A stretch of DNA of 64,000 nucleotides, taken from positions 62,001 to 126,000 of the forward strand of contig QOOS01000003.1 of the NCBI GenBank assembly GCA_003331425.1, given 5' to 3'. The position numbers were made by a program, and so were the translations under genes. Positions 1 to 64,000 of this stretch are shown one piece after another (the first letter of the stretch is position 1; each line of letters starts with the position of its first letter). Below the pieces are notes generated by a model. The model did not search any database. It was given only the letters and a program-made list of their open reading frames with translations, and had not been told where the DNA came from. The DNA is from Candidatus Nitrosopumilus sp. (GTDB lineage Archaea; Thermoproteota; Nitrososphaeria; Nitrososphaerales; Nitrosopumilaceae).

Positions 1-140
1 TCATATCCATTTCTATCTAATCCATTTTTGTCATATCCTTTTTTGTTGTATCCACTTTTGGCAAACCCATCTCTATCATATCCATCTAGATCATAGCCTT
101 GTTTGTCAAATGTATGACTAAATTTATCTAAGAAACCCAT
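1..140 (-). CDS. Repeat protein with GYD-type five-residue repeats (partial, runs off the window edge)
   Basis: The reading frame starts at an ATG at 140 and is still open at base 1, so only the first 46 residues are visible. After a short lead-in (MGFLDKFSHTFDKQ) the protein becomes a run of imperfect five-residue units: GYDLD, GYDRD, GFAKS, GYNKK, GYDKN, GLDRN, then GYD. The period is regular at DNA level too, with repeated catatcc-like pentadecamers. I do not recognise a named family; such Gly-aromatic-Asp repeats could form an extended or solenoid structure, but this is inference. The rest of the gene lies outside the window. Confidence 0.6.
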   Translation of the reverse strand, partial: MGFLDKFSHTFDKQGYDLDGYDRDGFAKSGYNKKGYDKNGLDRNGY

Positions 141-204
141 TATAGAATATCACGAATTCATTTAGATAAGCGTTTTTGTGCCTAATAAAGTCCAAAAAAT
201 TAGA

Positions 205-336
205 TTACTTTGTTTCTTTCAAAAGTTTTCGGTAACCTTCACATTCTTTGCAAACAGGTTTTCCTTTATACTTTGGATTACCATCTTTGATCTTTAAGGT
301 TCCAGGGGCAATTTTACAAATACAACAAACTACCAT
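205..336 (-). CDS. Small zinc-ribbon-like protein, 43 aa
   Basis: A 43-codon frame from ATG at 336 to TAA at 205. It carries cysteine pairs near both ends: a CCxC group at residues 4-7 and a CKEC pair at residues 29-32, the spacing of a minimal zinc ribbon or treble-clef knuckle, followed by a basic C-terminal helix (YRKLLKETK). It sits between the repeat protein and leuB with its own short intergenic spaces. No function can be assigned; nucleic-acid or protein binding through zinc is the usual role for such miniature zinc proteins. Confidence 0.55.
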   Translation of the reverse strand: MVVCCICKIAPGTLKIKDGNPKYKGKPVCKECEGYRKLLKETK

Positions 337-377
337 GTTTAATGACTAAAATTTGCAATTAATAAAATTTGGTAAAT

Positions 378-1391
378 TTAGAGATTATCAGTTATTTGTT
401 TTGTAAATTCAGTAGTCGTCTTATCACCACCAATATCTTTTGTTTTAATTCCAGTTTTCACTAAATCAAAAATAGTAGATTCTAGTTTTTTTGCCATTTC
501 AAAACACTTTTGATCATTATGTTTTGCACCAAGCCAATCAAGCATCATTTTAATCGAAAGTAAAAATGATGAAGGGTTTGCAATATTTTGTCCAGCAATA
601 TCAAATGCCGCACCATGAACAGGTTCAAACAATGCAAAATCATCACCAAGATTTGCAGCAGGCGCCATACCTAAACCACCAACTACTTGAGAAGATTCAT
701 CAGACAAGATATCACCAAAGAGGTTAGTAGTTACTACAACATCAAATTTTTCAGGTTGACGAATTAAATTCATTGCACATGCATCAACATACATTTCTTC
801 AAATTTAATTTCCGGATAATCTTTTGAAACTTCAATGCATGCTTTTGCAAATAATCCATCAGTTACACGCATAACATTTGATTTATGAACACAAGTTACT
901 TTTTTCATAGAATTACGTTGTTTTGCAGTTTCAAAGGCATATTTTGCAATTCTTTTTGATGCAGCTTCAGAAATAATTCTCAAAGCAACTGCAGAATCAC
1001 CTAAACTAAATTCTTTGCCAGTGTAAAGATCTTCAGTATTTTCTCGAACTATAACCATATCAATATCATCACGTAATGCAGGCATGTGAGGGTATGATTT
1101 GGAAGGTCGAATATTTGCATAAAGATCAAGCATTCTTCTTAAAACAACAATTACATCAGCAGCACTTTCACCTACTGGAGCCTTAAGACACACATCAGAA
1201 TTTTTGATATTTTCAACTACATCTTCAGGAAGTGCTTTTCCTGTTTGTTCAAGGGCTTTATCCCCAGCAATTAATTTAGAAATTTCAAATTCAATTCCAT
1301 ATTTTTCTTGAATTGTGTTTAACACAGAAATTGCAGAATCAGATAGTTCAGGACCTATGCCGTCACCAGTAATTAATGAAATCTTATACAT
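378..1391 (-). CDS. leuB: 3-isopropylmalate dehydrogenase (isocitrate/isopropylmalate dehydrogenase family)
   Basis: A 337-residue beta-decarboxylating dehydrogenase, the normal length for the archaeal enzymes. It oxidises and decarboxylates 3-isopropylmalate with NAD in leucine synthesis. Visible motifs are the N-terminal GDGIGPE (residues 9-15), the substrate-binding RRMLDLYANIRP (85-96), RENTEDLYTG (116-125), the catalytic Lys/Asp region with SDESSQV, and the NAD-binding EPVHGAAFDIAGQNIANP near residue 270. The same family includes isocitrate and homoisocitrate dehydrogenases, which motifs alone do not exclude; the gene is last in an ilvB-ilvN-leuA-leuB run, 22 bases after leuA, which strongly favours the leucine role. 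leuC and leuD are not in the window. Confidence 0.85.
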   Translation of the reverse strand: MYKISLITGDGIGPELSDSAISVLNTIQEKYGIEFEISKLIAGDKALEQTGKALPEDVVENIKNSDVCLKAPVGESAADVIVVLRRMLDLYANIRPSKSYPHMPALRDDIDMVIVRENTEDLYTGKEFSLGDSAVALRIISEAASKRIAKYAFETAKQRNSMKKVTCVHKSNVMRVTDGLFAKACIEVSKDYPEIKFEEMYVDACAMNLIRQPEKFDVVVTTNLFGDILSDESSQVVGGLGMAPAANLGDDFALFEPVHGAAFDIAGQNIANPSSFLLSIKMMLDWLGAKHNDQKCFEMAKKLESTIFDLVKTGIKTKDIGGDKTTTEFTKQITDNL

Positions 1392-1413
1392 ACTATCACA
1401 TCAATAATCAAAT

Positions 1414-2928
1414 TCAGTTTAACTGTTTTTCCTTAAGCATATTTTTAAGCATGATTCTATTGATTCCATCAATTACAGCTTTTACACTTGTAGTAACAAT
1501 ATCTTCTCCAACAGATTTTGCTGAAACAGAATTTCCTTGAGGGTCCTCAACAGTAATTGTTACTTCACATAATGCCGTAGCACCACCAGATATAGATGCC
1601 AATCTATAGTCAGTAATTTTTAATTCTGAAACCTTACCAGTGATTTTTTGAATGGCATTTAATGCAGCATCAACTGGACCTACACCATAATCAGTTCCAA
1701 TAAAATCTTCACCATCAATATTTAATTTTACAAATGCATATGGCATGATTCCAATACCTGTTGAAACTGAAAATGCAGATAGTTGAACAATTTTCTTTAT
1801 TCCTTTTTCACCTAAAACATCACTTGCAATAGATAATAATTCAACATCAGTAATTTGTTGCCCTTGATCACCAAGCACTTTAATTTTTTCAAGAATTTGT
1901 TTGGATTGATCATCAGTAGTTTTTACGCCAAATTCTTCAAGCATAGCATTCATTCCATGAATTCCAGCATGTTTACCTATTCGAAGTTGTCTTGTTCTAC
2001 CAACTAATTCAGGACTAATTGGTTCGTAAGTAAGAGGATTATTCAAGACACCATGAGTATGAATACCAGATTCATGCCCAAATGCATTATCACCAACTAT
2101 GGCCTTGTTTGGTTGGACTTTGATTCCAACAACTTTTGAGATATATCTAGAAGTATCATAAATTAATTCTGATTTGATATTTGTTTCATATTTTTGATCT
2201 TGTGGAAGACATTGTAATGCCATAGAAAGTTCTTCTAAAGATGCATTTCCAGCACGTTCTCCAATCCCATTAATTGTCACATGTGCACATGCAGCACCAA
2301 CATGAATTCCAGATAATGCATTTGCAACAGCCAATCCAAAATCATTATGACAATGAACACTTACAGGAAGTTGTGTTGCAGCAATTGCATCTTTTGTAAT
2401 TTCTGCAATATATTCAGGAGTGGAATACCCTACAGTATCAGGAATATCAATTCTATCGGCTCCAGCTTTTGCAACATCACCAAAAACTTGTTTCAAAAAA
2501 TCCCTATCGGTTCTAGTTGCATCTTCAGCTGAAAATTCGACTTGTAATCCACGAGATTTTCCGTATTCAACTGCTTCAATTGCTTTTTCAAGTGCTTGTT
2601 CTCTTGTCATTTGAAGTTTGTATTGTAAGTGAATATCAGAAGTTGCAATGAATGTATGAATATAATTTAATCCAGAATCAACTGCAGCGTCAATATCTCC
2701 CTTTATGGTTCTAGTCAATCCTGCAATTTCACAAGATAAACCTTCACTAGTAATCATCTTTACTGCTTTAGATTCACCTTCAGAGATTACTGGAAATCCA
2801 GCTTCTATTGCATCGACTCCAAGTTCATCTAATTTTTTTGCAATAGATAATTTTTGATCTGGGGATAAAGAAACACCAACAGTTTGTTCTCCATCTCTTA
2901 ATGTTGTATCAAAAATTCTTACTTTCAA
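1414..2928 (-). CDS. leuA: 2-isopropylmalate synthase (LeuA/homocitrate/citramalate synthase family)
   Basis: A 504-residue acyltransferase that condenses acetyl-CoA with 2-oxoisovalerate, the first committed step of leucine synthesis. The N-terminal TIM barrel starts with the family signature TTLRDGEQT (about residues 8-16) and carries the metal-binding HCHNDFGLAVAN near residue 192 and HESGIHTHG near 285. The C-terminal third is the regulatory LeuA dimer domain, so feedback inhibition by leucine is likely. The ATG overlaps the stop of ilvN by four bases, so the two are translationally coupled. Citramalate or homocitrate synthase activity cannot be excluded by reading alone, but neighbours (ilvB, ilvN, leuB) support LeuA. 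Confidence 0.88.
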   Translation of the reverse strand: MKVRIFDTTLRDGEQTVGVSLSPDQKLSIAKKLDELGVDAIEAGFPVISEGESKAVKMITSEGLSCEIAGLTRTIKGDIDAAVDSGLNYIHTFIATSDIHLQYKLQMTREQALEKAIEAVEYGKSRGLQVEFSAEDATRTDRDFLKQVFGDVAKAGADRIDIPDTVGYSTPEYIAEITKDAIAATQLPVSVHCHNDFGLAVANALSGIHVGAACAHVTINGIGERAGNASLEELSMALQCLPQDQKYETNIKSELIYDTSRYISKVVGIKVQPNKAIVGDNAFGHESGIHTHGVLNNPLTYEPISPELVGRTRQLRIGKHAGIHGMNAMLEEFGVKTTDDQSKQILEKIKVLGDQGQQITDVELLSIASDVLGEKGIKKIVQLSAFSVSTGIGIMPYAFVKLNIDGEDFIGTDYGVGPVDAALNAIQKITGKVSELKITDYRLASISGGATALCEVTITVEDPQGNSVSAKSVGEDIVTTSVKAVIDGINRIMLKNMLKEKQLN

Positions 2929-3407
2929 GCTCCGCTCCTTTGCAAAGCAGTAACACCGGTTCGTGCAACATCAATTATTCCAAATGGTTTTGCTAATTCT
3001 TCAAATGCTTTAATTTGATCTGGAGTAGAAGTTATCTCAACCATAACTGAATCCTTTTTCACATCATGTACTTTTCCACCATATGCATTTGCCAATTTGT
3101 TTACTTCCATGCTATCATTAGCATTACTTAGTTTTAACTTAAAAATACATAGTTCACGAAAAACTGTTTTGTGCTCATCCAAATGTTTTACCTCAACAGT
3201 ATCAATCATTTTATCAAGTTGTTTGACAATTTGTTCAATTTGTTTTTCATCTCCATATGAGGTAATAGTCATTCTAGAATAATCTGGATTATCAGTTATT
3301 CCTACAGAAATACTATCAATATTGAAATTTCTGGATCTAAAAAGATGTGTAATCTTAAACAAGACACCTGGTTTGTTTTCAACTAAGACAGAGAGAATAG
3401 CCCACAT
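2925..3407 (-). CDS. ilvN: Acetolactate synthase small (regulatory) subunit
   Basis: A 160-residue regulatory subunit of acetohydroxyacid synthase. It opens with an ACT domain (ILSVLVENKPGVLFKITHLF at residues 4-23) followed by the conserved RNFNIDSISVG segment, and ends with the family's C-terminal domain. The ACT domain binds branched-chain amino acids and stimulates and feedback-controls the large subunit encoded just upstream. The spacing to ilvB is 9 bases and it overlaps leuA by 4 bases, the pattern of one polycistronic message. Length and order are typical for archaeal and bacterial IlvH/IlvN. Confidence 0.92.
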   Translation of the reverse strand: MWAILSVLVENKPGVLFKITHLFRSRNFNIDSISVGITDNPDYSRMTITSYGDEKQIEQIVKQLDKMIDTVEVKHLDEHKTVFRELCIFKLKLSNANDSMEVNKLANAYGGKVHDVKKDSVMVEITSTPDQIKAFEELAKPFGIIDVARTGVTALQRSGA

Positions 3408-3416
3408 AATTAATCA

Positions 3417-5129
3417 CTAAGAAGGTAAAATCATATCCGATAACGAAGTTCCAGGAGCAACAAATGGCAATACATCTTCTTCAGGGTCAATTGGAATATC
3501 AATAACTGTAGCTACTTCACTGCTAATTGCAGATTTAATTGCCTTATCCAATTCATCCATAGATTGTGCTCTGATTCCTTGAGCTCCATAAGATTCTGCT
3601 AATTTAACATAATCAGGACAACCACCTTGGTCCACACCAACCATTCTTCTATCATAAAATGTTCTTTGCCATTGAGCTACCATACCCAATGTTGAATTAT
3701 TCAAAACAAATACAATCACAGGAATATCTTCCAATACTGCAGTTGCAAGAGAATTTTCAGTCATACTAAAACTTCCATCCCCTGCAATATCAACAACTGG
3801 AACATCAGGTCTAGCAACTTTTGCTCCAATAGATGCAGGAAAACCCCAACCCATTGTACCAAGTCCTGTAGAACTAAAGAAAGTTCCTGGTTGAATTACA
3901 TCATAAAATAATGAAGCCCACATTTGATGTTGACCAACTTCAGTAGTGATAATGGATTCTTTTGGTAATACTTCTCTTAATTTTCTGAGAATTTTTGCTG
4001 CACCCATTTCACCTGGATGAAGTTTCAAATTTTCTTGCCAATATTCTTTAGTTTCTCTAACATGTTTGAACCAAACAGATTCTTCAGTTTTTTTGATTTG
4101 TTTTTGCAAAAGTAACTTTACCATAATTCTAAGTGAAGTACGTACATCACCGACAACCGCCAAATTGGTTGTTTGATTTTTACCAATTTCAGCAGGATCA
4201 ACATCCATATGAATAATTTTTAATCGTTTTTCAAAAGCCTCAAAGGTTCCAACAGACCTATCAGAAAATCTTGTTCCAATTGCCAAAACACAATCAGCTT
4301 CAGCCATCATTTTATTTGCTTCAGCATGACCATGCATTCCAATTGGACCTAGTGATAATGGATGGTTTTCAGGAAATGCACCTTTACCTTTGAAAGTTGT
4401 AACTACAGGAAGCATTAAGGTTTCAGCAATAGATTGCAATTCAGCAAATGCTGATGAAATAATAGTTCCACCACCAGCTAAGATAATTGGTTTTTCAGAA
4501 TTAAGTAACATTTCAATTGCTTTTTCACAAGCAACAATATCAGGATCAGTCCAAGGATGGTAACCTTGAATTTTAAACTCTTCAGGAAAATTCATTGGAG
4601 CTTCATTTTGTTGAACATCTTTTGGAACATCAATAAGTACAGGTCCAGGTCTACCAGTTTCTGCAATGTAAAATCCCTTTTTTACTACTTCAGGAACTTC
4701 TCCAGGAGTTCTAGGTTGAAAAGCATATTTGACAACAGGGTTTGCCATTCCAATAATATCACTTTCTTGAAATGCATCTTTTCCTATCATTGCAACAGGA
4801 ACTTGTCCAGTTACTGCAATCATAGGTGCTGAATCTGCTTGAGCAGTTGCTATACCAGTTAAGATATTTGTAGCACCAGGTCCAGAAGTTGCAAAACAAA
4901 CTCCAGGCTTTCTACTAACACGACCAAAACCATCAGCCATGTGTGATGCAGATTGTTCGTGACGCACTAAGATATGTCTAATATCACATCGTGAAAATTC
5001 ATCATACATTGGAAGATTTGCTCCTCCAGGTAATCCAAATACCTCTTTGACACCTTCTTTTTCCATTGCAGTCATCAAGGCTTTTGCACCAGTCATACTT
5101 TCCATAATATTGATTAAATTTTTCTCCAT
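3417..5129 (-). CDS. ilvB: Acetolactate synthase large (catalytic) subunit
   Basis: A 570-residue thiamine-diphosphate enzyme making acetolactate or acetohydroxybutyrate from pyruvate for valine, leucine and isoleucine. Visible features are the N-terminal GVKEVFGLPGG, the catalytic glutamate in VRHEQSASHMADG (about residue 57), the central FAD/DHAP-like domain, and the ThDP-binding GDGSF...NN segment with GDGSFSMTENSL near residue 452. The nominal start MEKNLINIMES has a second Met nine residues in; either is possible. It is the first gene of the ilvB-ilvN-leuA-leuB operon, with about 136 bases of non-coding DNA shared with the divergent gene at 5266. Ketol-acid reductoisomerase (ilvC) is not nearby. 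Confidence 0.94.
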   Translation of the reverse strand: MEKNLINIMESMTGAKALMTAMEKEGVKEVFGLPGGANLPMYDEFSRCDIRHILVRHEQSASHMADGFGRVSRKPGVCFATSGPGATNILTGIATAQADSAPMIAVTGQVPVAMIGKDAFQESDIIGMANPVVKYAFQPRTPGEVPEVVKKGFYIAETGRPGPVLIDVPKDVQQNEAPMNFPEEFKIQGYHPWTDPDIVACEKAIEMLLNSEKPIILAGGGTIISSAFAELQSIAETLMLPVVTTFKGKGAFPENHPLSLGPIGMHGHAEANKMMAEADCVLAIGTRFSDRSVGTFEAFEKRLKIIHMDVDPAEIGKNQTTNLAVVGDVRTSLRIMVKLLLQKQIKKTEESVWFKHVRETKEYWQENLKLHPGEMGAAKILRKLREVLPKESIITTEVGQHQMWASLFYDVIQPGTFFSSTGLGTMGWGFPASIGAKVARPDVPVVDIAGDGSFSMTENSLATAVLEDIPVIVFVLNNSTLGMVAQWQRTFYDRRMVGVDQGGCPDYVKLAESYGAQGIRAQSMDELDKAIKSAISSEVATVIDIPIDPEEDVLPFVAPGTSLSDMILPS

Positions 5130-5265
5130 AATTTAAAATGTATCAAAATTTTAGGCTCAAATCCAAGAAATCTGTCAATTATCATCACCAACAAGTGTAA
5201 TCATTAAGAAAATGAAAAATAATTTTTAGTTAGATAGACTTAAACAGATAATTTTTAGATTTTAA

Positions 5266-5679
5266 ATGAACATTTTGACAGATAACGAAGAAATTATCAA
5301 AATAATTGAAACACTTTTCCAATCAGGAATTACTAAAGATCTTAGTAAACTAAGAGAAATTCATTTAGATGATCCAAAATTTTCAAGTTTTAGTGATTTA
5401 CCACCTTATGATCTAAAAGACTATCAAACTACAATTGAATTAGAAGAATTGAGGTTCATCAGTATTTCAGATTATAATTATGAAATAAAAAATCCAAAAA
5501 TTAGTATTTTTGAAAATTTTGCAATTGTGGCTTTAGAATTAATGCAAAAAGGAATGCTGGTAGACAACAAAGCATACACAGGGGAGCACATGGTGATTAA
5601 TGGACGAGCCACATTTGTATTAGTTAAGCAACCAACATGGAAAATTGCACATATTCATTTGTCAAAAATTGATCAATAA
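5266..5679 (+). CDS. Small NTF2/SnoaL-like domain protein, 137 aa
   Basis: A 137-residue cytoplasmic protein with an N-terminal helix pair followed by beta strands ending in GRATFVLVKQPTWKIAHIHLSKI. The pattern of a long strand with a conserved Trp-Lys-Ile-x-His-xHxS ending is typical of the SnoaL-like/ketosteroid-isomerase NTF2 fold. In that fold the family binds small hydrophobic ligands or simply mediates dimerisation, so no reaction is claimed. It is transcribed divergently from ilvB and converges on the aldolase gene at its 3' end (8-base gap). Fold assignment is inference from the C-terminal pattern. Confidence 0.7.
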   Translation: MNILTDNEEIIKIIETLFQSGITKDLSKLREIHLDDPKFSSFSDLPPYDLKDYQTTIELEELRFISISDYNYEIKNPKISIFENFAIVALELMQKGMLVDNKAYTGEHMVINGRATFVLVKQPTWKIAHIHLSKIDQ

Positions 5680-5686
5680 TTTTTAA

Positions 5687-6619
5687 TTATTTTTTGTTTT
5701 GATTAGGATTTGGTTTTTTTGATTTGTTTTTGTTTTGATTAGGATTTGGTTTTTTTGATTTGTTTTTGTTTTGATTAGGATTTGGTTTTTTTGATTTGTT
5801 TTTGTTTTGATTAGGATTTGGTTTTTTTGATTTGTCATTTGCAGCTAATTTTTTGTAAAGAGCATATGCTTGTTCAACGTTAGAATTACCATGAATAATT
5901 GAGCGTGCTGCTTTGATCATTGCAACAGGATGTTCAGATTGCCAGATATTTCGACCCATATCAAGACCAACTGCACCTGCTTTGATTGCATTGTATGTTA
6001 ATTTCAAAGCATCTAGTTCAGGAATTTTCTTTCCACCTGCAACAATTATTGGAACTGGGCAAGATTCAACGACTTTTTCGAAATTATCACAATAATAGGT
6101 TTTAACAATATGTGCTCCTTGTTCTGCAGCAACTCTACATGCCAATGAAAGATATCTTGCATCTTTTCCTAATTCTTTACCAACAGCAGTTACTGCCAAA
6201 ACAGGCATTCCATATTTTTCTGCTTCATTAACTAATTTACCCAAATTTACAATTGTTTGATACTCATATTTTGAACCAACAAAGATAGACATTGCAACAC
6301 AACTTGCATTCAAGCGAAGTGCTTCTTCAATTGAAACTGTAATATCTTCTTGAGATAAATCATCACCAATAATACTAGAACCACCAGAAACTCTCAAGAC
6401 CATTGGAGTTTCTGAAGCTGGATCAACGGAAGTTCTTTGAACTCCTCTTGTAAGCATTAAAGAATCACAGTGTCTTAGTAAAGGTGCAATTACTTTTTTT
6501 GGATTTTCAAGTTTTTCAGTAGGACCAAGAAAATATCCATGGTCAACTGCCAACATTAATGCACGATTATTGTGAGGTTTGATAATTCTAGATAATCTGT
6601 TTTGTAATCCCCATTCCAT
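5687..6619 (-). CDS. LsrF/DhnA-type class I aldolase with a tandem-repeat C-terminal tail
   Basis: A 310-residue protein whose first about 260 residues are a DhnA/FbaB-type class I aldolase barrel. Recognisable parts are AVDHGYFLGP (about 24-33), the Schiff-base lysine in HIVKTYYCDNF (about 178), CPVPIIVAGGKK and the phosphate-binding GLDMGRNIWQSEHP. These match LsrF-like 3-hydroxy-5-phosphonooxypentane-2,4-dione thiolases and archaeal 2-amino-3,7-dideoxyheptulosonate synthases more than ordinary FBP aldolase, so the substrate is uncertain. The last 48 residues are four copies of KSKKPNPNQNKN, encoded by an exact 36-base tandem repeat, an unusual basic Asn/Pro tail. It lies 46 bases downstream of a zinc alcohol dehydrogenase and is probably co-transcribed with it. 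Confidence 0.8.
   Translation of the reverse strand: MEWGLQNRLSRIIKPHNNRALMLAVDHGYFLGPTEKLENPKKVIAPLLRHCDSLMLTRGVQRTSVDPASETPMVLRVSGGSSIIGDDLSQEDITVSIEEALRLNASCVAMSIFVGSKYEYQTIVNLGKLVNEAEKYGMPVLAVTAVGKELGKDARYLSLACRVAAEQGAHIVKTYYCDNFEKVVESCPVPIIVAGGKKIPELDALKLTYNAIKAGAVGLDMGRNIWQSEHPVAMIKAARSIIHGNSNVEQAYALYKKLAANDKSKKPNPNQNKNKSKKPNPNQNKNKSKKPNPNQNKNKSKKPNPNQNKK
5690..5833. repeat. Tandem repeat, four 36-base units
   Basis: Four head-to-tail 36-base units, near-identical, each encoding KSKKPNPNQNKN on the minus strand. They make up the extreme 3' end of the aldolase gene up to its stop codon. Copies are so alike that copy number is likely to vary by slippage or recombination. Confidence 0.95.
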
Positions 6620-6665
6620 TTCTCTTCGATTTTGAAATAAAAAAAATACCTTTCTTAAGCCTTTC

Positions 6666-7694
6666 TTATTTCGTTATGATAATTTTCATTGCTTTATCAC
6701 CAGTTTTTGCATGGTCAAATGCTTTTTGTGTATCAGATATAGAATAAGTGTGAGTAATCAGTTGTTTGACATCAATTTCAGATGATTCAATTAATTCAAG
6801 TGCTGCCTTAGTATCATCATCAGATGCAGCATAACTTGTAACAAGAGTAATTTCTTTAGAGTAAACTTTGCTCATATCTAAATTAATCATAGCACCCTTA
6901 GAAGGAACACCAAACATCATTACAGTACCTCCTTTTCGAACCATATCAATTGCATCTTCAAGAGCTTTTAGACTACTAGTTGCAACAATTGCAACATCAA
7001 CACCCAAATTGTTAGTTTGATCTAAAATTTTCTGTTTTCTATTTTCATCCATTGAAGAAATAGATTCAGTTATGTTGAATTTTTTTGCAAAATCTAATCT
7101 AAAATCATTTACATCAAAACAAAATATTTTAGAAAACTTTTTTGCTTGAGCAAGCATTACATGCATCATTCCAGTTGGACCAACTCCAAAAATTGCAGTT
7201 GAATCACCTTCATTATATTCACATTTTTTCCAAGCCCTTACACAACATGCTAAAGGTTCAATCATTGCAGCTTCTTCAAAGCTCATAGAATCAGAAATTT
7301 TTAAAACACCACCATGAGAAACGTTCCAAGCAGGTACAACATATTCTTCAGATAAACCACAAGGAGACAAATTAGTTTCAGAGTATTTTTTACACATTGT
7401 TTCATTTCCATGATTACAAAAATGACAATCATAACATGAAACATGATGATGAGTAAATACCCTATCACCTTTTTTAAAATCTACAACATCAGATGCAACG
7501 TCTAAAACAACTCCTGCAGGTTCATGGCCTAAACGCATTGATGGTTGACCATATTGACCAAATACTTTTTCCAAATCAGAGCCACATATTCCACATGCAT
7601 GCATTTGAACTAAAATATCACCAGAATTCAATTCGGGTTTTGAAGTTTCATCAACGGAAATAATTGATGGTCCTTTCACTGATGCGGTTTTCAT
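6666..7694 (-). CDS. Zinc-dependent medium-chain alcohol/polyol dehydrogenase
   Basis: A 342-residue NAD(P)-linked medium-chain dehydrogenase. Catalytic zinc ligands are visible in CGICGSD (C34) and GHEPAG (H57-E58); four structural-zinc cysteines fall at C87, C90, C93 and C101. The Rossmann motif GVGPTG is near residue 170. The overall pattern resembles sorbitol/threonine/galactitol dehydrogenases, so the substrate is probably a polyol or sugar-type alcohol, but it cannot be specified. It is the first gene of a two-gene unit with the downstream aldolase, suggesting a short pathway in which an alcohol is oxidised and then cleaved, or the reverse. That pathway is inference. Confidence 0.85.
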   Translation of the reverse strand: MKTASVKGPSIISVDETSKPELNSGDILVQMHACGICGSDLEKVFGQYGQPSMRLGHEPAGVVLDVASDVVDFKKGDRVFTHHHVSCYDCHFCNHGNETMCKKYSETNLSPCGLSEEYVVPAWNVSHGGVLKISDSMSFEEAAMIEPLACCVRAWKKCEYNEGDSTAIFGVGPTGMMHVMLAQAKKFSKIFCFDVNDFRLDFAKKFNITESISSMDENRKQKILDQTNNLGVDVAIVATSSLKALEDAIDMVRKGGTVMMFGVPSKGAMINLDMSKVYSKEITLVTSYAASDDDTKAALELIESSEIDVKQLITHTYSISDTQKAFDHAKTGDKAMKIIITK

Positions 7695-7731
7695 AGTATA
7701 ACTTTAAGAAATTGAGTATAAGTAGATTAGA

Positions 7732-8025
7732 TCAGACGCCGAGAATCTTTTTCAACATTACTCTATAATCAACCTCAGTTTTTTCACTTCCAGTTGCAGG
7801 TAATGCAAAGACAAGAGTAGATTTTTGTGCTCTAAGTGCAGTCAATTCATCGTTAATGGATTCAGTAATATCATCACTGACCAAAACTAATCCCACATCA
7901 GAATCGTCAGTTAATTTTGTAATTTCTGTTAATGCAGAATCAGGAGTTTCAGAAATTATTCCAGGAATCCCTGCCAATTGAAAACTTGTTACAAAGGATT
8001 TACTGCCTACAGTGAATATTTTCAT
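7732..8025 (-). CDS. atpF: A-type ATP synthase subunit F
   Basis: A 97-residue protein with the alpha/beta (CheY-like) fold of the V/A-type ATPase subunit F: an N-terminal strand with MKIFTVGSKSFVTSFQLAGI, a central GLVLVSDDI strand-turn and the C-terminal helix with VDYRVMLKKILGV. Subunit F binds the central stalk subunit D and helps couple rotation in the membrane A1Ao ATP synthase. The other subunits are not in this window, so the gene stands apart from the main atp operon here. Identification rests on length and these motifs. Confidence 0.75.
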   Translation of the reverse strand: MKIFTVGSKSFVTSFQLAGIPGIISETPDSALTEITKLTDDSDVGLVLVSDDITESINDELTALRAQKSTLVFALPATGSEKTEVDYRVMLKKILGV

Positions 8026-8113
8026 AGTTCAAATCTTGTTTATTGTAATTTAACCCTTTTTGGAAGGCATTAGATCTGGAAAGATTGATTTAGTTTAGCA
8101 AATTAATCTGTTC

Positions 8114-8410
8114 ATGGCAGAAATTGATACTCAAAAAGATGTCTATTTGTTCCTACACGGAAGAATGGATCTTAAAGAAAAAGCAATGAATGCTCTGATC
8201 TCAAAAGGATTCACAAGTGAAAAAGTCACCATGGCATTACCAACTAAAGTTGGAAATGTTGGGGATTACATGGCAATGTTGTGGATGCCACCAAATCCGG
8301 ATCACATAAAGATTCAACAAATTACTAAAGTTGATGAAGTTGAACCAGAAGGAATGGTGGGACTTTGGAAAGGAGTTTCAAAAGACGATATTGATACAGT
8401 TCAGTTATAA
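8114..8410 (+). CDS. Conserved hypothetical protein, 98 aa
   Basis: A 98-residue soluble protein with no recognised catalytic motif. It reads as alternating helix and strand, with a KAMNALISKGFTSEKVTMALPTK segment and a C-terminal half rich in hydrophobic and acidic residues (MVGLWKGVSKDDIDTVQL). It is divergent from atpF with an 88-base gap and convergent with the next minus-strand gene. Start ATG at 8114 gives a compact ORF with coding-like codon use. No function proposed. Confidence 0.7.
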   Translation: MAEIDTQKDVYLFLHGRMDLKEKAMNALISKGFTSEKVTMALPTKVGNVGDYMAMLWMPPNPDHIKIQQITKVDEVEPEGMVGLWKGVSKDDIDTVQL

Positions 8411-8414
8411 TTCG

Positions 8415-8666
8415 TCAACTAAATCCAGCACCAAAATCAGTGCCTTTTTCTAACATGTCACTGGAATCTGAACTTTTTAATTTTCTATAAACTAACGTTT
8501 CGTAAACAAGTTTCATTGCTTCTTCATCATCAATATTCAAATCAGTTTTAATTTGATCTCTATATTTTTCTAATTTTGTTATATCTTGTTCATCAGATGA
8601 AACATCATCGTGTACCATTAGATTTGCAATTTTTTCAATTTCTAAATTAATTTTATTATCATCCAT
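8415..8666 (-). CDS. Small acidic helical protein, 83 aa
   Basis: An 83-residue, mainly helical, acidic protein (IEKIANLMVHDDVSSDEQDI at the front, then YRDQIKTDLNIDDEEAMKLVYETLVYRKL). No motif or membrane segment is visible. It ends with a Gly/Phe tail (DFGAGFS). It ends 5 bases from the convergent gene at 8114-8410. I do not recognise a family. Confidence 0.65.
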   Translation of the reverse strand: MDDNKINLEIEKIANLMVHDDVSSDEQDITKLEKYRDQIKTDLNIDDEEAMKLVYETLVYRKLKSSDSSDMLEKGTDFGAGFS

Positions 8667-8715
8667 GTAGATTCGTTAAAATTTCTAGTTAATAACATAT
8701 TCTAATAATAAATAA

Positions 8716-9030
8716 TTACAAATCAGAAATCAAACCATCTAAAAAACTAGAAAATTCATCATCAGAAAAAATAATTGTTTCAAATTTATTTTGATTTTTT
8801 GCATATTGAATGGAATCTAAATGATAACAAGAAGTCTTACCATTAATTGAACCAAAATAAAATCCAGGACAAGAACAAAAACAACCGTCAGGATCAACCC
8901 AATGTTCTTCAGTTTTTCCAACAACTGTCCAAATTTTTCTTTGACTAGGCTCAAAAAGATGTAATTTTACACGTTTCTCAGATACTAATTGCTCAATTCG
9001 ATCGGGTTCCTTATTCAATAATTTATTCAT
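8716..9030 (-). CDS. SWIM-type zinc-finger protein, 104 aa
   Basis: A 104-residue protein with the SWIM zinc-binding pattern CxC...CxH: C52 and C54 in CFCSCPG, then C68 and H70 in TSCYH, 13 residues apart. An upstream beta strand (KLHLFEPSQRKIWTVVGKTEEHWVDP) is also typical of small archaeal SWIM proteins. SWIM domains bind DNA or proteins, and some archaeal members associate with recombination or Rad51-paralogue proteins; no partner is encoded next to it here. The ORF is flanked by small hypothetical genes and carB. Confidence 0.75.
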   Translation of the reverse strand: MNKLLNKEPDRIEQLVSEKRVKLHLFEPSQRKIWTVVGKTEEHWVDPDGCFCSCPGFYFGSINGKTSCYHLDSIQYAKNQNKFETIIFSDDEFSSFLDGLISDL

Positions 9031-9097
9031 AATTTACACTCGTATAACCTTGATCTTTTAAAAATTTCAAAAACAACTTTCTTAAAATTTTAAAAAG

Positions 9098-12000
9098 TTA
9101 TTCATACTTGTCGTAAGGAGTAATTGGATCTATTGTAGGTTTGTTATCTTTAAGCCATTCCAAAGTTTTAACAAAAGAATCTGCCAACTCAAGAGTTGTT
9201 AAAACAGGAATTCCCAATTCCAAGGATTTTCGTCGTATCTGATATTCATCATCAAGCATTCCCACATATTTTTCCAAAGATAGTGTACTTGGAATATTTA
9301 TGATAAAGTCTATCTTTTTCTCATAAAGTAAATCAGATATGTTTGGTTTTCTTTCTGGTTCTGAAATTTTGTGTACAATTTCAATATCACCAAGTTTTTC
9401 TTCAAAAAATTCAGCAGTATGTTCAGTTGCTAAAATTTTGAATCCTAACTGTTTAAGTTTTGCAATACTTGGCAAAAGTTTTTCTTTATTTATTGCACCT
9501 CCAACAGTTACAAGTGCAGTTCCTTTGCTAGGTAGATTATATCCAACTGAAGTCAGACCTTTTGACAATGCATCATAGAAACTATCACCAAAACAAGCAG
9601 CTTCTCCAGTAGATTGCATTTCAACACCTAATGCAATATCTGCACCATCTAATTGCATGAATGAAAATTGAGGTACTTTAATTCCATAGTTGGTGATCTT
9701 TTGCCATTTGTTTTCAGGTATTTTAGGCAAAGGTTTGTCCAAAATAGCCTTAGATGCTAGTGAAATCAAGTTTGTTTTGACCAGTTTTGAGACAAATGGC
9801 ATAGACCTAGAGGCTCTGATGTTAAGCTCAATGACATAAACATGATCATCATGTATTAGAAATTGTAAGTTAAACGGTCCCTTTACATTAAATGTTAATG
9901 CAATTTTTTTAGTATAATCGTTAATTGTTTCAATAATTTTATTGTTTAATCTCCATGGAGGAATACACATCATTGCATCACCAGAGTGTACACCAGCTGA
10001 ATCAATGTGTTCTACTATTGCACCAATAACTACCTCTTTGCCATTACTAATTCCATCTACATCAACTTCAAGTGAATTTAACATGAATTTTGATATTACA
10101 ACAGGATGATCAGGAGAAACATCTGTTGCTTCTTTGACGTATGTTTTAAGTTCATCTTGAGACCAAACAACTTTCATTGCAGCTCCAGACAAAACGTAAG
10201 AAGGTCTAACAATTACTGGGAATTCAACTTCTTGTGCAAAACTTTTTGCTTCATTAAGATTTGAAAATGCTTGCCATTTTGGTTGTTGTATGTGTAGTTT
10301 GTCAAGTTCAGCACTAAATTTAGAACGGTCTTCTGCCCTATCGACATCTATTGCACTTGTTCCAAGTATGTTTATTCCACGTTGTGCAAGACCAGGAGTT
10401 AAATTATTTGCAGTTTGCCCACCAACACAAGTAATCACACCTTTTGGATTTTCAAATTCAGTAATGTCAAGAAGACGTTCTTGAGTAAGTTCTTCAAAGT
10501 ATAATCTTGTACAAATATCATAATCAGTTGAAACAGTTTCAGGGTTACAATTAACTACTGAGACATGCTTCTCCCCATTTTCTTGTAATCCCCATACCAT
10601 GTTCACCGTACCCCAATCAAATTCCACACTACTTCCAATTCTATATGGACCAGCACCAACAACGATTACTCCTTTCTCATCTACAGGAACTGAGATGTCA
10701 TTAGTATTGCCACCATAAGTGAGATATAGGTAGTTTGTAACAGCAGGCCATTCTGCAGCCAAAGTATCAATCTGTTTTACTGATGGAATTACTCCTAATT
10801 TCTTGCGTGTTTGACGTATTTCATCAGGTTCTTTGTTCTTGGATTTGGCAATTTGTTTGTCTGAAAATCCCATTTTCTTTGCCTCCCACATCATAGATTC
10901 GTTGAGTTCAGATTCTTGGAGTTTGGCCTCAGTATCTACAATATTTTGTATTTTTTCAATAAACCAAGGATCAATTGCAGATAGTTTGTAAATTCTATTT
11001 ACAGAAATTCCCATTTTTAGTGCAATTGCAACATTATACAATATTTCATCATCATGGTGTGAAAGTTTGTATTCAATTTCCTCTTCAGTGTATTTTTTCC
11101 CATTTGTACGATTCAATACGAGTCCATCATTTCCAATGTCAAGCATTCTGATTGCTTTTTGTAAGGATTCCTCAAAGGTTCTACCAACGGCCATAACTTC
11201 ACCAACAGATTTCATTGTAACTCCGAGTTTACGATTTACAAGTTCAAATTTTGAAAAGTCCCATCTTGGGTGCTTACATACAATGTAATCAAGAGATGGT
11301 TCAAAACAAGCAGTAGTACTTTTTGTAATTCTATTTACAAGTTCAGATAAATTATATCCCAATCCAATTTTTGCAGACATGTATGCAAGGGGATAACCAG
11401 TTGCTTTACTTGCAAGAGCTGATGAACGTGAAAGACGTGGATTAATTTCAATTGCAACGTATCTATCAGAATCAGAATCTAATGCATACTGTATGTTACA
11501 TTCTCCAACTATTCCAACATGTTTTGTTGCACGTAATGCTGCTGAACGCAACACATGATATTCATGGTTGTCAATTGTTTGTGAAGGAGCAACTACAATA
11601 TTATCACCAGTATGAACTTTCATAGATAGAACATTTTCCATATTACATACGATTACATTATTCCCATCATAGTCTTGCATTACTTCATATTCGATTTGTT
11701 TCCAATGTCCAATGTATTCTTCAATTAATACTTGGCCAACAAGACTGGCCTTTACACCACGTTCAACAATTTCATGAAGTTCAATTTCATTATGGGCAAT
11801 TCCACCTCCACGCCCACCAAGGGTGTAAGCCACACGAATTATCACAGGATAGCATAGTTCCTCTGCAGCCTTTTTTGCATCATCAAAGTTTGTTACAGTC
11901 TTACTTTTGAGTACAGGAACTCCTGCAGCCTTCATTTCATCCTTGAAAAGCTGTCTGTCTTCAGTATTTTTAATTCCCTGAACTTGAGTTCCAAGAACAT

Positions 12001-12340
12001 TAACATCATATTTTTTGAGAATTCCAGCATCGTCAAGTTTGACACCACAATTGAGTGCAGTCTGACCACCATAAGCCAACATGATTCCATCAGGTCTTTC
12101 TTTTTCGATTATAGATTCAACATATGATGGCGTTACAGGTAATAGATACACTTGGTCTGCAAATCTAGTATCAGTTTGAATTGTTGCAATGTTTGGATTG
12201 ATTAAAACACTTTTGATTCCATCTTCATGAATTGCTTTTAGACATTGACTTCCAGAATAATCAAATTCTCCAGCTTCACCAATTTTTATTGCACCACTAC
12301 CAAGTACAAGAATTTTTTTCAAGGATTCGTTCTTAGGCAT
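9098..12340 (-). CDS. carB: Carbamoyl-phosphate synthase large subunit
   Basis: A 1080-residue synthetase with the full family architecture: two homologous ATP-grasp halves (first with GSGAIKIGEAGEFDYSGSQ near residue 13; second with GAGPYRIGSSVEFDWG near 563) and a C-terminal MGS-like allosteric domain from about 940. It makes carbamoyl phosphate from bicarbonate, ATP and ammonia channelled from CarA, for pyrimidines and arginine. Both metal/ATP motifs (ALNIRASRS-like VIELNIRASRSMPF and AIEINPRLSRSSALASKATGYP) are intact. The start overlaps the carA stop by 8 bases, so it is the second gene of the carAB operon. Confidence 0.96.
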   Translation of the reverse strand: MPKNESLKKILVLGSGAIKIGEAGEFDYSGSQCLKAIHEDGIKSVLINPNIATIQTDTRFADQVYLLPVTPSYVESIIEKERPDGIMLAYGGQTALNCGVKLDDAGILKKYDVNVLGTQVQGIKNTEDRQLFKDEMKAAGVPVLKSKTVTNFDDAKKAAEELCYPVIIRVAYTLGGRGGGIAHNEIELHEIVERGVKASLVGQVLIEEYIGHWKQIEYEVMQDYDGNNVIVCNMENVLSMKVHTGDNIVVAPSQTIDNHEYHVLRSAALRATKHVGIVGECNIQYALDSDSDRYVAIEINPRLSRSSALASKATGYPLAYMSAKIGLGYNLSELVNRITKSTTACFEPSLDYIVCKHPRWDFSKFELVNRKLGVTMKSVGEVMAVGRTFEESLQKAIRMLDIGNDGLVLNRTNGKKYTEEEIEYKLSHHDDEILYNVAIALKMGISVNRIYKLSAIDPWFIEKIQNIVDTEAKLQESELNESMMWEAKKMGFSDKQIAKSKNKEPDEIRQTRKKLGVIPSVKQIDTLAAEWPAVTNYLYLTYGGNTNDISVPVDEKGVIVVGAGPYRIGSSVEFDWGTVNMVWGLQENGEKHVSVVNCNPETVSTDYDICTRLYFEELTQERLLDITEFENPKGVITCVGGQTANNLTPGLAQRGINILGTSAIDVDRAEDRSKFSAELDKLHIQQPKWQAFSNLNEAKSFAQEVEFPVIVRPSYVLSGAAMKVVWSQDELKTYVKEATDVSPDHPVVISKFMLNSLEVDVDGISNGKEVVIGAIVEHIDSAGVHSGDAMMCIPPWRLNNKIIETINDYTKKIALTFNVKGPFNLQFLIHDDHVYVIELNIRASRSMPFVSKLVKTNLISLASKAILDKPLPKIPENKWQKITNYGIKVPQFSFMQLDGADIALGVEMQSTGEAACFGDSFYDALSKGLTSVGYNLPSKGTALVTVGGAINKEKLLPSIAKLKQLGFKILATEHTAEFFEEKLGDIEIVHKISEPERKPNISDLLYEKKIDFIINIPSTLSLEKYVGMLDDEYQIRRKSLELGIPVLTTLELADSFVKTLEWLKDNKPTIDPITPYDKYE

Positions 12341-13484
12341 TTGTTTTTGACTCCATCAAAGTTTTAAGTTTCTCAAAAATAAATTTACAATCGTTTGGAC
12401 CAGGTGCAGCTTCAGGATGAAATTGTACAGCAATACAATTTTGTTTTTTATGTTTAATTCCTTCTACAGTTTTATCATCAGCATTCTTAAACCATAAATC
12501 AAAATCAGATTTTTCAAGGGATTCAGGGGTTATTCCATATCCATGATTTTGACTTGTAACATATACTTGATTATTATCAAGATTTATGCAAGGTTTGTTT
12601 TGACCTCGATGACCATATTTTAATTTGTAAGTATCAGTGTTTCCAGCAATTCCAATTATTTGTGCACCTAAACAAATGCCCAGCGTAGGAACATTATTGT
12701 CAATTAATTTTTTTACTGCAGAAATTGTATCAGGGCATTTTTGTGGATCACCAGGACCGCTACTTAGTACGACACCTTTAGGATTGTAAGACATTATTTT
12801 TTCGTAAGGAGTATTCCACGGAACTAAAATTGCCCTATATCCTATTTCACGGACATTTCGGATAATTGCATTTTTTGCACCAGTGTCAACAATGACAACA
12901 GTTTGTTCTTCACTACCATAGATTTTTTCTTCTTTTGTAGATACCTCATCCATAAATTGTTCAGAATCATAATGAGTTGCTGAGGCAAGTTGTTTTTTTA
13001 CTTCTTCAACATCAATTTCTGAATCAGATACAACTAGTGCACCCATCATCACCCCACTATTTCGAAGTTTCATAGTTAATGCACGTGTATCAATTCCAGA
13101 AATACCTGGAACTTTTTCATTATACATCCATTCGTCTAAAGTCATAGAAAGATTCCAATGACTTGCAGTTAACGATAATTCATGAATTACTAATCCTCGA
13201 ATCTGAATTTTATCAGATTCAAAATATTTTGAAATTCCATCTTCATCAGTGATTTTAGGATCTGGAATACCATAGTTTCCAACTAAAGGATATGTCAAAG
13301 TAAGTAACTGACCATTATACGAAGGATCTGTTAGAGCTTCGGTGTAGCCAACCATCCCAGTATTAAATACAATTTCACCAAAAGTTGTTGTAGAATAACC
13401 AAATCCTTCACCATCAATTACAGTACCATCATCAAAAATTAGTTTTCCAAACTTTTTTGCGTGACTTGATTTCTTTGTAGTAAT
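12333..13484 (-). CDS. carA: Carbamoyl-phosphate synthase small (glutaminase) subunit, with non-canonical start
   Basis: Glutaminase subunit feeding ammonia to CarB. The class I amidotransferase domain has the nucleophile in LGICLGAQIIG and the His-Glu pair in QFHPEAAPGP. An ATG at 13355 would give 340 residues but drops the conserved family N-terminus: the same frame continues upstream and encodes KLIFDDGTVIDGEGF, then FGEIVFNTGM, leading into VGYTEALTDPSYNGQ. No ATG, GTG or TTG exists in that extension before an in-frame stop. The best candidate is an ATT at 13484, seven bases after a GAGG Shine-Dalgarno-like run, giving 383 residues, the usual family length. A sequencing error or other rare start is the alternative. 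Confidence 0.85.
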   Translation of the reverse strand: MTTKKSSHAKKFGKLIFDDGTVIDGEGFGYSTTTFGEIVFNTGMVGYTEALTDPSYNGQLLTLTYPLVGNYGIPDPKITDEDGISKYFESDKIQIRGLVIHELSLTASHWNLSMTLDEWMYNEKVPGISGIDTRALTMKLRNSGVMMGALVVSDSEIDVEEVKKQLASATHYDSEQFMDEVSTKEEKIYGSEEQTVVIVDTGAKNAIIRNVREIGYRAILVPWNTPYEKIMSYNPKGVVLSSGPGDPQKCPDTISAVKKLIDNNVPTLGICLGAQIIGIAGNTDTYKLKYGHRGQNKPCINLDNNQVYVTSQNHGYGITPESLEKSDFDLWFKNADDKTVEGIKHKKQNCIAVQFHPEAAPGPNDCKFIFEKLKTLMESKTNA

Positions 13485-13575
13485 TGTGACCCTCGTTGAG
13501 TCCGAACGAAAGTGAATTTAAGTTTTTTGTGGTAAATAAAATCTAAAAAATGATCGCAAATTGTGATTCAAACAA

Positions 13576-14769
13576 TCAAAGTGCTTGGAATTCTTCGCTC
13601 CATTTGTGATATGCACGTATCATTTCAACAGAAACACTAGGTTTTCTTCGTGCCATAATGGACTTAAAATCATCTGTATTTAGATCTCTTGGTTGAACAG
13701 GTTCCTCTCCTTCAATAGGTTCATGATAATCAGGGGAATCAAAAATTTCATGAACCGTTTTAATTTGTGCTGCTTGACATACATCTTTGATATCACTTGC
13801 ACTGTATCCATCAAATAATTTAGCCAATTCAGAAGTTTTAACATCAAAAGTTTTACTTAATTTTGCAGTATATTGATCAAAGAGATTTTCTCTAGCTGCT
13901 TGTGTTGGAAGATTAACATAGATTCTTTTTTGGAATCTTCTCAAAAATGGTGCGTCAAGACTCCAAGGTTTGTTAGTTGCACCGATAACATAAAGCATCA
14001 ATTGTTTACCTTTTCCATTTACTCCATCCATTTCAGTTAAGAACTGATTTTTTGTTCTAACCTCACCACCGACTTCACTACTTCTTGCACCAAGTAAGGA
14101 ATCTACCTCATCTACAAACAAGATAACAGGTTTGCCTTCTTTTTCAGCATATTGTCTGGCCATAACAAATAATTTTGAAACATTCTTTTCTGCTTCACCT
14201 AACCACTTACTCATTAATGATGATGCATCAACATTTATGAAATATCCATCCATTTCATTTGCAGTTGCAGCTGCTAACATTGTTTTTCCAGTTCCAGGTG
14301 GACCATACAATAACATTCCTTTTGGCCAACCAAGAGGAAACAAATCAGGTCTTTTTGTAGGATAAACTATTGATTCACGTAGTGCACTTTTAGCATCATC
14401 TAATCCAATGACTTGGTCCCAAGTAACATCAGGTTTTTCTTTCATTACAAGATCTTCAAAATCATTTTCATTTTCTTGTCTTTTTACAGATGCTTTTTGG
14501 TCAGACTCAGAGGCTTTTGGATCAACTGCTGGTTCTACACCATGGGATTGTTGTAATGCACCGATTCTATCATGATAAGACTTGCATCTTTGTTTGTAAA
14601 TTTCATTTAATTTGCTATTAGGATATAGTTGTAGTAATTTTACGAGTGAATCAATTGCATGTTGATAATGGGTGATTGCCATTCCACGTGCACCTTGAGA
14701 ATCAAATTTGATTGCTTCTGAAGCATATTTGCTTGCAGTGTTTTCTAATTCTTGTGGTGCTAGACTCAT
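13576..14769 (-). CDS. cdvC: CdvC, Vps4-like AAA ATPase of ESCRT-based cell division
   Basis: A 397-residue AAA ATPase that remodels ESCRT-III polymers during thaumarchaeal cell division. The N-terminal 75 residues are a three-helix MIT domain (LENTASKYASEAIKFDSQG to KSYHDRIGALQ), followed by a charged linker. The AAA core has Walker A GPPGTGKT (156-163), Walker B ILFVDE (216-221), sensor GATNKPW near 263 and arginine fingers in FLRRFQKR near 278. The C-terminus is the short Vps4 helix. It lies 5 bases after a 164-residue helical protein, which overlaps a 192-residue ESCRT-III-like protein, so it is the last gene of a three-gene operon. Confidence 0.93.
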   Translation of the reverse strand: MSLAPQELENTASKYASEAIKFDSQGARGMAITHYQHAIDSLVKLLQLYPNSKLNEIYKQRCKSYHDRIGALQQSHGVEPAVDPKASESDQKASVKRQENENDFEDLVMKEKPDVTWDQVIGLDDAKSALRESIVYPTKRPDLFPLGWPKGMLLYGPPGTGKTMLAAATANEMDGYFINVDASSLMSKWLGEAEKNVSKLFVMARQYAEKEGKPVILFVDEVDSLLGARSSEVGGEVRTKNQFLTEMDGVNGKGKQLMLYVIGATNKPWSLDAPFLRRFQKRIYVNLPTQAARENLFDQYTAKLSKTFDVKTSELAKLFDGYSASDIKDVCQAAQIKTVHEIFDSPDYHEPIEGEEPVQPRDLNTDDFKSIMARRKPSVSVEMIRAYHKWSEEFQAL

Positions 14770-14774
14770 TTCAT

Positions 14775-15269
14775 TTACCTTGTGCTATGTCCTGAAGATT
14801 TTTGTTGGTATTCTACTGTGTTAATCTCTGTCACAAAATTGGTTAAATTAATTGAACTTGTTTGAGCCTGATCATAGTCCGGGCCATCAGAATATTTTTT
14901 TTTAAAATTGGATTTATCATCAATATGAGCGTGTAAATCCTTTACTTTACTAATAGAATCTTCAGCAGATAGAATTAATTCAGAAATTTCATCATCCAAA
15001 TCACCCATAGAATCAGTAGTTTCAGTAATTACAGATGTGAAATTCTTTAAAATTGAGCACATTTCCTTTTTATCAGCATATTTTGTGAGCATAAAATCAG
15101 CAATTCCAGCAATTTTCTCCAAATCCTGTAATTCTTCCAAAGTTAATTTATCAATTTTATCCTCATCAGAAGGCTTTACTTCAGATAATTTTTTGTCAAT
15201 TACCGTAGAAAGAGAACGAATTCGTTCAATATCTTTGAAAAAATCACGTTTAGTATTAAGCATAATCAA
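14775..15269 (-). CDS. Helical coiled-coil protein in the cdvC operon, 164 aa (possible ESCRT-III-like)
   Basis: A 164-residue, almost entirely helical, acidic protein. A basic N-terminal segment (NTKRDFFKDIERIRSLS) is followed by long amphipathic helices; a stretch with ITETTDSMGDLDDEISELI (about residues 80-98) resembles the acidic helix of ESCRT-III proteins that ends the core domain. The C-terminus is unstructured and polar and could carry an MIT-interacting motif, but I see no convincing one. The ATG overlaps the upstream gene's stop by 4 bases and the gene ends 5 bases before cdvC, so it is surely co-translated with it. A cell-division role is inferred from this position only. Confidence 0.75.
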   Translation of the reverse strand: MIMLNTKRDFFKDIERIRSLSTVIDKKLSEVKPSDEDKIDKLTLEELQDLEKIAGIADFMLTKYADKKEMCSILKNFTSVITETTDSMGDLDDEISELILSAEDSISKVKDLHAHIDDKSNFKKKYSDGPDYDQAQTSSINLTNFVTEINTVEYQQKSSGHSTR

Positions 15270-15844
15270 ACATTGAATAATTTAAAAAAATCAACAAGAG
15301 GATACTGCTTATTTAATTTAGAGTCAGCCATCAATTTTACTTCATCCAGTAACATTGATGAAGTATGATTAGATTTACTAAAATCAAAACGAGCTTTAGT
15401 TAATGTTGCAGCATCTAAAACAATACTACCAAGTTGAACAGATAATTCAGATAATTTTTGACTGCATGTAGGATAAAGGACAAATAATTTTGCACTAATT
15501 GTTCTTATCATAGGAATTGAAGATGGAAGGATTTCAGGAATACTGTTTATTCCAGATATAGAACCAATTTGATTTTGAATTTTAAGTAATATTTCCAAAG
15601 AATAGACTACAAGATGTTCTAATTCAACACTTTGAACATGAGATTTTTCATTTTCCTTAAAATCAGTCACAAGATACTCATTAAGATTTTTTAATTCAAT
15701 TCTTTTTTCTTGAAGAATTTCAATAATACCTGTAAGCAAATTAACAGAATAATCTAATCTAGGAACAAGAGTTACAGAATTAGAAGCATTTTCTGATTCT
15801 ATGGAATCTAGACTATAATTTACTAACATACTATTGTTAAGCAA
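15266..15844 (-). CDS. Probable divergent ESCRT-III (CdvB-like) protein in the cdvC operon, 192 aa
   Basis: A 192-residue helical protein, first gene of the cdvC operon. It reads like a shrunken CdvB core: a helix (residues 28-62, RLDYSVNLLTGIIEILQ...), a second helix with VELEHLVVYSLEILLKIQNQIGS (73-95), then IPMIRTISAKLFVLYPTC (110-127) and SQKLSELSVQLGSIVLDAA (128-146). The last two segments match the pattern of archaeal ESCRT-III proteins (a run ending in MPE, then ELxEIxxxLxxIVxxAG). The end, DEVKLMADSKLNKQYP (168-182), mimics the family's final helix with its FP-type ending. Basic residues for membrane binding are fewer than usual. This is pattern recognition, not a database match. Confidence 0.72.
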   Translation of the reverse strand: MLNNSMLVNYSLDSIESENASNSVTLVPRLDYSVNLLTGIIEILQEKRIELKNLNEYLVTDFKENEKSHVQSVELEHLVVYSLEILLKIQNQIGSISGINSIPEILPSSIPMIRTISAKLFVLYPTCSQKLSELSVQLGSIVLDAATLTKARFDFSKSNHTSSMLLDEVKLMADSKLNKQYPLVDFFKLFNV

Positions 15845-15880
15845 TATTTTGTATTTGAGGACGATGTCACAATAATTTTC

Positions 15881-15894
15881 GTAACCACAGTTAC
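15881..15894. promoter_or_regulatory. Palindrome GTAAC-N4-GTTAC between the cdvC operon and trmB-like gene
   Basis: A perfect inverted repeat, GTAAC CACA GTTAC, in the 142-base region shared by two divergent transcription units; a further GTTAC half site follows at 15906-15910. Such short-arm palindromes are typical operators for dimeric archaeal regulators, so autoregulation by the adjacent TrmB-family protein is a reasonable guess. Confidence 0.4.
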
Positions 15895-15986
15895 ACCTAT
15901 CAGCAGTTACATTTTTGATTTTTTTTGAGTAATTGTGTAAAGGAATTTAGCTCTCGATTTTACCTAATAACAAATCTAGTGAAAAC

Positions 15987-17147
15987 ATGGTAAAAGAGCA
16001 AGTATTAACAGTCAGTTTAGAAGAATTTGGGCTCAGCAAATACGAAGCTCAGGCATATGTTGCATTAATTTCTAAAGGTACCATATCTGCCAGTGAATTA
16101 TCATATTATTCAGAAATTCCCAGAACTAAAGTTTACCCAACATTACTAAAATTAGAAAATAAGAAACTAGTCATCATATCAAAAAGTAAACCAATAATGT
16201 GTACTGCAATTTCTCCAGAAGATGCTTTTGATGATGTAATTCATGAACAAATTAACAAAGTTAATGCAATGAATACACTGGTATCAAATTTGAAAAAAAC
16301 TAGTGAAGAAAGTAGAAAATCAAGGGGTTCGGAAGAAAAAAGATATTTTCACATTAGTGCTAACAAGGTATTAACTCAACTTCAAACAATGATTGAAGGA
16401 TCAAAATCATCAATAAAAATAATGACTGATCAAGGAGGGTTAGGATTATTATCAGAATGTAAAGAACAGTTAGTAGGAGTTATTCGAAGAAACTTAGATG
16501 TAAAATTAATCATACCATCATCACAAATTTGTTCAGAAGCATATAGAACAATACCAGATGGAGTAGAAATTAAAACATCAGATGTTGTTCAAAATTGTTT
16601 TATTTTTGATGAAACAGAATTGTTAATGATAAACAATGATAATGGAAAGGGTGCAATATTTTCCTCAACAGAAATTTTAGGAGTTAATCAAGAAAAAGTA
16701 TTTTCAAATATTTGGAAAAATTCAATTAAAACCAAAGTAGTAGCAGACATGACAAAAACAGAAGCTCATGAAATTTATAAAATTATTAAAATCATTAATG
16801 AGTCAGGTTTAATGCATATTCTAAATTCCACAATGTTATCAAAAAAGCCAGAATTAGACATGATTAAGCTATTAGAAAAAAATGGAATTAACCTAAAAAC
16901 AAAATCACTAGACGATGTAATTGAAATCATAGATGCAGTGATACAAATTACTTGTTCAGGACATGTTAATTTTGAAGCAAATACCAAGAACATCACAATA
17001 GATTCAAAATTAAATAGTGGCCATTCATTACCATGGGTCTCAATTTTAGACAGTTATTTGCAAAAACAAGGATACAAGACTAGAACTGTTTATCAGAATA
17101 ATTCCAATAAAGGGGAAAAAGTTCACATTAAAATAAGTAAAAACTAA
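15987..17147 (+). CDS. TrmB-family transcriptional regulator
   Basis: A 386-residue regulator. The first about 75 residues are a winged helix of the TrmB type (LEEFGLSKYEAQAYVALISKG, then ASELSYYSEIPRTKVYPTLLKLENKKLV). The middle carries the TrmB-associated PLD-like effector region (about 115-245), and the C-terminal 130 residues are an extra helical/strand domain. Family members repress or activate sugar and central-metabolism genes in response to ligand. It is divergent from the cdvC operon and may act on the palindrome in between. Its 3' neighbour, a RidA protein, follows after 27 bases. Confidence 0.85.
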   Translation: MVKEQVLTVSLEEFGLSKYEAQAYVALISKGTISASELSYYSEIPRTKVYPTLLKLENKKLVIISKSKPIMCTAISPEDAFDDVIHEQINKVNAMNTLVSNLKKTSEESRKSRGSEEKRYFHISANKVLTQLQTMIEGSKSSIKIMTDQGGLGLLSECKEQLVGVIRRNLDVKLIIPSSQICSEAYRTIPDGVEIKTSDVVQNCFIFDETELLMINNDNGKGAIFSSTEILGVNQEKVFSNIWKNSIKTKVVADMTKTEAHEIYKIIKIINESGLMHILNSTMLSKKPELDMIKLLEKNGINLKTKSLDDVIEIIDAVIQITCSGHVNFEANTKNITIDSKLNSGHSLPWVSILDSYLQKQGYKTRTVYQNNSNKGEKVHIKISKN

Positions 17148-17174
17148 AATCAGGCTCAAAAATCATTTCAAATA

Positions 17175-17630
17175 TTGATTGAAGAGAAAATTAAATCATT
17201 AGAAATCACATTACCAAATCCACCAACTCCTGCAGGATCATATATTCCAGCAGTAAAAACAGGGAATTTACTATTCATCTCAGGGCAGATACCAATGGAA
17301 GATGGCAAAGTCCTATTTACAGGAAAAGTCTCTGATGACAATTTAGAAACAGCTCAAAAATCAGCTAAAATGTGTGCCATAAACCTATTAGCACAAATGA
17401 AAAGAGAGTTAGGAAATTTAGATAGGGTGACAAGAATTGTCAGATTATCAGGATTTGTAAATTCAGATCCAGAGTTTTATCAACATCCAAAAGTGATTAA
17501 TGCAGCTTCAGATTTGTTTTTTGAAATTTTTGGAGATAAGGGAAAACATTCAAGAATTGCAATGGGTGTTGCATGTCTGCCATTAAATTCAATGACAGAA
17601 ATTGATGCAGTGATTGAATTTTCAGAATAA
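17175..17630 (+). CDS. RidA/YjgF family protein
   Basis: A 151-residue RidA-fold protein, longer than the typical 125-130 residues because of extra loops. It has the family's GNLLFISGQIP and the later NSMTEIDAVIEF segment. RidA trimers hydrolyse reactive enamine/imine intermediates released by PLP enzymes such as threonine dehydratase; this longer form (with residues CLPLNSMTEID in place of the short-form catalytic Arg motif) may be another subgroup. The start is TTG at 17175, the only in-frame start that keeps the N-terminal strand. It is downstream of and co-oriented with the TrmB regulator. Confidence 0.85.
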   Translation: MIEEKIKSLEITLPNPPTPAGSYIPAVKTGNLLFISGQIPMEDGKVLFTGKVSDDNLETAQKSAKMCAINLLAQMKRELGNLDRVTRIVRLSGFVNSDPEFYQHPKVINAASDLFFEIFGDKGKHSRIAMGVACLPLNSMTEIDAVIEFSE

Positions 17631-17644
17631 AAAAATCTAAAATA

Positions 17645-18778
17645 TTATTTGATTTTCTTATTTAATTCAGTTATGAATTTTTTAATTTTTGGTTTTGGAA
17701 CTACAGCTCCACATGCCTTATCATGTCCACCACCAGATCCACCAAGACTAGTTGCCAAAAGATTAACAATTTTTCCTAAATGAACTTTGCAGTTTTTAGA
17801 ACCCCTTACTGAGACGGCATAAATTCCATGATCAACTCTTTCTTTGTAAGCAACACCAACATCCTTTCCAGATAATCCCATGACAAAATTAACAGCACCA
17901 CTAGCACCAGAATCCAAAATTTCCATATGACCAAGATTAGTCATTGTTTTCATACCTTTTTTGACTTTAGCAATCATTTGAGATAATTTCTCTACTTGAA
18001 TCTGTGCAAATTCAAAAGTATTTGGAATATCGTGAGGGAATTTTGAATCAGCTAATTCCTCAACTAGATATTGTAAATAATCTGGCTCTCTTTGATGTCC
18101 AACAATATTGTAAGTCATTACTGTTGCACTAATCAGTGCAAACTGTCTATCATAGATTTGAAGTAATTTAGAACCTAGAGGTCTATCTTCCATATAGTCT
18201 GTAATAGCCGCACATGTTGCAACAAAAGAAGCATGATCATTTAATTTTGATTTGTATGCATTGTAAACTTGAACAGTGGTACATTCATTGATATCATGAA
18301 TAACTTTAACTTTGATTTTTTCTAAAGCAGTTACAACATTTGGATCAATGTCATGATGGTCAATGTAAGTGACTGAAACTTTATTTTTTCTCAGTCTTGT
18401 CATAAGATCAATAAATTCATCTTGAGTTTTTTTACTCAATCCCAAATCACAAATAAATAATGTCTTTAATTTTTCATCCAATACAACTTGGTTTAATGCT
18501 TCCATTTGACCAGGATAATCTACAAGTATTGCGTCGCCACCAAAAGCTTGTCGAATAAGGGCTGCAGAACTAATCCCATCACAATCTTCTTTATGGGAAA
18601 TACAAATTACTTTAGTTTTTTTAGATTTGGCTGTAACTTTTTTTGTTACTTTTTTAGCTGCGGTTTTTTTGGCTGTAACTTTTTTTGTTACTTTTTTAGC
18701 TGCGGTTTTTTTGGCTGTAACTTTTTTTGTTACTTTTTTAGCTGCGGTTTTTTTTGATACTTTTTTTGTTACTGCCAA
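17645..18778 (-). CDS. DHH-family phosphoesterase with a histone-H1-like lysine tail
   Basis: A 377-residue DHH phosphoesterase (RecJ/NrnA superfamily). After a tail of about 55 residues the catalytic domain shows ISHKEDCDGISSAALI (motif I), LFICDLG, YIDHHDIDP (DHH motif) and a C-terminal DHHA1-like domain with GGSGGGHDKACGA. Enzymes of this family hydrolyse oligonucleotides, cyclic dinucleotides or pyrophosphate. The N-terminus is exceptional: three 14-residue units KKTAAKKVTKKVTA encoded by an exact 42-base tandem repeat, resembling the C-terminal tail of histone H1 or bacterial H1-like proteins. It probably anchors the enzyme to nucleic acid. It ends 15 bases from the convergent ridA gene. 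Confidence 0.85.
   Translation of the reverse strand: MAVTKKVSKKTAAKKVTKKVTAKKTAAKKVTKKVTAKKTAAKKVTKKVTAKSKKTKVICISHKEDCDGISSAALIRQAFGGDAILVDYPGQMEALNQVVLDEKLKTLFICDLGLSKKTQDEFIDLMTRLRKNKVSVTYIDHHDIDPNVVTALEKIKVKVIHDINECTTVQVYNAYKSKLNDHASFVATCAAITDYMEDRPLGSKLLQIYDRQFALISATVMTYNIVGHQREPDYLQYLVEELADSKFPHDIPNTFEFAQIQVEKLSQMIAKVKKGMKTMTNLGHMEILDSGASGAVNFVMGLSGKDVGVAYKERVDHGIYAVSVRGSKNCKVHLGKIVNLLATSLGGSGGGHDKACGAVVPKPKIKKFITELNKKIK
18629..18754. repeat. Tandem repeat, three 42-base units
   Basis: Three near-perfect 42-base units, each coding KKTAAKKVTKKVTA on the minus strand, forming residues 9-50 of the DHH phosphoesterase. The repeat keeps frame, so copy-number change would only lengthen or shorten the basic tail. 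Confidence 0.95.
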
Positions 18779-18825
18779 TATATCGTAAAATTCTACAAAC
18801 CCTCATTTAAATGAAGAAAAATAGA

Positions 18826-19017
18826 TTAAGATTTTCTAAAAGATTTTTTGATACTAGGTGGGACCAAGGAATCAGAATTTACATAAATATGGTAAAAAGA
18901 TTCACCGTCTAATTGAGTCTGATAATCAATTTCTTGGATTTTTTCTAATTCTTCATCAGAAGCATTCAAAATTAATTCGTCTAAATGCTGCAAATTTTTT
19001 CTATCTTCAATATTCAT
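18826..19017 (-). CDS. Small acidic hypothetical protein, 63 aa
   Basis: A 63-residue protein, acidic in its first half (LDELILNASDEELEKIQEID) and basic at the end (IKKSFRKS). It is probably one amphipathic helix followed by a strand (SFYHIYVNSDSLV). No family recognised. It sits between the DHH gene and citrate synthase, transcribed divergently from the latter. Confidence 0.55.
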   Translation of the reverse strand: MNIEDRKNLQHLDELILNASDEELEKIQEIDYQTQLDGESFYHIYVNSDSLVPPSIKKSFRKS

Positions 19018-19133
19018 TAATTTTTGATTGGAAATTTTGATTTATGAGCAAAAGTTGTCATATTAGACAAATTACTAAATTTACTATCACAATTTTAGAG
19101 AAAATATAATAGATGAATTTTGGTAGGCACCTT

Positions 19134-20297
19134 ATGGAGACAAAAAATATTGGACTTCGAGGCATAGAAGTAGCTGATACCAAAATATCCAATATCGACG
19201 GTGGAAAAGGGAAATTAATCTATAGAGGATTTGATATCTTAGATCTTACAAAAAATTCAACTTTTGAAGAAACAGCATATCTTCTATTATATGATAAATT
19301 GCCAACAAAACAAGAATTAAATGAATTTAATACAAAATTAGTGGAAGCCAGATACATTCCAAAACAAATGCAAAAAAATATGGAAAATTGGCGTGGCGAT
19401 GCAGATCCTATGGATATGCTTCAAGCATTTGTTTCAGCACTGGCAGGATATTATGATGAAGAATTTGCCAACAAAGATGCAAGTTATGAAAAAGCAATCA
19501 ACTTAATTGCAAAAGTTCCAACTATCATCGCAAGTTGGCAAAGAATTAGAAATGGTTTAGATATTGTTGATCCAGATGCATCACTAAGTCATGCTGCAAA
19601 TTTCCTATACATGATGTCAGGGGAAAAACCAGATTCAGAAGTAGAAAGGATTTTTGATGTTTGTTTAATTTTACATGCAGATCATACATTTAATGCATCT
19701 ACATTTACAGCAAGACAAGTTGCATCAACTCGTGCACATATGTACTCAGCATCTAGTGCAGCTATTGGTGCATTAAGTGGAGAATTACACGGTGGTGCAA
19801 ATACCGAAGTAATGAAAATGTTATTGGAAATTTCAGACATAGATAAAGTAGAGCCATGGATAAAAGAAAAATTATCCCAAGGTGAAAAAGTTATGGGAAT
19901 GGGTCATGCAGTATACAAAACATATGACCCACGAGCTCAAGTGTTAAAAGAACTATCAAGAAAACTTGCAGCTAAAAGTAAAGACAAATGGTTTGATATG
20001 ACAGAAAAGATTGAAACTGCAACAATTTCAGAAATGAAATCCCAAAAAGGGAAAGACATCTATCCAAACGTGGATTTGTACAGCGCATCAATTTACTATA
20101 TGCTAAAAATTCCTGTTGATCTTAATACACCAATATTTGCCATTTCTAGAGTTGCAGGATGGGCAGCACATATCATCGAGGAGAAGTTTGCAGAAGCTGC
20201 ACCAAAAACAGCATTGTATAGACCTAAGGCAGTATATGTTGGAAAATATTGCGGTCCTCAAGGATGCGAATACAAAACATTAGATTTAAGAAAATAA
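19134..20297 (+). CDS. gltA: Citrate synthase
   Basis: Condenses acetyl-CoA and oxaloacetate to citrate. The protein of about 387 residues has the catalytic histidines in LHADHTFNASTF and GHAVYKTYDPRA, plus the aspartate-bearing DLYSASIYYML. Length fits the archaeal/type I small-form synthases; 2-methylcitrate synthase activity is hard to exclude. An earlier in-frame ATG at 19113 would add seven residues (MNFGRHL), but an AT-rich TATA-like box at about 19100-19111 lies about 26 bases before 19134, which suits a leaderless message starting at METKNIGLRG. In an autotroph it supplies 2-oxoglutarate for biosynthesis through an incomplete TCA pathway. Confidence 0.93.
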   Translation: METKNIGLRGIEVADTKISNIDGGKGKLIYRGFDILDLTKNSTFEETAYLLLYDKLPTKQELNEFNTKLVEARYIPKQMQKNMENWRGDADPMDMLQAFVSALAGYYDEEFANKDASYEKAINLIAKVPTIIASWQRIRNGLDIVDPDASLSHAANFLYMMSGEKPDSEVERIFDVCLILHADHTFNASTFTARQVASTRAHMYSASSAAIGALSGELHGGANTEVMKMLLEISDIDKVEPWIKEKLSQGEKVMGMGHAVYKTYDPRAQVLKELSRKLAAKSKDKWFDMTEKIETATISEMKSQKGKDIYPNVDLYSASIYYMLKIPVDLNTPIFAISRVAGWAAHIIEEKFAEAAPKTALYRPKAVYVGKYCGPQGCEYKTLDLRK

Positions 20298-20299
20298 TT

Positions 20300-20506
20300 T
20301 TAATTTCTTGTATCAAGCCATTCTTTTGCTTTTGAATTTACATCATGTTTGTACAAAACTTCAAAAACCATATCATAAAATGTGATACCTTTTTTTTGAG
20401 CCTGATCATCAAGCCATTTAATTCCATCAGATAATTCTGGATCAAATTCAGAGAACTCTACTAACTCATCAACCATTTTTGAAAAGAATGCCTGCGATTC
20501 TATCAT
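20300..20506 (-). CDS. Small helical hypothetical protein, 68 aa
   Basis: A 68-residue acidic helical protein (FFSKMVDELVEFSEFDPELSDGIKWLDDQAQKKG). No motif visible. It is convergent with citrate synthase, ending two bases after that gene's stop. Coding-like composition and a clean ATG support it as real; function unknown. Confidence 0.6.
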   Translation of the reverse strand: MIESQAFFSKMVDELVEFSEFDPELSDGIKWLDDQAQKKGITFYDMVFEVLYKHDVNSKAKEWLDTRN

Positions 20507-20582
20507 ATGTTCAACTTTCCAACTATGATCATAAAGGAACTATTCTAAATATATAGACAAAAAACCATTTTTTGATTGACAA

Positions 20583-20966
20583 TTGGAACACATTTTGTAT
20601 TTTAATGGGGATTTGAAGAAAATTTCATGGGTAATCCAGACTGGAGGTCAAGAACTAGCTCAAAGTAGAGTGCATGTTGAAAAATACAAGGACAAAATTA
20701 CTAAAATTCAATCAAAATATGTGGCATTACATATTGCATTATTTTGGGGAATTGGCACATTTAAGATAAAAAATGAAGACAATGTAAAAATCAAATTAGA
20801 TGAAGAAGTTATGTTTGATCAATTAAATTCAAAAACAAAAATTAACGATGAATTTATTGAAAATAAAATAAAGTTCATCCAAAGTTTCATCAAACAGAGA
20901 AAATTAAGAGTAGATTTTGAAAAAATTACTAATGAAAATAATTTATCAAATAAATTTTTAAAATAA
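20583..20966 (+). CDS. Hypothetical protein, 127 aa
   Basis: A 127-residue protein beginning at a TTG (20583), as no ATG precedes the first strand. The N-terminal half alternates strands and helices (HILYFNGDLKKISWVIQTGG, then YVALHIALFWGIGTFKI), which loosely recalls a ribonuclease-H-like fold, though I cannot see its acidic catalytic set. The C-terminal half is a basic helix pair. Divergent from the 68-residue gene at 20506. No function is claimed. Confidence 0.65.
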   Translation: MEHILYFNGDLKKISWVIQTGGQELAQSRVHVEKYKDKITKIQSKYVALHIALFWGIGTFKIKNEDNVKIKLDEEVMFDQLNSKTKINDEFIENKIKFIQSFIKQRKLRVDFEKITNENNLSNKFLK

Positions 20967-21012
20967 AAGAGATTAAGACCGAAAACGGAGAGTTACTCGG
21001 TGAGATCTCTTA
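20966..21012 (+). ncRNA. Possible stem-loop RNA or 3' structure after the 127-aa gene
   Basis: Directly after the stop codon, AAGAGAT (20967-20973) pairs perfectly with ATCTCTT (21005-21011), and inside it ACCG pairs with CGGT; a smaller CCG-AAAA-CGG hairpin is also possible. The GC content is locally raised. It may be a 3'-end stabilising structure or terminator for the gene before it, or a short RNA in the 290-base gap before the cupredoxin gene. The rest of the gap to 21258 is AT-rich, with one small palindrome at 21061-21072 and a TATA-like box near 21226. Confidence 0.35.
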
Positions 21013-21258
21013 ATTGTAATTACAATTTTGATTGAGAGTATAAGCAATAAAACAAATAATTGTTGAACAACATTAACAACACTCAGACATTAATTAGAGC
21101 GATCATATAGAATTTTCAACAGATTTTAAAAATTTATGTAATAATTTCAACAATATTCAAAAATTAGAAATGAAGGAAGAGATTTATCGACATTTCTTAG
21201 TATTAGTTAGAAAACAACGATTAGATTTATTTACTATACACCTAGAAATGGATCAATT

Positions 21259-21999
21259 ATGGCAAGCATAGACAAAGCAGCAATTGTATTTTCAATTGCA
21301 ATCACATTAGTTGGTGTCGGAATTGCAGCAATGGGAGGTTCAATGGACAACTCATCAGCAGCACCTACTCAACAAATGAGTTCTGCAACAAATACAGATG
21401 CAGCTGAAAAAGCAGCAGATGCAGCAGCAGCTAAAGCAGCAGCAGCAGATGCAGCAGCAGCTAAAGCAGCAGAAAGAGCCGCAGCAGCAGATGCAGCAGC
21501 AGCAGAAAAAGCTGAAGCAGCAGCAGCTAAAGCAGCAGCAGCAGATGCAGCAGCTAAAGCAGCAGCAGCAGAAAAAGCAGCAGCAGCAGATGCAGCAGCA
21601 GCTAAAGCAGCAGATGCAGCAGCAGCTAAAGCAGCAGATGCAGCAGCAGCTAAAGCAGCAGCAGAAGCTGAAGCAGCCGCAATGGCAGCAGCAGGTCCAG
21701 AAACACATATCGTTGAAACTGCAATGGGAAGTGGTGCACCAGGATGTGAAACATCTAATGCATGTTACTTACCAGAAGACATCACCATTAATGCTGGAGA
21801 CACAGTAAAGTGGGATAACGTAGACACAGCAGCACACACTGTAACAGGTGGTAGCCCAGCAGATGGTCCATCCGGAGCATTTGACAGCAGTCTACTAATG
21901 GCAGGTATGCCTTATTCATTCACATTTGATGATGCAGGTTACTACGATTACTTCTGTATGGTCCATCCTTGGATGGTTGGTAGTGTTACTGTAAACTAA
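21259..21999 (+). CDS. Membrane-anchored blue-copper (plastocyanin/halocyanin-type) protein with Ala-rich spacer
   Basis: A 246-residue exported cupredoxin. Residues 6-27 form a signal-anchor helix; residues 48-146 are a long Ala/Lys/Asp/Glu spacer built from AAKAADA-like units; residues 147-246 are a type I copper domain with ligands H193, C233, H236 and M239 (HTV ... FCMVHPWM). Ammonia-oxidising thaumarchaea use many such proteins as copper electron carriers outside the membrane, and this one is likely part of that system. The spacer is probably a long helix holding the redox domain away from the membrane. A TATA-like box near 21226 would give a very short leader. Confidence 0.92.
   Translation: MASIDKAAIVFSIAITLVGVGIAAMGGSMDNSSAAPTQQMSSATNTDAAEKAADAAAAKAAAADAAAAKAAERAAAADAAAAEKAEAAAAKAAAADAAAKAAAAEKAAAADAAAAKAADAAAAKAADAAAAKAAAEAEAAAMAAAGPETHIVETAMGSGAPGCETSNACYLPEDITINAGDTVKWDNVDTAAHTVTGGSPADGPSGAFDSSLLMAGMPYSFTFDDAGYYDYFCMVHPWMVGSVTVN
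21400..21696. repeat. GCA/GCT-rich repeat coding an alanine-rich spacer
   Basis: About 300 bases made of GCAGCA, GCTAAA, GATGCA blocks; several 21-base runs recur (GCAGCAGATGCA with GCAGCTAAA). It encodes the Ala-rich spacer and is likely prone to length change. On the other strand and in other frames it generates long artefactual Cys- or Gln-rich reading frames. Confidence 0.9.
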
Positions 22000-22018
22000 C
22001 CAAAAATTTTTCTTTTTT

Positions 22019-23605
22019 CTATTTTATTTTATTTTTTCTTATAGCTCGATTATATGCTACACCAAATCTATGAGTTTCATCCCTAGCATGTTGTAAAATT
22101 TGTAAGGACTTTTTATTTTTTGGAATTACAACAGGTTTGCTAATTTTTGGAAGGTATACTTCTTCATTTTCTTTTGCTAAAGAAACACAAGGTAATTTCA
22201 ATCCAAGAGATTCTAAAGACTTCAGAGCAGCATTCAATTGACCCTTTCCACCATCAATTAAAATCAAATCAGGTAAATCAGAATTTTCCTCCAATAATCT
22301 ATAATATCTTCTTTTAATGACTTCACCAATCATAGCAAAATCATCTCTACCCTGAATAGTTTTGATTTTGAATTTTCTATATCCAGATTTGTTTGGAATG
22401 CCATCAATAAAACTAGACATAGACCCAACTGCAAATTCAGCACCATGGTTAGAAATATCAAAACATTCAATGTTGTTAGGCAACGAAGGCAAATTCAAAA
22501 GTTCTTGTAATTCAACTAATGCAGGATTGGCACCTTTGGAGTGAATTAGTCTGATATTTTTTAATATCAAATTCATAATATCATTTTTTTTACCACGTGT
22601 AGGAGTCATTATTTTTACATTAAATCCAGATTGTTCAGATAGTAAAGATTCTAGTAATTTTTGATTTTCAGGAATTTCACTAACGATAATGAATTTAGGA
22701 ATTTTATGAGTGGAATAATACTGATAAAGAAAATTTGAAAAGGAATTATCACCCACCAAATCAAAAAAGAACTTGTCACTATCTCGAATCACCCCATTAA
22801 TCATTCTGAAATTCATTATTGTGGCAGTTTGTTCTTGAATTCCAATGCCAAAATACTCTTCATCAGAATTTTCAACATATTCCATTTTTTGTTTAGTCTG
22901 AAGACTACCAAGCCTGATCAAAGTATCACGAATATCCTTTGCACGCTCAAATTGTTGGGATTCTGCAGCTTGATGCATTTCATCTTCTAATTTTTTTGTA
23001 AAAATTTTTGTGTCGTTTTTACCTTTCAGCACATCTTCTAATTTTTTAACATGATCAGAGTATTTTTCTTGAGCATCTTTGAATTCACATGGACCTTCAC
23101 AATTACCTAAATGATATTCTAAACAAACTTTTTTTGGCAAAGTTTTACAAATTCTAATTTGAAATGCTTTTCTTAAAGTTCCAATAGTCAATAATTTAGA
23201 ACTACCTTGAGTAAAAGGACCATAAAATTTTCCTTTACCCAAAAATTTTCCATCTCTAGTTCTTCTAGCAACTAATAATCTAGGATATTTTTCATCAGAA
23301 ACTCTCAAGTATGTATATCGTTGCTGATCTTTTAATTCAATGTTAAATCGTGGACGATATTTTTTAATCATATTTGATTCTAAAAGAAAAGCTTCACTTT
23401 CATTATCAGTTAAAACAAATTCAATATCAGAAATATTTTCAACTAATTTTTGAGTTTTATAATTTTGATTTTTATTAAAATAAGAACGAACACGGTTTTT
23501 GAGATTTTTTGCTTTTCCAATGTAAATAATTTTGTCATCAGAATCTTTCATTAAGTAAATACCAGGATTAGTTGGAATGGTGATTTTAGAAATATCAAAA
23601 GTCAT
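22019..23605 (-). CDS. uvrC: Excinuclease ABC subunit C, lacking the C-terminal HhH domain
   Basis: A 528-residue nuclease that makes both incisions in UvrABC nucleotide-excision repair. The N-terminal GIY-YIG domain is clear (PGIYLMKDSDDKIIYIGKAK), a UVR motif lies near residue 205, and the RNase-H-like 5' nuclease has its aspartates in ECFDISNHG and LILIDGGKGQL with the closing HRFGVAYNR. Family members of about 600 residues continue with a tandem helix-hairpin-helix DNA-binding domain; here the protein stops a few residues after HRFGVAYNRAIR and nothing resembling HhH follows before the convergent cupredoxin gene. The start overlaps the uvrA stop by 4 bases. Confidence 0.93.
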   Translation of the reverse strand: MTFDISKITIPTNPGIYLMKDSDDKIIYIGKAKNLKNRVRSYFNKNQNYKTQKLVENISDIEFVLTDNESEAFLLESNMIKKYRPRFNIELKDQQRYTYLRVSDEKYPRLLVARRTRDGKFLGKGKFYGPFTQGSSKLLTIGTLRKAFQIRICKTLPKKVCLEYHLGNCEGPCEFKDAQEKYSDHVKKLEDVLKGKNDTKIFTKKLEDEMHQAAESQQFERAKDIRDTLIRLGSLQTKQKMEYVENSDEEYFGIGIQEQTATIMNFRMINGVIRDSDKFFFDLVGDNSFSNFLYQYYSTHKIPKFIIVSEIPENQKLLESLLSEQSGFNVKIMTPTRGKKNDIMNLILKNIRLIHSKGANPALVELQELLNLPSLPNNIECFDISNHGAEFAVGSMSSFIDGIPNKSGYRKFKIKTIQGRDDFAMIGEVIKRRYYRLLEENSDLPDLILIDGGKGQLNAALKSLESLGLKLPCVSLAKENEEVYLPKISKPVVIPKNKKSLQILQHARDETHRFGVAYNRAIRKNKIK

Positions 23606-26433
23606 TTTTTCATTAATTTTTTCAAATATTTTCCAGTATAACTGCCAGGAGATTTTGAAACATCAAGAGGGGTACCAGCAGTCACAATTCTACCACCTTC
23701 ATCTCCACCTTCAGGACCTAAATCAATCAACCAATCTGAATTTTTTATGATATCCATATTATGCTCAATCACCACTACAGTATTTCCCAAATTAACTAAT
23801 CTGTTTAATACATCTAATAATTTTTGAACGTCTGCAAAATGCAAACCAGTTGTAGGCTCATCTAAAATGTAAAGAGTCTTTCCAGTACCACGTTTTGATA
23901 ATTCTGAAGCAAGTTTAACTCTTTGAGCCTCACCACCAGATAGAGTAGTGGATGATTGTCCAAGTTTGATATATCCTAAACCAACATCATTAACAGTTTG
24001 TAATTTTCTTTGAATAGATGGAACATTTTCAAAGAAATTCAATGCCTCATAAACGGTCATTTGTAGAACATCAGAAACATTCTTTCCTTTGTACAATACA
24101 GATAATGTTTCAGAATTGTATCGCTTTCCTTTACATTCATCACATTTTACATAAACATCAGATAAGAATTGCATTTCAATTTGTTTTACACCGTCACCTT
24201 CACATGCAAAACATCTTCCATCGGCAACATTAAAAGAAAATTGTCCTGGTGCATATCCACGTTCTTTTGATAATGCAGTATTAGAGTACAATTCTCGAAT
24301 AGGTGTAAAAGCACCTATGTATGTTGCAGGATTTGAACGAGGTGTTCTACCTATAGGAGATTGATCAATAGCAATAACTTTATCAATATTATCTATACCA
24401 GAAATTTCTTTGTGAGCACCAGAACTGATATGTGTTTTAGAAAAATGATTTTCTAAACTTTTAAGTAAAATATCATTTATCAATGTAGATTTTCCAGATC
24501 CAGATACTCCAGTTACAGATACAAATAATCCCAAAGGAATTTCTACATCAAGGTTTTTCAAATTATTTTCAGATGCATCTTTAATAATTAAGGAACCTTC
24601 AGGTTTACGAATTTTATTTTCTAAAAGAATTAAAGAATCATCTTTAAGATAAGTTCCAGTTACAGATGTGTTTGACTGTAATATTTTTTTGATTGTCCCT
24701 TCAAAAACAATGTTGCCCCCATGCACTCCAGCACCAGGGCCTAAATCAATAATCCAATCTGAATTCCGTATTACTTCCTCGTCATGCTCTACAACAATGA
24801 TAGTATTTCCAAGATTTCGTAGCTTATTTAGCGTTTTAATTAGTCTAGCATTATCACGTTGATGTAATCCAATTGTGGGTTCGTCAAGGACATACAAAAC
24901 ACCCGTGAGATTAGAACCAATTTGAGTAGCCAATCTAATTCGTTGAGATTCTCCTCCAGACAATGTGGAACTAAGACGATTTAAGGTAAGATAATTTAAT
25001 CCAACATTAATTAAAAATTCTAAACGTTCTTTAATTTCTTTAAGAATATCTCTTCCAATATGTTGTTCCGTTTCAGTCAATTTCAAATTAGAAAAGAAAT
25101 CAAAACAGTTAGTGATGGACAAATCACACACATCCATTATTCCCAAATCATTAATCGTAACTGCAAGAGATTCAGGTTTTAGTTTTTTACCATTACATGT
25201 AGTACAATGAGTATCACGCATAAACTGCTTGAGCCATTCACGTTTTGATTCAGAATCAGTTTCTAGAAAAACTCGTTGAAGGTTTACAAGTACACCTTCA
25301 AATGCATTAGTGTACTTCCATGAAGAATCTCCAGATTTAGAATTATATTGAAAATCAATTAAATCAGATGTTCCATTTAAAATAATTTTAAGATGTTTTG
25401 GTTTTATTTTTTCAATCGGAGTCATAAGATCAAATCCAAATTTTTCACCAACTGTTCTTAATGCTTGTCTCCTAAATGCAGAAAATCTTCCGCTCCAAGG
25501 AACAATCGCACCATCTAAAATTGATTTTGATTTATCAGGAATTACTAAATCAGCATCAAATTCCATTTTAACTCCCAAACCATTACATGTTTTACATAAC
25601 CCAAATGGAGAGTTAAATGAAAAATTCCTAGGTTCAAGTTCACCAATAGTTAGTCCACAATGTGGACAAGCATTATTCTGAGAAAAGATTTTTTCAGATT
25701 TCTCGGATGAAACCATCACATCACCCTTTGAGGCTTTAATTGCAGTTTGAATAGCCTCAAAAATCCTAGATCTTTCAGATTTACTTGTTGAAATTCTATC
25801 TACAACAATTTCAATATTATGCCATTTTTGTCGATCTAATGGAGGTATACCATCATCTAGGTTCAAAATTTCACCGTTTAGTCGTATTCTAGAATATCCA
25901 TCTTTTTTGATTTGTTCGAAGAGTTTCTCATAGGTGCCCTTTTTTCTTTGAATAAGGGGAGATAAAATTAGTATTTTTTGTCCCAAAAAATCTTTGAGTA
26001 CAGAATCACAAATTCGTTCAACAGATTGTGTAGAAATTTTTCTTTTACAATTTGTACAATGAGGTATTCCAATTCTAGCAAAAAGTAAACGCATGTAATC
26101 ATAAATTTCAGTAGTAGTACCAACAGTTGAACGTGGGTTTTTACTAGTAGTTTTTTGTTGAATTGCAATTGCAGGAGATAATCCTTCAATTGAATCAACA
26201 TCAGGTTTATCCATCATTTCCAAAAATTGACGAGCATAAGAGGAAAGTGATTCAACGTATCTTCGTTGTCCTTCAGCATAGATGGTATCAAATGCCAAAG
26301 TAGATTTTCCAGAACCAGATAAACCACTAATTACTACCAATTGATTTTTTGGAATATCTACATCAATATTTTTTAAATTATGATGGCGAGCTCCTCGAAT
26401 TTTTAATTTATTATCTATCATTTCTGTATTCAA
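23602..26433 (-). CDS. uvrA: Excinuclease ABC subunit A
   Basis: A 943-residue ABC-type ATPase that finds helix-distorting DNA damage with UvrB. Two ABC modules are visible: Walker A GLSGSGKST (about 34) and GVSGSGKST (about 645); signature LSGGESQRI and LSGGEAQRV; zinc-binding pairs CTNCKR, CPHCG...CKTC, CTTC and CFAC...CDEC. The nominal ATG at 26433 overlaps the uvrB 3' end by 23 bases; a second Met at 26421 (MIDNKLKIRG) is as likely. It is the middle gene of the uvrB-uvrA-uvrC operon. The system is bacterial in origin and known in mesophilic archaea by transfer. Confidence 0.96.
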   Translation of the reverse strand: MNTEMIDNKLKIRGARHHNLKNIDVDIPKNQLVVISGLSGSGKSTLAFDTIYAEGQRRYVESLSSYARQFLEMMDKPDVDSIEGLSPAIAIQQKTTSKNPRSTVGTTTEIYDYMRLLFARIGIPHCTNCKRKISTQSVERICDSVLKDFLGQKILILSPLIQRKKGTYEKLFEQIKKDGYSRIRLNGEILNLDDGIPPLDRQKWHNIEIVVDRISTSKSERSRIFEAIQTAIKASKGDVMVSSEKSEKIFSQNNACPHCGLTIGELEPRNFSFNSPFGLCKTCNGLGVKMEFDADLVIPDKSKSILDGAIVPWSGRFSAFRRQALRTVGEKFGFDLMTPIEKIKPKHLKIILNGTSDLIDFQYNSKSGDSSWKYTNAFEGVLVNLQRVFLETDSESKREWLKQFMRDTHCTTCNGKKLKPESLAVTINDLGIMDVCDLSITNCFDFFSNLKLTETEQHIGRDILKEIKERLEFLINVGLNYLTLNRLSSTLSGGESQRIRLATQIGSNLTGVLYVLDEPTIGLHQRDNARLIKTLNKLRNLGNTIIVVEHDEEVIRNSDWIIDLGPGAGVHGGNIVFEGTIKKILQSNTSVTGTYLKDDSLILLENKIRKPEGSLIIKDASENNLKNLDVEIPLGLFVSVTGVSGSGKSTLINDILLKSLENHFSKTHISSGAHKEISGIDNIDKVIAIDQSPIGRTPRSNPATYIGAFTPIRELYSNTALSKERGYAPGQFSFNVADGRCFACEGDGVKQIEMQFLSDVYVKCDECKGKRYNSETLSVLYKGKNVSDVLQMTVYEALNFFENVPSIQRKLQTVNDVGLGYIKLGQSSTTLSGGEAQRVKLASELSKRGTGKTLYILDEPTTGLHFADVQKLLDVLNRLVNLGNTVVVIEHNMDIIKNSDWLIDLGPEGGDEGGRIVTAGTPLDVSKSPGSYTGKYLKKLMKK

Positions 26434-28363
26434 TCTCCTTTTCTAATCTTTTAATTCTATCACGACAAGAAATTGCTTGTTCAAAGTCTAACTCTTCAGA
26501 ATATTTTTTCATTTGGGCATCTAAATCAATTACATCATTTCTAAGATCATGTATTGATTTTAATTTTGATTCATCTAACACAATTTCTTGTTCAGGAACA
26601 GATTTCATAATTGTTTTAGGTACTATTCCATGTTCTTCATTGTATAGAATTTGTTTTTGCCTACGGCGAGTAGTTTCATCAATAGTATTTTTCATAGATT
26701 TGGTATTTGTATCAGCATACATTATTACAGTACCAGTTACATTTCTAGCAGCTCTACCACAAGTTTGTATCAAACTAGTGAAATTCCTCAGAAAGCCTTC
26801 TTTGTCAGCATCAAGAATTGCAACAAGTGAAACTTCTGGAATATCCAAGCCCTCACGAAGAAGATTAATTCCCACTAAAACATCAAATTCACCTAGACGT
26901 AATTGACGAATAATTTCAGTTCTTTGTAATCCATCAATTTCTGAATGCATGTATCTAACTCTAACATCTTTTTTTGAGAGATATTCAGCTAAATCTTCAG
27001 CCATTCTTTTAGTTAATGTAGTAACTAAAACACGTTCAGAATTTTTAGATCTTTCATTAATTTCAGAAATTAAATTATCCATTTGGTCTTTAGTAGGCCT
27101 AATCTCAATTTGTGGGTCAAGCAAACCTGTAGGACGAACTAATTGTTCAACAATTTTTGCAGATATTTTTTTTTCATATTCAGAAGGAGTAGCTGAAACA
27201 AAAATAGTATTTTGAATGTATTCTTCAAATTCTTCAAATTTTAATGGTCGATTATCATATGCACTAGGTAATCTAAAACCATAAGTTACAAGTTTGTCTT
27301 TTCTAGAATAATCACCTTTGTACATTCCATGTAATTGAGGTAAAGTTACATGAGATTCATCAATTACCAAAAGATAATCATCTCCAAAAAAATCCATTAA
27401 ACAATATGCTTTATCACCTTCATTGCGTCCATCAAAATGTCTCGAGTAATTTTCAATACCAGAACAATAACCTAATTCTTCAATCATTTCTAAATCATAT
27501 TTTGTCCTCATTTCAAGGCGTTGCTTTTCAAGTTCGTTCAATTTTGGTAAATGTTGTTTTAGTTCAGCCCTGATTGATTTTACAGCTCTTTTAGTAACAT
27601 CCTTAGCAATCAGATAATGTTTTGCAGGAAAAATAGTCATTTGATTTATTTTCTTTTTTTCTTTTAGAGAGACATGATCAAGTAGAGTTATCTTTTCAAT
27701 TTCATCACCAAACATGGAAATTCTAATTATATCTTCAGAATATGCAGGAGTAATATCAATAGTGTCCCCTTTAACTCTAAAATTTCCGGGAGCTACTTCA
27801 AGATCATTTCTTTCATATCTAGCATCAACCAATTTTCGAATTAAATCAGTTCTTTTGATTTCATCTCCAGTACCAACTAGAATTGAAGAATCTTTCCACT
27901 CTTGAGGATTACCTAGAGAGTAAATACAAGAAACAGTAGAGACAATAATTGTAGGTTCTCCCGATAATAGCATTGCAGTTGCTTCTAATCTTAATTTTTC
28001 AATTTTTTCATTAATTTGAGTATCCTTTTCAATGTAAGTATCAGTTTGTGGCAAATAGCTTTCAGGTTGATAGTAATCATAGTATGAAACAAAATAACCA
28101 ACATTATTTTTGGGAAAGAATTGTTTCAATTCAGCATATAATTGAGCAGCAAGTGTTTTGTTATGAGAAATTACAAGTGTATTTTTACCAGTTCGGGCAA
28201 TGACATTAGCAACTGAAAAAGTCTTCCCACTTCCTGTAACACCCAGTAAAGTTTGAACAGACTTTTTTTCTACACCCTCAACTAAAGCATTAATGGCTTC
28301 AGGTTGATCACCAGTAGGGTCATAATCAGATACCAGATCAAATTTAGAAATTTGTTCCAACAT
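26411..28363 (-). CDS. uvrB: Excinuclease ABC subunit B
   Basis: A 650-residue DNA-repair helicase-like protein that loads onto lesions from UvrA and recruits UvrC. Motifs are Walker A GVTGSGKTFS (about 40), the beta-hairpin YYDYYQPESYLPQTDTYIEKD, the DESH box in VIDESHVTL, the C-terminal motor LVGINLLREGLDIPEV with QTCGRAARN, and a final UVR coiled-coil (LDFEQAISCRDRIKRLEKEI) that contacts UvrC. First gene of the operon, with its own upstream gap of 48 bases to the flavin protein gene. Full length, no sign of decay. Confidence 0.96.
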   Translation of the reverse strand: MLEQISKFDLVSDYDPTGDQPEAINALVEGVEKKSVQTLLGVTGSGKTFSVANVIARTGKNTLVISHNKTLAAQLYAELKQFFPKNNVGYFVSYYDYYQPESYLPQTDTYIEKDTQINEKIEKLRLEATAMLLSGEPTIIVSTVSCIYSLGNPQEWKDSSILVGTGDEIKRTDLIRKLVDARYERNDLEVAPGNFRVKGDTIDITPAYSEDIIRISMFGDEIEKITLLDHVSLKEKKKINQMTIFPAKHYLIAKDVTKRAVKSIRAELKQHLPKLNELEKQRLEMRTKYDLEMIEELGYCSGIENYSRHFDGRNEGDKAYCLMDFFGDDYLLVIDESHVTLPQLHGMYKGDYSRKDKLVTYGFRLPSAYDNRPLKFEEFEEYIQNTIFVSATPSEYEKKISAKIVEQLVRPTGLLDPQIEIRPTKDQMDNLISEINERSKNSERVLVTTLTKRMAEDLAEYLSKKDVRVRYMHSEIDGLQRTEIIRQLRLGEFDVLVGINLLREGLDIPEVSLVAILDADKEGFLRNFTSLIQTCGRAARNVTGTVIMYADTNTKSMKNTIDETTRRRQKQILYNEEHGIVPKTIMKSVPEQEIVLDESKLKSIHDLRNDVIDLDAQMKKYSEELDFEQAISCRDRIKRLEKEIEYRNDR

Positions 28364-28411
28364 TTACAATCACTAAAAACTGAATTTAAAGCAATGGTGA
28401 TATCAGGATAA

Positions 28412-29044
28412 TTACCACTTGGGTTCATCAATCATTCTTAAACCACCATCAATTTCTTCAAAACCCATAATTTTTAGAGTGGTTTTTGCAGTAGCAGAAT
28501 TCTTTTCAAGAATCTTTTTAGCTAAAATAATTCTATCAGTTGAACTCATATGTTGACCAATTTTGTATTTTCCATGAAGTGTCTGAGGATTAATTTTGAT
28601 TACACTTACTGCATCTAAAACACGCATATCAGATTTTAATGGATCATAGAATCCTTCAGGCTGGTATTTCTCCATTAATCCATTAAGAGCTAAAGTTTTT
28701 TCTTCCCTGTCAATAACAAAAGAAGCAAGTCCCTTGATAACGACACTAATGTACAAAGTATCAGCTAATGAAGCATTATGAGGATCCTCAAAATAAGAAG
28801 GTAAAAATTCCAATTCCCTATCAGCCTCAAAACCAACTTTATTATTTTTTAAAATATTATTCAATTTTTCACCTTTTACATGTGAATGCATATACACAGC
28901 ATCATTTCTAAAAACAAAATTCATAGGAATTATTTGCGGAAATCCATTTACATCAATGCTAGAAATTCTACCAACATGTTCATCGTTTAGAAATTCTTTA
29001 ATTTTTTCATAAGATTTTATTTCAAGAACACCAACAAGTTGCAT
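28412..29044 (-). CDS. Pyridoxamine 5'-phosphate oxidase-like FMN-binding protein
   Basis: A 210-residue split-barrel flavoprotein. The N-terminal part reads HVGRISSIDVNGFPQIIPMNFVF and AVYMHSHVKGEKLNNILKNNKVGFEADRE, the typical PPOX/FMN-binding core where a strand-turn-strand and a His-x-x-x-GxK motif bind flavin or a related cofactor. Members may be F420- or heme-binding; the ligand is not certain. The C-terminal 70 residues add helices. It lies directly upstream of uvrB in the same direction, so it may share a message with the repair genes, but a repair role is not implied. Confidence 0.82.
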   Translation of the reverse strand: MQLVGVLEIKSYEKIKEFLNDEHVGRISSIDVNGFPQIIPMNFVFRNDAVYMHSHVKGEKLNNILKNNKVGFEADRELEFLPSYFEDPHNASLADTLYISVVIKGLASFVIDREEKTLALNGLMEKYQPEGFYDPLKSDMRVLDAVSVIKINPQTLHGKYKIGQHMSSTDRIILAKKILEKNSATAKTTLKIMGFEEIDGGLRMIDEPKW

Positions 29045-29129
29045 GGATTAATTTTTTAAAATTATGTTATAAATGAAGAGCAAATTCTATGGAAAAATAC
29101 CTAAAATATAAGAAAGATTCAGAATCATT

Positions 29130-29354
29130 ATGGATGATCCATATCTAAATGATTTGAGGGGAGAGTTCAATAGTTATTCAAATCAATTAAAAAAATTAAA
29201 AAAGAAACTTCTTAAAACAAATTCAATAGTTGAGCAAGAAAAAATTATCAAACAAATTGATTCTACGGCCAAAAAAATGGAGAATAATCAAAGACAATCA
29301 GTCAAGGTAACAAAATCAAGATTAAAAGAAAGGAAGAAAAAATCAAAAAGATAG
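29130..29354 (+). CDS. Small basic coiled-coil protein, 74 aa
   Basis: A 74-residue, strongly basic protein. Residues 15-60 form one long heptad-like helix (YSNQLKKLKKKLLKTNSIVEQEKIIKQI), and the end is KERKKKSKR. Such proteins usually bind nucleic acid or membranes; no family recognised. It is divergent from the PPOX-like gene. Confidence 0.6.
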   Translation: MDDPYLNDLRGEFNSYSNQLKKLKKKLLKTNSIVEQEKIIKQIDSTAKKMENNQRQSVKVTKSRLKERKKKSKR

Positions 29355-29356
29355 AA

Positions 29357-29446
29357 TTATTCAGAATCTAAATCTTTTGATAATTCCTTAATTTGTAATA
29401 TTTTGCATCCAAATTCATTACATTCAATCTTTATTTCTTTAGTCAT
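29357..29446 (-). CDS. Possible very small protein, 29 aa
   Basis: An ATG-initiated frame of 29 codons, MTKEIKIECNEFGC then KILQIKELSKDLDSE. It has two cysteines (residues 9 and 14) and a hydrophilic, coding-like composition. It fills most of the gap between two plus-strand genes. No supporting neighbour or motif; existence is uncertain. Confidence 0.35.
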   Translation of the reverse strand: MTKEIKIECNEFGCKILQIKELSKDLDSE

Positions 29447-29561
29447 ACTAACTAATTACAAAAATAATCAAAAATACAGAACATTCTAAAAATTGACTTT
29501 ATTGATTCAAACTTTTCATTAATGTAAATTGCTAAATTTAAGACTAATTTGATTAAAACTA

Positions 29562-29981
29562 ATGGGTTTTGATGAAGAAAGGGAAGAAGCAACAAATCAA
29601 GTAGTCAATATTTTAGAAGAATGGGGCTCACAATCAAAATTTATCTGGTTTAGAGAATTACATAGAATTACGGATATCGATAAAGGATTACTTCGTAATA
29701 TTATCAATGAATTAAAAAAATCTAGAGAAATCAAAGAAATGCATGGGACTAACAATAGAATATTTTTTTGTCTTAGGAGATATTACATAAAATGTCGAGA
29801 TGTTGAATTTAGATTCAAAGGAAAGGAGATCATGTTAAGAGATGGAAGTAAAACAAAGATAATTCAGGGTTCAACAAATTCCACAGAACGAACAAGAAAA
29901 AGATTACTGAAACAAGCTACTAAAAGAAAATCAAAACAATCTGCAAAAAATAAAAATCAGCACAATTCACGAAATCGCTAA
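29562..29981 (+). CDS. Winged-helix-like protein with basic tail, 139 aa
   Basis: A 139-residue protein. Residues 1-75 look like a small winged helix: VVNILEEWGSQSKFIWFRELHRITDIDKGLLRNIINELKKSREIKEM, followed by a wing-like strand pair (RIFFCLRRYYIKC). Residues 105-139 are a disordered Lys/Arg/Asn/Ser tail. This suggests nucleic-acid binding, as a regulator or RNA-associated factor, by inference from shape only. It overlaps the end of the convergent 82-residue gene by four bases. Confidence 0.7.
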   Translation: MGFDEEREEATNQVVNILEEWGSQSKFIWFRELHRITDIDKGLLRNIINELKKSREIKEMHGTNNRIFFCLRRYYIKCRDVEFRFKGKEIMLRDGSKTKIIQGSTNSTERTRKRLLKQATKRKSKQSAKNKNQHNSRNR

Positions 29982-30226
29982 AAATCTTCAGATTGTCGTC
30001 TCATGAATTTTGATTCAGCACGTTTAATTTTTTCTGATTCTGCAACATCTTCACTCATATCATATAGATGATGTAATTTCATTTCAGGAACTAATTCATC
30101 ATTTTTTTCATCATTCAAATCTATTTCAATATTAGATAGAATTTCTAAATTTTCATCTAAAATGTCAAGACATTTTTTTACAGCATCTGGCAAATCATCA
30201 TTCATAATAATACGTAAAATTTTCAC
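29978..30226 (-). CDS. Conserved helical protein, 82 aa
   Basis: An 82-residue acidic helical protein (DAVKKCLDILDENLEILSNIEIDL in the first third, then an acidic middle and a basic helix at the end). A second Met at residue 8 (MNDDLPDAVK) could be the true start. No recognised family. It follows the LLM oxidoreductase gene by 28 bases in the same direction, so it may be co-transcribed. Confidence 0.65.
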   Translation of the reverse strand: MKILRIIMNDDLPDAVKKCLDILDENLEILSNIEIDLNDEKNDELVPEMKLHHLYDMSEDVAESEKIKRAESKFMRRQSEDF

Positions 30227-30253
30227 AATAAATTGCGTTATAACAGTTTAGGA

Positions 30254-31378
30254 TTAACCGAATTTTTCCTTGTTTTTCTGACGTAATGCAGGCATAACAT
30301 GACTTGCAAATTTATCAATTGAACCAAAGTAATTCTTACCCCAGAATCGAATAACAAAGTGGTTAACACCAGCCTCCATGAATCGCTCAAATACAGGAAT
30401 GATATCTTCAGGAGTTCCAACTGCAGTTGATGAACGGGCAATAGGATCTGGAATTTTAGTTGCAGCCTCTCGCATTTTAACAATCCAACTTTGGTCAGAC
30501 ATAGAATATTCTGTAAAGTATTTGACGAAATCAAATCCTTCAATTTCTTTTAATCCATGAACTCTCAAAATTTCTGGTTTAAACAAACTAACTTTGACAG
30601 CTTCTTTCATTTTTGCCCATGAAGCTTCTGCATCTTCAGAAAAGTAAACATCAATGTCCAATGCCATCTCAAAATTATCTTTATCTTCTTGACTTCTGCC
30701 ATATTTGTCCATAGCAGTTTCAATTTGTATTCGATGATCTTCAAATAATTCTGGAGTATAACCGATAGGTAACCAACCTTCACCAAGTTTTCCAGTTAAA
30801 TCTAATGTTCGTTTTCCACCAGATGCCATGTAAGTAGGTGGATGTGGTTTTCTAATCGGAGGTGCTTGCAAACATGCTTTTTCTAATCTATAGTATTTAC
30901 CTTCGTAATCTACAGTTGTATCAGGATTAGAATGATATAATTTTTTAATAACTTCAATTTGTTCAGCCCATTTTGAAACTGGTTTTTCAAATGGAATACA
31001 AAATTCTTTTAGATTTTGTGCTTCACCTGCACCAATACCAAGAATTGCTCTACCTTTAGATACTCTATCCAAAGTAATTGCAGCCAAGGCAATATTTGAT
31101 GGGTGTCTTCTAATTGCATCAGTAACACATGTTCCTAATTCAACATTATTTGTAACTGCAGCAATTGCAGATAACATAACCCAAGGATCTAAAACAGTGG
31201 CATTTTTCCATTGTGGGACGTTGGTATGGTCCATATAGAAAATTGAGTCATATCCAGTTTTATCAGCAAGCATACATGCTGTAAGAATTTGATCTTCAGT
31301 ATATCCAGCTCTAGCAACATTTAGTCCATTTTGAATACCAAACTTGAGATTTTTATGTGCCAATTGATATGATTCCAA
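30254..31378 (-). CDS. LLM-class (luciferase-like) F420- or flavin-dependent oxidoreductase
   Basis: A 374-residue TIM-barrel oxidoreductase of the bacterial-luciferase superfamily. It shows the family's MLADKTGYDSIFYMDH front half, TCVTDAIRRHPSNIALAAITLDRVSKGRAILGIGAGE, GKYYRLEKACLQAPPIRKPHPPTYMASGG and GTPEDIIPVFERFMEAGVNHFVIRF. These residues are close to F420-dependent methylenetetrahydromethanopterin reductases and F420-dependent glucose-6-phosphate dehydrogenases, so cofactor F420 is likely, as thaumarchaea make it. Substrate unknown. It lies 79 bases downstream of the iron alcohol dehydrogenase in the same orientation. Confidence 0.88.
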   Translation of the reverse strand: MESYQLAHKNLKFGIQNGLNVARAGYTEDQILTACMLADKTGYDSIFYMDHTNVPQWKNATVLDPWVMLSAIAAVTNNVELGTCVTDAIRRHPSNIALAAITLDRVSKGRAILGIGAGEAQNLKEFCIPFEKPVSKWAEQIEVIKKLYHSNPDTTVDYEGKYYRLEKACLQAPPIRKPHPPTYMASGGKRTLDLTGKLGEGWLPIGYTPELFEDHRIQIETAMDKYGRSQEDKDNFEMALDIDVYFSEDAEASWAKMKEAVKVSLFKPEILRVHGLKEIEGFDFVKYFTEYSMSDQSWIVKMREAATKIPDPIARSSTAVGTPEDIIPVFERFMEAGVNHFVIRFWGKNYFGSIDKFASHVMPALRQKNKEKFG

Positions 31379-31457
31379 ATCATTATAATAAAAAGTTTGA
31401 GAAAGCTGCCAATTTCGCAGTTTGTAAATAAAAGAAAAAGAAGTAAAAAAGAAATTT

Positions 31458-32402
31458 TTAGAGATTACCTGCTTTGATATCTTCCAGACATTTTACTACA
31501 TCATCTTTTGATATTGGTATTGGATTTGGATCCAAATGTCCTTTATCAGTCATGACCGTATCAGCAGCTTCAGAAACATCAGTTTTGAGTTCTAATTTAT
31601 CAAAACCAAGTTTATCCATTGCTTCTTTGAATCTATCATAGAAGATTGATTTGTTATGTTTGTGTGCAACTGTAGTACAAGATGACAAGGAATAACCATG
31701 AGGTACACCTTCATTTGAGAAAACATAAGACAAAGCATGTCCCAATGTTGTTGAACAATTTCCGAATCCCATTCCAGATAACATTGATCCATATGGATAA
31801 TTTTCTGGTTTGTCATTCATGATTGCATCATAAAGAATCTCAAATGCTTGTTTACAGAGAGTTCTAGTCAAGTCATTACCAAGTTTACTATCGTAACCTT
31901 CAGTAGCTTGAGCACATGCATCACAGACAGAATTTTTGATGACTTGTTCTGGAGTTCCATCCATAAAGTAGGAATCAACTACAGCCATGTCAGCTAAGAA
32001 TCTGTCTTCACGTAACAATTTCTTTTTTCCATCAAATTTTAGAACACAATAAGTTGTCATTTCAGCTCCAGTTCCAAATGTTGTTGGAATAAGGATTTTC
32101 TCTTTGTTCATTTCAGGTGCAGCGTATTTTACTACATCCATAGAACTTCCACCACCCAATCCGATTAAGACTGAAGGGTTTTTGTCTTTGAATTTAGAAA
32201 TGACAGTATTGACATCATCAATTGATGGTTCAGGTTTTACTTGATCATACAACATATAATCCTGAATTCCCATTCTTGCTAACCATTTGTCAGACAAAGC
32301 TGGCGGAACGGTTGTTACAACTAGGGCATTTTTTGGATATTCTGTTTCACCAAGTGCATTTTCTCCAAAATTAATAACTTTTGGAATGCGTACTGTATGC
32401 AT
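31458..32402 (-). CDS. Iron-containing alcohol dehydrogenase, probable malonic semialdehyde reductase
   Basis: A 314-residue group III alcohol dehydrogenase, shorter than the 380-residue norm. It has the NAD(P)-binding GLGGGSSMD (81-89) and metal ligands D161, H222 (GHALSY) and H235 (PHG); TTFGTGAEMT (107-116) is the cofactor-clasp segment. From memory, N. maritimus uses an enzyme of this type as malonic semialdehyde reductase in the 3-hydroxypropionate/4-hydroxybutyrate cycle, giving 3-hydroxypropionate; succinic semialdehyde reduction is a possible second activity. Assignment to that step is inferred from organism type and family. It shares an 18- to 50-base divergent region with glycerate kinase. 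Confidence 0.8.
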   Translation of the reverse strand: MHTVRIPKVINFGENALGETEYPKNALVVTTVPPALSDKWLARMGIQDYMLYDQVKPEPSIDDVNTVISKFKDKNPSVLIGLGGGSSMDVVKYAAPEMNKEKILIPTTFGTGAEMTTYCVLKFDGKKKLLREDRFLADMAVVDSYFMDGTPEQVIKNSVCDACAQATEGYDSKLGNDLTRTLCKQAFEILYDAIMNDKPENYPYGSMLSGMGFGNCSTTLGHALSYVFSNEGVPHGYSLSSCTTVAHKHNKSIFYDRFKEAMDKLGFDKLELKTDVSEAADTVMTDKGHLDPNPIPISKDDVVKCLEDIKAGNL

Positions 32403-32452
32403 AAAAAAACACCATTGGTTTGTTTATTATATCTTACAGTGATGTAGATCAT

Positions 32453-33730
32453 ATGATAATTCAGAACTTTGAAGAATTAGCAGTAACGGATAAGAAAAAA
32501 GATTGTTTAGAAATTTTAGAAGCAGGTCTTCAAGCAGCAAATCCTCAGAACATATTACCACATTATGTTACACCAAATGAAATTAAAATTAATGGAAAAG
32601 TTATCGACATATCAAAATATTCAAACATTTACACAGTAGCTTTTGGAAAAGCAGGAGATTCGATGACTAGAGCAATAAATTCAATAATTTCCATAAAAAG
32701 TGGCATCATAGTAATACCAAAAGGTTCAAAAGCAAAAATCAAAGGTAAAAAATTTCAGATTTTTAATTCAAACCATCCTAAACCTGACAAAACAAGTGTC
32801 AAAGCAGCAAAAGAAGTAATGAAATTTGTTGAAAATAAAAAAAATAAGGAATTAATTATTTTTCTTGTATCAGGAGGAGGGTCATCATTGCTGGCAATGC
32901 CCGATGAAATTACATTAAGTGATAAAGTTCATGTTACAGATTTGTTATTAAAATCAGGTTCAACAATTCAAGAATTTAATTGCATTAGAAAACATCTATC
33001 AAAAATCAAAGGTGGAAAATTAGTTCAAAATATGAAATGTGATGGAATAAGTTTGATCATGTCAGATGTTGAAGATGACGATCTATCTTCAATTGCTTCA
33101 GGAACAACATACATGGATAATACAACTTATCAAGATGCAATGGACATCATAGAAAAATATAGATTAAAAAGAAAAATTCCAATCGAGGTATTGCAAGTAT
33201 TGGGAAATGGTTTGCATGATCAAAAACCGGAAACACCTAAAAAATCAAAAATTGATAATTTCATAATTGCAAATAATAGTAATTGTTTAGAATCAATGGA
33301 AAAAATAGCTCGGACAAAAGGATACAAAGTGACAAAAATTCAAAATTATGGGGATATCAAGGAAGTAGTGAAAAAAATTCTAGAGAATATTTCTGAAGAG
33401 CAAAAAACTTGTTTAATTTTTGGAGGAGAACCAACTGTCAAAGTATTAGGAAAAGGAGAAGGAGGTAGAAATCAAGAATTAGTATTAAGAATTTTAAAAA
33501 ATACACAAAAATTTAAAAAAATCACAATTGCATCAATGGGGACCGATGGCATTGATGGTAATTCTAATTTTGCAGGTGCGATAATTGACAATGTTAAAGT
33601 GGATTTGAATGTCATGAAAGAATTTTTAAAAAATAGTGATTCAGCAAGGTTTTTTCAAAAACAAAAAAGCAACATAAAAACAGGTTATACACACATGAAT
33701 TTGACAGATATAGGCATAATTTTGAAATAA
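32453..33730 (+). CDS. Glycerate 2-kinase (MOFRL family)
   Basis: Phosphorylates D-glycerate to 2-phosphoglycerate, linking glycerate to lower glycolysis. The protein of 425 residues has the family's two domains: an N-terminal Rossmann-like part with YTVAFGKAGDSMTRA and FLVSGGGSSLLAMP, and the C-terminal MOFRL domain with CLIFGGEPTVKVLGKGEGGRNQELVLRIL and ASMGTDGIDGNS. A TTG at 32420 would add 11 residues, but the ATG at 32453 (MIIQNFEELA) fits family length better. Divergent from the semialdehyde reductase gene. Confidence 0.9.
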   Translation: MIIQNFEELAVTDKKKDCLEILEAGLQAANPQNILPHYVTPNEIKINGKVIDISKYSNIYTVAFGKAGDSMTRAINSIISIKSGIIVIPKGSKAKIKGKKFQIFNSNHPKPDKTSVKAAKEVMKFVENKKNKELIIFLVSGGGSSLLAMPDEITLSDKVHVTDLLLKSGSTIQEFNCIRKHLSKIKGGKLVQNMKCDGISLIMSDVEDDDLSSIASGTTYMDNTTYQDAMDIIEKYRLKRKIPIEVLQVLGNGLHDQKPETPKKSKIDNFIIANNSNCLESMEKIARTKGYKVTKIQNYGDIKEVVKKILENISEEQKTCLIFGGEPTVKVLGKGEGGRNQELVLRILKNTQKFKKITIASMGTDGIDGNSNFAGAIIDNVKVDLNVMKEFLKNSDSARFFQKQKSNIKTGYTHMNLTDIGIILK

Positions 33731-33734
33731 ATTA

Positions 33735-34034
33735 TCAACGCTGTCTTTCATAAAACTCTACAGGATGTTCAAATTGACGATTATAATCAACCTCTATCCA
33801 AAACTTTTCTTCGTCAATTTCCTTGCCTTCAGAAATCCATACATTTAGAATTTTTTGCATAAACATTTGAGTGGTGTTATCAATTTGAGGTCTAATTCCA
33901 GTTTCATTTTCTATACGATCCCGTTCTTCTTTGAATTTTTTAAGTAATTTTTTGAGATGTTTTCCATTGATATTTGCAGCTTTATTTTGTTTAGCAGCAT
34001 CTAAATCTTTTTTAAAATTGGATAAAAAACCCAT
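33735..34034 (-). CDS. Hypothetical protein, 99 aa
   Basis: A 99-residue charged helical protein (FKKDLDAAKQNKAANINGKHLKKLLKKFKEERDRIENETG), with a C-terminal WIEVDYNRQFEHPVEFYERQR segment. No motif recognised. It ends 5 bases from the convergent glycerate kinase. Coding potential looks good; function unknown. Confidence 0.65.
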   Translation of the reverse strand: MGFLSNFKKDLDAAKQNKAANINGKHLKKLLKKFKEERDRIENETGIRPQIDNTTQMFMQKILNVWISEGKEIDEEKFWIEVDYNRQFEHPVEFYERQR

Positions 34035-34088
34035 ATCTAAACTAGAATGGTTTTTTTAAAAAGATTTACTCAAAAAGAATTTAAAAAA

Positions 34089-34529
34089 TTATTCAATCAA
34101 CCTGTTATCTTCTTTAATTGTATTTAGTACAAGATGAGTTAATGTATTTTCAACATTAGATATTGCAGATATTTTTTTGATAAATTCACTCAGTAATTCA
34201 CGAGTTTTGAATTTTGCAATTATAACCATATCTGCATCTCCAGTAATATCATAAACTGCAATTACACTATCATTTTTTGCAATTTCATTTTCAATATCTA
34301 ACATTTTACCTTTGTTAGTTTTAATTTCAATTATTGCTGTAATATCAAATCCAAGTAATTCATGATTCAACCGAGCTGAATATCCCTTGATGATTTTTTC
34401 TTCTTCTAGTTTTTTTATCCTAGAAAGAATTGTGACAGTTGACACACCCAATCTATGAGATAATTGTCGTGCAGATTGTCTACCATCTACTGAAAGATGT
34501 TTTAAAATTTCAATATCTTTATCATCCAT
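34089..34529 (-). CDS. Lrp/AsnC-family transcriptional regulator
   Basis: A 146-residue complete Lrp-type regulator. The helix-turn-helix covers residues 5-55 (ILKHLSVDGRQSARQLSHRLGVSTVTILSRIKKLEEEKIIKGYSA) and the RAM ligand-binding domain follows (about 65-140) with AVYDITGDADMVIIAKF. Such proteins bind amino acids or other small effectors as dimers/octamers and control metabolism genes. It is divergent from a RAM-only protein at 34689, and the 160-base AT-rich space between them holds TATA-like and short inverted sequences, so co-regulation is plausible. Confidence 0.92.
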   Translation of the reverse strand: MDDKDIEILKHLSVDGRQSARQLSHRLGVSTVTILSRIKKLEEEKIIKGYSARLNHELLGFDITAIIEIKTNKGKMLDIENEIAKNDSVIAVYDITGDADMVIIAKFKTRELLSEFIKKISAISNVENTLTHLVLNTIKEDNRLIE

Positions 34530-34688
34530 ATTAGATAATATTTACATCAAACAAATATTTAAAAATATAGTATGAATTTAAATGAATTTCATCATAATAT
34601 TAAAAATATTTACTATAATTAAATTAAAAATGATAATTAGTTAAATATGTTAAAATAAGTTATTAGATATGTTTGGAGTTAAAATTTA

Positions 34689-34928
34689 ATGTCTACAGCA
34701 TATGTTCTAATAAATTGTGATTTAGGTTCAGAAGAATTTGTAATTTCTGAACTCAAATCAATTGAAGGAGTAATTGAAGTTCATGGCACATTTGGGGCAT
34801 ATGATATTCTTGCAAAAGTACAAGCAGAGTTAGTAGAAAAATTGAGAGAGACAATAACCTGGAAAATTAGAAAAATTGCAAAAATTAGATCAACATTAAC
34901 ATTAATGGGAATTGAAGGACAAGGATAA
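34689..34928 (+). CDS. Stand-alone Lrp/AsnC ligand-binding (RAM) domain protein
   Basis: A 79-residue protein that is only the RAM domain of Lrp regulators, with no DNA-binding part. The family core INCDLGSEEFVISELKSIEGV then HGTFGAYDILAKV is intact. Such proteins can bind amino acids and modulate full Lrp proteins by mixed oligomers. It is divergent from a complete Lrp regulator at 34529. Two relatives occur elsewhere in the window (51129, 59371). Confidence 0.88.
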   Translation: MSTAYVLINCDLGSEEFVISELKSIEGVIEVHGTFGAYDILAKVQAELVEKLRETITWKIRKIAKIRSTLTLMGIEGQG

Positions 34929-35061
34929 CTAAACAATAGAAAATAATAATTAAATAATTAGTTAAAAAAGTAAATATTTGTTCAATATTTTATAATTATA
35001 GTAAATAGAACTTAAGATAATTTATAATATACTTTAAGTTTGATATTTGCCATATTACTGC

Positions 35062-35205
35062 ATGAGCTATTGTGTAGAGTGCTTTGAGACTGCAGACGTA
35101 TGCTTCTGCGAATTGGAAAAAGTGATTCTTAGTGAATACGTGGATGGAATGAGAGAATGCTCAGACCTAAAATGCTATTGTAAGAAACACATTCCAAAAA
35201 GGTGA
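35062..35205 (+). CDS. Small cysteine-rich protein, 47 aa
   Basis: A 47-codon frame from ATG at 35062 to TGA at 35205. It holds eight cysteine-type ligands in zinc-knuckle spacings: CVEC (residues 4-7), CFC (14-16), then CSDLKCYC (33-40) and a final H. It is followed four bases later by a second Cys-rich protein, so the two look like an operon. No family recognised; metal binding is the obvious inference. Confidence 0.6.
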   Translation: MSYCVECFETADVCFCELEKVILSEYVDGMRECSDLKCYCKKHIPKR

Positions 35206-35209
35206 TTTT

Positions 35210-35362
35210 TTGGATACCAATCCAAAATTCACCAATTGCACATTTTGTGATGTAGCATTTGATGAATGTAATTGCAAATGCAACTATTGCAATCAAAGAG
35301 ATTCTTGTGAATGTGTATTATTTGATTCTATGACAGGGTTATGGACTCATCTAGGTGCGTAA
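35210..35362 (+). CDS. Small cysteine-rich protein, 50 aa
   Basis: A 50-codon frame from a TTG at 35210 to TAA at 35362. It has nine cysteines in tight pairs: CTFC (10-13), C20, C22 and C24 in ECNCKCNYC (19-27), and CEC (33-35). The end is a short GLWTHLGA. It begins four bases after the previous Cys-rich gene and is likely co-translated. The absence of an ATG and the small size keep confidence moderate. Confidence 0.55.
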   Translation: MDTNPKFTNCTFCDVAFDECNCKCNYCNQRDSCECVLFDSMTGLWTHLGA

Positions 35363-35393
35363 TTAGATTAAATATCCTATCAATAAACTAGAT

Positions 35394-35525
35394 ATGGATT
35401 CAACTCCATTGATTATGGACATGGTCAGTATACTCTCAACAGCATCACTTGGGTTACTTGCTGTTTATGTAATGAGATCCATGATTAAAGATAAAAGAAA
35501 ACAATATGAAGATAATCCTTTTTAA
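35394..35525 (+). CDS. Small single-span membrane protein, 43 aa
   Basis: A 43-codon frame (ATG 35394 to TAA 35525) with one hydrophobic segment, about residues 7-27 (IMDMVSILSTASLGLLAVYVM), then a basic stop-transfer tail RSMIKDKRK. This is the pattern of a one-helix membrane peptide with its basic end in the cytoplasm. It lies 31 bases downstream of the Cys-rich pair in the same orientation. Function unknown. Confidence 0.6.
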   Translation: MDSTPLIMDMVSILSTASLGLLAVYVMRSMIKDKRKQYEDNPF

Positions 35526-35557
35526 AAATTATATTTAGAAATAATTTTTTTATAATT

Positions 35558-35794
35558 TCATCTAGTAAATTCTCTACATTTACAATCTGCCACTAAACAA
35601 GTTTCTCCATTTCTAATATGATCATACGAAAAGTGTTTACAGGATTCGTTTTTACAAATTCTTCTTTGAATTTCTCTTTTTACAATTGCTTGAGCAATTT
35701 CATTAGCCTTTTTTTTTGAATATCCCTTTTTGTCCATGTAAAAATGAACTATTCCATTATAGACTAAATTTGGATTAAATTGTTTTTCAAGCAA
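35558..35794 (-). CDS. Small zinc-binding-like protein, 78 aa
   Basis: A 78-residue protein starting at TTG 35794. A basic helix (DKKGYSKKKANEIAQAIVKREIQRRI) is followed by a possible zinc site with cysteines in ICKNESCKHF and ETCLVADCKCREF plus a histidine, a CxxxxCxH ... CxxxxCxC arrangement. The TTG directly follows the stop codon of the 31-residue upstream frame (35795-35890), suggesting translational coupling. Nucleic-acid binding is plausible; no family recognised. Confidence 0.7.
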   Translation of the reverse strand: MLEKQFNPNLVYNGIVHFYMDKKGYSKKKANEIAQAIVKREIQRRICKNESCKHFSYDHIRNGETCLVADCKCREFTR

Positions 35795-35890
35795 CTATTT
35801 TCTCCTATTTCCACGCCTAGTTTTCTGGTTTTCATGGTCTTTACACCCACATTTTTGTTCTTTACATGGTTCTTGAATTTGAAACATCAT
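35795..35890 (-). CDS. Very small Cys/His protein, 31 aa
   Basis: A 31-codon frame (ATG at 35890, TAG at 35795) reading MMFQIQEPCKEQKCGCKDH then a strongly basic end RRGNRRK. Three cysteines and a histidine (C9, C14, C16, H19) could make one zinc site. Its stop abuts the TTG start of the 78-residue zinc-like protein, which argues that it is a real coupled gene. Still low certainty because of size. Confidence 0.45.
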   Translation of the reverse strand: MMFQIQEPCKEQKCGCKDHENQKTRRGNRRK

Positions 35891-35926
35891 AATTGTCTAT
35901 TCGGAATTATAATATTTCAAATTCTC

Positions 35927-36058
35927 TTAAAAATTTCTTATCAAATGTTTAATTTTTTCTGAAATATTAAAAAAATGGTGATGAAGAATTGGAAAACGCA
36001 GTTTTTCTTTAAATTTCCATATTTCCACGTTCCCCATGGTTGTATTGTCCTTCACCAT
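35927..36058 (-). CDS. Possible small basic protein, 43 aa
   Basis: A 43-codon frame from ATG at 36058 to TAA at 35927 (starts MVKDNTTMGNVEIWKFKEKL, ends HLIRNF). It is basic with a helical C-terminus, has no motif, and lies in a stretch otherwise without genes. Codon composition is compatible with coding but the case is weak. Confidence 0.25.
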   Translation of the reverse strand: MVKDNTTMGNVEIWKFKEKLRFPILHHHFFNISEKIKHLIRNF

Positions 36059-36237
36059 TCGAGTGTCCTAACAAACAATGGATTGGTAGACGTTACTAGA
36101 CATAGTTACTCAAAATCACATTTAACTAGTCCTGTTTCGTTTCTTCGTTTTTATTCAAAATATTAAAAAATTCTTCACAAATATTTAATTTGAATTTTAA
36201 ACAAAATAATGATTTTTACTTATTTTAGATAATCAAC

Positions 36238-36318
36238 TCATTCAAACCAAAAATCTGTTTCATCGTCAACATCATCTAAATCATCAACGTGAAATTCTTT
36301 TTCTTTTTCTGTTTCCAT
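36238..36318 (-). CDS. Possible tiny acidic protein, 26 aa
   Basis: A 26-codon frame from ATG 36318 to TGA 36238: METEKEKEFHVDDLDD then VDDETDFWFE. It is extremely acidic and ends in an aromatic/acidic motif (DFWFE), a style found in small regulatory peptides and protein-binding tails. Bias to Asp/Glu codons with good third-position pattern supports coding, but nothing else does. Confidence 0.4.
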   Translation of the reverse strand: METEKEKEFHVDDLDDVDDETDFWFE

Positions 36319-36667
36319 ACATTGTATTTTCTAAATTTTTACTTATGTTGATTCTGATTAGTTCATGTAGTGTATAGTCTACTATATAGAAATCAAAAGA
36401 AATGTTCCATAGTTACCAAGTTAGTAATTAGCCAGTCTGATTTAGTGATAATGAGGTCATCTAGTTAAAGAAATTTCATGCAAAATATCATTTTAAACCG
36501 TCAGTAGATAGATAATTTGAATTGATTAATGTGGATATCTTATTCAATTCTCATTACCCATCTGAAGTTGTCAAATAATTACTTGTCAATAATTGTATTA
36601 AAATTATTTCTAAATTAAAATTAAAATTCATTCATTCATTCTTAGAATTTTTAACAAAACAAAAATT

Positions 36668-36763
36668 TAAGCCAACTAATCACATCCTTTACGTAATGTA
36701 GCAGGTAGGCTTACACCAGTAACACGATGGGGAATTTGTGACAATGGATATTGTGTTGGCTTA
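36668..36763 (+). ncRNA. Candidate structured RNA with a 9-bp closing stem
   Basis: TAAGCCAAC at 36668-36676 is perfectly complementary to GTTGGCTTA at 36755-36763, closing a domain of about 96 nt that is clearly more GC-rich than its surroundings. Inside, ACAAT-ggat-ATTGT forms a hairpin, and a second GGCTTA copy (36708-36713) could pair with the same TAAGCC, offering an alternative fold. The other strand carries a 34-codon frame (36676-36780), so a small protein is an alternative, but the perfect stem favours RNA. No known RNA family recognised. Orientation is not determined by the stem; plus is a guess. Confidence 0.4.
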
Positions 36764-36862
36764 TGTATACAATAGAGCATCACAAAATAAAAGGTTGATC
36801 TGTTAGTATCTGTAATTATTTTTAAAAATCAGAATAATTTTTTAAAAAAAATAAGTGTAATT

Positions 36863-37843
36863 TTAAGACCAGTTATCCAGAGAATTTCTCACCAAAGGTT
36901 GTGCACTAATGCCCAATGTTTTCAAATGTGTTGCAAATTCTTCAACAAAGCCATGTATAGTGTAAACTTGTTCAGCACCAGATTGTACTACCATATCTAC
37001 AAGTTCATCAAAATCACAATGATCACTCATAGTAACTGAATAATCAGCACGGCGACCAAAAGAAAATTTCTTTGATTGTGCCCAACCACTAAACCCTATT
37101 GTTACTGCACCGTATTTTGATTTCATTTCTTGAAGGAATTTATTTTTTGCAGATAAAACAGGAGTAATCATCACCCAAGGTTTTTTTTCTAATAGACCAT
37201 TTTTTTGAGCTTCAGAGTGACCAAGACAATCCTTTAAAGAAATTCCAAATTTTTGATGTAAAATATTCATTTCTTTAATTGAATCATGCAAATAAAGAGG
37301 ATCCCAATGACCAAACATTTGTGTTAAAGTTTGAGCCTTTCCAAGCTGATAACCCATCAAGATCACAGGAATTCCCTTTGCATAAAGATCAGCAATTAAT
37401 TGGTTAACCTGATTTTGAATTTCATCCATTTTAGGAAATGTAAATTCAGGTAACCCAAAAGTACATTCAGTGATTAATGTTTTACATTTAGGTATCTTTG
37501 CAGCCTTTAGAAATCCCCTATCACGGGTACAAATATCGCCAGTATAGAAAAGATCATCAAATAACAATCCCTTAGACCCCAATACATGTCCACTATCAAT
37601 TAAAGAAAAACCATCAATGGAGTGAACATGATTTTTCATTGTAAATCCACGAAGTCCGGAAATTTCATTTGTTTCAATTGAAGACAAAATAGTGCCTCCA
37701 TTTTTTGATGGCAAATGATCAGAATGAGCATGAGAGACAAAATTAATCCCATCCAAATCAGTTTTTTTGGGATCCAGGTAAACTGTTCCAATATCAGTCT
37801 CACACAGAATTCCATTTTTTGTCATCCTGACTTTACTAGGCAA
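36863..37843 (-). CDS. Metallo-beta-lactamase/beta-CASP nuclease (exonuclease-like, mRNA-3'-processing related)
   Basis: A 326-residue metallo-beta-lactamase fold nuclease. It has the signature HAHSDHLPS (metal motif 2, about residue 38), an ISGH-type GHVLGSKG, the aspartate in LFYTGDIC, and C-terminal histidines in TMSDHCDFDELV and YTIHGFVEEF. GYQLGKAQTL (about residue 165) is the helix typical of the exonuclease-like beta-CASP group, which includes ligase-associated DNA exonucleases and archaeal mRNA 3'-end factors. No ligase gene is adjacent. DNA versus RNA substrate cannot be decided here. Divergent from purN. Confidence 0.8.
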   Translation of the reverse strand: MPSKVRMTKNGILCETDIGTVYLDPKKTDLDGINFVSHAHSDHLPSKNGGTILSSIETNEISGLRGFTMKNHVHSIDGFSLIDSGHVLGSKGLLFDDLFYTGDICTRDRGFLKAAKIPKCKTLITECTFGLPEFTFPKMDEIQNQVNQLIADLYAKGIPVILMGYQLGKAQTLTQMFGHWDPLYLHDSIKEMNILHQKFGISLKDCLGHSEAQKNGLLEKKPWVMITPVLSAKNKFLQEMKSKYGAVTIGFSGWAQSKKFSFGRRADYSVTMSDHCDFDELVDMVVQSGAEQVYTIHGFVEEFATHLKTLGISAQPLVRNSLDNWS

Positions 37844-37901
37844 TAAGAAGGAAAATTATTGGATTTGATATAAATTGCAGGTTTGATCCACTATTGACTA
37901 G

Positions 37902-38519
37902 TTGCTAAATCTCGGAATTCTAATCTCAGGACGTGGAAGCAATATGGAATCCATTTTAAAATCAATTAAAACTAAAAAAATTCCAATAAACCCAGCAGTT
38001 GTAATTTCAAACAAACCAGATGCAAAGGGTTTGGCAATAGCAAGAAAAATGGGAATTAATGTGGAAGTAATTGAAAGTAAAAATTTCAAAGGTAGTAGAA
38101 CAGATTATGATAAAAAAATAATGAATGTATTATCAAGTTACGGAGTTACTCCAAGGAACGGACTTGTTTGCCTTGCAGGATTTATGAGAATTATCAGTCC
38201 AGGATTTGTAAAAAAATACAAAAATAAAATTATTAACATCCATCCAGCATTATTACCATCATTTCCAGGGTTAAATTCACAAAAACAAGCATTAGACTAT
38301 GGTGCAAAATATACAGGTTGTACAGTTCATTTTGTAGATGCAGGGATGGACACAGGTCCTGTGATAATTCAATCAGTAGTGGAAATTAAAGAAAAAGATA
38401 CAGAAAAATCATTATCTAAAAAAATTCTAAAAGAAGAACACAGAATATACTCTGAAGCAGTCAATCTAATTGCCAGAAAAAAAATCAGAGTTTTAGGAAG
38501 AAAAACCCATATTTCTTAA
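37902..38519 (+). CDS. purN: Phosphoribosylglycinamide formyltransferase
   Basis: A 205-residue enzyme transferring a formyl group from 10-formyl-THF to GAR in purine synthesis. Family motifs are ISGRGSNMESIL (phosphate binding, residues 8-19), the catalytic-site asparagine-histidine in INIHPALLPSFPG (about 106-118) and the DTGPVI loop near 145. Start is TTG at 37902 because an in-frame TAG lies immediately before it. It leads a run of one-carbon and purine genes (folD, cyclo-ligase, purD) within 4 kb. It overlaps the end of the convergent cupin gene by 4 bases. Confidence 0.93.
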   Translation: MLNLGILISGRGSNMESILKSIKTKKIPINPAVVISNKPDAKGLAIARKMGINVEVIESKNFKGSRTDYDKKIMNVLSSYGVTPRNGLVCLAGFMRIISPGFVKKYKNKIINIHPALLPSFPGLNSQKQALDYGAKYTGCTVHFVDAGMDTGPVIIQSVVEIKEKDTEKSLSKKILKEEHRIYSEAVNLIARKKIRVLGRKTHIS

Positions 38520-38845
38520 GAATCAGACCCACCGAAGAAATACAAAACTTTGAGTTCCTTTGTGTTAGAATGAAAATAATGAGGCACATCTTTGCCAACA
38601 AAAAATAATTTATCTTTTGAAATTTCATAGTCTTTATTTTTAATTTTAAGAAATCCATTTCCAGAAATTATAAAATATACTTCATCACTTTCATGAGGTT
38701 CTTGAGTATCTTCTTCTCCAGGTTTTAATATCAAAATTCCAGTAGCAAGACTATCTTTATTTATGAAAGTACGAAAATATGAATCACTTTTTTTAATTTT
38801 GTCTAAATTATCTTTTAAATTAAATTCTAATTTCAATTTATTCAA
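38516..38845 (-). CDS. Cupin-domain protein, 109 aa
   Basis: A 109-residue single-domain cupin. The conserved beta-barrel reads GILILKPGEEDTQEPHESDEVYFIISGNGFLKIKNKDYEISKDKLFFVGKDVPHYFHSNTKELKVLYFFGG; the metal-site residues H (PHESDEVYF) and later H (VPHYFHS) are in place. Cupins bind a metal or sugar and range from isomerases to dioxygenases, so the function is open. It overlaps the upstream ABM-domain gene by 8 bases and is co-transcribed with it. Confidence 0.85.
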   Translation of the reverse strand: MNKLKLEFNLKDNLDKIKKSDSYFRTFINKDSLATGILILKPGEEDTQEPHESDEVYFIISGNGFLKIKNKDYEISKDKLFFVGKDVPHYFHSNTKELKVLYFFGGSDS

Positions 38846-39122
38846 CAGATGAATTGAACATTTTTTTTACAGGTTCCGTACTCATAAAAGAATGTAATTT
38901 TGGATGGAATTGTTGATGTTCTGGACTTTGAATCATAGTCATAAAAGTTTCTTGAGTTTCATGCTCAACGATTATTCGATAGCTGCCATCAGGAGATTTT
39001 AGAAATCTTCTGGATACAAATCCAGGAAAAGGGGACAAGACTTTATTTGATTCAGAAAATAGAGTTTTGAAATCATTTTCAGCACCTTCTTTAAGTTGCA
39101 CATCAGCCATCATGATAAACAT
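38838..39122 (-). CDS. Antibiotic-biosynthesis-monooxygenase (ABM) domain protein, 94 aa
   Basis: A 94-residue dimeric alpha-beta barrel protein. The pattern FIMMADVQLKEGAENDFKTLFSESNKVLSPFPGFVSRRFLKSPDGSYRIIVEHETQETFM is typical of ABM-type domains, which occur as small monooxygenases, heme-degrading enzymes or simple ligand binders. Only the fold is assigned. A second Met two residues later (MMADVQ) may be used. It pairs with a cupin gene downstream (8-base overlap), which often goes with quinone or aromatic metabolism, but no specific pathway is evident. Confidence 0.8.
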   Translation of the reverse strand: MFIMMADVQLKEGAENDFKTLFSESNKVLSPFPGFVSRRFLKSPDGSYRIIVEHETQETFMTMIQSPEHQQFHPKLHSFMSTEPVKKMFNSSVE

Positions 39123-39206
39123 ACTGATGCTTTAAGGAGCCCACTTAATTTTCTTTCTCAAATTCTTGACAATAATTCCAAGAATTAAATATCAACAAAT
39201 TGTAAA

Positions 39207-40079
39207 ATGGTCATGACAGGAACCAAGATTGATGGAAAAATTATTGCTCAAACAGTCAAAGATAGAGTGAAAAAATCAACAACAGAATTAAAAAAAGAAG
39301 GGATCAATCCATGTTTAGCTACAGTTCTGGTCGGAAACAATACCGCGTCAGCCACGTATGTAAGAAATAAGCACAAAGCATGTGAAGAAGTGGGAATAAT
39401 CACTAAAGACCACAAATTAGATGAAAATACAACACAACAGCAACTTAGCAGTATAATTGATGAATTGAATACAGATGCAACAGTTCATGGAATTTTAGTT
39501 CAATTACCATTACCAAAACATTTGAGTGAATTTGCAACAACATCACGTATTTCACCGTTAAAGGACGTAGATGGTCTTACACCGCATAATGCAGGATTAT
39601 TAGCAATGGGTAAAGCAGCACTTGTAGCATGCACCCCATCAGGAGTAATGGAAATGTTTGACTATCACAATATCGAGCTAGAAGGAAAAAACATAGTTCT
39701 AATTAACAGAAGTAACCTAGTAGGAAAACCACTGTATCATTTATTGTTAGAAAAAAATGCCACAGTTATCACATGTCATTCTAGAACAAAAGATATTGAA
39801 AAATTTTGTCAAGCAGCTGACATAATTATTACTGCAGTAGGAGATAGAACAAAATTCATTCTCACTCCAGAGATGATTAAAGAAAAATCAATTGTTATTG
39901 ATGTAGCAATTTCAAGATTTCAAGACAAATTGGTTGGAGATTGTGATTATGAGAAAATTATTGAAAAGGCATCATTTGCCACTCCAGTTCCAGGAGGAGT
40001 AGGTCCAATGACAGTTGCAATGCTATTAAAAAATACAATTACTGCGGCATCACTTGGAACTCAAATTGGAAGACAATAA
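39207..40079 (+). CDS. folD: Bifunctional methylenetetrahydrofolate dehydrogenase/cyclohydrolase
   Basis: A 290-residue FolD that interconverts methylene-, methenyl- and 10-formyl-THF. Motifs: TCLATVLVGNNTASATYVRNK-type opening, the catalytic lysine in SATYVRNKHKACEEVG, the PLDVDGLTP-like LKDVDGLTPHNAG and VINRSNLVGKPLYHLLLEKNATV NADP site, ending in GGVGPMTVAMLLKNT. It provides 10-formyl-THF for purN upstream and downstream purine steps. The following cyclo-ligase gene overlaps its end. A TATA-like run lies just before the ATG. Confidence 0.94.
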   Translation: MVMTGTKIDGKIIAQTVKDRVKKSTTELKKEGINPCLATVLVGNNTASATYVRNKHKACEEVGIITKDHKLDENTTQQQLSSIIDELNTDATVHGILVQLPLPKHLSEFATTSRISPLKDVDGLTPHNAGLLAMGKAALVACTPSGVMEMFDYHNIELEGKNIVLINRSNLVGKPLYHLLLEKNATVITCHSRTKDIEKFCQAADIIITAVGDRTKFILTPEMIKEKSIVIDVAISRFQDKLVGDCDYEKIIEKASFATPVPGGVGPMTVAMLLKNTITAASLGTQIGRQ

Positions 40080-40626
40080 TAAAAAATCACTAAGGGAACT
40101 TCTTTTAGAAAGAAGAGACAATACATCTTTTGATTTACTAAAAATTGCAAGTAAGAAAATGCAAAAAAGAATTAACAGAGTATATGCTTTCAAAGATGCT
40201 CAAAAAATTGGACTCTATTATCCAATTGGAAGTGAAATTCTCACTCAGGACATTATTCAAGAATTAATCAGTAAAGGAAAAGAAGTATTTTTACCAAAAG
40301 TAATTGGGAAAAACATGGAGTTTAGAAAAATTGAAGATTTTGGAAGCCTAGAAATGGGGAAATTTGACATTATGGAGCCCAAAGACAATTGTCAAGTGAG
40401 TAACGAATTAGATATCATAGTTGTCCCAACAGTAGGAATTTCACCATCAGGAGTTAGGTTGGGATATGGTCATGGATTTTATGATAAATTTTTAGAAGGA
40501 AAAAATATCATAACGATTTCTCTAGTATTAGAAAAACAAATCATTAAGAACATTCCAAAATCAGATCACGATATAAACATGGACTGGATTATCACAGAAG
40601 ATAGAATGTTTCAAACTCAAAAATAG
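40054..40626 (+). CDS. 5-formyltetrahydrofolate cyclo-ligase
   Basis: A 190-residue MTHFS-family protein, ATP-dependent, recycling 5-formyl-THF to methenyl-THF. It carries the N-terminal lysine/arginine pattern SLRELLLERRDN, IGLYYPIGSEI, the conserved PTVGISPSGVRLGYGHGFYDKFL and the closing IITEDRMF. No ATG exists; TTG at 40054 or 40066 (MEDNNKKS) starts the frame, both overlapping the 3' end of folD, so expression is coupled. Overlaps the convergent purD gene by 10 bases. Confidence 0.9.
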   Translation: MELKLEDNNKKSLRELLLERRDNTSFDLLKIASKKMQKRINRVYAFKDAQKIGLYYPIGSEILTQDIIQELISKGKEVFLPKVIGKNMEFRKIEDFGSLEMGKFDIMEPKDNCQVSNELDIIVVPTVGISPSGVRLGYGHGFYDKFLEGKNIITISLVLEKQIIKNIPKSDHDINMDWIITEDRMFQTQK

Positions 40627-41882
40627 GATAAACCTTTTTTTCCAATATCAGTTCTGCAAAATTTCTTAGACCAATTAATTTTTTCAATTTCAGAATATGC
40701 AGCATTAATTGCAGATTCTAAAGAATCACCTAATGAAGTGACTCCCAAAACACGTCCACCATTAGATAAAATTTTTCCGTCAGATTTTTTTGTTCCAGCA
40801 TGAAAAACACTAGTACTACTTGAAATATTATCAAATCCAGTAATTTCATCATTTGTAGAATATGAGCCAGGGTATCCATCCGATGCTAAAACTACACATA
40901 CCGCAAATTGATCTTTCCAAGAAAGTGAAGGCATTGAAGATAAAGTTCCATCAACACTTGCAGAAAAATAATCATATAAATCAAAATCCATTCTCATTGT
41001 AATTGGTTGACATTCAGGATCACCCATACGGACATTGTATTCCAAAACATATGGGGTGTTATCTTTGATCATTATTCCAGCATACAAAAATCCCTTAAAA
41101 GAAATCCCCTCATTTTTCATCGCATGAATTGTTTTTTCAATCACTTCTTCTTGAATTTTTTTTGCTAAATCATCAGTCACAATAGGAGTTGGAGAATAAG
41201 CACCCATTCCACCGGTATTCGGACCTTTATCATTATCAAAGACTCGTTTATGATCTTGACTAGATGCCATCGGAAGTGCTACATTTCCATCAGATAGAGC
41301 GATGTAAGAAGCCTCAATTCCATCAATTCTTTCCTCAACAATTATTTTATTTCCAGCATCACCAAATGTTTTTTTTACTAAAATTGTTTCAATAGCAGAA
41401 ATAGCTTCAATCTCACTATTACATACAATTACACCCTTTCCAGCAGCTAATCCGTCAGCTTTGACTACAACATTGAAATCAATGGATTGGACATATTCGA
41501 TTGCCTTTTGAGCATCATCAAATATTTCAAATTGTGCAGTGGGAATATTATTTCTCTTCATGAAATTTTTTGCCCAAATTTTACTTGATTCAAGTTGTGC
41601 AGCTGCTTGAGAAGGACCGAAAACTTTCAGGTTTAATTTATTGAATTTATCTACAATACCAGAAGCTAATGGATCTTCAGGACCAACGACAGTAAAACAA
41701 TTATTTTTTTGTGCAAATTCAGCTAATCCATCTAGATCATTGACATCAATTGCAATATTATTCTCTGTACCACCATTTCCAGGTGCAGTGTAAACGGTTT
41801 CAACGTGATTACTTTGAGATAATTTCCAAGATAATGCATGCTCTCGTCCACCAGAACCAATTACAAGAATATTTACCAACAA
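40617..41882 (-). CDS. purD: Phosphoribosylamine-glycine ligase
   Basis: A 421-residue ATP-grasp enzyme making GAR from phosphoribosylamine, glycine and ATP. It starts with ILVIGSGGREHALSWKLSQS (phosphate loop), and has VVKADGLAAGKGVIVCN, the ATP-grasp QDHKRVFDNDKGPNTGGMGAYSP and EYNVRMGDPECQPI. It supplies the substrate for PurN, encoded 3 kb away on the other strand. Full length and clean. It is divergent from ileS, with a short 83-base region carrying a TATA-like box near 41935 for ileS. Confidence 0.96.
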   Translation of the reverse strand: MLVNILVIGSGGREHALSWKLSQSNHVETVYTAPGNGGTENNIAIDVNDLDGLAEFAQKNNCFTVVGPEDPLASGIVDKFNKLNLKVFGPSQAAAQLESSKIWAKNFMKRNNIPTAQFEIFDDAQKAIEYVQSIDFNVVVKADGLAAGKGVIVCNSEIEAISAIETILVKKTFGDAGNKIIVEERIDGIEASYIALSDGNVALPMASSQDHKRVFDNDKGPNTGGMGAYSPTPIVTDDLAKKIQEEVIEKTIHAMKNEGISFKGFLYAGIMIKDNTPYVLEYNVRMGDPECQPITMRMDFDLYDYFSASVDGTLSSMPSLSWKDQFAVCVVLASDGYPGSYSTNDEITGFDNISSSTSVFHAGTKKSDGKILSNGGRVLGVTSLGDSLESAINAAYSEIEKINWSKKFCRTDIGKKGLSYF

Positions 41883-41933
41883 AAATTCTTAGTAGCCCAA
41901 CAATATAATCCAATTCTCAGAAAATCTGTTTAT

Positions 41934-41942
41934 GTTTATAAT
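41934..41942 (+). promoter_or_regulatory. TATA-like box before ileS
   Basis: An AT-rich element (TTTATAATG) whose centre is about 27 bases upstream of the ileS ATG at 41966. At that spacing transcription would begin at or next to the start codon, the leaderless or near-leaderless arrangement common in archaea. Confidence 0.4.
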
Positions 41943-41965
41943 GCCACAAAGATATCAAAATCCAG

Positions 41966-44900
41966 ATGGAATTAAATTCAAAATTTGATGCAAAAGCAAT
42001 AGAGTCTGAAATTAAAGAATATACTAAATCAATAGATATTGAAAAACTAATTTTTGCATCAGATAAGCCTGAAAAAATAAGATTCATTGAAGGCCCTCCA
42101 ACAATGAACGGAATTCCACATGCAGGTCATCTCAGAGGCAGAGTAATCAAAGATTTATGGTATAGATTTAACACTTTACAAGGCAAAAAGATTGAATTTA
42201 ATGGTGGATGGGATACCCAAGGACTTCCAGTAGAATTACAAGTTGAAAAAGAATTAGGAGTTTCAGGCGGAAAGACTGAAGCAATCAAAGAATTTGGAGT
42301 AGAAAGAATAGTTTCAGAATGTAAAAAAGTTGTAGAAAAATTCAACAAAACTTGGGTGGAAGTTGATAATGCGCTTGGAATGTCATTTAATCATGAAAAA
42401 GCATATTGGACATTCAAAGATCAATTCATAGAAAGAGAATGGCAAGTTCTCAAAAAGGCATATGAAAATAAAATTTTAGAAGAGGATTTCACAGTAATTG
42501 CATATTGCCCAAGTTGTCAGACATCACTTAGTCATGCAGAAGTAAATCAAGGATATGAAGAAGTCAAGGATCCATCATTATACTACAAAGTGAAATTAGT
42601 GGATGAAGATGCATTTTTGATTGTATGGACTACAATGCCATTTACACTTGTTACAGATGCAATGGTAGGATTGAACCCAGATGAAGATTATGCATATGTA
42701 AAAGTAGAAAATGAAACATGGGTTGTAGGGAAAACAAGATTAGAAGAATTCATGTCAGAGGCAAAAATTGAGAAACATGAAATTGAAAAAATTATCAAAG
42801 GTTCAGAATTTGAGGGGAAAAAATACATCCATCCATTATTAGATTTAATTCCAGAATTAAATGAATGTTCAAAATTAGATAATTATCATGTTGCAGTTTC
42901 AGAATCATTTGTTGATGCAAGTACAGGCAGTGGATTAGTACATCTATCACCAGCAAATGGTGAAGAAGATATCAAAATTGCAAATAAAAGAAAAGTAAAA
43001 ATTTTTAGTCCAATAAATGATGAAGTGAAATTTACAAGTCAGGCAGGAAAGTATGAAGGAATGTTTGTCAGAGATGCAGATAGGCCAATTGTTGAAGATC
43101 TGAAAGAACACAATGCATTAGTGAAAATTGGAAAAATTAAACACAAGTATCCACTCTGTTGGAGATCACATCATCCAATTGTTTGGCTTGCAAGAAGAGG
43201 ATGGTTTTACAAATTAGATAGATTAGACAACAAAGCAATAGACGCAGCAGAAAGTGTAGAATACTTTTTTGAACAGCCAAAAAATAGATTTTTAGGAATT
43301 ATTAAAGAAAAACATCCATGGTGTATTTCACGAGAAAGAATATGGGGTTGTCCATTACCTGTTTGGAGTTGTGAAGATTGTGGTGAAAAAAATTGGTTTT
43401 TCACAAGAAAGGAAATTGTAGAATCAGCAGATAAATTACCAGATGGACCAAACTTTGAATTACACAGACCATGGATTGATAACATTACAATCAAATGTAA
43501 AAAATGTAACAGCGTAAAAACAAAAAGAGAAGAATATGTTTTAGACACGTGGCATAACAGTGGCTCTGCACCATTTTCATCATTAACAAATGAAGAATAT
43601 GAAAAAGAAATTCCAGCACCATTTTTTACAGAAGGAATAGATCAAACTAGAGGTTGGGCATACACATTACTAATTGAAAACGTCATTCTAAACAATAGTG
43701 CAACCCCACCATACAAGTCATTTTTGTTTCAAGGACATGTTCTAGATGAAAAAGGAGGAAAAATGAGTAAGAGTAAAGGAAATGTTATGGAAGGTGCAGA
43801 ACTTTTAGAAAAATATCCAGTAGATTTGATACGATTCTATTTCATGTGGAAAGCAAGTCCAATTGAACCACTTAGTTTCAGTACCGATGAATTAATGTCT
43901 AGACCATATCAAGTAATCAATACATTATTCAATCTACATCTTTACTTTAAGCAAAATAGCCAATATGATAATTTTGACACTACAAATACAATAGAATGGG
44001 CTAAAAACAATGATTCTCTGACATCACCAGATATTTGGTTACTATCAAAACTTCAGAAATTAATTCAAAAAATCACAGAAAAAAATGAGACATGTAAATT
44101 CCATGAAGGGGCAAAAGCAATAGATGATTTTATCATTAATAATCTAAGTCAAATTTACATTCCAATAACCAGAGGAGAATTATGGGATGAATCAGATGAG
44201 AAAAAGAATAGACGTCTTGCAATTTATGCAGTACTAAACGAAGTTCTCAAGACATTAGATATTTTGATTCATCCGTTTTGTCCATTTACTAGTGAACACC
44301 TTTACCAAACTGTTTTTGAAGGAAAACAAAGTATCCTACTTGACAAATGGCCACAATACAAAGAATCATTGGTAAATGAAGAGATTGAGGAATCATTTGA
44401 TATTATGAAAGACACAGTATCAATTTCAGCAGCAGCAAGAATGAAAGGAAAATTAAAAAGGAGATGGCCACTAAATGAAGCACAAATCTGTGTTAAGAAA
44501 AATCAAAAAGTAAAACTAGAATCATTATCAAACTTATTAAAATCACAACTTAATGTTGAAAAATTCAGTATTGTTGAAACAGAAAAGGAAAGTGGGTTAG
44601 AACAATTATTAGAATTAAAAGAATTAGGTTTGCCAGTTAAATCAACATTAGAATTAGAAAGAAAAAGAATTGGACCAAAAGCAAAACAGCATATGGGAAA
44701 ATTAGTAAGTACATTTTCAGAAACAAACCCTGATGAAATTATTTCATCAATACAAAAAAATGGAAAATATGATTTTAAAATTGATGATGAAATTATTTCA
44801 TTAGATAAAGAAGACTTCATAGTAAATTTTGATTCAAAAGAAAATTTTGCTGTAGCAAAAAGAGACGGATTCATAGTATTCATTTCAACTTCAAGAAACA

Positions 44901-45163
44901 AGGAAATGATGGCAAAAGGATTGGTAAAAGATATCGCAAGAAGATTACAAACTCTTAGAAAAGAAAGAGGGTATAACCCAACAGATGTTTTAGAAGTGGC
45001 ATCAATTTTAGAATTAGATGAGGAATCATTAGAAATGATTAAAGAAAAAAATGAAGAATTGGCATTTCTAGTACGAGTAAAAAAAGTAAATTTTGAAAAA
45101 TCATGTAAAGAATACAAAGATGACGATATTGATGGCCAAAAAATCAAAATATCAGTAGAATAG
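41966..45163 (+). CDS. ileS: Isoleucyl-tRNA synthetase
   Basis: A 1065-residue class Ia synthetase charging tRNA-Ile. The HIGH-type motif reads HAGH (residue 51 region, PTMNGIPHAGHLRGRVIKDLW), the editing CP1 domain carries TTMPFTLVTDAMV and the KMSKS loop is intact (DEKGGKMSKSKGNVMEGAE, about 603). The zinc-binding CxxC pairs (CPSC, CEDCGEKN, CKKC) and the C-terminal anticodon domain are present. Length and insert pattern are archaeal/eukaryotic. It is followed by 45 bases and then the ferritin-like gene. Confidence 0.96.
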   Translation: MELNSKFDAKAIESEIKEYTKSIDIEKLIFASDKPEKIRFIEGPPTMNGIPHAGHLRGRVIKDLWYRFNTLQGKKIEFNGGWDTQGLPVELQVEKELGVSGGKTEAIKEFGVERIVSECKKVVEKFNKTWVEVDNALGMSFNHEKAYWTFKDQFIEREWQVLKKAYENKILEEDFTVIAYCPSCQTSLSHAEVNQGYEEVKDPSLYYKVKLVDEDAFLIVWTTMPFTLVTDAMVGLNPDEDYAYVKVENETWVVGKTRLEEFMSEAKIEKHEIEKIIKGSEFEGKKYIHPLLDLIPELNECSKLDNYHVAVSESFVDASTGSGLVHLSPANGEEDIKIANKRKVKIFSPINDEVKFTSQAGKYEGMFVRDADRPIVEDLKEHNALVKIGKIKHKYPLCWRSHHPIVWLARRGWFYKLDRLDNKAIDAAESVEYFFEQPKNRFLGIIKEKHPWCISRERIWGCPLPVWSCEDCGEKNWFFTRKEIVESADKLPDGPNFELHRPWIDNITIKCKKCNSVKTKREEYVLDTWHNSGSAPFSSLTNEEYEKEIPAPFFTEGIDQTRGWAYTLLIENVILNNSATPPYKSFLFQGHVLDEKGGKMSKSKGNVMEGAELLEKYPVDLIRFYFMWKASPIEPLSFSTDELMSRPYQVINTLFNLHLYFKQNSQYDNFDTTNTIEWAKNNDSLTSPDIWLLSKLQKLIQKITEKNETCKFHEGAKAIDDFIINNLSQIYIPITRGELWDESDEKKNRRLAIYAVLNEVLKTLDILIHPFCPFTSEHLYQTVFEGKQSILLDKWPQYKESLVNEEIEESFDIMKDTVSISAAARMKGKLKRRWPLNEAQICVKKNQKVKLESLSNLLKSQLNVEKFSIVETEKESGLEQLLELKELGLPVKSTLELERKRIGPKAKQHMGKLVSTFSETNPDEIISSIQKNGKYDFKIDDEIISLDKEDFIVNFDSKENFAVAKRDGFIVFISTSRNKEMMAKGLVKDIARRLQTLRKERGYNPTDVLEVASILELDEESLEMIKEKNEELAFLVRVKKVNFEKSCKEYKDDDIDGQKIKISVE

Positions 45164-45208
45164 GATTTAATGTAATATTTTTATGTGAATCGTATATTAT
45201 CTAAAAGA

Positions 45209-45793
45209 ATGTCTGATTCAAATCCACATGTTGTTGGAATTAACGTTTTAAAACAAAACGGCTTAGATGTTGACGAATTAGTGAAGGAATTAATCACAAA
45301 TGCTGCAGTTGAATTTACAGCATACTATTACTTTACTAATCTCAGAGCACATTGTACAGGCATGGAAGGAGAAGGACTCAAAGGGATAATCGAGGATGCA
45401 AGGCTAGAGGACCTCAGTCACTTTGAATCAATTCTTGAAAGAATCTATCAATTAGGAGGAATACTTCCAAATGATGCAACAGAATTTATCAAAATTTCAG
45501 GTTGTGAATTCTTACAACTCCCACCAAATCCAACAGATCATAAAGCAATTCTAGAAAAATGTCTCAAAGCAGAACAAGGTGCAATTGTTAATTGGAATAA
45601 AATTTGTCAAATGACATTTGGAAAAGATCCAGTTACATATGATATTGCAAAAGATATTCTTGCTGAAGAGATTGAACATGAGTCATGGTTCTTAGAGTTA
45701 ATCTACGGAAGACCATCAGGACACATGAGAAGAAAGTATTCTGGAGAAAGACCACACACTGGAAAACATTCTAGAGCATTAGATATGGCATAA
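45209..45793 (+). CDS. Ferritin-like/Dps-type protein
   Basis: A protein of about 194 residues with a four-helix ferritin-like fold. Di-iron ligands are visible: ELITNAAVEFTAYYYF, then EDLSHFES, and later EIEHESWFLELI (ExxH). Such proteins oxidise and store iron or protect DNA from peroxide. A GTG at 45185 would add eight residues (MNRILSKR), but the ATG at 45209 gives a normal N-terminus. The end HMRRKYSGERPHTGKHSRALDMA is a positively charged tail that could bind DNA. It is probably under its own promoter downstream of ileS. Confidence 0.85.
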   Translation: MSDSNPHVVGINVLKQNGLDVDELVKELITNAAVEFTAYYYFTNLRAHCTGMEGEGLKGIIEDARLEDLSHFESILERIYQLGGILPNDATEFIKISGCEFLQLPPNPTDHKAILEKCLKAEQGAIVNWNKICQMTFGKDPVTYDIAKDILAEEIEHESWFLELIYGRPSGHMRRKYSGERPHTGKHSRALDMA

Positions 45794-45901
45794 ATGCCAA
45801 ATCATTTTCTTTATTTTTTAAAATTTGTGATTTAATTGAAGACAAATAGTTAACATGATTTGTTTTATTACGGTTAAATAGAAAAATCACCTAAGATAAT
45901 C

Positions 45902-46231
45902 ATGGTAAAACAAATTAGTCTGGACGCATGGCAAATTCAACAGTTATCAGATCTATTAAAAAAGGGATCAGATATTGTTGCAAAAACAAACAGACCAATA
46001 ATTTTGTACAGACAAACCCTAGATGAAGAGGATGAATCATATGAAGAAATTGTATGCAGTCTTACCAACGGATATGTTATTGAACAAATGGTCACATCAG
46101 GAGGAATTCTTGTCCCAAGTTTTCACCAACAATTTGTTTTTAGAATTGAAGAATATCCACAAGAATTGTTAAGAAAAAGTAAAGATCGCTTTTTAGAAAT
46201 GATTGATTTTCTTCAAGAGCAATTGAAATAG
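45902..46231 (+). CDS. Conserved hypothetical protein, 109 aa
   Basis: A 109-residue soluble protein. It starts with a helix (WQIQQLSDLLKKGSDIVA), has a beta-rich middle (RPIILYRQTL, then EEIVCSLTNGYVIEQMV and FHQQFVFRI), and ends in a helix (RKSKDRFLEMIDFLQEQL). No family recognised. It is upstream of sucC, whose message appears to start separately at a TATA box in the gap. Confidence 0.65.
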   Translation: MVKQISLDAWQIQQLSDLLKKGSDIVAKTNRPIILYRQTLDEEDESYEEIVCSLTNGYVIEQMVTSGGILVPSFHQQFVFRIEEYPQELLRKSKDRFLEMIDFLQEQLK

Positions 46232-46240
46232 CCTCATAAG

Positions 46241-46249
46241 TATATAAAG
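46241..46249 (+). promoter_or_regulatory. TATA box for sucCD
   Basis: TATATAAAG preceded by a purine-rich BRE-like AAG. Its centre is about 28 bases upstream of the sucC ATG (46273), predicting a transcription start at or within a few bases of the start codon, typical for archaeal leaderless messages. Confidence 0.6.
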
Positions 46250-46272
46250 ACCGTAAAATCCATCACTCTTGC

Positions 46273-47379
46273 ATGCAACTATTAGAATTTCAAGCAAAAG
46301 AGCTTTTTCGAGAATATGGAATCAGTCTATTAGATAGCATATCCTCAACTAATATCGAAGAAGGTAGAAAACATGCAAAAGAATTAGGATATCCATTTGT
46401 AATTAAAATCCAAGTTCCTGTCGGAGGTAGAGGTAAAGCAGGAGGCATTCAAAAATGTCAAAATGATGATGAATTTGAATTAAAATACCCACAAGTAATG
46501 GATTTAGAAATTAAAGGTGAAAAAGCTAGAGCAATCCTCTTAGAGAAGATGGCAGATATTAAAAAAGAATTATACTTATCCATATTTCTAAATCGTTCAA
46601 AAAGATGTTACACAATCATTGCATCAGCTGAAGGAGGAGTTGAAATTGAATCAGTTAAAAATCAAATTATTAAAGAAATAGGATTAGGAAAAGTTTCTGA
46701 TGAAGTTGCAGATGAAGTTGCAAAAGAAATGGGGCTTGAAGGAAGTATAGCTGAAGGTGTAGCAGACACATTAAAAAAATTATCAAAACTTACAATTGAA
46801 AAAGAGGCTGAATTAGTAGAAATTAATCCACTTGCAATAATGCAAGATGATTCAGTTACAGCACTTGATGGAAAATTTGTAACAGATGATAATGCAAATT
46901 TTAGACATGATGAATTACAAAAATATCAAGAGAAAACAGAGATAGAAGAACAAGCTGAAAAAAGTGGATTTTCATTAGTTGAATTGGATGGAGATATTGC
47001 AGTAGTAGGAAACGGTGCAGGACTTGTAATGTCAACATTAGATATGTTATCAGATAATGGAGGAAAACCTGCATGCTTCTTAGATGTTGGCGGTGGTGCA
47101 ACTACTGAATCAGTTTATGAAGCATTAACTTTGATTAGTAAATTAGACAGAGTAAAAGGAATTTTAGTTAATCTGTATGGAGGAATTGTAAAAACTACAG
47201 TAGTAGCAGAAGCATTTCTTAAAGCATATGAAAATAATTTAATTGATTTGCCAGTATTCTCAAGATTAAAGGGAACAGAATCAGAAAAAGCAAAAGAAAT
47301 GTTACAAGGTTCTAGAACAAATATCTTTGATTCAGTTGAAGAAGCAATTAATGCTGCAGTAATGGGAGTAAAAAAATGA
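46273..47379 (+). CDS. sucC: Succinyl-CoA synthetase beta subunit
   Basis: A 368-residue ATP-grasp subunit of the ADP/GDP-forming succinate-CoA ligase. It opens with MQLLEFQAKELFREYGI, and has VGGRGKAGGIQ, the ATP-grasp EINPLAIM and the C-terminal flavodoxin-like part GNGAGLVMSTLDMLSDNGGKPACFLDVGGGA with INLYGGIVK-like LVNLYGGI. It works with SucD, whose gene overlaps its stop by 4 bases. In autotrophic thaumarchaea the reaction links succinyl-CoA of the carbon cycle to the partial TCA pathway. Confidence 0.94.
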   Translation: MQLLEFQAKELFREYGISLLDSISSTNIEEGRKHAKELGYPFVIKIQVPVGGRGKAGGIQKCQNDDEFELKYPQVMDLEIKGEKARAILLEKMADIKKELYLSIFLNRSKRCYTIIASAEGGVEIESVKNQIIKEIGLGKVSDEVADEVAKEMGLEGSIAEGVADTLKKLSKLTIEKEAELVEINPLAIMQDDSVTALDGKFVTDDNANFRHDELQKYQEKTEIEEQAEKSGFSLVELDGDIAVVGNGAGLVMSTLDMLSDNGGKPACFLDVGGGATTESVYEALTLISKLDRVKGILVNLYGGIVKTTVVAEAFLKAYENNLIDLPVFSRLKGTESEKAKEMLQGSRTNIFDSVEEAINAAVMGVKK

Positions 47380-48287
47380 CAGATATTTTTGGATTATTGA
47401 AAGGAAAGCCCGAAGATGCAGATTATTGTAAAAAAGGTGTGATTGTTCAAGGCATCACAGGATCATATGGTTCTCTACATGCAAAACAAATGATATCATA
47501 TGGAACAAATGTGGTTGCAGGAGTTACTCCAGGCAAAGGGGGACAAAAATTCGAAGAAACAATTCCAATATACAATTCAATGCAAGAAGCAGTAGATGCA
47601 ACAAATGCAAAAATATCAATTATTTATGTTCCAGCAAAATTCTTCTTAGCAGCAGCAAAAGATGCATTAAATGCAGGAATCAAATTGCTAGTTGCAATTC
47701 CTGAACACGTACCAATTAGAGACACCATGGAAGCATTAGACTTAGCAAACCAAAAAGGTGCAGTAATTATCGGACCTAACACTCCAGGAATAATGATTCC
47801 AGAATTAATCAAAATTGGAATTATGCCACCAATGCCTTTCAAAGCAGGAAAAATTGCAGTATTATCAAAAAGTGGAACTTTACTTTATGAAATTTCTGAT
47901 GCATTAACTAATGCAGGATTCGGACAATCAATTACAATCGGAATTGGAGGAGATCCAGTTAATGGAACTAGATTGATTGATGCATTTGAAATGGTCAAAG
48001 ATATTTCAGATTTAGAAGGATTAGTCATTGTAGGAGAAATCGGAGGAGATTCAGAAGAAATGTTAGCACAAAAGATTATTGATTCAGGATTTAACAAACC
48101 AGCTGTTGCATATATTGCAGGAAGAGCAGCTCCTAAAGAAAAAAGAATGGGACATGCAGGTGCAATCGTAATGGGAACTTATGGTTCAGCTGAATCAAAG
48201 GTTTCAATGTTTAACAAAGCAAATATTCCAGTAGCAAAAAGACCAGCAGAAGTACCAGTTCTATTAGCAGGAAAAATGGAAAAATAG
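47376..48287 (+). CDS. sucD: Succinyl-CoA synthetase alpha subunit
   Basis: A 303-residue CoA-binding subunit. Family motifs: VQGITGSYGSLHAKQMI (CoA site), NTPGIMIPELIKIGIMPPMPFKAGKIAVLSKSGTL, GDPVNGTRLIDAFEM and the phosphohistidine in KRMGHAGAIVMG. It overlaps sucC by 4 bases, so the alpha and beta subunits are translated as a pair. Intact; nothing unusual. The rpl40e gene follows after 36 bases. Confidence 0.95.
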   Translation: MTDIFGLLKGKPEDADYCKKGVIVQGITGSYGSLHAKQMISYGTNVVAGVTPGKGGQKFEETIPIYNSMQEAVDATNAKISIIYVPAKFFLAAAKDALNAGIKLLVAIPEHVPIRDTMEALDLANQKGAVIIGPNTPGIMIPELIKIGIMPPMPFKAGKIAVLSKSGTLLYEISDALTNAGFGQSITIGIGGDPVNGTRLIDAFEMVKDISDLEGLVIVGEIGGDSEEMLAQKIIDSGFNKPAVAYIAGRAAPKEKRMGHAGAIVMGTYGSAESKVSMFNKANIPVAKRPAEVPVLLAGKMEK

Positions 48288-48323
48288 ATTAGAATAAAAG
48301 GAAGAGATTGAGGAGAGAATCAA

Positions 48324-48491
48324 ATGCCAATTACAGACCCTGAAAAGAAACGAATCGCACAACAGGCACGATTAGTTATGAGAATTTGCTTCAAATGTGG
48401 AGCTAGAAATGACGTAGGGGCAACAAGATGTAGAAGATGTAGAAATCCATACTTGAGATTAAAGAACAGAAATCTCGGCGTTAAGAAATAG
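48324..48491 (+). CDS. rpl40e: Ribosomal protein L40e
   Basis: A 55-residue ribosomal protein of the large subunit. It reads PITDPEKKRIAQQARLVMR, then the zinc site CFKCGARN and CRRCRNPYLRLKNR. Sequence, size and the four-cysteine C-x2-C ... C-x2-C zinc site fit archaeal L40e. A good Shine-Dalgarno run (GAGGAG) lies 8 bases upstream of its ATG. It lies in the same direction as sucCD. Confidence 0.93.
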   Translation: MPITDPEKKRIAQQARLVMRICFKCGARNDVGATRCRRCRNPYLRLKNRNLGVKK

Positions 48492-48493
48492 AA

Positions 48494-48706
48494 TTAAGAT
48501 AGCATCAATCTTTCTCGATATTCTCGAATTGCAAATTTTAAAGCGGATTCATTATTTTTGACAAATGATTTTGCTTCATTAGGATCATCTATTTCTTCAA
48601 AAGATAATTGTAAATCATCAGGCAATTCCTCATTCATTTGAAATAATATTTTGACTGAAGTTGTAAATTGACCTAGATTGTTAGCAGAATCTAACGCCAA
48701 AGTCAT
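48494..48706 (-). CDS. Hypothetical protein, 70 aa
   Basis: A 70-residue acidic helical protein (TLALDSANNLGQFTTSVKILFQMNEELPDD then EAKSFVKNNESALKFAIREYRERL). No motif. It is convergent with rpl40e. Coding-like composition supports it; function unknown. Confidence 0.6.
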   Translation of the reverse strand: MTLALDSANNLGQFTTSVKILFQMNEELPDDLQLSFEEIDDPNEAKSFVKNNESALKFAIREYRERLMLS

Positions 48707-48836
48707 TCTATCAATTAAAGTGTCAAATTCTTTTAAAGTTATAAAAAATATTTTGATATTTCATACAAAAAGGTTGGGTAATTACAAAATATCAACAAAG
48801 TAAAGATAGAAAACTAAGTATTCTGAGAAATAAATT

Positions 48837-48930
48837 GGACTGGTCGTCTAGTTTGGTTTGGATGACGCACTCACACTGCGTAAGGAAGAAATTCCCGCAA
48901 AGGTCGTGGGTTCAAATCCCGCCCGGTCCA
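48837..48930 (+). tRNA. tRNA-Val (anticodon CAC) with a 19-nt intron at position 44/45
   Basis: Acceptor GGACTGG (48837-48843) pairs with CCGGTCC (48923-48929) with one G-T pair; discriminator A at 48930. D arm GTCT...GGAT, anticodon stem ACGCA/TGCGT with loop CTCACAC (anticodon CAC, valine), T arm GTGGG-TTCAAAT-CCCGC. Between TGCGT and the T stem there are 24 nt instead of 5. Folding gives a bulge-helix-bulge: central helix TGCG/CGCA, three-base bulges TAA and AAG, inner hairpin GGAA-GAAA-TTCC. Splicing in the bulges removes 48883-48901 and leaves a normal variable loop AGGTC and a 75-nt tRNA. No 3' CCA is encoded. Confidence 0.9.
48883..48901 (+). other. tRNA intron (bulge-helix-bulge), 19 nt, non-canonical position
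   Basis: The intron AGGAAGAAATTCCCGCAAA begins after residue 44 of the mature tRNA-Val and ends before residue 45, rather than at the canonical 37/38 site. It folds into its own GGAA/TTCC hairpin with a GAAA tetraloop, and exon nucleotides TGCG pair with intron CGCA. A splicing endonuclease tolerating non-canonical positions would be needed. Confidence 0.8.
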
Positions 48931-49012
48931 TTAATTAAAATAATTTTAATTAATGAATTTCTAAAAAAATAAATTCAAAATAACTATATGAGATGATTTA
49001 GTATCAAAGAAA

Positions 49013-49678
49013 ATGTCATTGTATAATCACATTCCAATTAACTTCAAACAATCAGAATTAATTGAAAAGGATGGAGCACATTTTTACAAAACTCCATCAG
49101 GTGAAATCTATCCATCAATTACCACAATACTACATGAAACAATGTCTCTTGAAAAAAAAGAGGGGTTAGAAAATTGGAAAGTTCAAGAAATTGCGGCAGA
49201 TTACATCACTCAAGAAGCTGCTACAATAGGCACAGAAACTCACAAATTAATCGAAAACCACATTAATGAAGTAAGACAAACAGATGAAGTTCGATTACTG
49301 TCAGTTGCACATTTTAACAATCTGATTCCATTTTTACAAAAAATCAATGATGTCCATGGAACAGAATTAAGATTATACAGTAATAAAATGAAATTAGCAG
49401 GTACATCAGATTGTATTGCAAGTTATGATGGAGAATTATCAATAATCGATTACAAAACAAAAAGAAGTAACCAAAAAGAAGAATGGATGACAGATCATTT
49501 CATCCAAGGTACAGCTTATGCACAAATGTTCAAGGAGTTAACAGGCATTGAACCAAAACAAGTTGTTATTTTAGTCAGTAGTGAAAAAAACTCAAGAATG
49601 GAATTTGTGAAAAAAACTGAAGATTATAAAGACTTGTTGACTCAACGTCTCAATCAATATTATGATGTTTTAGAATAA
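49013..49678 (+). CDS. PD-(D/E)XK exonuclease (RecB/MGME1-like)
   Basis: A 221-residue single-domain nuclease. The core motifs are AATIGTETHKLIENH (helix, residues 70-83), GTSDCIAS with D133, and ELSIIDYKTKR with D146 and K148; an aromatic QGTAYAQMF follows. This is the PD-(D/E)XK pattern of RecB-like, Cas4-like and MGME1-type exonucleases. Cas4 proteins have four cysteines for an Fe-S cluster; none is visible here, so it is not Cas4. No CRISPR genes are near. Role probably DNA end processing in repair or replication, by family inference. Confidence 0.82.
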   Translation: MSLYNHIPINFKQSELIEKDGAHFYKTPSGEIYPSITTILHETMSLEKKEGLENWKVQEIAADYITQEAATIGTETHKLIENHINEVRQTDEVRLLSVAHFNNLIPFLQKINDVHGTELRLYSNKMKLAGTSDCIASYDGELSIIDYKTKRSNQKEEWMTDHFIQGTAYAQMFKELTGIEPKQVVILVSSEKNSRMEFVKKTEDYKDLLTQRLNQYYDVLE

Positions 49679-49742
49679 AAGAGTAATCTAGTAGAAATTA
49701 ATAATAAATTATTTAAAGAACTTAGAAATTACAAACTACATA

Positions 49743-50165
49743 ATGAATAAAAAAATCAGCCTACTTGCAATGACATCAATTATTGCATTATTGTCAATAA
49801 TGGTAATTCCAAATACCGCATCTGCAATAACAAATGAAATTACTGTTACACCAATTAATGAAAAAGTTAGTTTAGAAACTACAATTACAACACTAACAGT
49901 TCCTGAAAACAACACATTACCTTGGGGTACAGTATATGGATCAGCATCAGATGTTGCTGAAAGATATCCAGTAATTATTCAATTCTATAAAGGAGATGAG
50001 CCAGTACATATCGCACAAATTGATACCAAAGGCGATGGATCATACGAGTATAAATTCAGAGTTAGAAACCTAGACACACAAACTGGACAATTTACAGATA
50101 TATTTCAAGGAGAATATACAGTTAAGATATTCAAAGTCATTCCTAACACAAATGAAATAGTCTAA
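49743..50165 (+). CDS. Secreted protein of unknown function, 140 aa
   Basis: A 140-residue exported protein. Residues 1-28 are a signal peptide ending in SASA-like TASA (positions 25-28), then a mature part of Ig-like or beta-sandwich character (TLTVPENNTLPWGTVYGSA, later DGSYEYKFRV and YTVKIFKVI). It is probably a periplasmic or pseudoperiplasmic binding or structural protein. No family recognised. It lies 64 bases downstream of the nuclease gene and 51 before the pyrophosphatase. Confidence 0.75.
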   Translation: MNKKISLLAMTSIIALLSIMVIPNTASAITNEITVTPINEKVSLETTITTLTVPENNTLPWGTVYGSASDVAERYPVIIQFYKGDEPVHIAQIDTKGDGSYEYKFRVRNLDTQTGQFTDIFQGEYTVKIFKVIPNTNEIV

Positions 50166-50216
50166 AAATAAATCCCATAGAATCATATACTAAGTATTTA
50201 TCAGAACAGCTGTAAA

Positions 50217-50756
50217 ATGAGTAAAAATTTTTGGCACGACATAGAGACAGGAACAGATGTTCCAGAAATAATTAATGCAATCATAGAAATTCCAAAAGGA
50301 TCTATGAACAAATACGAATACGATAAAAAAAATAATTTAATTAAATTAGACAGAGTATTATTTTCCCCATTTCACTATCCAGGAGACTATGGACTAATTC
50401 CACAGACATTATCTGAAGATGGGGATCCATTAGATGCATTAGTTCTTGTAACTAATCCAACATTTCCAGGCATTTTGATTGAATCAAGACCAATCGGATT
50501 ACTACAAATGAAAGATGATGGAGAACCAGATGACAAAATTATTTGTGTTTCAACAAATGATCCTAGATACCTACACACAACAGATATTGAAAATATAGAA
50601 GATCATCATCGTTCAGAAATTGCTCACTTCTTCCAAGTTTACAAAGAACTAGAAGGGAAAAAAGTAGAAATTATCGGATGGAAGTCTGCAAAAGATGCAA
50701 AATCAGTAATTATTGATTCAATTAAGAGATACAAAGAGACATTAAAAAAATATTAA
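50217..50756 (+). CDS. ppa: Inorganic pyrophosphatase, soluble family I
   Basis: A 179-residue family I pyrophosphatase, driving biosynthesis by hydrolysing pyrophosphate in the cytoplasm. The fold's metal-site motif EDGDPLDAL is present (D68, D70, D73) with NKYEYD (about 31), YPGDYGLIP and DDKIICVSTNDPR. It ends four bases before the UBP-finger gene, in an operon-like arrangement. Length and motifs are typical. Confidence 0.95.
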   Translation: MSKNFWHDIETGTDVPEIINAIIEIPKGSMNKYEYDKKNNLIKLDRVLFSPFHYPGDYGLIPQTLSEDGDPLDALVLVTNPTFPGILIESRPIGLLQMKDDGEPDDKIICVSTNDPRYLHTTDIENIEDHHRSEIAHFFQVYKELEGKKVEIIGWKSAKDAKSVIIDSIKRYKETLKKY

Positions 50757-50760
50757 GAAA

Positions 50761-51018
50761 ATGCAAAAAGAATGTGAACATTTCTTACAAAAAAAGAAAA
50801 ACATTTCTCCAAATACTGCAAAATGTGAAGAATGTGAAAAAGAACACTTACCAACAGTTGCACTTCGAATGTGTCTCACATGTGGACATGTAGGATGTTG
50901 TGATTCTTCAATTGGAAAACATGCAACAAAACATTTCAAAGAAACAGGTCATCCAGTCATGAAAGCAATTCCAGAAGATATTTGGAAATGGTGTTACATC
51001 CATGAAGAGTATTTTTAG
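50761..51018 (+). CDS. UBP-type zinc-finger protein, 85 aa
   Basis: An 85-residue ZnF-UBP domain: CEHF (residues 5-8), then CEECEKEHLPTVALRMCLTCGHVGCCDSS, HATKHFKETGHPVM and CYIHEEYF. All Cys/His ligands of the ubiquitin-protease zinc finger are in place. In eukaryotes it binds ubiquitin's free C-terminus; archaeal copies are small solo domains, perhaps recognising ubiquitin-like or other C-termini. It starts four bases after the pyrophosphatase stop. Function of the archaeal form is unproven. Confidence 0.88.
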   Translation: MQKECEHFLQKKKNISPNTAKCEECEKEHLPTVALRMCLTCGHVGCCDSSIGKHATKHFKETGHPVMKAIPEDIWKWCYIHEEYF

Positions 51019-51059
51019 AGATATTGGTGAAATAAATTAAAAAATTACTTATGAAAACT

Positions 51060-51080
51060 TTTATGCTTAAAACGCATAAA
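51060..51080. promoter_or_regulatory. Inverted repeat TTTATGC-N7-GCATAAA before the tandem RAM gene
   Basis: A perfect seven-base-pair inverted repeat, TTTATGC TTAAAAC GCATAAA, 49 bases upstream of the ATG at 51129. It overlaps a TATA-like stretch, so a regulator bound there could block the promoter; the position and symmetry fit an operator. Could also be a terminator-like hairpin of the UBP gene. Confidence 0.45.
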
Positions 51081-51128
51081 CTTTTGGATGATTGATAAAA
51101 ATAAGATCACAGTAGGAGATTATTCCTA

Positions 51129-51659
51129 ATGGCAAAAGCATACATCATGATGAATTGTCATTTAGGAGAAGAAAAAGAAGTAATACAATCATTACAAAAA
51201 ATTGTGGGAATTAAAGAAGCTCACGGAACACTTGGACTATACGATATTGTTGCACAAATTGAATGTACAACAGATGAAAAAATTCAAGAAATTGTAACAC
51301 AACAAATTAGAAAAATACCAAAAATTCATTCTAGTATGACATTAACTAGTTCAGAGTCAGGACAATTATTTCAAATTGCAGAAAAACTTGTGGGTGCAAT
51401 GCTTGGCAAAAATTCTAGCCAAGCATATGTTGTATTTCATTGTGAAAAAGGACAAGAATATCCAACATTGAAAAATCTTTGCAAGATACCAGAAATTAAA
51501 GAAGCAGATGTAGTTTTTGGATATTATGATGTCATATGCAGAGTAGAATCATCAAGTGAAGAAGTGTTACAAGATGTGATAACTAGAGCGATTAGAGGAT
51601 TGCCAAATCTCAAAACCAGCATGACATTAAATATAATCAAAGAACAAGAATCAAAATAA
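51129..51659 (+). CDS. Protein with two tandem Lrp/AsnC ligand-binding (RAM) domains
   Basis: A 176-residue protein made of two RAM domains and no DNA-binding part. The first (residues 1-75) has MNCHLGEEKEVIQSLQKIVGIKEAHGTLGLYDIVAQ; the second (about 97-172) has VVFHCEKGQEYPTLKNLCKIPEIKEADVVFGYYDVICRV. The halves are clearly homologous, with an added linker. It probably senses amino acids or similar ligands, and could form hetero-oligomers with Lrp regulators. An inverted repeat lies upstream. Confidence 0.9.
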   Translation: MAKAYIMMNCHLGEEKEVIQSLQKIVGIKEAHGTLGLYDIVAQIECTTDEKIQEIVTQQIRKIPKIHSSMTLTSSESGQLFQIAEKLVGAMLGKNSSQAYVVFHCEKGQEYPTLKNLCKIPEIKEADVVFGYYDVICRVESSSEEVLQDVITRAIRGLPNLKTSMTLNIIKEQESK

Positions 51660-51700
51660 AAAAACTATTCATTTTTTAATAGTTATCAATTAGAAAAAAT

Positions 51701-53473
51701 ATGAAACAGTACGAACTTGGAGAATGGGATTTATCAGAATTAGCAAAAAATCCAAAGAGTTCTGCATTTCAAAAACAAATTAAAGATTTAGAAAATCAGG
51801 CAAAAAAATTTGAAAAAATAAAGTCAAAATTAAGTCCAAAAATGTCATCTAAACAATTTAAGATGATTTTACAACAAGTTGAAGAAATTTCTCATAAGAT
51901 GAGCAAAATTGGAGGGTATGCATCATTGGCATATTCATCAAACACTCAATCAGATGAAGCTACTTCACTTATGACTCAAATGTCAAAATTGGGTTCAGAA
52001 ATTTCAAATAAAATTTTATTTTTTGATTTATGGTGGAAGACACAAGTAGATGAAAAAAATGCAACGAGACTAATGAAAGAAACAGGAGAATTGAAGGAGT
52101 ATCTTACATACAAAAGATTGTTTGCAAAGTATGCGTTAAGTGAATCTGAAGAAAAAATAATTAACACATTAGACGTTACAGGAATCTCTGCACTTGTCAA
52201 ACTATATGATAAAATAACTAACGCCTTTGAGTATAAAATGAAAATTGGTTCCAAAACAAAAGTAATGACAAGAGAAGAACTAACAAACTATGTCAGAAGT
52301 ACAAATCCAAAAATTAGAGAAACGGCTTACAAAACAATTCTTACAAAATATACAGAAAACAAAGGAGTAATTGGAGAAATTTATCAAAACATTGTTCTTA
52401 ATTGGAAAAACGAAGGAATAGAACTTAGAGGATACAATAGTCCAATTTCAATGAGAAACATTGGTAATGATGTTGACGATAAAACTATAGAATCACTTCT
52501 TACAATTTGCCGAAAAAATTCACCCGTTTTTCAAAAATTCTTTCTTCAAAAAGCAAAAATGCTAGACATGAAAAAATTACAAAGGTATGATCTGTATGCA
52601 CCAGCAGCATCAAAAATTAAAGAAAAAAATTATTCATATAATCAGTCAGTTAAACTAGTGTTTGAATCACTAGGTAAATTTAGCAGTACATTAGAAGAAT
52701 TTGCCAGAAAAGTATTCAATGAAAATCATATTGATTCATCTGTCAGACCAGGCAAAAGAGACGGAGCATTTTGTAGTACACTTACTCCGAAAATCACACC
52801 TTATGTTCTAGTAAATTTTACAGGTAAATCCAGAGATGTGTTTACTTTAGCACACGAATTAGGACATGCAGTTCACAGTCAGGCAGCACAAGATAGATCA
52901 ATATTAGTTCAAGATGCACCATTACCATTAGCTGAAACAGCATCCACATTTTCAGAATTATTGCTGTATGACAATTTATCAGAGAAAATTTCTGATGACC
53001 AAAAAAAGATTATGCTGGCTGAAAAAATTGATGATTTGTATGCAACAATCCTCAGACAATCATATTTTACAATTTTTGAAGTTGATGCACACAATTTGAT
53101 CAGTAAAGGTACAACAATTGATGAAATTTCAAAAGTGTATTTACAAAATTTAAAAGAACAATTTGGAAATTCAGTAAAGTTATCAGATGATTTTGGTATA
53201 GAATGGAGTTGTATTCCTCATTTTTATCATACACCATTTTATTGCTATGCATATTCATTTGGAAATTTGTTAGCATTATCTCTATTTCAAAGATATAAAA
53301 AAGAAGGAAATGATTTTGTCAAATCATATATTGATATTTTGTCTGCAGGAGGTTCAAAAAAACCTGAAAAATTATTATCAGAACACGGGTTCGATATTAG
53401 ATCACCAAAATTCTGGCAAGAAGGTTTTGATTATGTCAATCAACAAGTTAAAACCCTATCATCATTAAATTAA
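51701..53473 (+). CDS. pepF: Oligoendopeptidase F (M3 family metallopeptidase)
   Basis: A 590-residue cytoplasmic zinc peptidase degrading short peptides. The zinc motif HELGH is at residues 385-389 (FTLAHELGHAVHS), the third ligand in ETASTFSELL, and a downstream Tyr/His region (HFYHTPFYCYAYSFGNLLAL) shapes the substrate site. The N-terminal helical region is the M3B prodomain-like part. Full length for PepF. It follows the tandem RAM gene by 42 bases. Confidence 0.94.
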   Translation: MKQYELGEWDLSELAKNPKSSAFQKQIKDLENQAKKFEKIKSKLSPKMSSKQFKMILQQVEEISHKMSKIGGYASLAYSSNTQSDEATSLMTQMSKLGSEISNKILFFDLWWKTQVDEKNATRLMKETGELKEYLTYKRLFAKYALSESEEKIINTLDVTGISALVKLYDKITNAFEYKMKIGSKTKVMTREELTNYVRSTNPKIRETAYKTILTKYTENKGVIGEIYQNIVLNWKNEGIELRGYNSPISMRNIGNDVDDKTIESLLTICRKNSPVFQKFFLQKAKMLDMKKLQRYDLYAPAASKIKEKNYSYNQSVKLVFESLGKFSSTLEEFARKVFNENHIDSSVRPGKRDGAFCSTLTPKITPYVLVNFTGKSRDVFTLAHELGHAVHSQAAQDRSILVQDAPLPLAETASTFSELLLYDNLSEKISDDQKKIMLAEKIDDLYATILRQSYFTIFEVDAHNLISKGTTIDEISKVYLQNLKEQFGNSVKLSDDFGIEWSCIPHFYHTPFYCYAYSFGNLLALSLFQRYKKEGNDFVKSYIDILSAGGSKKPEKLLSEHGFDIRSPKFWQEGFDYVNQQVKTLSSLN

Positions 53474-53500
53474 TTCAAAAGGAAATTATTTTTAATAGAA

Positions 53501-53959
53501 TTAATCATCATCATTTTTTTCAGGTAAATTGTAAGTACTAATTATTTTTTCAACATCAACAATAAGACCATCTTTAATTTTTTTTAAAGAATTTTCAGGA
53601 TTATCAGATTGTGAAATTAAATAATTTAGTTGATCCAGTATTGCATGTTCAACACGTAAAACTAATAATTCAGAAATACTTTTTTCACTCGTAAAATCAG
53701 CTTCTGTAATATTCACTGCCTGATTAGCCATTTGAAAAGTAAAAGATGAAGAATATCCACCTCTACTAAATGCAATATCTCTAAGTACCAATTTTTTTAC
53801 TTCATCAGGATTTCCCATTCCAGATCTTGCAACCATATCGTTTAATTGATCTAAGATGGCATACTGAACTCTAGTTTGTAATAATTCAGGAATAGTTTTT
53901 GCATTTTCAATTTCAGTGATACTGACTTTTTCATCACCAATTGTGATAAATTTATTCAT
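53501..53959 (-). CDS. Protein with two internal repeats, 152 aa
   Basis: A 152-residue protein built of two homologous halves of about 70 residues. The first half has IPELLQTRVQYAILDQLNDMVARSG, the second ISELLVLRVEHAILDQLNYLISQSD; both precede a loop and helix. A shared (K)VSITE / VNITE strand starts each half. Function unknown; duplicated helical domains often pack as a pseudo-dimer. It is convergent with pepF, 28 bases apart. Confidence 0.7.
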   Translation of the reverse strand: MNKFITIGDEKVSITEIENAKTIPELLQTRVQYAILDQLNDMVARSGMGNPDEVKKLVLRDIAFSRGGYSSSFTFQMANQAVNITEADFTSEKSISELLVLRVEHAILDQLNYLISQSDNPENSLKKIKDGLIVDVEKIISTYNLPEKNDDD

Positions 53960-54027
53960 AATCAGAATTAGAATTATTTTACGTATAAAGTATTTCTAAG
54001 AAATAATTTTAAACTTTTTAGAATAAT

Positions 54028-54088
54028 GGGGCCGACAGTCCAACGCATGGACTGCCGGCTTGTTCCCCGAACGGTTTGAATTCGATGT
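54028..54088. ncRNA. Candidate small RNA with a strong GC-rich hairpin
   Basis: A short GC-rich island in very AT-rich DNA with no ORF. GCCG-A-CAGTCCA (54031-54042) pairs with TGGACTG-C-CGGC (54048-54059), an 11-pair stem with a single A-C mismatch and loop ACGCA; GGGG at 54028-54031 can instead meet CCCC at 54065-54068. A T-arm-like CGAAC...ATTCG follows at 54068-54084. TATA-like elements lie on either side (TTTTAAAC near 54007; TTTTTAAATA near 54095-54105 on the other strand), so either orientation is possible. Not a recognisable tRNA, snoRNA or known family. Confidence 0.5.
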
Positions 54089-54127
54089 CAAAAATTATTT
54101 AAAAATATATCATTTAAACCTTTGAGA

Positions 54128-54721
54128 TTATTTCAAATCCAATTTAGGAGGTTTGATTTTCCTAATAGTGCCCAAAAGAATTCCAATTGTTACACCCAAT
54201 TGATAAAGAAAATACAACAAAACTTCAAAGGAACTAGGAGTAAGATCAGTAAATCGACTTAATGCAGTGAATATCAACAATAAACTACTAAAAAAGAAAA
54301 CAAATCCTTTTACTATTCCATGTAAGTTTGTAACTTTTAAAATTACAAAAGTCATCACCATGATAGAAAAGGCAAGTACAGTCAAAAATCCAGTATTCAT
54401 TCCAAAAATCAAAAAAACAGTTGAAACTAACTCATTTGGATTTGTAACGGCTAAATTTGTAATATCAATTTTTTCAGGGGACTGAAATCTAGGTACACTA
54501 AGAACAGTATTAATTAAAAATAAAATAAATAATGATACAGATACTGTTTTAAGATGATTTTGTAGTCTTGGGAATCTTAGAAGTATGGCCCTACCCAAAA
54601 AAAATCCCTGAGACAAACCAATTACAACTGTACTCAAAATTACAATTAATTGAATCAAAGGATCATTGAAATATTCAGCAACTATTGGGATTAAAGCCAT
54701 TAATTTGAAAAGTATGGACAA
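54128..54721 (-). CDS. Integral membrane protein of unknown function, 197 aa
   Basis: A 197-residue polytopic membrane protein with about five or six hydrophobic spans (about residues 20-45, 58-80, 93-125, 125-145, 170-188) and short loops; the N-terminal segment may be a further helix. The C-terminus ends in a basic GTIRKIKPPKLDLK. No transporter or enzyme motif is visible. It lies next to an envelope protein gene and is divergent from it. Confidence 0.75.
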   Translation of the reverse strand: MSILFKLMALIPIVAEYFNDPLIQLIVILSTVVIGLSQGFFLGRAILLRFPRLQNHLKTVSVSLFILFLINTVLSVPRFQSPEKIDITNLAVTNPNELVSTVFLIFGMNTGFLTVLAFSIMVMTFVILKVTNLHGIVKGFVFFFSSLLLIFTALSRFTDLTPSSFEVLLYFLYQLGVTIGILLGTIRKIKPPKLDLK

Positions 54722-54810
54722 TAAAATATGGGTTTGCTATCACATGTGCTTGAAAAAATAAAATATAAAAAATAAGTAAATTTAATATCTCATATTCAAA
54801 CGTTGGAAAT

Positions 54811-55965
54811 ATGCTAAAAATGATTTTTCTCGCATTTTTAATTACATTTACATGTATTTCGATTGATCAAGCATATTCACAAGAAATAGGATTATCAACT
54901 TTTCAAGAGTCAGCTCAAGTGATAATTGATGAAAAAATTTCTCAAACAAATATCGCTTCAATTACTCTACTTAGTACCAACATTCAAGAAATAAAAATTC
55001 CCGTAGAGCTAGAATCAAAAATTAGAGAAAATACAAGAATTCAAGCAATAGTCATTACAAATGAAAACAATTGTGTTTTAGGAGTTACTGATCAATCATG
55101 TATTTTAATAAACATTGAAAGAAATCCAGAAGACAAAGGAATCATTGCAATACAAGATTCATCAAGAGAGATAGGAGAATCATTTGTTGATGAAATTAAC
55201 CAGGCATTTGATACAAATGCAGAATTTTTTCAAGTGTATATTCATACCAATGCTGAAACAAATAGTGCATTAGATACATCAGGTATTGTATCAGGTACAG
55301 GTACAATTTCAGCAGTGTTGACAATGCCAATGGAGGATACATACTCAATGTATGAGAAATTATCATCAATGCTCATCACAAGTGAAATTAGAGAAAATGG
55401 AGGATTTTATAACATTGGAAAAAATTTGTCCACAGATGAAAATGCCAAAATGTCATTTTCCATAATTCCAACTGAATCAAAATCTCTTTTACAATTAAGG
55501 GTGTCAACAACTAGTCCAATAGAAAATCAAATAGAATCAGGCACAGAAATTAACCCATTAGAATTTTTCAACATTAATGAAATTACTAGATCAAATTATT
55601 TTTCTGATGGAAATTATCCACTAAATTCCTTATTTCAAATAATCATATTATCGGATGAAGAAAATAATGTATCAGATGTTAAAGGAAATATCATTCCAAC
55701 ACAAAATATTGATGGGATAGAAATGCCAACTGAATTTACAACAGAGGGATGGATTTTTGATCCACGGAAGGGGGAACAAATTCAAGGCAAATTTATTTTT
55801 GGAGAACGTGATTCAATAGATGATGAAGAATTACAATTTTCACTTGGCGGAGACAATATCAAATACGAAGAACCAGAAACAGATGAATCAATTATAGTTG
55901 TAGGAATTATTGCAATAGTTTCAATTGGTGCGGCAATTTTTTATCTTAAAGGGTATAAAAAATAA
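54811..55965 (+). CDS. Large envelope protein with signal peptide and C-terminal membrane anchor, 384 aa
   Basis: A 384-residue surface protein. Residues 1-23 form a signal peptide (MLKMIFLAFLITFTCISID, then QAYSQE as cleavage region); residues about 356-378 are a transmembrane anchor (IIVVGIIAIVSIGAAIFYLK) with basic GYKK on the inside. The large extracytoplasmic part is polar, Asn/Ser/Thr-rich with many beta-strand-like runs. No motif recognised. Possible role in the cell envelope. It is convergent with the arginine decarboxylase gene (adjacent, no gap). Confidence 0.8.
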   Translation: MLKMIFLAFLITFTCISIDQAYSQEIGLSTFQESAQVIIDEKISQTNIASITLLSTNIQEIKIPVELESKIRENTRIQAIVITNENNCVLGVTDQSCILINIERNPEDKGIIAIQDSSREIGESFVDEINQAFDTNAEFFQVYIHTNAETNSALDTSGIVSGTGTISAVLTMPMEDTYSMYEKLSSMLITSEIRENGGFYNIGKNLSTDENAKMSFSIIPTESKSLLQLRVSTTSPIENQIESGTEINPLEFFNINEITRSNYFSDGNYPLNSLFQIIILSDEENNVSDVKGNIIPTQNIDGIEMPTEFTTEGWIFDPRKGEQIQGKFIFGERDSIDDEELQFSLGGDNIKYEEPETDESIIVVGIIAIVSIGAAIFYLKGYKK

Positions 55966-56517
55966 TCAAACTAAAAGAACTGCAGCTGCAAATACAGTTG
56001 TCCATTTTCCATCCTTGTCACCTTTTGTAGCTTGGGTAACATTATGTGTATTGTAAATTTCACCAGAAATGGACCATTGTTGTCTTTTTTCATCCCAATC
56101 TTTGTCAGCATCAAAAGGAATACCTAATGAGGAGGCCAACATCTGAGCTGCAATATCTTCTGCATAATCACCAGCTTGAATTTCATTTTGGCCAAATGAT
56201 TCGTATTCAGAGAGATAACCATACCTTTCAGTATCTTTAGGTTGTGCAATTCCTACCGATGCTGAACAAACCCGATGAGGTTCTTTGGTTTGATTTTTTG
56301 AATATATTGTAAACAAAATCTGTCCAGCTTTGATTTTTTTCAAACCTTCTTTACGACTGATTAATTTTGCTTGTGGAGGGAAAATACTAGAAATCAATAC
56401 AAGATTAGTTCCAGCAATACCAGCATCTCTTAAAGCATATTCAAAACTAGTGAGTCTATCTTCATGAACACCCTTACCTTTTGTGAGAAACAATTCTTTG
56501 GCAACTAAATCTAACAT
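55966..56517 (-). CDS. pdaD: Pyruvoyl-dependent arginine decarboxylase
   Basis: A 183-residue pyruvoyl enzyme making agmatine from arginine for polyamine synthesis. The proenzyme self-cleaves between S43 and S44 in LVLISSIFPP to make the pyruvoyl group. Family features are the N-terminal TKGKGVHEDRLTSFEYALRDAGIAGTNLV, GQILFTIYSKN, ACSASVGIAQP-like SASVGIA, and the C-terminal WTTVFAAAVLL. It is a compact single gene with no polyamine neighbours. The gene's stop codon abuts the convergent envelope-protein gene. Confidence 0.93.
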   Translation of the reverse strand: MLDLVAKELFLTKGKGVHEDRLTSFEYALRDAGIAGTNLVLISSIFPPQAKLISRKEGLKKIKAGQILFTIYSKNQTKEPHRVCSASVGIAQPKDTERYGYLSEYESFGQNEIQAGDYAEDIAAQMLASSLGIPFDADKDWDEKRQQWSISGEIYNTHNVTQATKGDKDGKWTTVFAAAVLLV

Positions 56518-56575
56518 TTCTGAATTCTTGATAGAGAATTATTATTTATACTTTAATTCTAAAGAGGGAAAATTA

Positions 56576-56824
56576 CTAATCAGATTTGGATTTTTTCTTT
56601 TTCTTACGTTTGTCAGGTTCAGACTTAATTTGAGTAAGAAATATGAATGTGAAAAATGCACCCAATCCAACATTAATCAAGCCCATAAAGGTAATCATCA
56701 TTTTGAGATTTGGAGGAGTGATAGCTGATAATCCAATTAGAATGCCAATAAGTCCTGTTACAAAGAACATCATCATCAGAACCTTAACTCGAGTTGGTTC
56801 AATGTATCTCATAACAAATATCAA
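56576..56824 (-). CDS. Small membrane protein with two spans, 82 aa
   Basis: An 82-residue protein with two hydrophobic helices (about 15-35 and 42-66) joined by a short loop, and a highly basic C-terminal tail (KRKKKKKSKSD). The start may be at the second Met (MRYIEPTRVK), five residues in. The topology is consistent with a two-helix hairpin, tail inside. Function unknown. It is 52 bases upstream of pdaD in the same orientation. Confidence 0.65.
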   Translation of the reverse strand: MIFVMRYIEPTRVKVLMMMFFVTGLIGILIGLSAITPPNLKMMITFMGLINVGLGAFFTFIFLTQIKSEPDKRKKKKKSKSD

Positions 56825-56895
56825 AAAGTCAATGTTATAAATTGAAAGGTGTAGAGATTATTTTAAAAAAATACAGGGTTTGGCTCAGGTAACAC

Positions 56896-56901
56896 TTTAA
56901 A
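56896..56901 (+). promoter_or_regulatory. TATA-like box of the tRNA-Thr gene
   Basis: TTTAAA centred about 30 bases before the first tRNA base (56928), the usual position for an archaeal tRNA promoter. Weak but well placed. Confidence 0.4.
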
Positions 56902-56927
56902 CCTTCATAAAGTTCATTTTACTTCGT

Positions 56928-57001
56928 GCCACTGTAGCTCAGCCTGGTAGAGCAACTGATTTGTAATCAGTAGGTCATGGGTTCAGATCCCGTCAGTGGC
57001 T
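56928..57001 (+). tRNA. tRNA-Thr (anticodon TGT)
   Basis: Acceptor GCCACTG pairs fully with CAGTGGC, discriminator T at 57001. D arm GCTC-AGCCTGGTA-GAGC, anticodon stem ACTGA/TCAGT with loop TTTGTAA (anticodon TGT, threonine), variable loop AGGTC, T arm ATGGG-TTCAGAT-CCCGT. No intron, no encoded CCA. All stems are Watson-Crick. Confidence 0.97.
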
Positions 57002-57069
57002 TTTAATTTTCAAAAAAATAAGGAGTAAATTTACAATACGAATAAGTATGCTGTAATGAAAAATAGGCT

Positions 57070-57873
57070 ATGGATGAAGATTATTTTGTGGAAGATTACA
57101 AAAAAAATGATAAAGTAATCAAAAAATCCACATTTAATTCATTAATCATAGCAATAATCATTGTAACAGGAATTGCAGCATTTTTTGCAGGAACATTTGT
57201 TTCAAATTTAAATTCTGAACAAGTATCCCAAAAGGAATTAGAAAATGCAATTGCAGAATTAGAATTAAAAATTCTTGAAAAACAATTACCAACCAACCAA
57301 CCAAATATACCACTAGAAATATCTGCAGATGATGATCCAATAATTGGAAATCCAGATGCACCAATTACAATAATAGAATTTTCAGATTTTCAATGTCCAT
57401 TTTGTGCACGATTTCACATACAAACACTTCCAACAATAATGGAAGAATATATTGAAAAAGGTGATGTAAAATTAGTATTCAGAGACTTTCCACTTCAAAG
57501 TATTCATCCTAATGCAGTACCAGCATCTGTAGCTGCAGAATGTGCAAATGAACAAGGGGAATTTAAACAAATGCACGATATATTATTTGAAAAACAAAAT
57601 GAATGGAGTAATTTGGAAACAGTTTATGCAATTGAATTGTTTAATCAATATTCAGAACAAATCAATTTAGAACAAGAACAATTTACGTCATGTTTATCAT
57701 CTGCAAAATATGTTAAAGAAATACAAAATGATCTAAATGACGGAAGAGCATATGGGATTACTGGTACACCTGGATTTTTTATAGGAAATCAGGAAATAGG
57801 ATTTGTCGAATTAAAAGGAGCTCAACCATTTGAAAGTTTTAAAAAAGTCATCGATAGTCAGTTAGGAAATTAA
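57070..57873 (+). CDS. Membrane-anchored DsbA-like thioredoxin-fold protein
   Basis: A 267-residue protein, with a TM anchor at residues 24-46 and a thioredoxin-fold domain outside. The active site CPFC is C109-P-F-C112 (FSDFQCPFCARFH) and the cis-proline loop GITGTPGFFIG lies near residue 222. The long inserted helical domain and C-terminal GNQEIGFVELKGAQPFESFKKVID are as in DsbA family oxidoreductases. It probably forms or isomerises disulfides of exported copper and S-layer proteins. A short helix precedes the fold (residues 50-75). Confidence 0.9.
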   Translation: MDEDYFVEDYKKNDKVIKKSTFNSLIIAIIIVTGIAAFFAGTFVSNLNSEQVSQKELENAIAELELKILEKQLPTNQPNIPLEISADDDPIIGNPDAPITIIEFSDFQCPFCARFHIQTLPTIMEEYIEKGDVKLVFRDFPLQSIHPNAVPASVAAECANEQGEFKQMHDILFEKQNEWSNLETVYAIELFNQYSEQINLEQEQFTSCLSSAKYVKEIQNDLNDGRAYGITGTPGFFIGNQEIGFVELKGAQPFESFKKVIDSQLGN

Positions 57874-57921
57874 AATAACAAGCGTTTATTAGACCTGAAA
57901 CAAGGTTCTGGAATATCGGAA

Positions 57922-57958
57922 TAATGACGAATGGGCAATGAGCTTTATCGTCATTGCT
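57922..57958 (+). promoter_or_regulatory. Two mutually exclusive hairpins in the leader of the DEAD-box helicase gene
   Basis: AATGACGA (57923-57930) is complementary to TCGTCATT (57948-57955), an 8-pair stem with a 17-base loop. GCAATGA (57935-57941) is complementary to TCATTGC (57951-57957), a 7-pair stem with a 9-base loop. Both need the same TCATT, so they cannot form together. The element ends 18 bases before the helicase ATG (57976). It looks like a temperature- or protein-sensitive leader, though coding in the alternative start (57931) is possible. Confidence 0.45.
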
Positions 57959-57975
57959 TAAGAGACGAAAACAAA

Positions 57976-59319
57976 ATGACAAAATTTAAAGATCTAGGAT
58001 TAAAAGAAGAAGTACTAAGAGGAGTTACTGATCAAGGTTTTGAAGAAGCATTTGAAATTCAAGAAGCAGTAATTCCAGTTTTACTATCAGGTAGAGACGT
58101 AGTTGGTCAAGCCCATACAGGTTCTGGAAAAACAGCAGCATTTGCATTATCAATGTTAAATGACATAACACCAAAACAAGGAATTCAAGGACTAATCATG
58201 GCACCAACAAGAGAATTAGCCATGCAAATTAGTACAGAAATTAAAAAAATGGGAAAGCATACTGGAATTAAAATTGCAACTGTATATGGCGGACAAGGAA
58301 TGGGAATTCAATTAGATGCATTACATAGAGGAGTAGAAATCATCGTAGCAACACCAGGTAGATTAATAGATCATCTCAAAAGAGGTTCAATTGAATTAGG
58401 AGATATCACTCACATTGTACTAGATGAAGCAGACACAATGTTGGATATGGGATTTGTAGATGATATTCAATTTATTTTAGATTTATCACCAGAAGACAGG
58501 GTAATGTCTTTATTTTCAGCAACAATGCCTACAGCAATTTTAAGATTATCTGAGGATTATCTACATAACCCAAAACAATTCTTGTTAGATGCAGATGACC
58601 TAAGTGGTGAAGGAATAGATCAATCATTTTTAGTAATTAAAGACAGAGACAAATTCAAATATCTTTTAGATTTCATTAAAAAAACTAGAGGACAATCAGT
58701 TGTATTTTGTTCAACAAAATATAGAACAAGAGATGTAGCAAAATTTCTCCACCAACAAAAATACAATGCAGTTGCTATTGAAGGAGATATGTCACAAAGT
58801 AGAAGAGAACAATCAATGGGGAAATTTAGAAGTGGTAAAGCAGACATTTTAGTTGCAACAGATGTTGCATCAAGAGGAATAGACGTACCAAAAGTAGAAT
58901 TAGTTGTAAATTATGATGTGCCAAACCAAGAGATGGCATATTTTCACAGAATAGGTAGAACTGCCAGGGCCGGAGCAGAAGGAAAAGCAATTACATTTGT
59001 ATCATATTCATCAGTTGGGGATTGGAATATTATTAAACGTCAAATCAAAGTACCACTTCGAGATCTAAATCAAGAAATGAATATTGAGATTTCAATTCCA
59101 GATCCACTAAAAAGACAATCATCACCACGAAGATATGGTGGGGGCGGAGGTTCAAGATCAAATTATTCAAGAGGCGGAAGCAGAGGCGGTGGCTACGGCA
59201 GAGGCGGTGGCTACGGCAGAGGCGGTGGCGGTGGCTACGGCAGAGATAACAAAGGAGGTAAGAGAAGAGACAATGATGGTGATGGTAGAAATAGCTACGG
59301 CGGACGTAGTAGATGGTAA
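57976..59319 (+). CDS. DEAD-box RNA helicase with an RGG-type tail
   Basis: A helicase of about 447 residues, remodelling RNA. Motifs in order: Q-like IQEAVIPVLLSGRDVV, Walker A AHTGSGKT, APTRELAMQ, GGQ, TPGRLIDHL, the DEAD box VLDEADTMLD, SAT, and C-terminal STKYRTR, ATDVASRGIDVP, HRIGRTARAG. The last 65 residues are Gly/Arg/Tyr repeats (GYGRGGG). Cold-inducible archaeal DEAD-box proteins have this layout. An ATG at 57931 would add 15 residues but overlaps the leader hairpins; the ATG at 57976 (MTKFKDLGLKEEVL) fits other helicases better. Confidence 0.92.
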   Translation: MTKFKDLGLKEEVLRGVTDQGFEEAFEIQEAVIPVLLSGRDVVGQAHTGSGKTAAFALSMLNDITPKQGIQGLIMAPTRELAMQISTEIKKMGKHTGIKIATVYGGQGMGIQLDALHRGVEIIVATPGRLIDHLKRGSIELGDITHIVLDEADTMLDMGFVDDIQFILDLSPEDRVMSLFSATMPTAILRLSEDYLHNPKQFLLDADDLSGEGIDQSFLVIKDRDKFKYLLDFIKKTRGQSVVFCSTKYRTRDVAKFLHQQKYNAVAIEGDMSQSRREQSMGKFRSGKADILVATDVASRGIDVPKVELVVNYDVPNQEMAYFHRIGRTARAGAEGKAITFVSYSSVGDWNIIKRQIKVPLRDLNQEMNIEISIPDPLKRQSSPRRYGGGGGSRSNYSRGGSRGGGYGRGGGYGRGGGGGYGRDNKGGKRRDNDGDGRNSYGGRSRW

Positions 59320-59370
59320 TATTACAAAAATTTAAAGACAAGAACCACATTCAATAGTTAAGGTAAAAGA

Positions 59371-59607
59371 ATGCACAAAGGATTCATTTTATTAAATTGT
59401 GATTTAGGGGCAGAAGAATACATTGTTGACGAATTAAAACAGATGCCCATAATCAGTAATGCATACTTGACTTTTGGAGCATATGATGTCATTGCAGAAA
59501 TAGAAACAGATGATCAAGAAGGTTTTGAAAAAGTAGTTGCAACTATCAGAAAACTATCAAGAGTAGTCAGCACTATGACGTTAAATGTAATTGATACAGG
59601 CAAATAG
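59371..59607 (+). CDS. Stand-alone Lrp/AsnC ligand-binding (RAM) domain protein
   Basis: A 78-residue RAM-only protein with ILLNCDLGAEEYIVDELKQMPIISNAYLTFGAYDVIAEIE, the third in the window (others at 34689 and, as a double domain, 51129). No helix-turn-helix. Probably an effector-binding partner of an Lrp regulator, by family inference. It follows the helicase gene by 51 bases. Confidence 0.88.
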   Translation: MHKGFILLNCDLGAEEYIVDELKQMPIISNAYLTFGAYDVIAEIETDDQEGFEKVVATIRKLSRVVSTMTLNVIDTGK

Positions 59608-59634
59608 ATTTAAAATAAAATTAATTAAGAAAAA

Positions 59635-59820
59635 TCATCTTTTATTCAATTTCTTTTGTAGTTTAGAATTTTCTTTTTCCAATGTCTTGACTTTCTTTAC
59701 TACTTTTTTTAATTCTAAATTCATTTTTTTCAAATCCTGCTCAACCTTTAGGAGATTATTAAGTGAACGAGGGACTTTTTTAGGACTAATTTTTTTTGAG
59801 GGTTCCATTTTTTCTTTCAA
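59635..59820 (-). CDS. Small basic coiled-coil protein, 61 aa
   Basis: A 61-residue protein with a Pro/Ser/Lys-rich front (KMEPSKKISPKKVPRS) followed by a leucine-zipper-like helix (LNNLLKVEQDLKKMNLELKKVVKKVKTLEKENSKLQ). Heptad leucines suggest a coiled coil of about 40 residues. Resembles in style the 43-residue coil at 62829. Function unknown. Confidence 0.55.
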   Translation of the reverse strand: MKEKMEPSKKISPKKVPRSLNNLLKVEQDLKKMNLELKKVVKKVKTLEKENSKLQKKLNKR

Positions 59821-59873
59821 TTCTATGATTTCTAATCAAGTTCTTTTTAGATCTTTCTACAAAAAATTAGTAA

Positions 59874-59996
59874 CTATGTTTCTTTTTCATCATTTTTTGA
59901 TTCTAATTCCTTGAGAATTTTATCATATGCATCAGGATCAATTTCCTTTAACTGAGCAAGTACATCAAAAAAACTTTTGTCAACATCGTCAGTCAT
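59874..59996 (-). CDS. Small acidic helical protein, 40 aa
   Basis: A 40-codon frame from ATG 59996 to TAG 59874: TDDVDKSFFDVLAQLKEID, then PDAYDKILKELESKNDEKET. One amphipathic helix pair, acidic. No motif. Clean ATG, coding-like composition, and a place in the 314-base gap between neighbours support a real small gene. Confidence 0.5.
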   Translation of the reverse strand: MTDDVDKSFFDVLAQLKEIDPDAYDKILKELESKNDEKET

Positions 59997-60133
59997 ACAA
60001 TATCAACTGTTTTTACACCTAAAATTATTACTATTTTTTAAGTAAAAAACAAGCATCTAGAGACAATTAGCACTAGCAAAAAAATAAAAATTTAGATAAA
60101 TATCAAAAATATTTTTGTAAAATGGGTTAAAAG

Positions 60134-60421
60134 ATGACAGACATAATTTGGGGAAATGGTGAAAAGATAATTTCTACAGACAGTTTCCAGATCAACGTAA
60201 CTCATAGAAAAGATGGAAATTCCGATGAATACCCAGATTCGGTTAAAATAATCATTTCAGGAGTTGATTTACCAGGATTATCAGATAACAAATCAGATTG
60301 GACAGTAGAAAATCTTCAAAGTGTAATTGTTAATGCATTTCTAAAATGTGAAATTGATTCAAAAACACCAGAAGGAGATTTAATTGCAAAAGTATCACAT
60401 TCAGGGGCAGCGGGATATTAA
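60134..60421 (+). CDS. Small protein abutting a 2OG oxygenase, 95 aa
   Basis: A 95-residue protein rich in beta strands and short turns (IIWGNGEKIISTDSFQINVTHRKDG, then VKIIISGVDLPGL and AKVSHSGAAGY). The stop codon immediately precedes the GTG start of the 2OG-Fe(II) oxygenase, so the pair must be translationally coupled. No family recognised. It could be a substrate, partner or accessory of the oxygenase. Confidence 0.7.
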   Translation: MTDIIWGNGEKIISTDSFQINVTHRKDGNSDEYPDSVKIIISGVDLPGLSDNKSDWTVENLQSVIVNAFLKCEIDSKTPEGDLIAKVSHSGAAGY

Positions 60422-61192
60422 GTGTGGAATTCCATTATAATTACAAATAATCAAATAAAAAATGAGGATATTAAGAAAATAATTAATGGAAAAAATTCAT
60501 CAATAATTATAAGAAATTTTTTAAAAAAAGAAGATTGTAAAAAGATAATTGAAAAAATATCCACTATGAATATTGAAAGAGATTCAGAAAAATTCAATCA
60601 TATCGGTCCATTTTTAATGAATTATACGACAAAAAAGGAAAAATATTTTGACAGTGCAGAAAAAGCAAATGAAATATTTAACAAAATCTTTTTGAGTGTA
60701 GAAAATCCAATTAATAAAATTAAAACAACAATATCAAAATTTTTTCCCAATTATGAAATTTCAGAAACTAAAGAAGATCATAGAAATTATGCATCATGTA
60801 CTATTAGACGACACAAAAGGGGTAAATCAATTCCATTGCATAAAGACAATGTAAGTTATGAAGGTGTAGAGTATCAAGTATCAAAAATCAATAATCAATT
60901 ATCATGTATTTTGCACTTACAAGAAACAGAAAAAGGAGGAAATTTATCAATATACAACAAACAATGGGAAAAAAAATTAGAAAAACACAGAGAAATAGAA
61001 TTTGGATATAATCCAATTGTAAAGAAAAATGCAGAGGCAGATACAATCAAATCAGAATTAGGAGATTTAGTAATAATTAATCCCAATTATCTTCACGAAG
61101 TAAAGAAAATTCAAGGTAATTCAGATAGAGTGACATTAGGAATATTCTTTGGAATTGAAGATAATACTAAAAAGATCTTTTCTTGGGCATAA
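60422..61192 (+). CDS. 2-oxoglutarate/Fe(II)-dependent oxygenase (prolyl-4-hydroxylase-like)
   Basis: A 256-residue non-heme iron oxygenase. The double-stranded beta-helix carries the facial triad H140-x-D142 (SIPLHKDNVS), the distal H225 (NYLHEVKK) and the 2-oxoglutarate-binding R236 (DRVTLGIF). The order and spacing, plus the CILHLQETEKGGNLSIY strand, match P4H/PKHD-like oxygenases that hydroxylate amino-acid side chains in proteins. Starts at GTG directly after the 95-residue gene's TAA. Substrate unknown; a protein or small-molecule target is possible. Confidence 0.85.
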   Translation: MWNSIIITNNQIKNEDIKKIINGKNSSIIIRNFLKKEDCKKIIEKISTMNIERDSEKFNHIGPFLMNYTTKKEKYFDSAEKANEIFNKIFLSVENPINKIKTTISKFFPNYEISETKEDHRNYASCTIRRHKRGKSIPLHKDNVSYEGVEYQVSKINNQLSCILHLQETEKGGNLSIYNKQWEKKLEKHREIEFGYNPIVKKNAEADTIKSELGDLVIINPNYLHEVKKIQGNSDRVTLGIFFGIEDNTKKIFSWA

Positions 61193-61294
61193 TTTTTGTT
61201 AAATTATCATAAATAGGTAAAAAATGAATTTGTTAATGATAAAAAGGTCAGTAAAGGAATAATTGTTATATGAGTTAATCAGGATTGTTTCAAA

Positions 61295-61585
61295 TTGCAG
61301 AAAATTGAATATGAAGGAAAAGTGTGGGTACTAAATTACAATAATCCTGAACCATTATTGGATCATTCTATTCACATGTTAGAAAGACACGGGGTAAAAC
61401 GTGAAGATATGGAAATTACAGAAACACCAAAAGCAAAAGTAGGAGCAATTGTTGTAGAAATATGGCCTTACGAGTTAGTTGTAGCAAGAGTTAGAACAAC
61501 AAGAAATGATTCATTTATCAGCGGTACAGAATTTACTATTGAATTAAAATTAGATGAAAATGGAAATTATGTAGATTACCTTTGA
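61295..61585 (+). CDS. Hypothetical protein, 96 aa
   Basis: A 96-residue protein starting at TTG 61295. It has a strand-helix-strand layout (IEYEGKVWVLNY, LLDHSIHMLERHGV, then VGAIVVEIWPYELVVARVRTT and FTIELKLDENGNYVDYL). The end overlaps the TTG start of the 229-residue membrane protein by one base, so they are coupled. Function unknown. Confidence 0.65.
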   Translation: MQKIEYEGKVWVLNYNNPEPLLDHSIHMLERHGVKREDMEITETPKAKVGAIVVEIWPYELVVARVRTTRNDSFISGTEFTIELKLDENGNYVDYL

Positions 61586-62271
61586 AAAAAAAGAAAATTC
61601 AAAACATCATCATCCTCAGTATTGCAGTAATAATTATTGGTGCAATAATTGCTTATAATTATTCAGTAGATACTACAAAACAAAAAGGATTACAGTTTGG
61701 AAATGAATTAAGTCAAATTGAAAATGAACTTTCAGAAATTCAAAATAAATTTTATTCTGAAAAAACTAAATGGGCAGAAGGAGATATTTCAAAACAAGAA
61801 TTATTGAAGTTTTATGAAGAGCATGTAGATAATTTTCAACAAACTATATCAAAATATGATAAATTAACACCGCCAGAATTATTTCAAAGTTCAGTCATAT
61901 TATTGAAAATGTCAGCTGAAACTCAACTTGAAAGTGATTTACAATTTATTGATTGGATTAAAACAGGTAACGAAGCATCCAAAATTCGTTCTGATACTTT
62001 AATTCAAGAAGCATACGAGTATCAAAATTTAGGATTGGTTGAATTTCAAACAGCAAAAGTAGGAATAAAACATTATGTGGGAGGAGAAAAATTTGAGGCA
62101 CCCCAAGGAGTGTCACCACAACAAGTTTTACAAGTTTCAGAAAAAATGAAGAAACAATGTGATGATCAATTTAGAAATGAATTAGGAGAATTTGATTCTA
62201 GTGAAATAGAAATTGAATGGTTTAATTGTAATAATAAAGCTGAAGAGTGGAAAAAAGAACACATGCCATAA
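61582..62271 (+). CDS. Membrane-anchored helical extracytoplasmic protein, 229 aa
   Basis: A 229-residue protein starting at TTG 61582. Residues 1-27 form a membrane anchor with a basic start (KKKKIQNIIILSIAVIIIGAIIAYNY). The rest is extracytoplasmic, helical and coiled-coil-prone (LSQIENELSEIQNKFYSEKTKW, then later QVLQVSEKMKKQCDDQ), with two cysteines near the end (CDDQ, FNCNNKAEEW). It is translationally linked to the 96-residue gene. Function unknown. Confidence 0.75.
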   Translation: MKKKKIQNIIILSIAVIIIGAIIAYNYSVDTTKQKGLQFGNELSQIENELSEIQNKFYSEKTKWAEGDISKQELLKFYEEHVDNFQQTISKYDKLTPPELFQSSVILLKMSAETQLESDLQFIDWIKTGNEASKIRSDTLIQEAYEYQNLGLVEFQTAKVGIKHYVGGEKFEAPQGVSPQQVLQVSEKMKKQCDDQFRNELGEFDSSEIEIEWFNCNNKAEEWKKEHMP

Positions 62272-62283
62272 ATGAAAATTTAA

Positions 62284-62745
62284 TTATAATAAATCAGAAT
62301 CTTCCAGTAATTTCAAAGTAGGAGAAAGTTCCTTAATCAAATCAGATTTATCAAGAGGAGTCAGTTCAGAGAATTTTATAGGGAATGTAATTGTCAACAT
62401 GTCCTGATCAGTATGAGAAATTCCAATAAAGTGAGAAGAATTACTTATTTTAGATAAAAAATTATCCCACTTTTGAAGATGTTCTGAAACTCTAGATACA
62501 TTTTGTTGAACATTAGATAAATTAGTATTCAAATCAGTATCAAATAATTTGAATTTAACAAGAGGAATCATTATCATTCCACCAGATATTTTGTCATGAT
62601 TTTTAATTTTAGATAGAATTACATCTTCTGGATTTTCAGATGAGGATAAATCCCCACAATCAGGATCAAAGTAGCCAGTAATTAATTTGGAAGAATCAAA
62701 TATTCTATAATACCCGTCTTCAAAATCTAATTTCCAGTTTCCCAA
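62284..62745 (-). CDS. Hypothetical protein, 153 aa
   Basis: A 153-residue soluble protein: a beta-rich N-terminus (WKLDFEDGYYRIFDSSKLITGYFDPDCG), a middle helix (LSNVQQNVSRVSEHLQKWDNFLSK), then strand-helix (HTDQDMLTITFPIKFSELTPLDK). No motif recognised. It ends close to the convergent 229-residue gene (12-base gap). Confidence 0.65.
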   Translation of the reverse strand: MGNWKLDFEDGYYRIFDSSKLITGYFDPDCGDLSSSENPEDVILSKIKNHDKISGGMIMIPLVKFKLFDTDLNTNLSNVQQNVSRVSEHLQKWDNFLSKISNSSHFIGISHTDQDMLTITFPIKFSELTPLDKSDLIKELSPTLKLLEDSDLL

Positions 62746-62828
62746 GAAAAATATTCAATTAAAACTAATTACTAAACTTTTATTTCAAAATAAAATTAGA
62801 AAAAGATTTCAGGCATGAAAATGAAAAT

Positions 62829-62960
62829 TTAATCATCATTTTCTAGCATATCTAATGCTTTTTGTAACGAAATTTCAAGTTGGTGAATTCGCTTTCTAAG
62901 TTCAATATTTTCATCCCTTAAGGAATCTCTTTCCTTAGTAAGAATTTCATTCAAATCCAT
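62829..62960 (-). CDS. Small leucine-zipper-like protein, 43 aa
   Basis: A 43-codon frame (ATG 62960 to TAA 62829): DLNEILTKERDSLRDENIE then LRKRIHQLEISLQKALDML and END-D. A continuous heptad with Leu/Ile every seven residues predicts a coiled coil of the entire length. Third such small coil in this part of the window (compare 59635). Function unknown. Confidence 0.55.
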   Translation of the reverse strand: MDLNEILTKERDSLRDENIELRKRIHQLEISLQKALDMLENDD

Positions 62961-63032
62961 ATCAAAACTAAGAATTAATACTATTTTTAGATTACAATTT
63001 AAAGAACTCAGTTAATTAAATAAAATCTCTAA

Positions 63033-63350
63033 TTACATGGTATGAGAATTTACCAAATTCTCATCTAACGGTTTTATTTCAAAAATATCTTTTAAAAAAT
63101 ATTTTTGTTTAGAATGATAGTTACAAAGCAATACAGAAGACTTTGAATCTCCAACATGAAATATTGTGAGATTAACTGGTTTATTGATACAACATATTCG
63201 ATCAACTTTGATTCCAGTTTCACGACTAGCCATTTCTAGCCATACAGATTTTTGAATTTTATTTAGATTACGAATAGATTGTAATGCTAAAGTTTGTTTC
63301 TTTATTTGTCTCAAAGTTTTTCGAAGTTCTGGAGATAAATTTTCTAGCAA
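63033..63350 (-). CDS. Hypothetical protein, 105 aa
   Basis: A 105-residue basic protein with an N-terminal helix (LRKTLRQIKKQTLALQSIRNLNKIQKSVWLEMASRETG), then a small strand-rich half with cysteines (RICCINKP, LLCNYH) and lysines. Two Cys clusters plus histidine could bind a metal. No family recognised. Divergent from the 104-residue gene. Confidence 0.6.
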   Translation of the reverse strand: MLENLSPELRKTLRQIKKQTLALQSIRNLNKIQKSVWLEMASRETGIKVDRICCINKPVNLTIFHVGDSKSSVLLCNYHSKQKYFLKDIFEIKPLDENLVNSHTM

Positions 63351-63432
63351 TACAACACATAAAATCTCGGTTTACATAAATTTATCAGATTAAAAAAAGA
63401 TAATTAAATAAACTAGGAATCAAAATAAGATT

Positions 63433-63747
63433 ATGACAATCGCAAAAGAAAATAAAGAATTTATCAATAGTTTGATTGAATATTACATTAGTGAATCAGA
63501 GTCATATAGGGAAATTGCAGAGGAATTTCGTCCAGAAATAGAATCAGTTCAAGATACTGCATTTGGAATAATTACAGGATGTGTATATTCAGGATTCCTT
63601 CAAGCTTATCAAAATCAGCAGCAAACAGCAAGTTTAGAAGATATCAAAGAATTTAATGAAATGATAAAACAGAAGGCGCCACAAATCAAAAAAGCGATTT
63701 CATCTCAAAGGAAAACAGATAACCAATCAAATAATAAAACAGAATAA
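63433..63747 (+). CDS. Hypothetical helical protein, 104 aa
   Basis: A 104-residue protein of helices (FINSLIEYYISESESYREIAEEF, DTAFGIITGCVYSGFLQAYQNQQ) with a short Gly/Ala hydrophobic turn in the middle and a polar, Asn/Gln/Lys-rich end (KTDNQSNNKTE). No motif recognised, but composition is coding-like and the ATG is good. Function unknown. Confidence 0.65.
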   Translation: MTIAKENKEFINSLIEYYISESESYREIAEEFRPEIESVQDTAFGIITGCVYSGFLQAYQNQQQTASLEDIKEFNEMIKQKAPQIKKAISSQRKTDNQSNNKTE

Positions 63748-63838
63748 GAAGAAATTAGGCATAAAAATAGCTAAAAATGTAACTAAAGTAGTAAAAAATT
63801 GCAGTACAGTTTAATTTGAATTATGAAATGATAAAATT

Positions 63839-63931
63839 ATGAATATTGACGGTAGTAAAATCATTTTTAGCCTAGGGGTAACAGCTGCAGTAGCAACAGC
63901 TGTAATTGCACTCTATTTTTCAATTCGTTAG
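63839..63931 (+). CDS. Small single-span membrane peptide, 30 aa
   Basis: A 30-codon frame (ATG 63839 to TAG 63931), NIDGSKIIFSLGVTAAVATA then VIALYFSIR. One hydrophobic helix from about residue 8 to 28 with an Arg at the end. Likely a membrane peptide; similar in size to the 43-residue one at 35394. Confidence 0.45.
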   Translation: MNIDGSKIIFSLGVTAAVATAVIALYFSIR

Positions 63932-63962
63932 AGATAAATCATTAAGATAAAATCAATAATTT

Positions 63963-64000
63963 ATGTCCGCAACAAATGAATTCAAAATTACACAGATAGT
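63963..64000 (+). CDS. Start of a gene cut by the window end
   Basis: ATG at 63963 opens a frame with no stop to base 64000 (MSATNEFKITQI). Only 12 residues are visible, so no assignment is possible. Confidence 0.4.
   Translation, partial: MSATNEFKITQI

Follow-up and report, generated by a model that had tools for sequence, protein, structure and literature searches.

The window, that is, the whole stretch of 64,000 nucleotides that was analyzed, carries a tRNA-Val(CAC) gene on its forward strand at positions 48837–48930, with a 19-nt insert at 48883–48901. The gene reads, in order, GGACTGG-TC-D arm-G-ACGCA-CTCACAC-TGCGT-AAGGAAGAAATTCCCGCAAAGGTC-GTGGG-TTCAAAT-CCCGC-CCGGTCC-A. ARAGORN reports a tRNA-Val with the anticodon CAC at 48836–48931, and the Rfam tRNA model matches 48837–48930 at a score of 46.8 bits, its cut-off being 29; the intron is left unmarked by both programs, and the Rfam model alignment treats roughly 20 nt within the variable region as an insertion. 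Contrary to a preliminary description of this DNA, which had considered the gene easy to miss by tRNA finders, it is detected by both of these tools. Based on these gene calls and on the cloverleaf of the spliced form, exon 1 (48837–48882, forward strand, 46 nt) comprises the acceptor 5' strand, the D arm, the anticodon arm, and A44, whereas exon 2 (48902–48930, forward strand, 29 nt) comprises the GGTC of the variable loop, the T arm, the acceptor 3' strand, and the discriminator A73. The anticodon CAC, as called by ARAGORN, lies at 48872–48874 on the same strand and is the only CAC anticodon among the 43 tRNA matches of the genome. Sequence, coordinates, and parts all agree with the preliminary description: removal of 48883–48901 leaves a regular 75-nt tRNA with the variable loop AGGTC. 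The minimum free energy structure of the 75-nt spliced form is a cloverleaf.

In the unspliced RNA, the predicted fold replaces the anticodon stem with a helix TGCG/CGCA, a 3-nt bulge, and a GGAA-GAAA-TTCC hairpin, all features lying on the forward strand. The exon strand of the central helix, TGCG (48877–48880; tRNA positions 39–42), is placed by sequence, fold, and covariation at base 39, and its bases join the anticodon stem once the RNA is spliced; it is followed by the first bulge, TAA (48881–48883), in which register comparison places the expected 5' splice site after 48882. The intron itself, AGGAAGAAATTCCCGCAAA (48883–48901), is assigned to position 44/45 from the Rfam insertion, from relatives interrupted at the same site, and from intron-free orthologues. 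It consists largely of the hairpin h' (48884–48895) and of the strand CGCA (48896–48899), which mimics the anticodon stem's 5' strand and changes jointly with its exon partner in relatives, from TGCG/CGCA to AGCG/CGCT. The second bulge, AAG (48900–48902), has its expected 3' splice site after 48901. Two 3-nt bulges, TAA and AAG, therefore flank a 4-bp exon/intron helix, and the bulge-helix-bulge (BHB) of the preliminary description, with the same helix, bulges, and hairpin, is recovered in both fold and covariation. The form it takes is the relaxed HBh' rather than the full hBHBh', because the exon-exon helix beyond the bulges amounts to 2 bp only (A37-C38 with G46-U47); this outer helix is invariant and hence beyond the reach of covariation.

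The insert is a feature of the whole family. A search of 250 Nitrosopumilaceae genomes found the Val(CAC) gene widely, and of the 96 loci inspected, 93 could be parsed, every one of them (93/93) with an enlarged variable region, mostly of 22–30 nt. The intron occupies the same site in 93 distinct sequence versions, at a length of 16–25 nt apart from one of 48 nt (L139, from genome G021 of genus g9), in which the intron ends and the central helix are retained. The site is common to 20 of the 22 sampled genera of Nitrosopumilaceae; consequently, the position that was at first called unusual is indeed non-canonical but is not rare, and the intron that was called very short is, at 19 nt, short in absolute terms but of the usual length for Val(CAC) introns within the family. 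Relatives with the same intron carry the public labels Nitrosopumilus, Nitrosarchaeum, Nitrosotenuis, Nitrosotalea, and Cenarchaeum, for which reason a Nitrosopumilus-like ammonia-oxidizing archaeon is the most likely host.

Among the 93 distinct versions, the exons are nearly invariant, and the changes within the insert preserve the BHB. Pairs 1–3 of h' are formed in 100% of these versions, with GC/AT exchanges, and pair 4 is formed in 95% of them against 47% with shuffled partners; since versions are sequences and not independent events, these counts overstate the number of changes, though several pair types occur at each level. With its hairpin pairing conserved to this degree, the insert is not a product of chance. 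Moreover, base 39 covaries both with its anticodon-stem partner, base 31, and with the opposing intron base: the triplet 31-39-intron is A-T-A in 80 of the 93 distinct versions, T-A-T in 9 (T-A-T or C-G-T being found in genera g2, g6, g20, and others), and C-G-T in 3, while one version, with exon A39 opposite an intron C, is without the first pair of the central helix. A single exon base would accordingly keep a partner in the mature anticodon stem as well as in the precursor helix, so that it must suit two partners, one before and one after splicing.

The exact register of the intron is of concern in this genome, because an A flanks both sites and a cut after the first or the second base of each bulge yields the same tRNA. 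An intron at 43/44, with the cut after the first base, would therefore give the same TGCGT-AGGTC junction here; across relatives, however, cutting after the second base gives the variable loop AGGTC in 94/94 versions, whereas cutting after the first base gives it in 72/94 and produces GGGTC or TGGTC in the other 22. In this comparison, the last intron base is A, G, or T and G45 is constant, with the proviso that the search pattern itself required GGTC on the 3' side of the intron and left the other bases free. Cleavage after the second base of the bulge is also the established rule for the archaeal splicing endonuclease EndA, and the 43/44 placement is thereby rendered very improbable. On comparison across relatives, the registers after the first and the third bulge base are both rejected. 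Position 44/45, between A44 and G45, is the best assignment that the aligned genes suggest, since only the second-base register gives a constant AGGTC in relatives, and it makes the intron a non-canonical one, away from 37/38.

Intron-free Val(CAC) genes exist in the genera g14, g15, and g18, two of which nevertheless contain a single member with the intron (G189 in g15 and G233 in g18). In the intron-free genome G182, the stretches TGCGTAGGTC and CTCACACTGCGTAGGTC both show exactly the junction that is predicted for the spliced gene. Outside the family, G265 (family f17) and G251 (family f3) are likewise intron-free. Such precise absence in some genera makes this intron a good case for the study of intron loss and gain. 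Two observations from other families are recorded here in their own right. The Val(CAC) gene of G292 (locus L143; family f2, another family of the order) is also interrupted at 44/45, by a 13-nt insert in which CAGC and GCTG pair to enclose a 9-nt loop and the intron hairpin is missing; this is possibly a bulge-helix-loop intron. The gene of G340 (locus L293; family f8) carries an intron of the Nitrosopumilaceae type within a tRNA body almost identical to that of G182, and it may have arisen by transfer or by assembly contamination.

These orthologues also bear on whether the region is spliced at all. The 24 nt between the anticodon stem and the T arm might instead be a long variable arm of class II type, kept in a mature and unspliced tRNA, as the acceptance of the 94-nt form as a single tRNA by Rfam and ARAGORN and the folding of the region into a hairpin would allow. 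Valine tRNAs, however, belong to class I, the conserved CGCA/CGCT pairs and covaries with the 3' strand of the anticodon stem, and some orthologues have a plain variable loop of 5 nt; a retained arm is rejected on the last two points and is assigned an extremely small probability. The joint switching of the triplet 31-39-intron would not be seen in a retained arm, nor in a random insert. Alternatively, the gene might be in decay, a pseudogene with a small insertion, and its Rfam score of 46.8 bits does lie below that of most tRNAs of the genome. Against this stand the near invariance of the exons together with a BHB maintained across 93 distinct versions, the cloverleaf fold of the spliced exons, and the position of the gene as the only Val(CAC) gene found. 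The 43 tRNA matches of the genome (an assembly of 1.24 Mb, 96.6% complete) include a single gene each for Val(UAC), Val(GAC), and Val(CAC). Another intact tRNA-Val(CAC), which the preliminary description had named as a finding that would turn this gene into a pseudogene, was sought in this 96.6% complete assembly by pattern matching that tolerated up to 3 mismatches and by relaxed tRNA thresholds, and none was found; a copy hidden in an assembly gap keeps a slight probability. A pseudogene is rejected on covariation, uniqueness, and the intron-free orthologues, and its probability is practically negligible.

The genome also encodes the enzymes that splicing of such an intron would require. Two EndA genes (PF01974) are present, one for a catalytic and one for a non-catalytic subunit. 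The first EndA (178 aa) matches the catalytic subunits 2cv8 (1.9e-40) and 3p1z (6.3e-38) from S. tokodaii and A. pernix and retains the catalytic Tyr, His, and Lys, its GYYGKPIGMPKPK being aligned with GYYGQPLDVEKPR of A. pernix; within its KPIGMPKPK stretch, a lysine falls on Lys44 of A. pernix, in the crenarchaea-specific loop. The second EndA (220 aa) is without the catalytic histidine when aligned with the M. jannaschii enzyme. An RtcB ligase gene is present as well. It has been reported that relaxed BHB introns are substrates of (alpha beta)2 EndA enzymes carrying the loop lysine, and that this lysine is needed for their cleavage (PMC6379350), and Thaumarchaeota are reported to possess alpha2-beta2 enzymes (PMC4090602). 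The crenarchaeal (alpha beta)2 EndA of A. pernix and S. tokodaii is the closest counterpart of the catalytic subunit, with the catalytic triad and the loop lysine alike, although the predicted subunits of the host are thaumarchaeal in sequence. The earlier expectation that an intron away from 37/38 would be accompanied by an endonuclease of broad specificity agrees with the genes for both subunit types and with the loop lysine in this genome.

The reading that best explains the locus, and which is held to be very probable, is that the sole tRNA-Val(CAC) gene of this genome contains a short BHB intron at 44/45, whose transcript would be cut by a two-subunit EndA and joined by RtcB. The central proposal of the preliminary description, a tRNA-Val(CAC) with a 19-nt intron at 44/45, is in this way upheld by conservation, compensatory changes, a consistent register, intron-free orthologues, and the lack of a second Val(CAC) in the searches made. 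Before splicing, the intron's 3' half (CGCA) would replace the 5' strand of the anticodon stem, pairing with exon bases 39–42; this exon-intron pairing would form the relaxed BHB (HBh') and present two 3-nt bulges, each of which would be cleaved by the two-subunit EndA after its second base. RtcB would then join the exons, bases 39–43 would be freed to enter the anticodon stem, and the mature tRNA-Val would read GUG codons. The locus offers a clean and testable example of a very short, oddly placed tRNA intron held across a whole archaeal family. A bolder and rather unlikely scenario would regard the intron at 44/45 as an old resident of Nitrosopumilaceae that is under structural selection in the 20 genera and is retained perhaps on account of some use of splicing, for instance in gating the formation of the anticodon stem; the 13-nt insert in the neighboring family would then point to an insertion hotspot that is even older or was hit repeatedly.

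It is well established that archaeal tRNA introns can lie away from 37/38, and non-canonical thaumarchaeal introns have already been catalogued, the Val(CAC) intron at 44/45 being of the same kind. For instance, tRNAscan-SE 2.0 includes a dedicated model, for which non-canonical introns of thaumarchaeal genes served as training set, and 107 such introns were found in Thaumarchaeota (PMC8450103). The present intron resembles that set in host group, BHB, position outside 37/38, and presumed EndA processing, and it shows no difference in kind. Similarly, tRNA-Thr(GGU) of Caldiarchaeum subterraneum has an intron at 45/46 and, in one version of the gene, a second intron at 24/25 (PMC3293823). The 45/46 intron lies in the variable loop, as in Val(CAC), but it is located one position further on, in another isoacceptor and in another lineage; position 45/46 is also described in a review. 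None of the article texts searched names position 44/45 for Val(CAC).

Two further tRNA genes of the same genome are interrupted non-canonically. In tRNA-Arg(CCU) (L045, 78–171; G000:C1:141048–141141, forward strand), a 19-nt intron built in the same way, A-GTCA-AATT-TGAC-GCGC-AA, lies in the D loop near 15/16, and an exact pattern recovers versions of 18–19 nt from 34 of 95 genomes in the genus; the Rfam match of this gene is limited to positions 5–66, and ARAGORN makes no call on the Rfam-matched stretch. The tRNA-Leu(UAA) gene (L003, about 1288–1409, minus strand; G000:C6, about 2644–2765, minus strand) apparently has two introns, one located in the D arm and about 21 nt long (CAAA-GTA-AGCAC-TAT-GTGCT-TTTG), another of about 15 nt at 37/38. 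Apparently because of these two introns, it is missed at normal thresholds, being absent from the accepted matches and represented by a fragment of 14.5 bits only at a relaxed threshold. For annotation, the point is that sibling tRNA genes with similar introns in one genome fall under the normal detection thresholds; without tRNA-Leu(UAA), the assembly would seem short of a tRNA for UUA codons.
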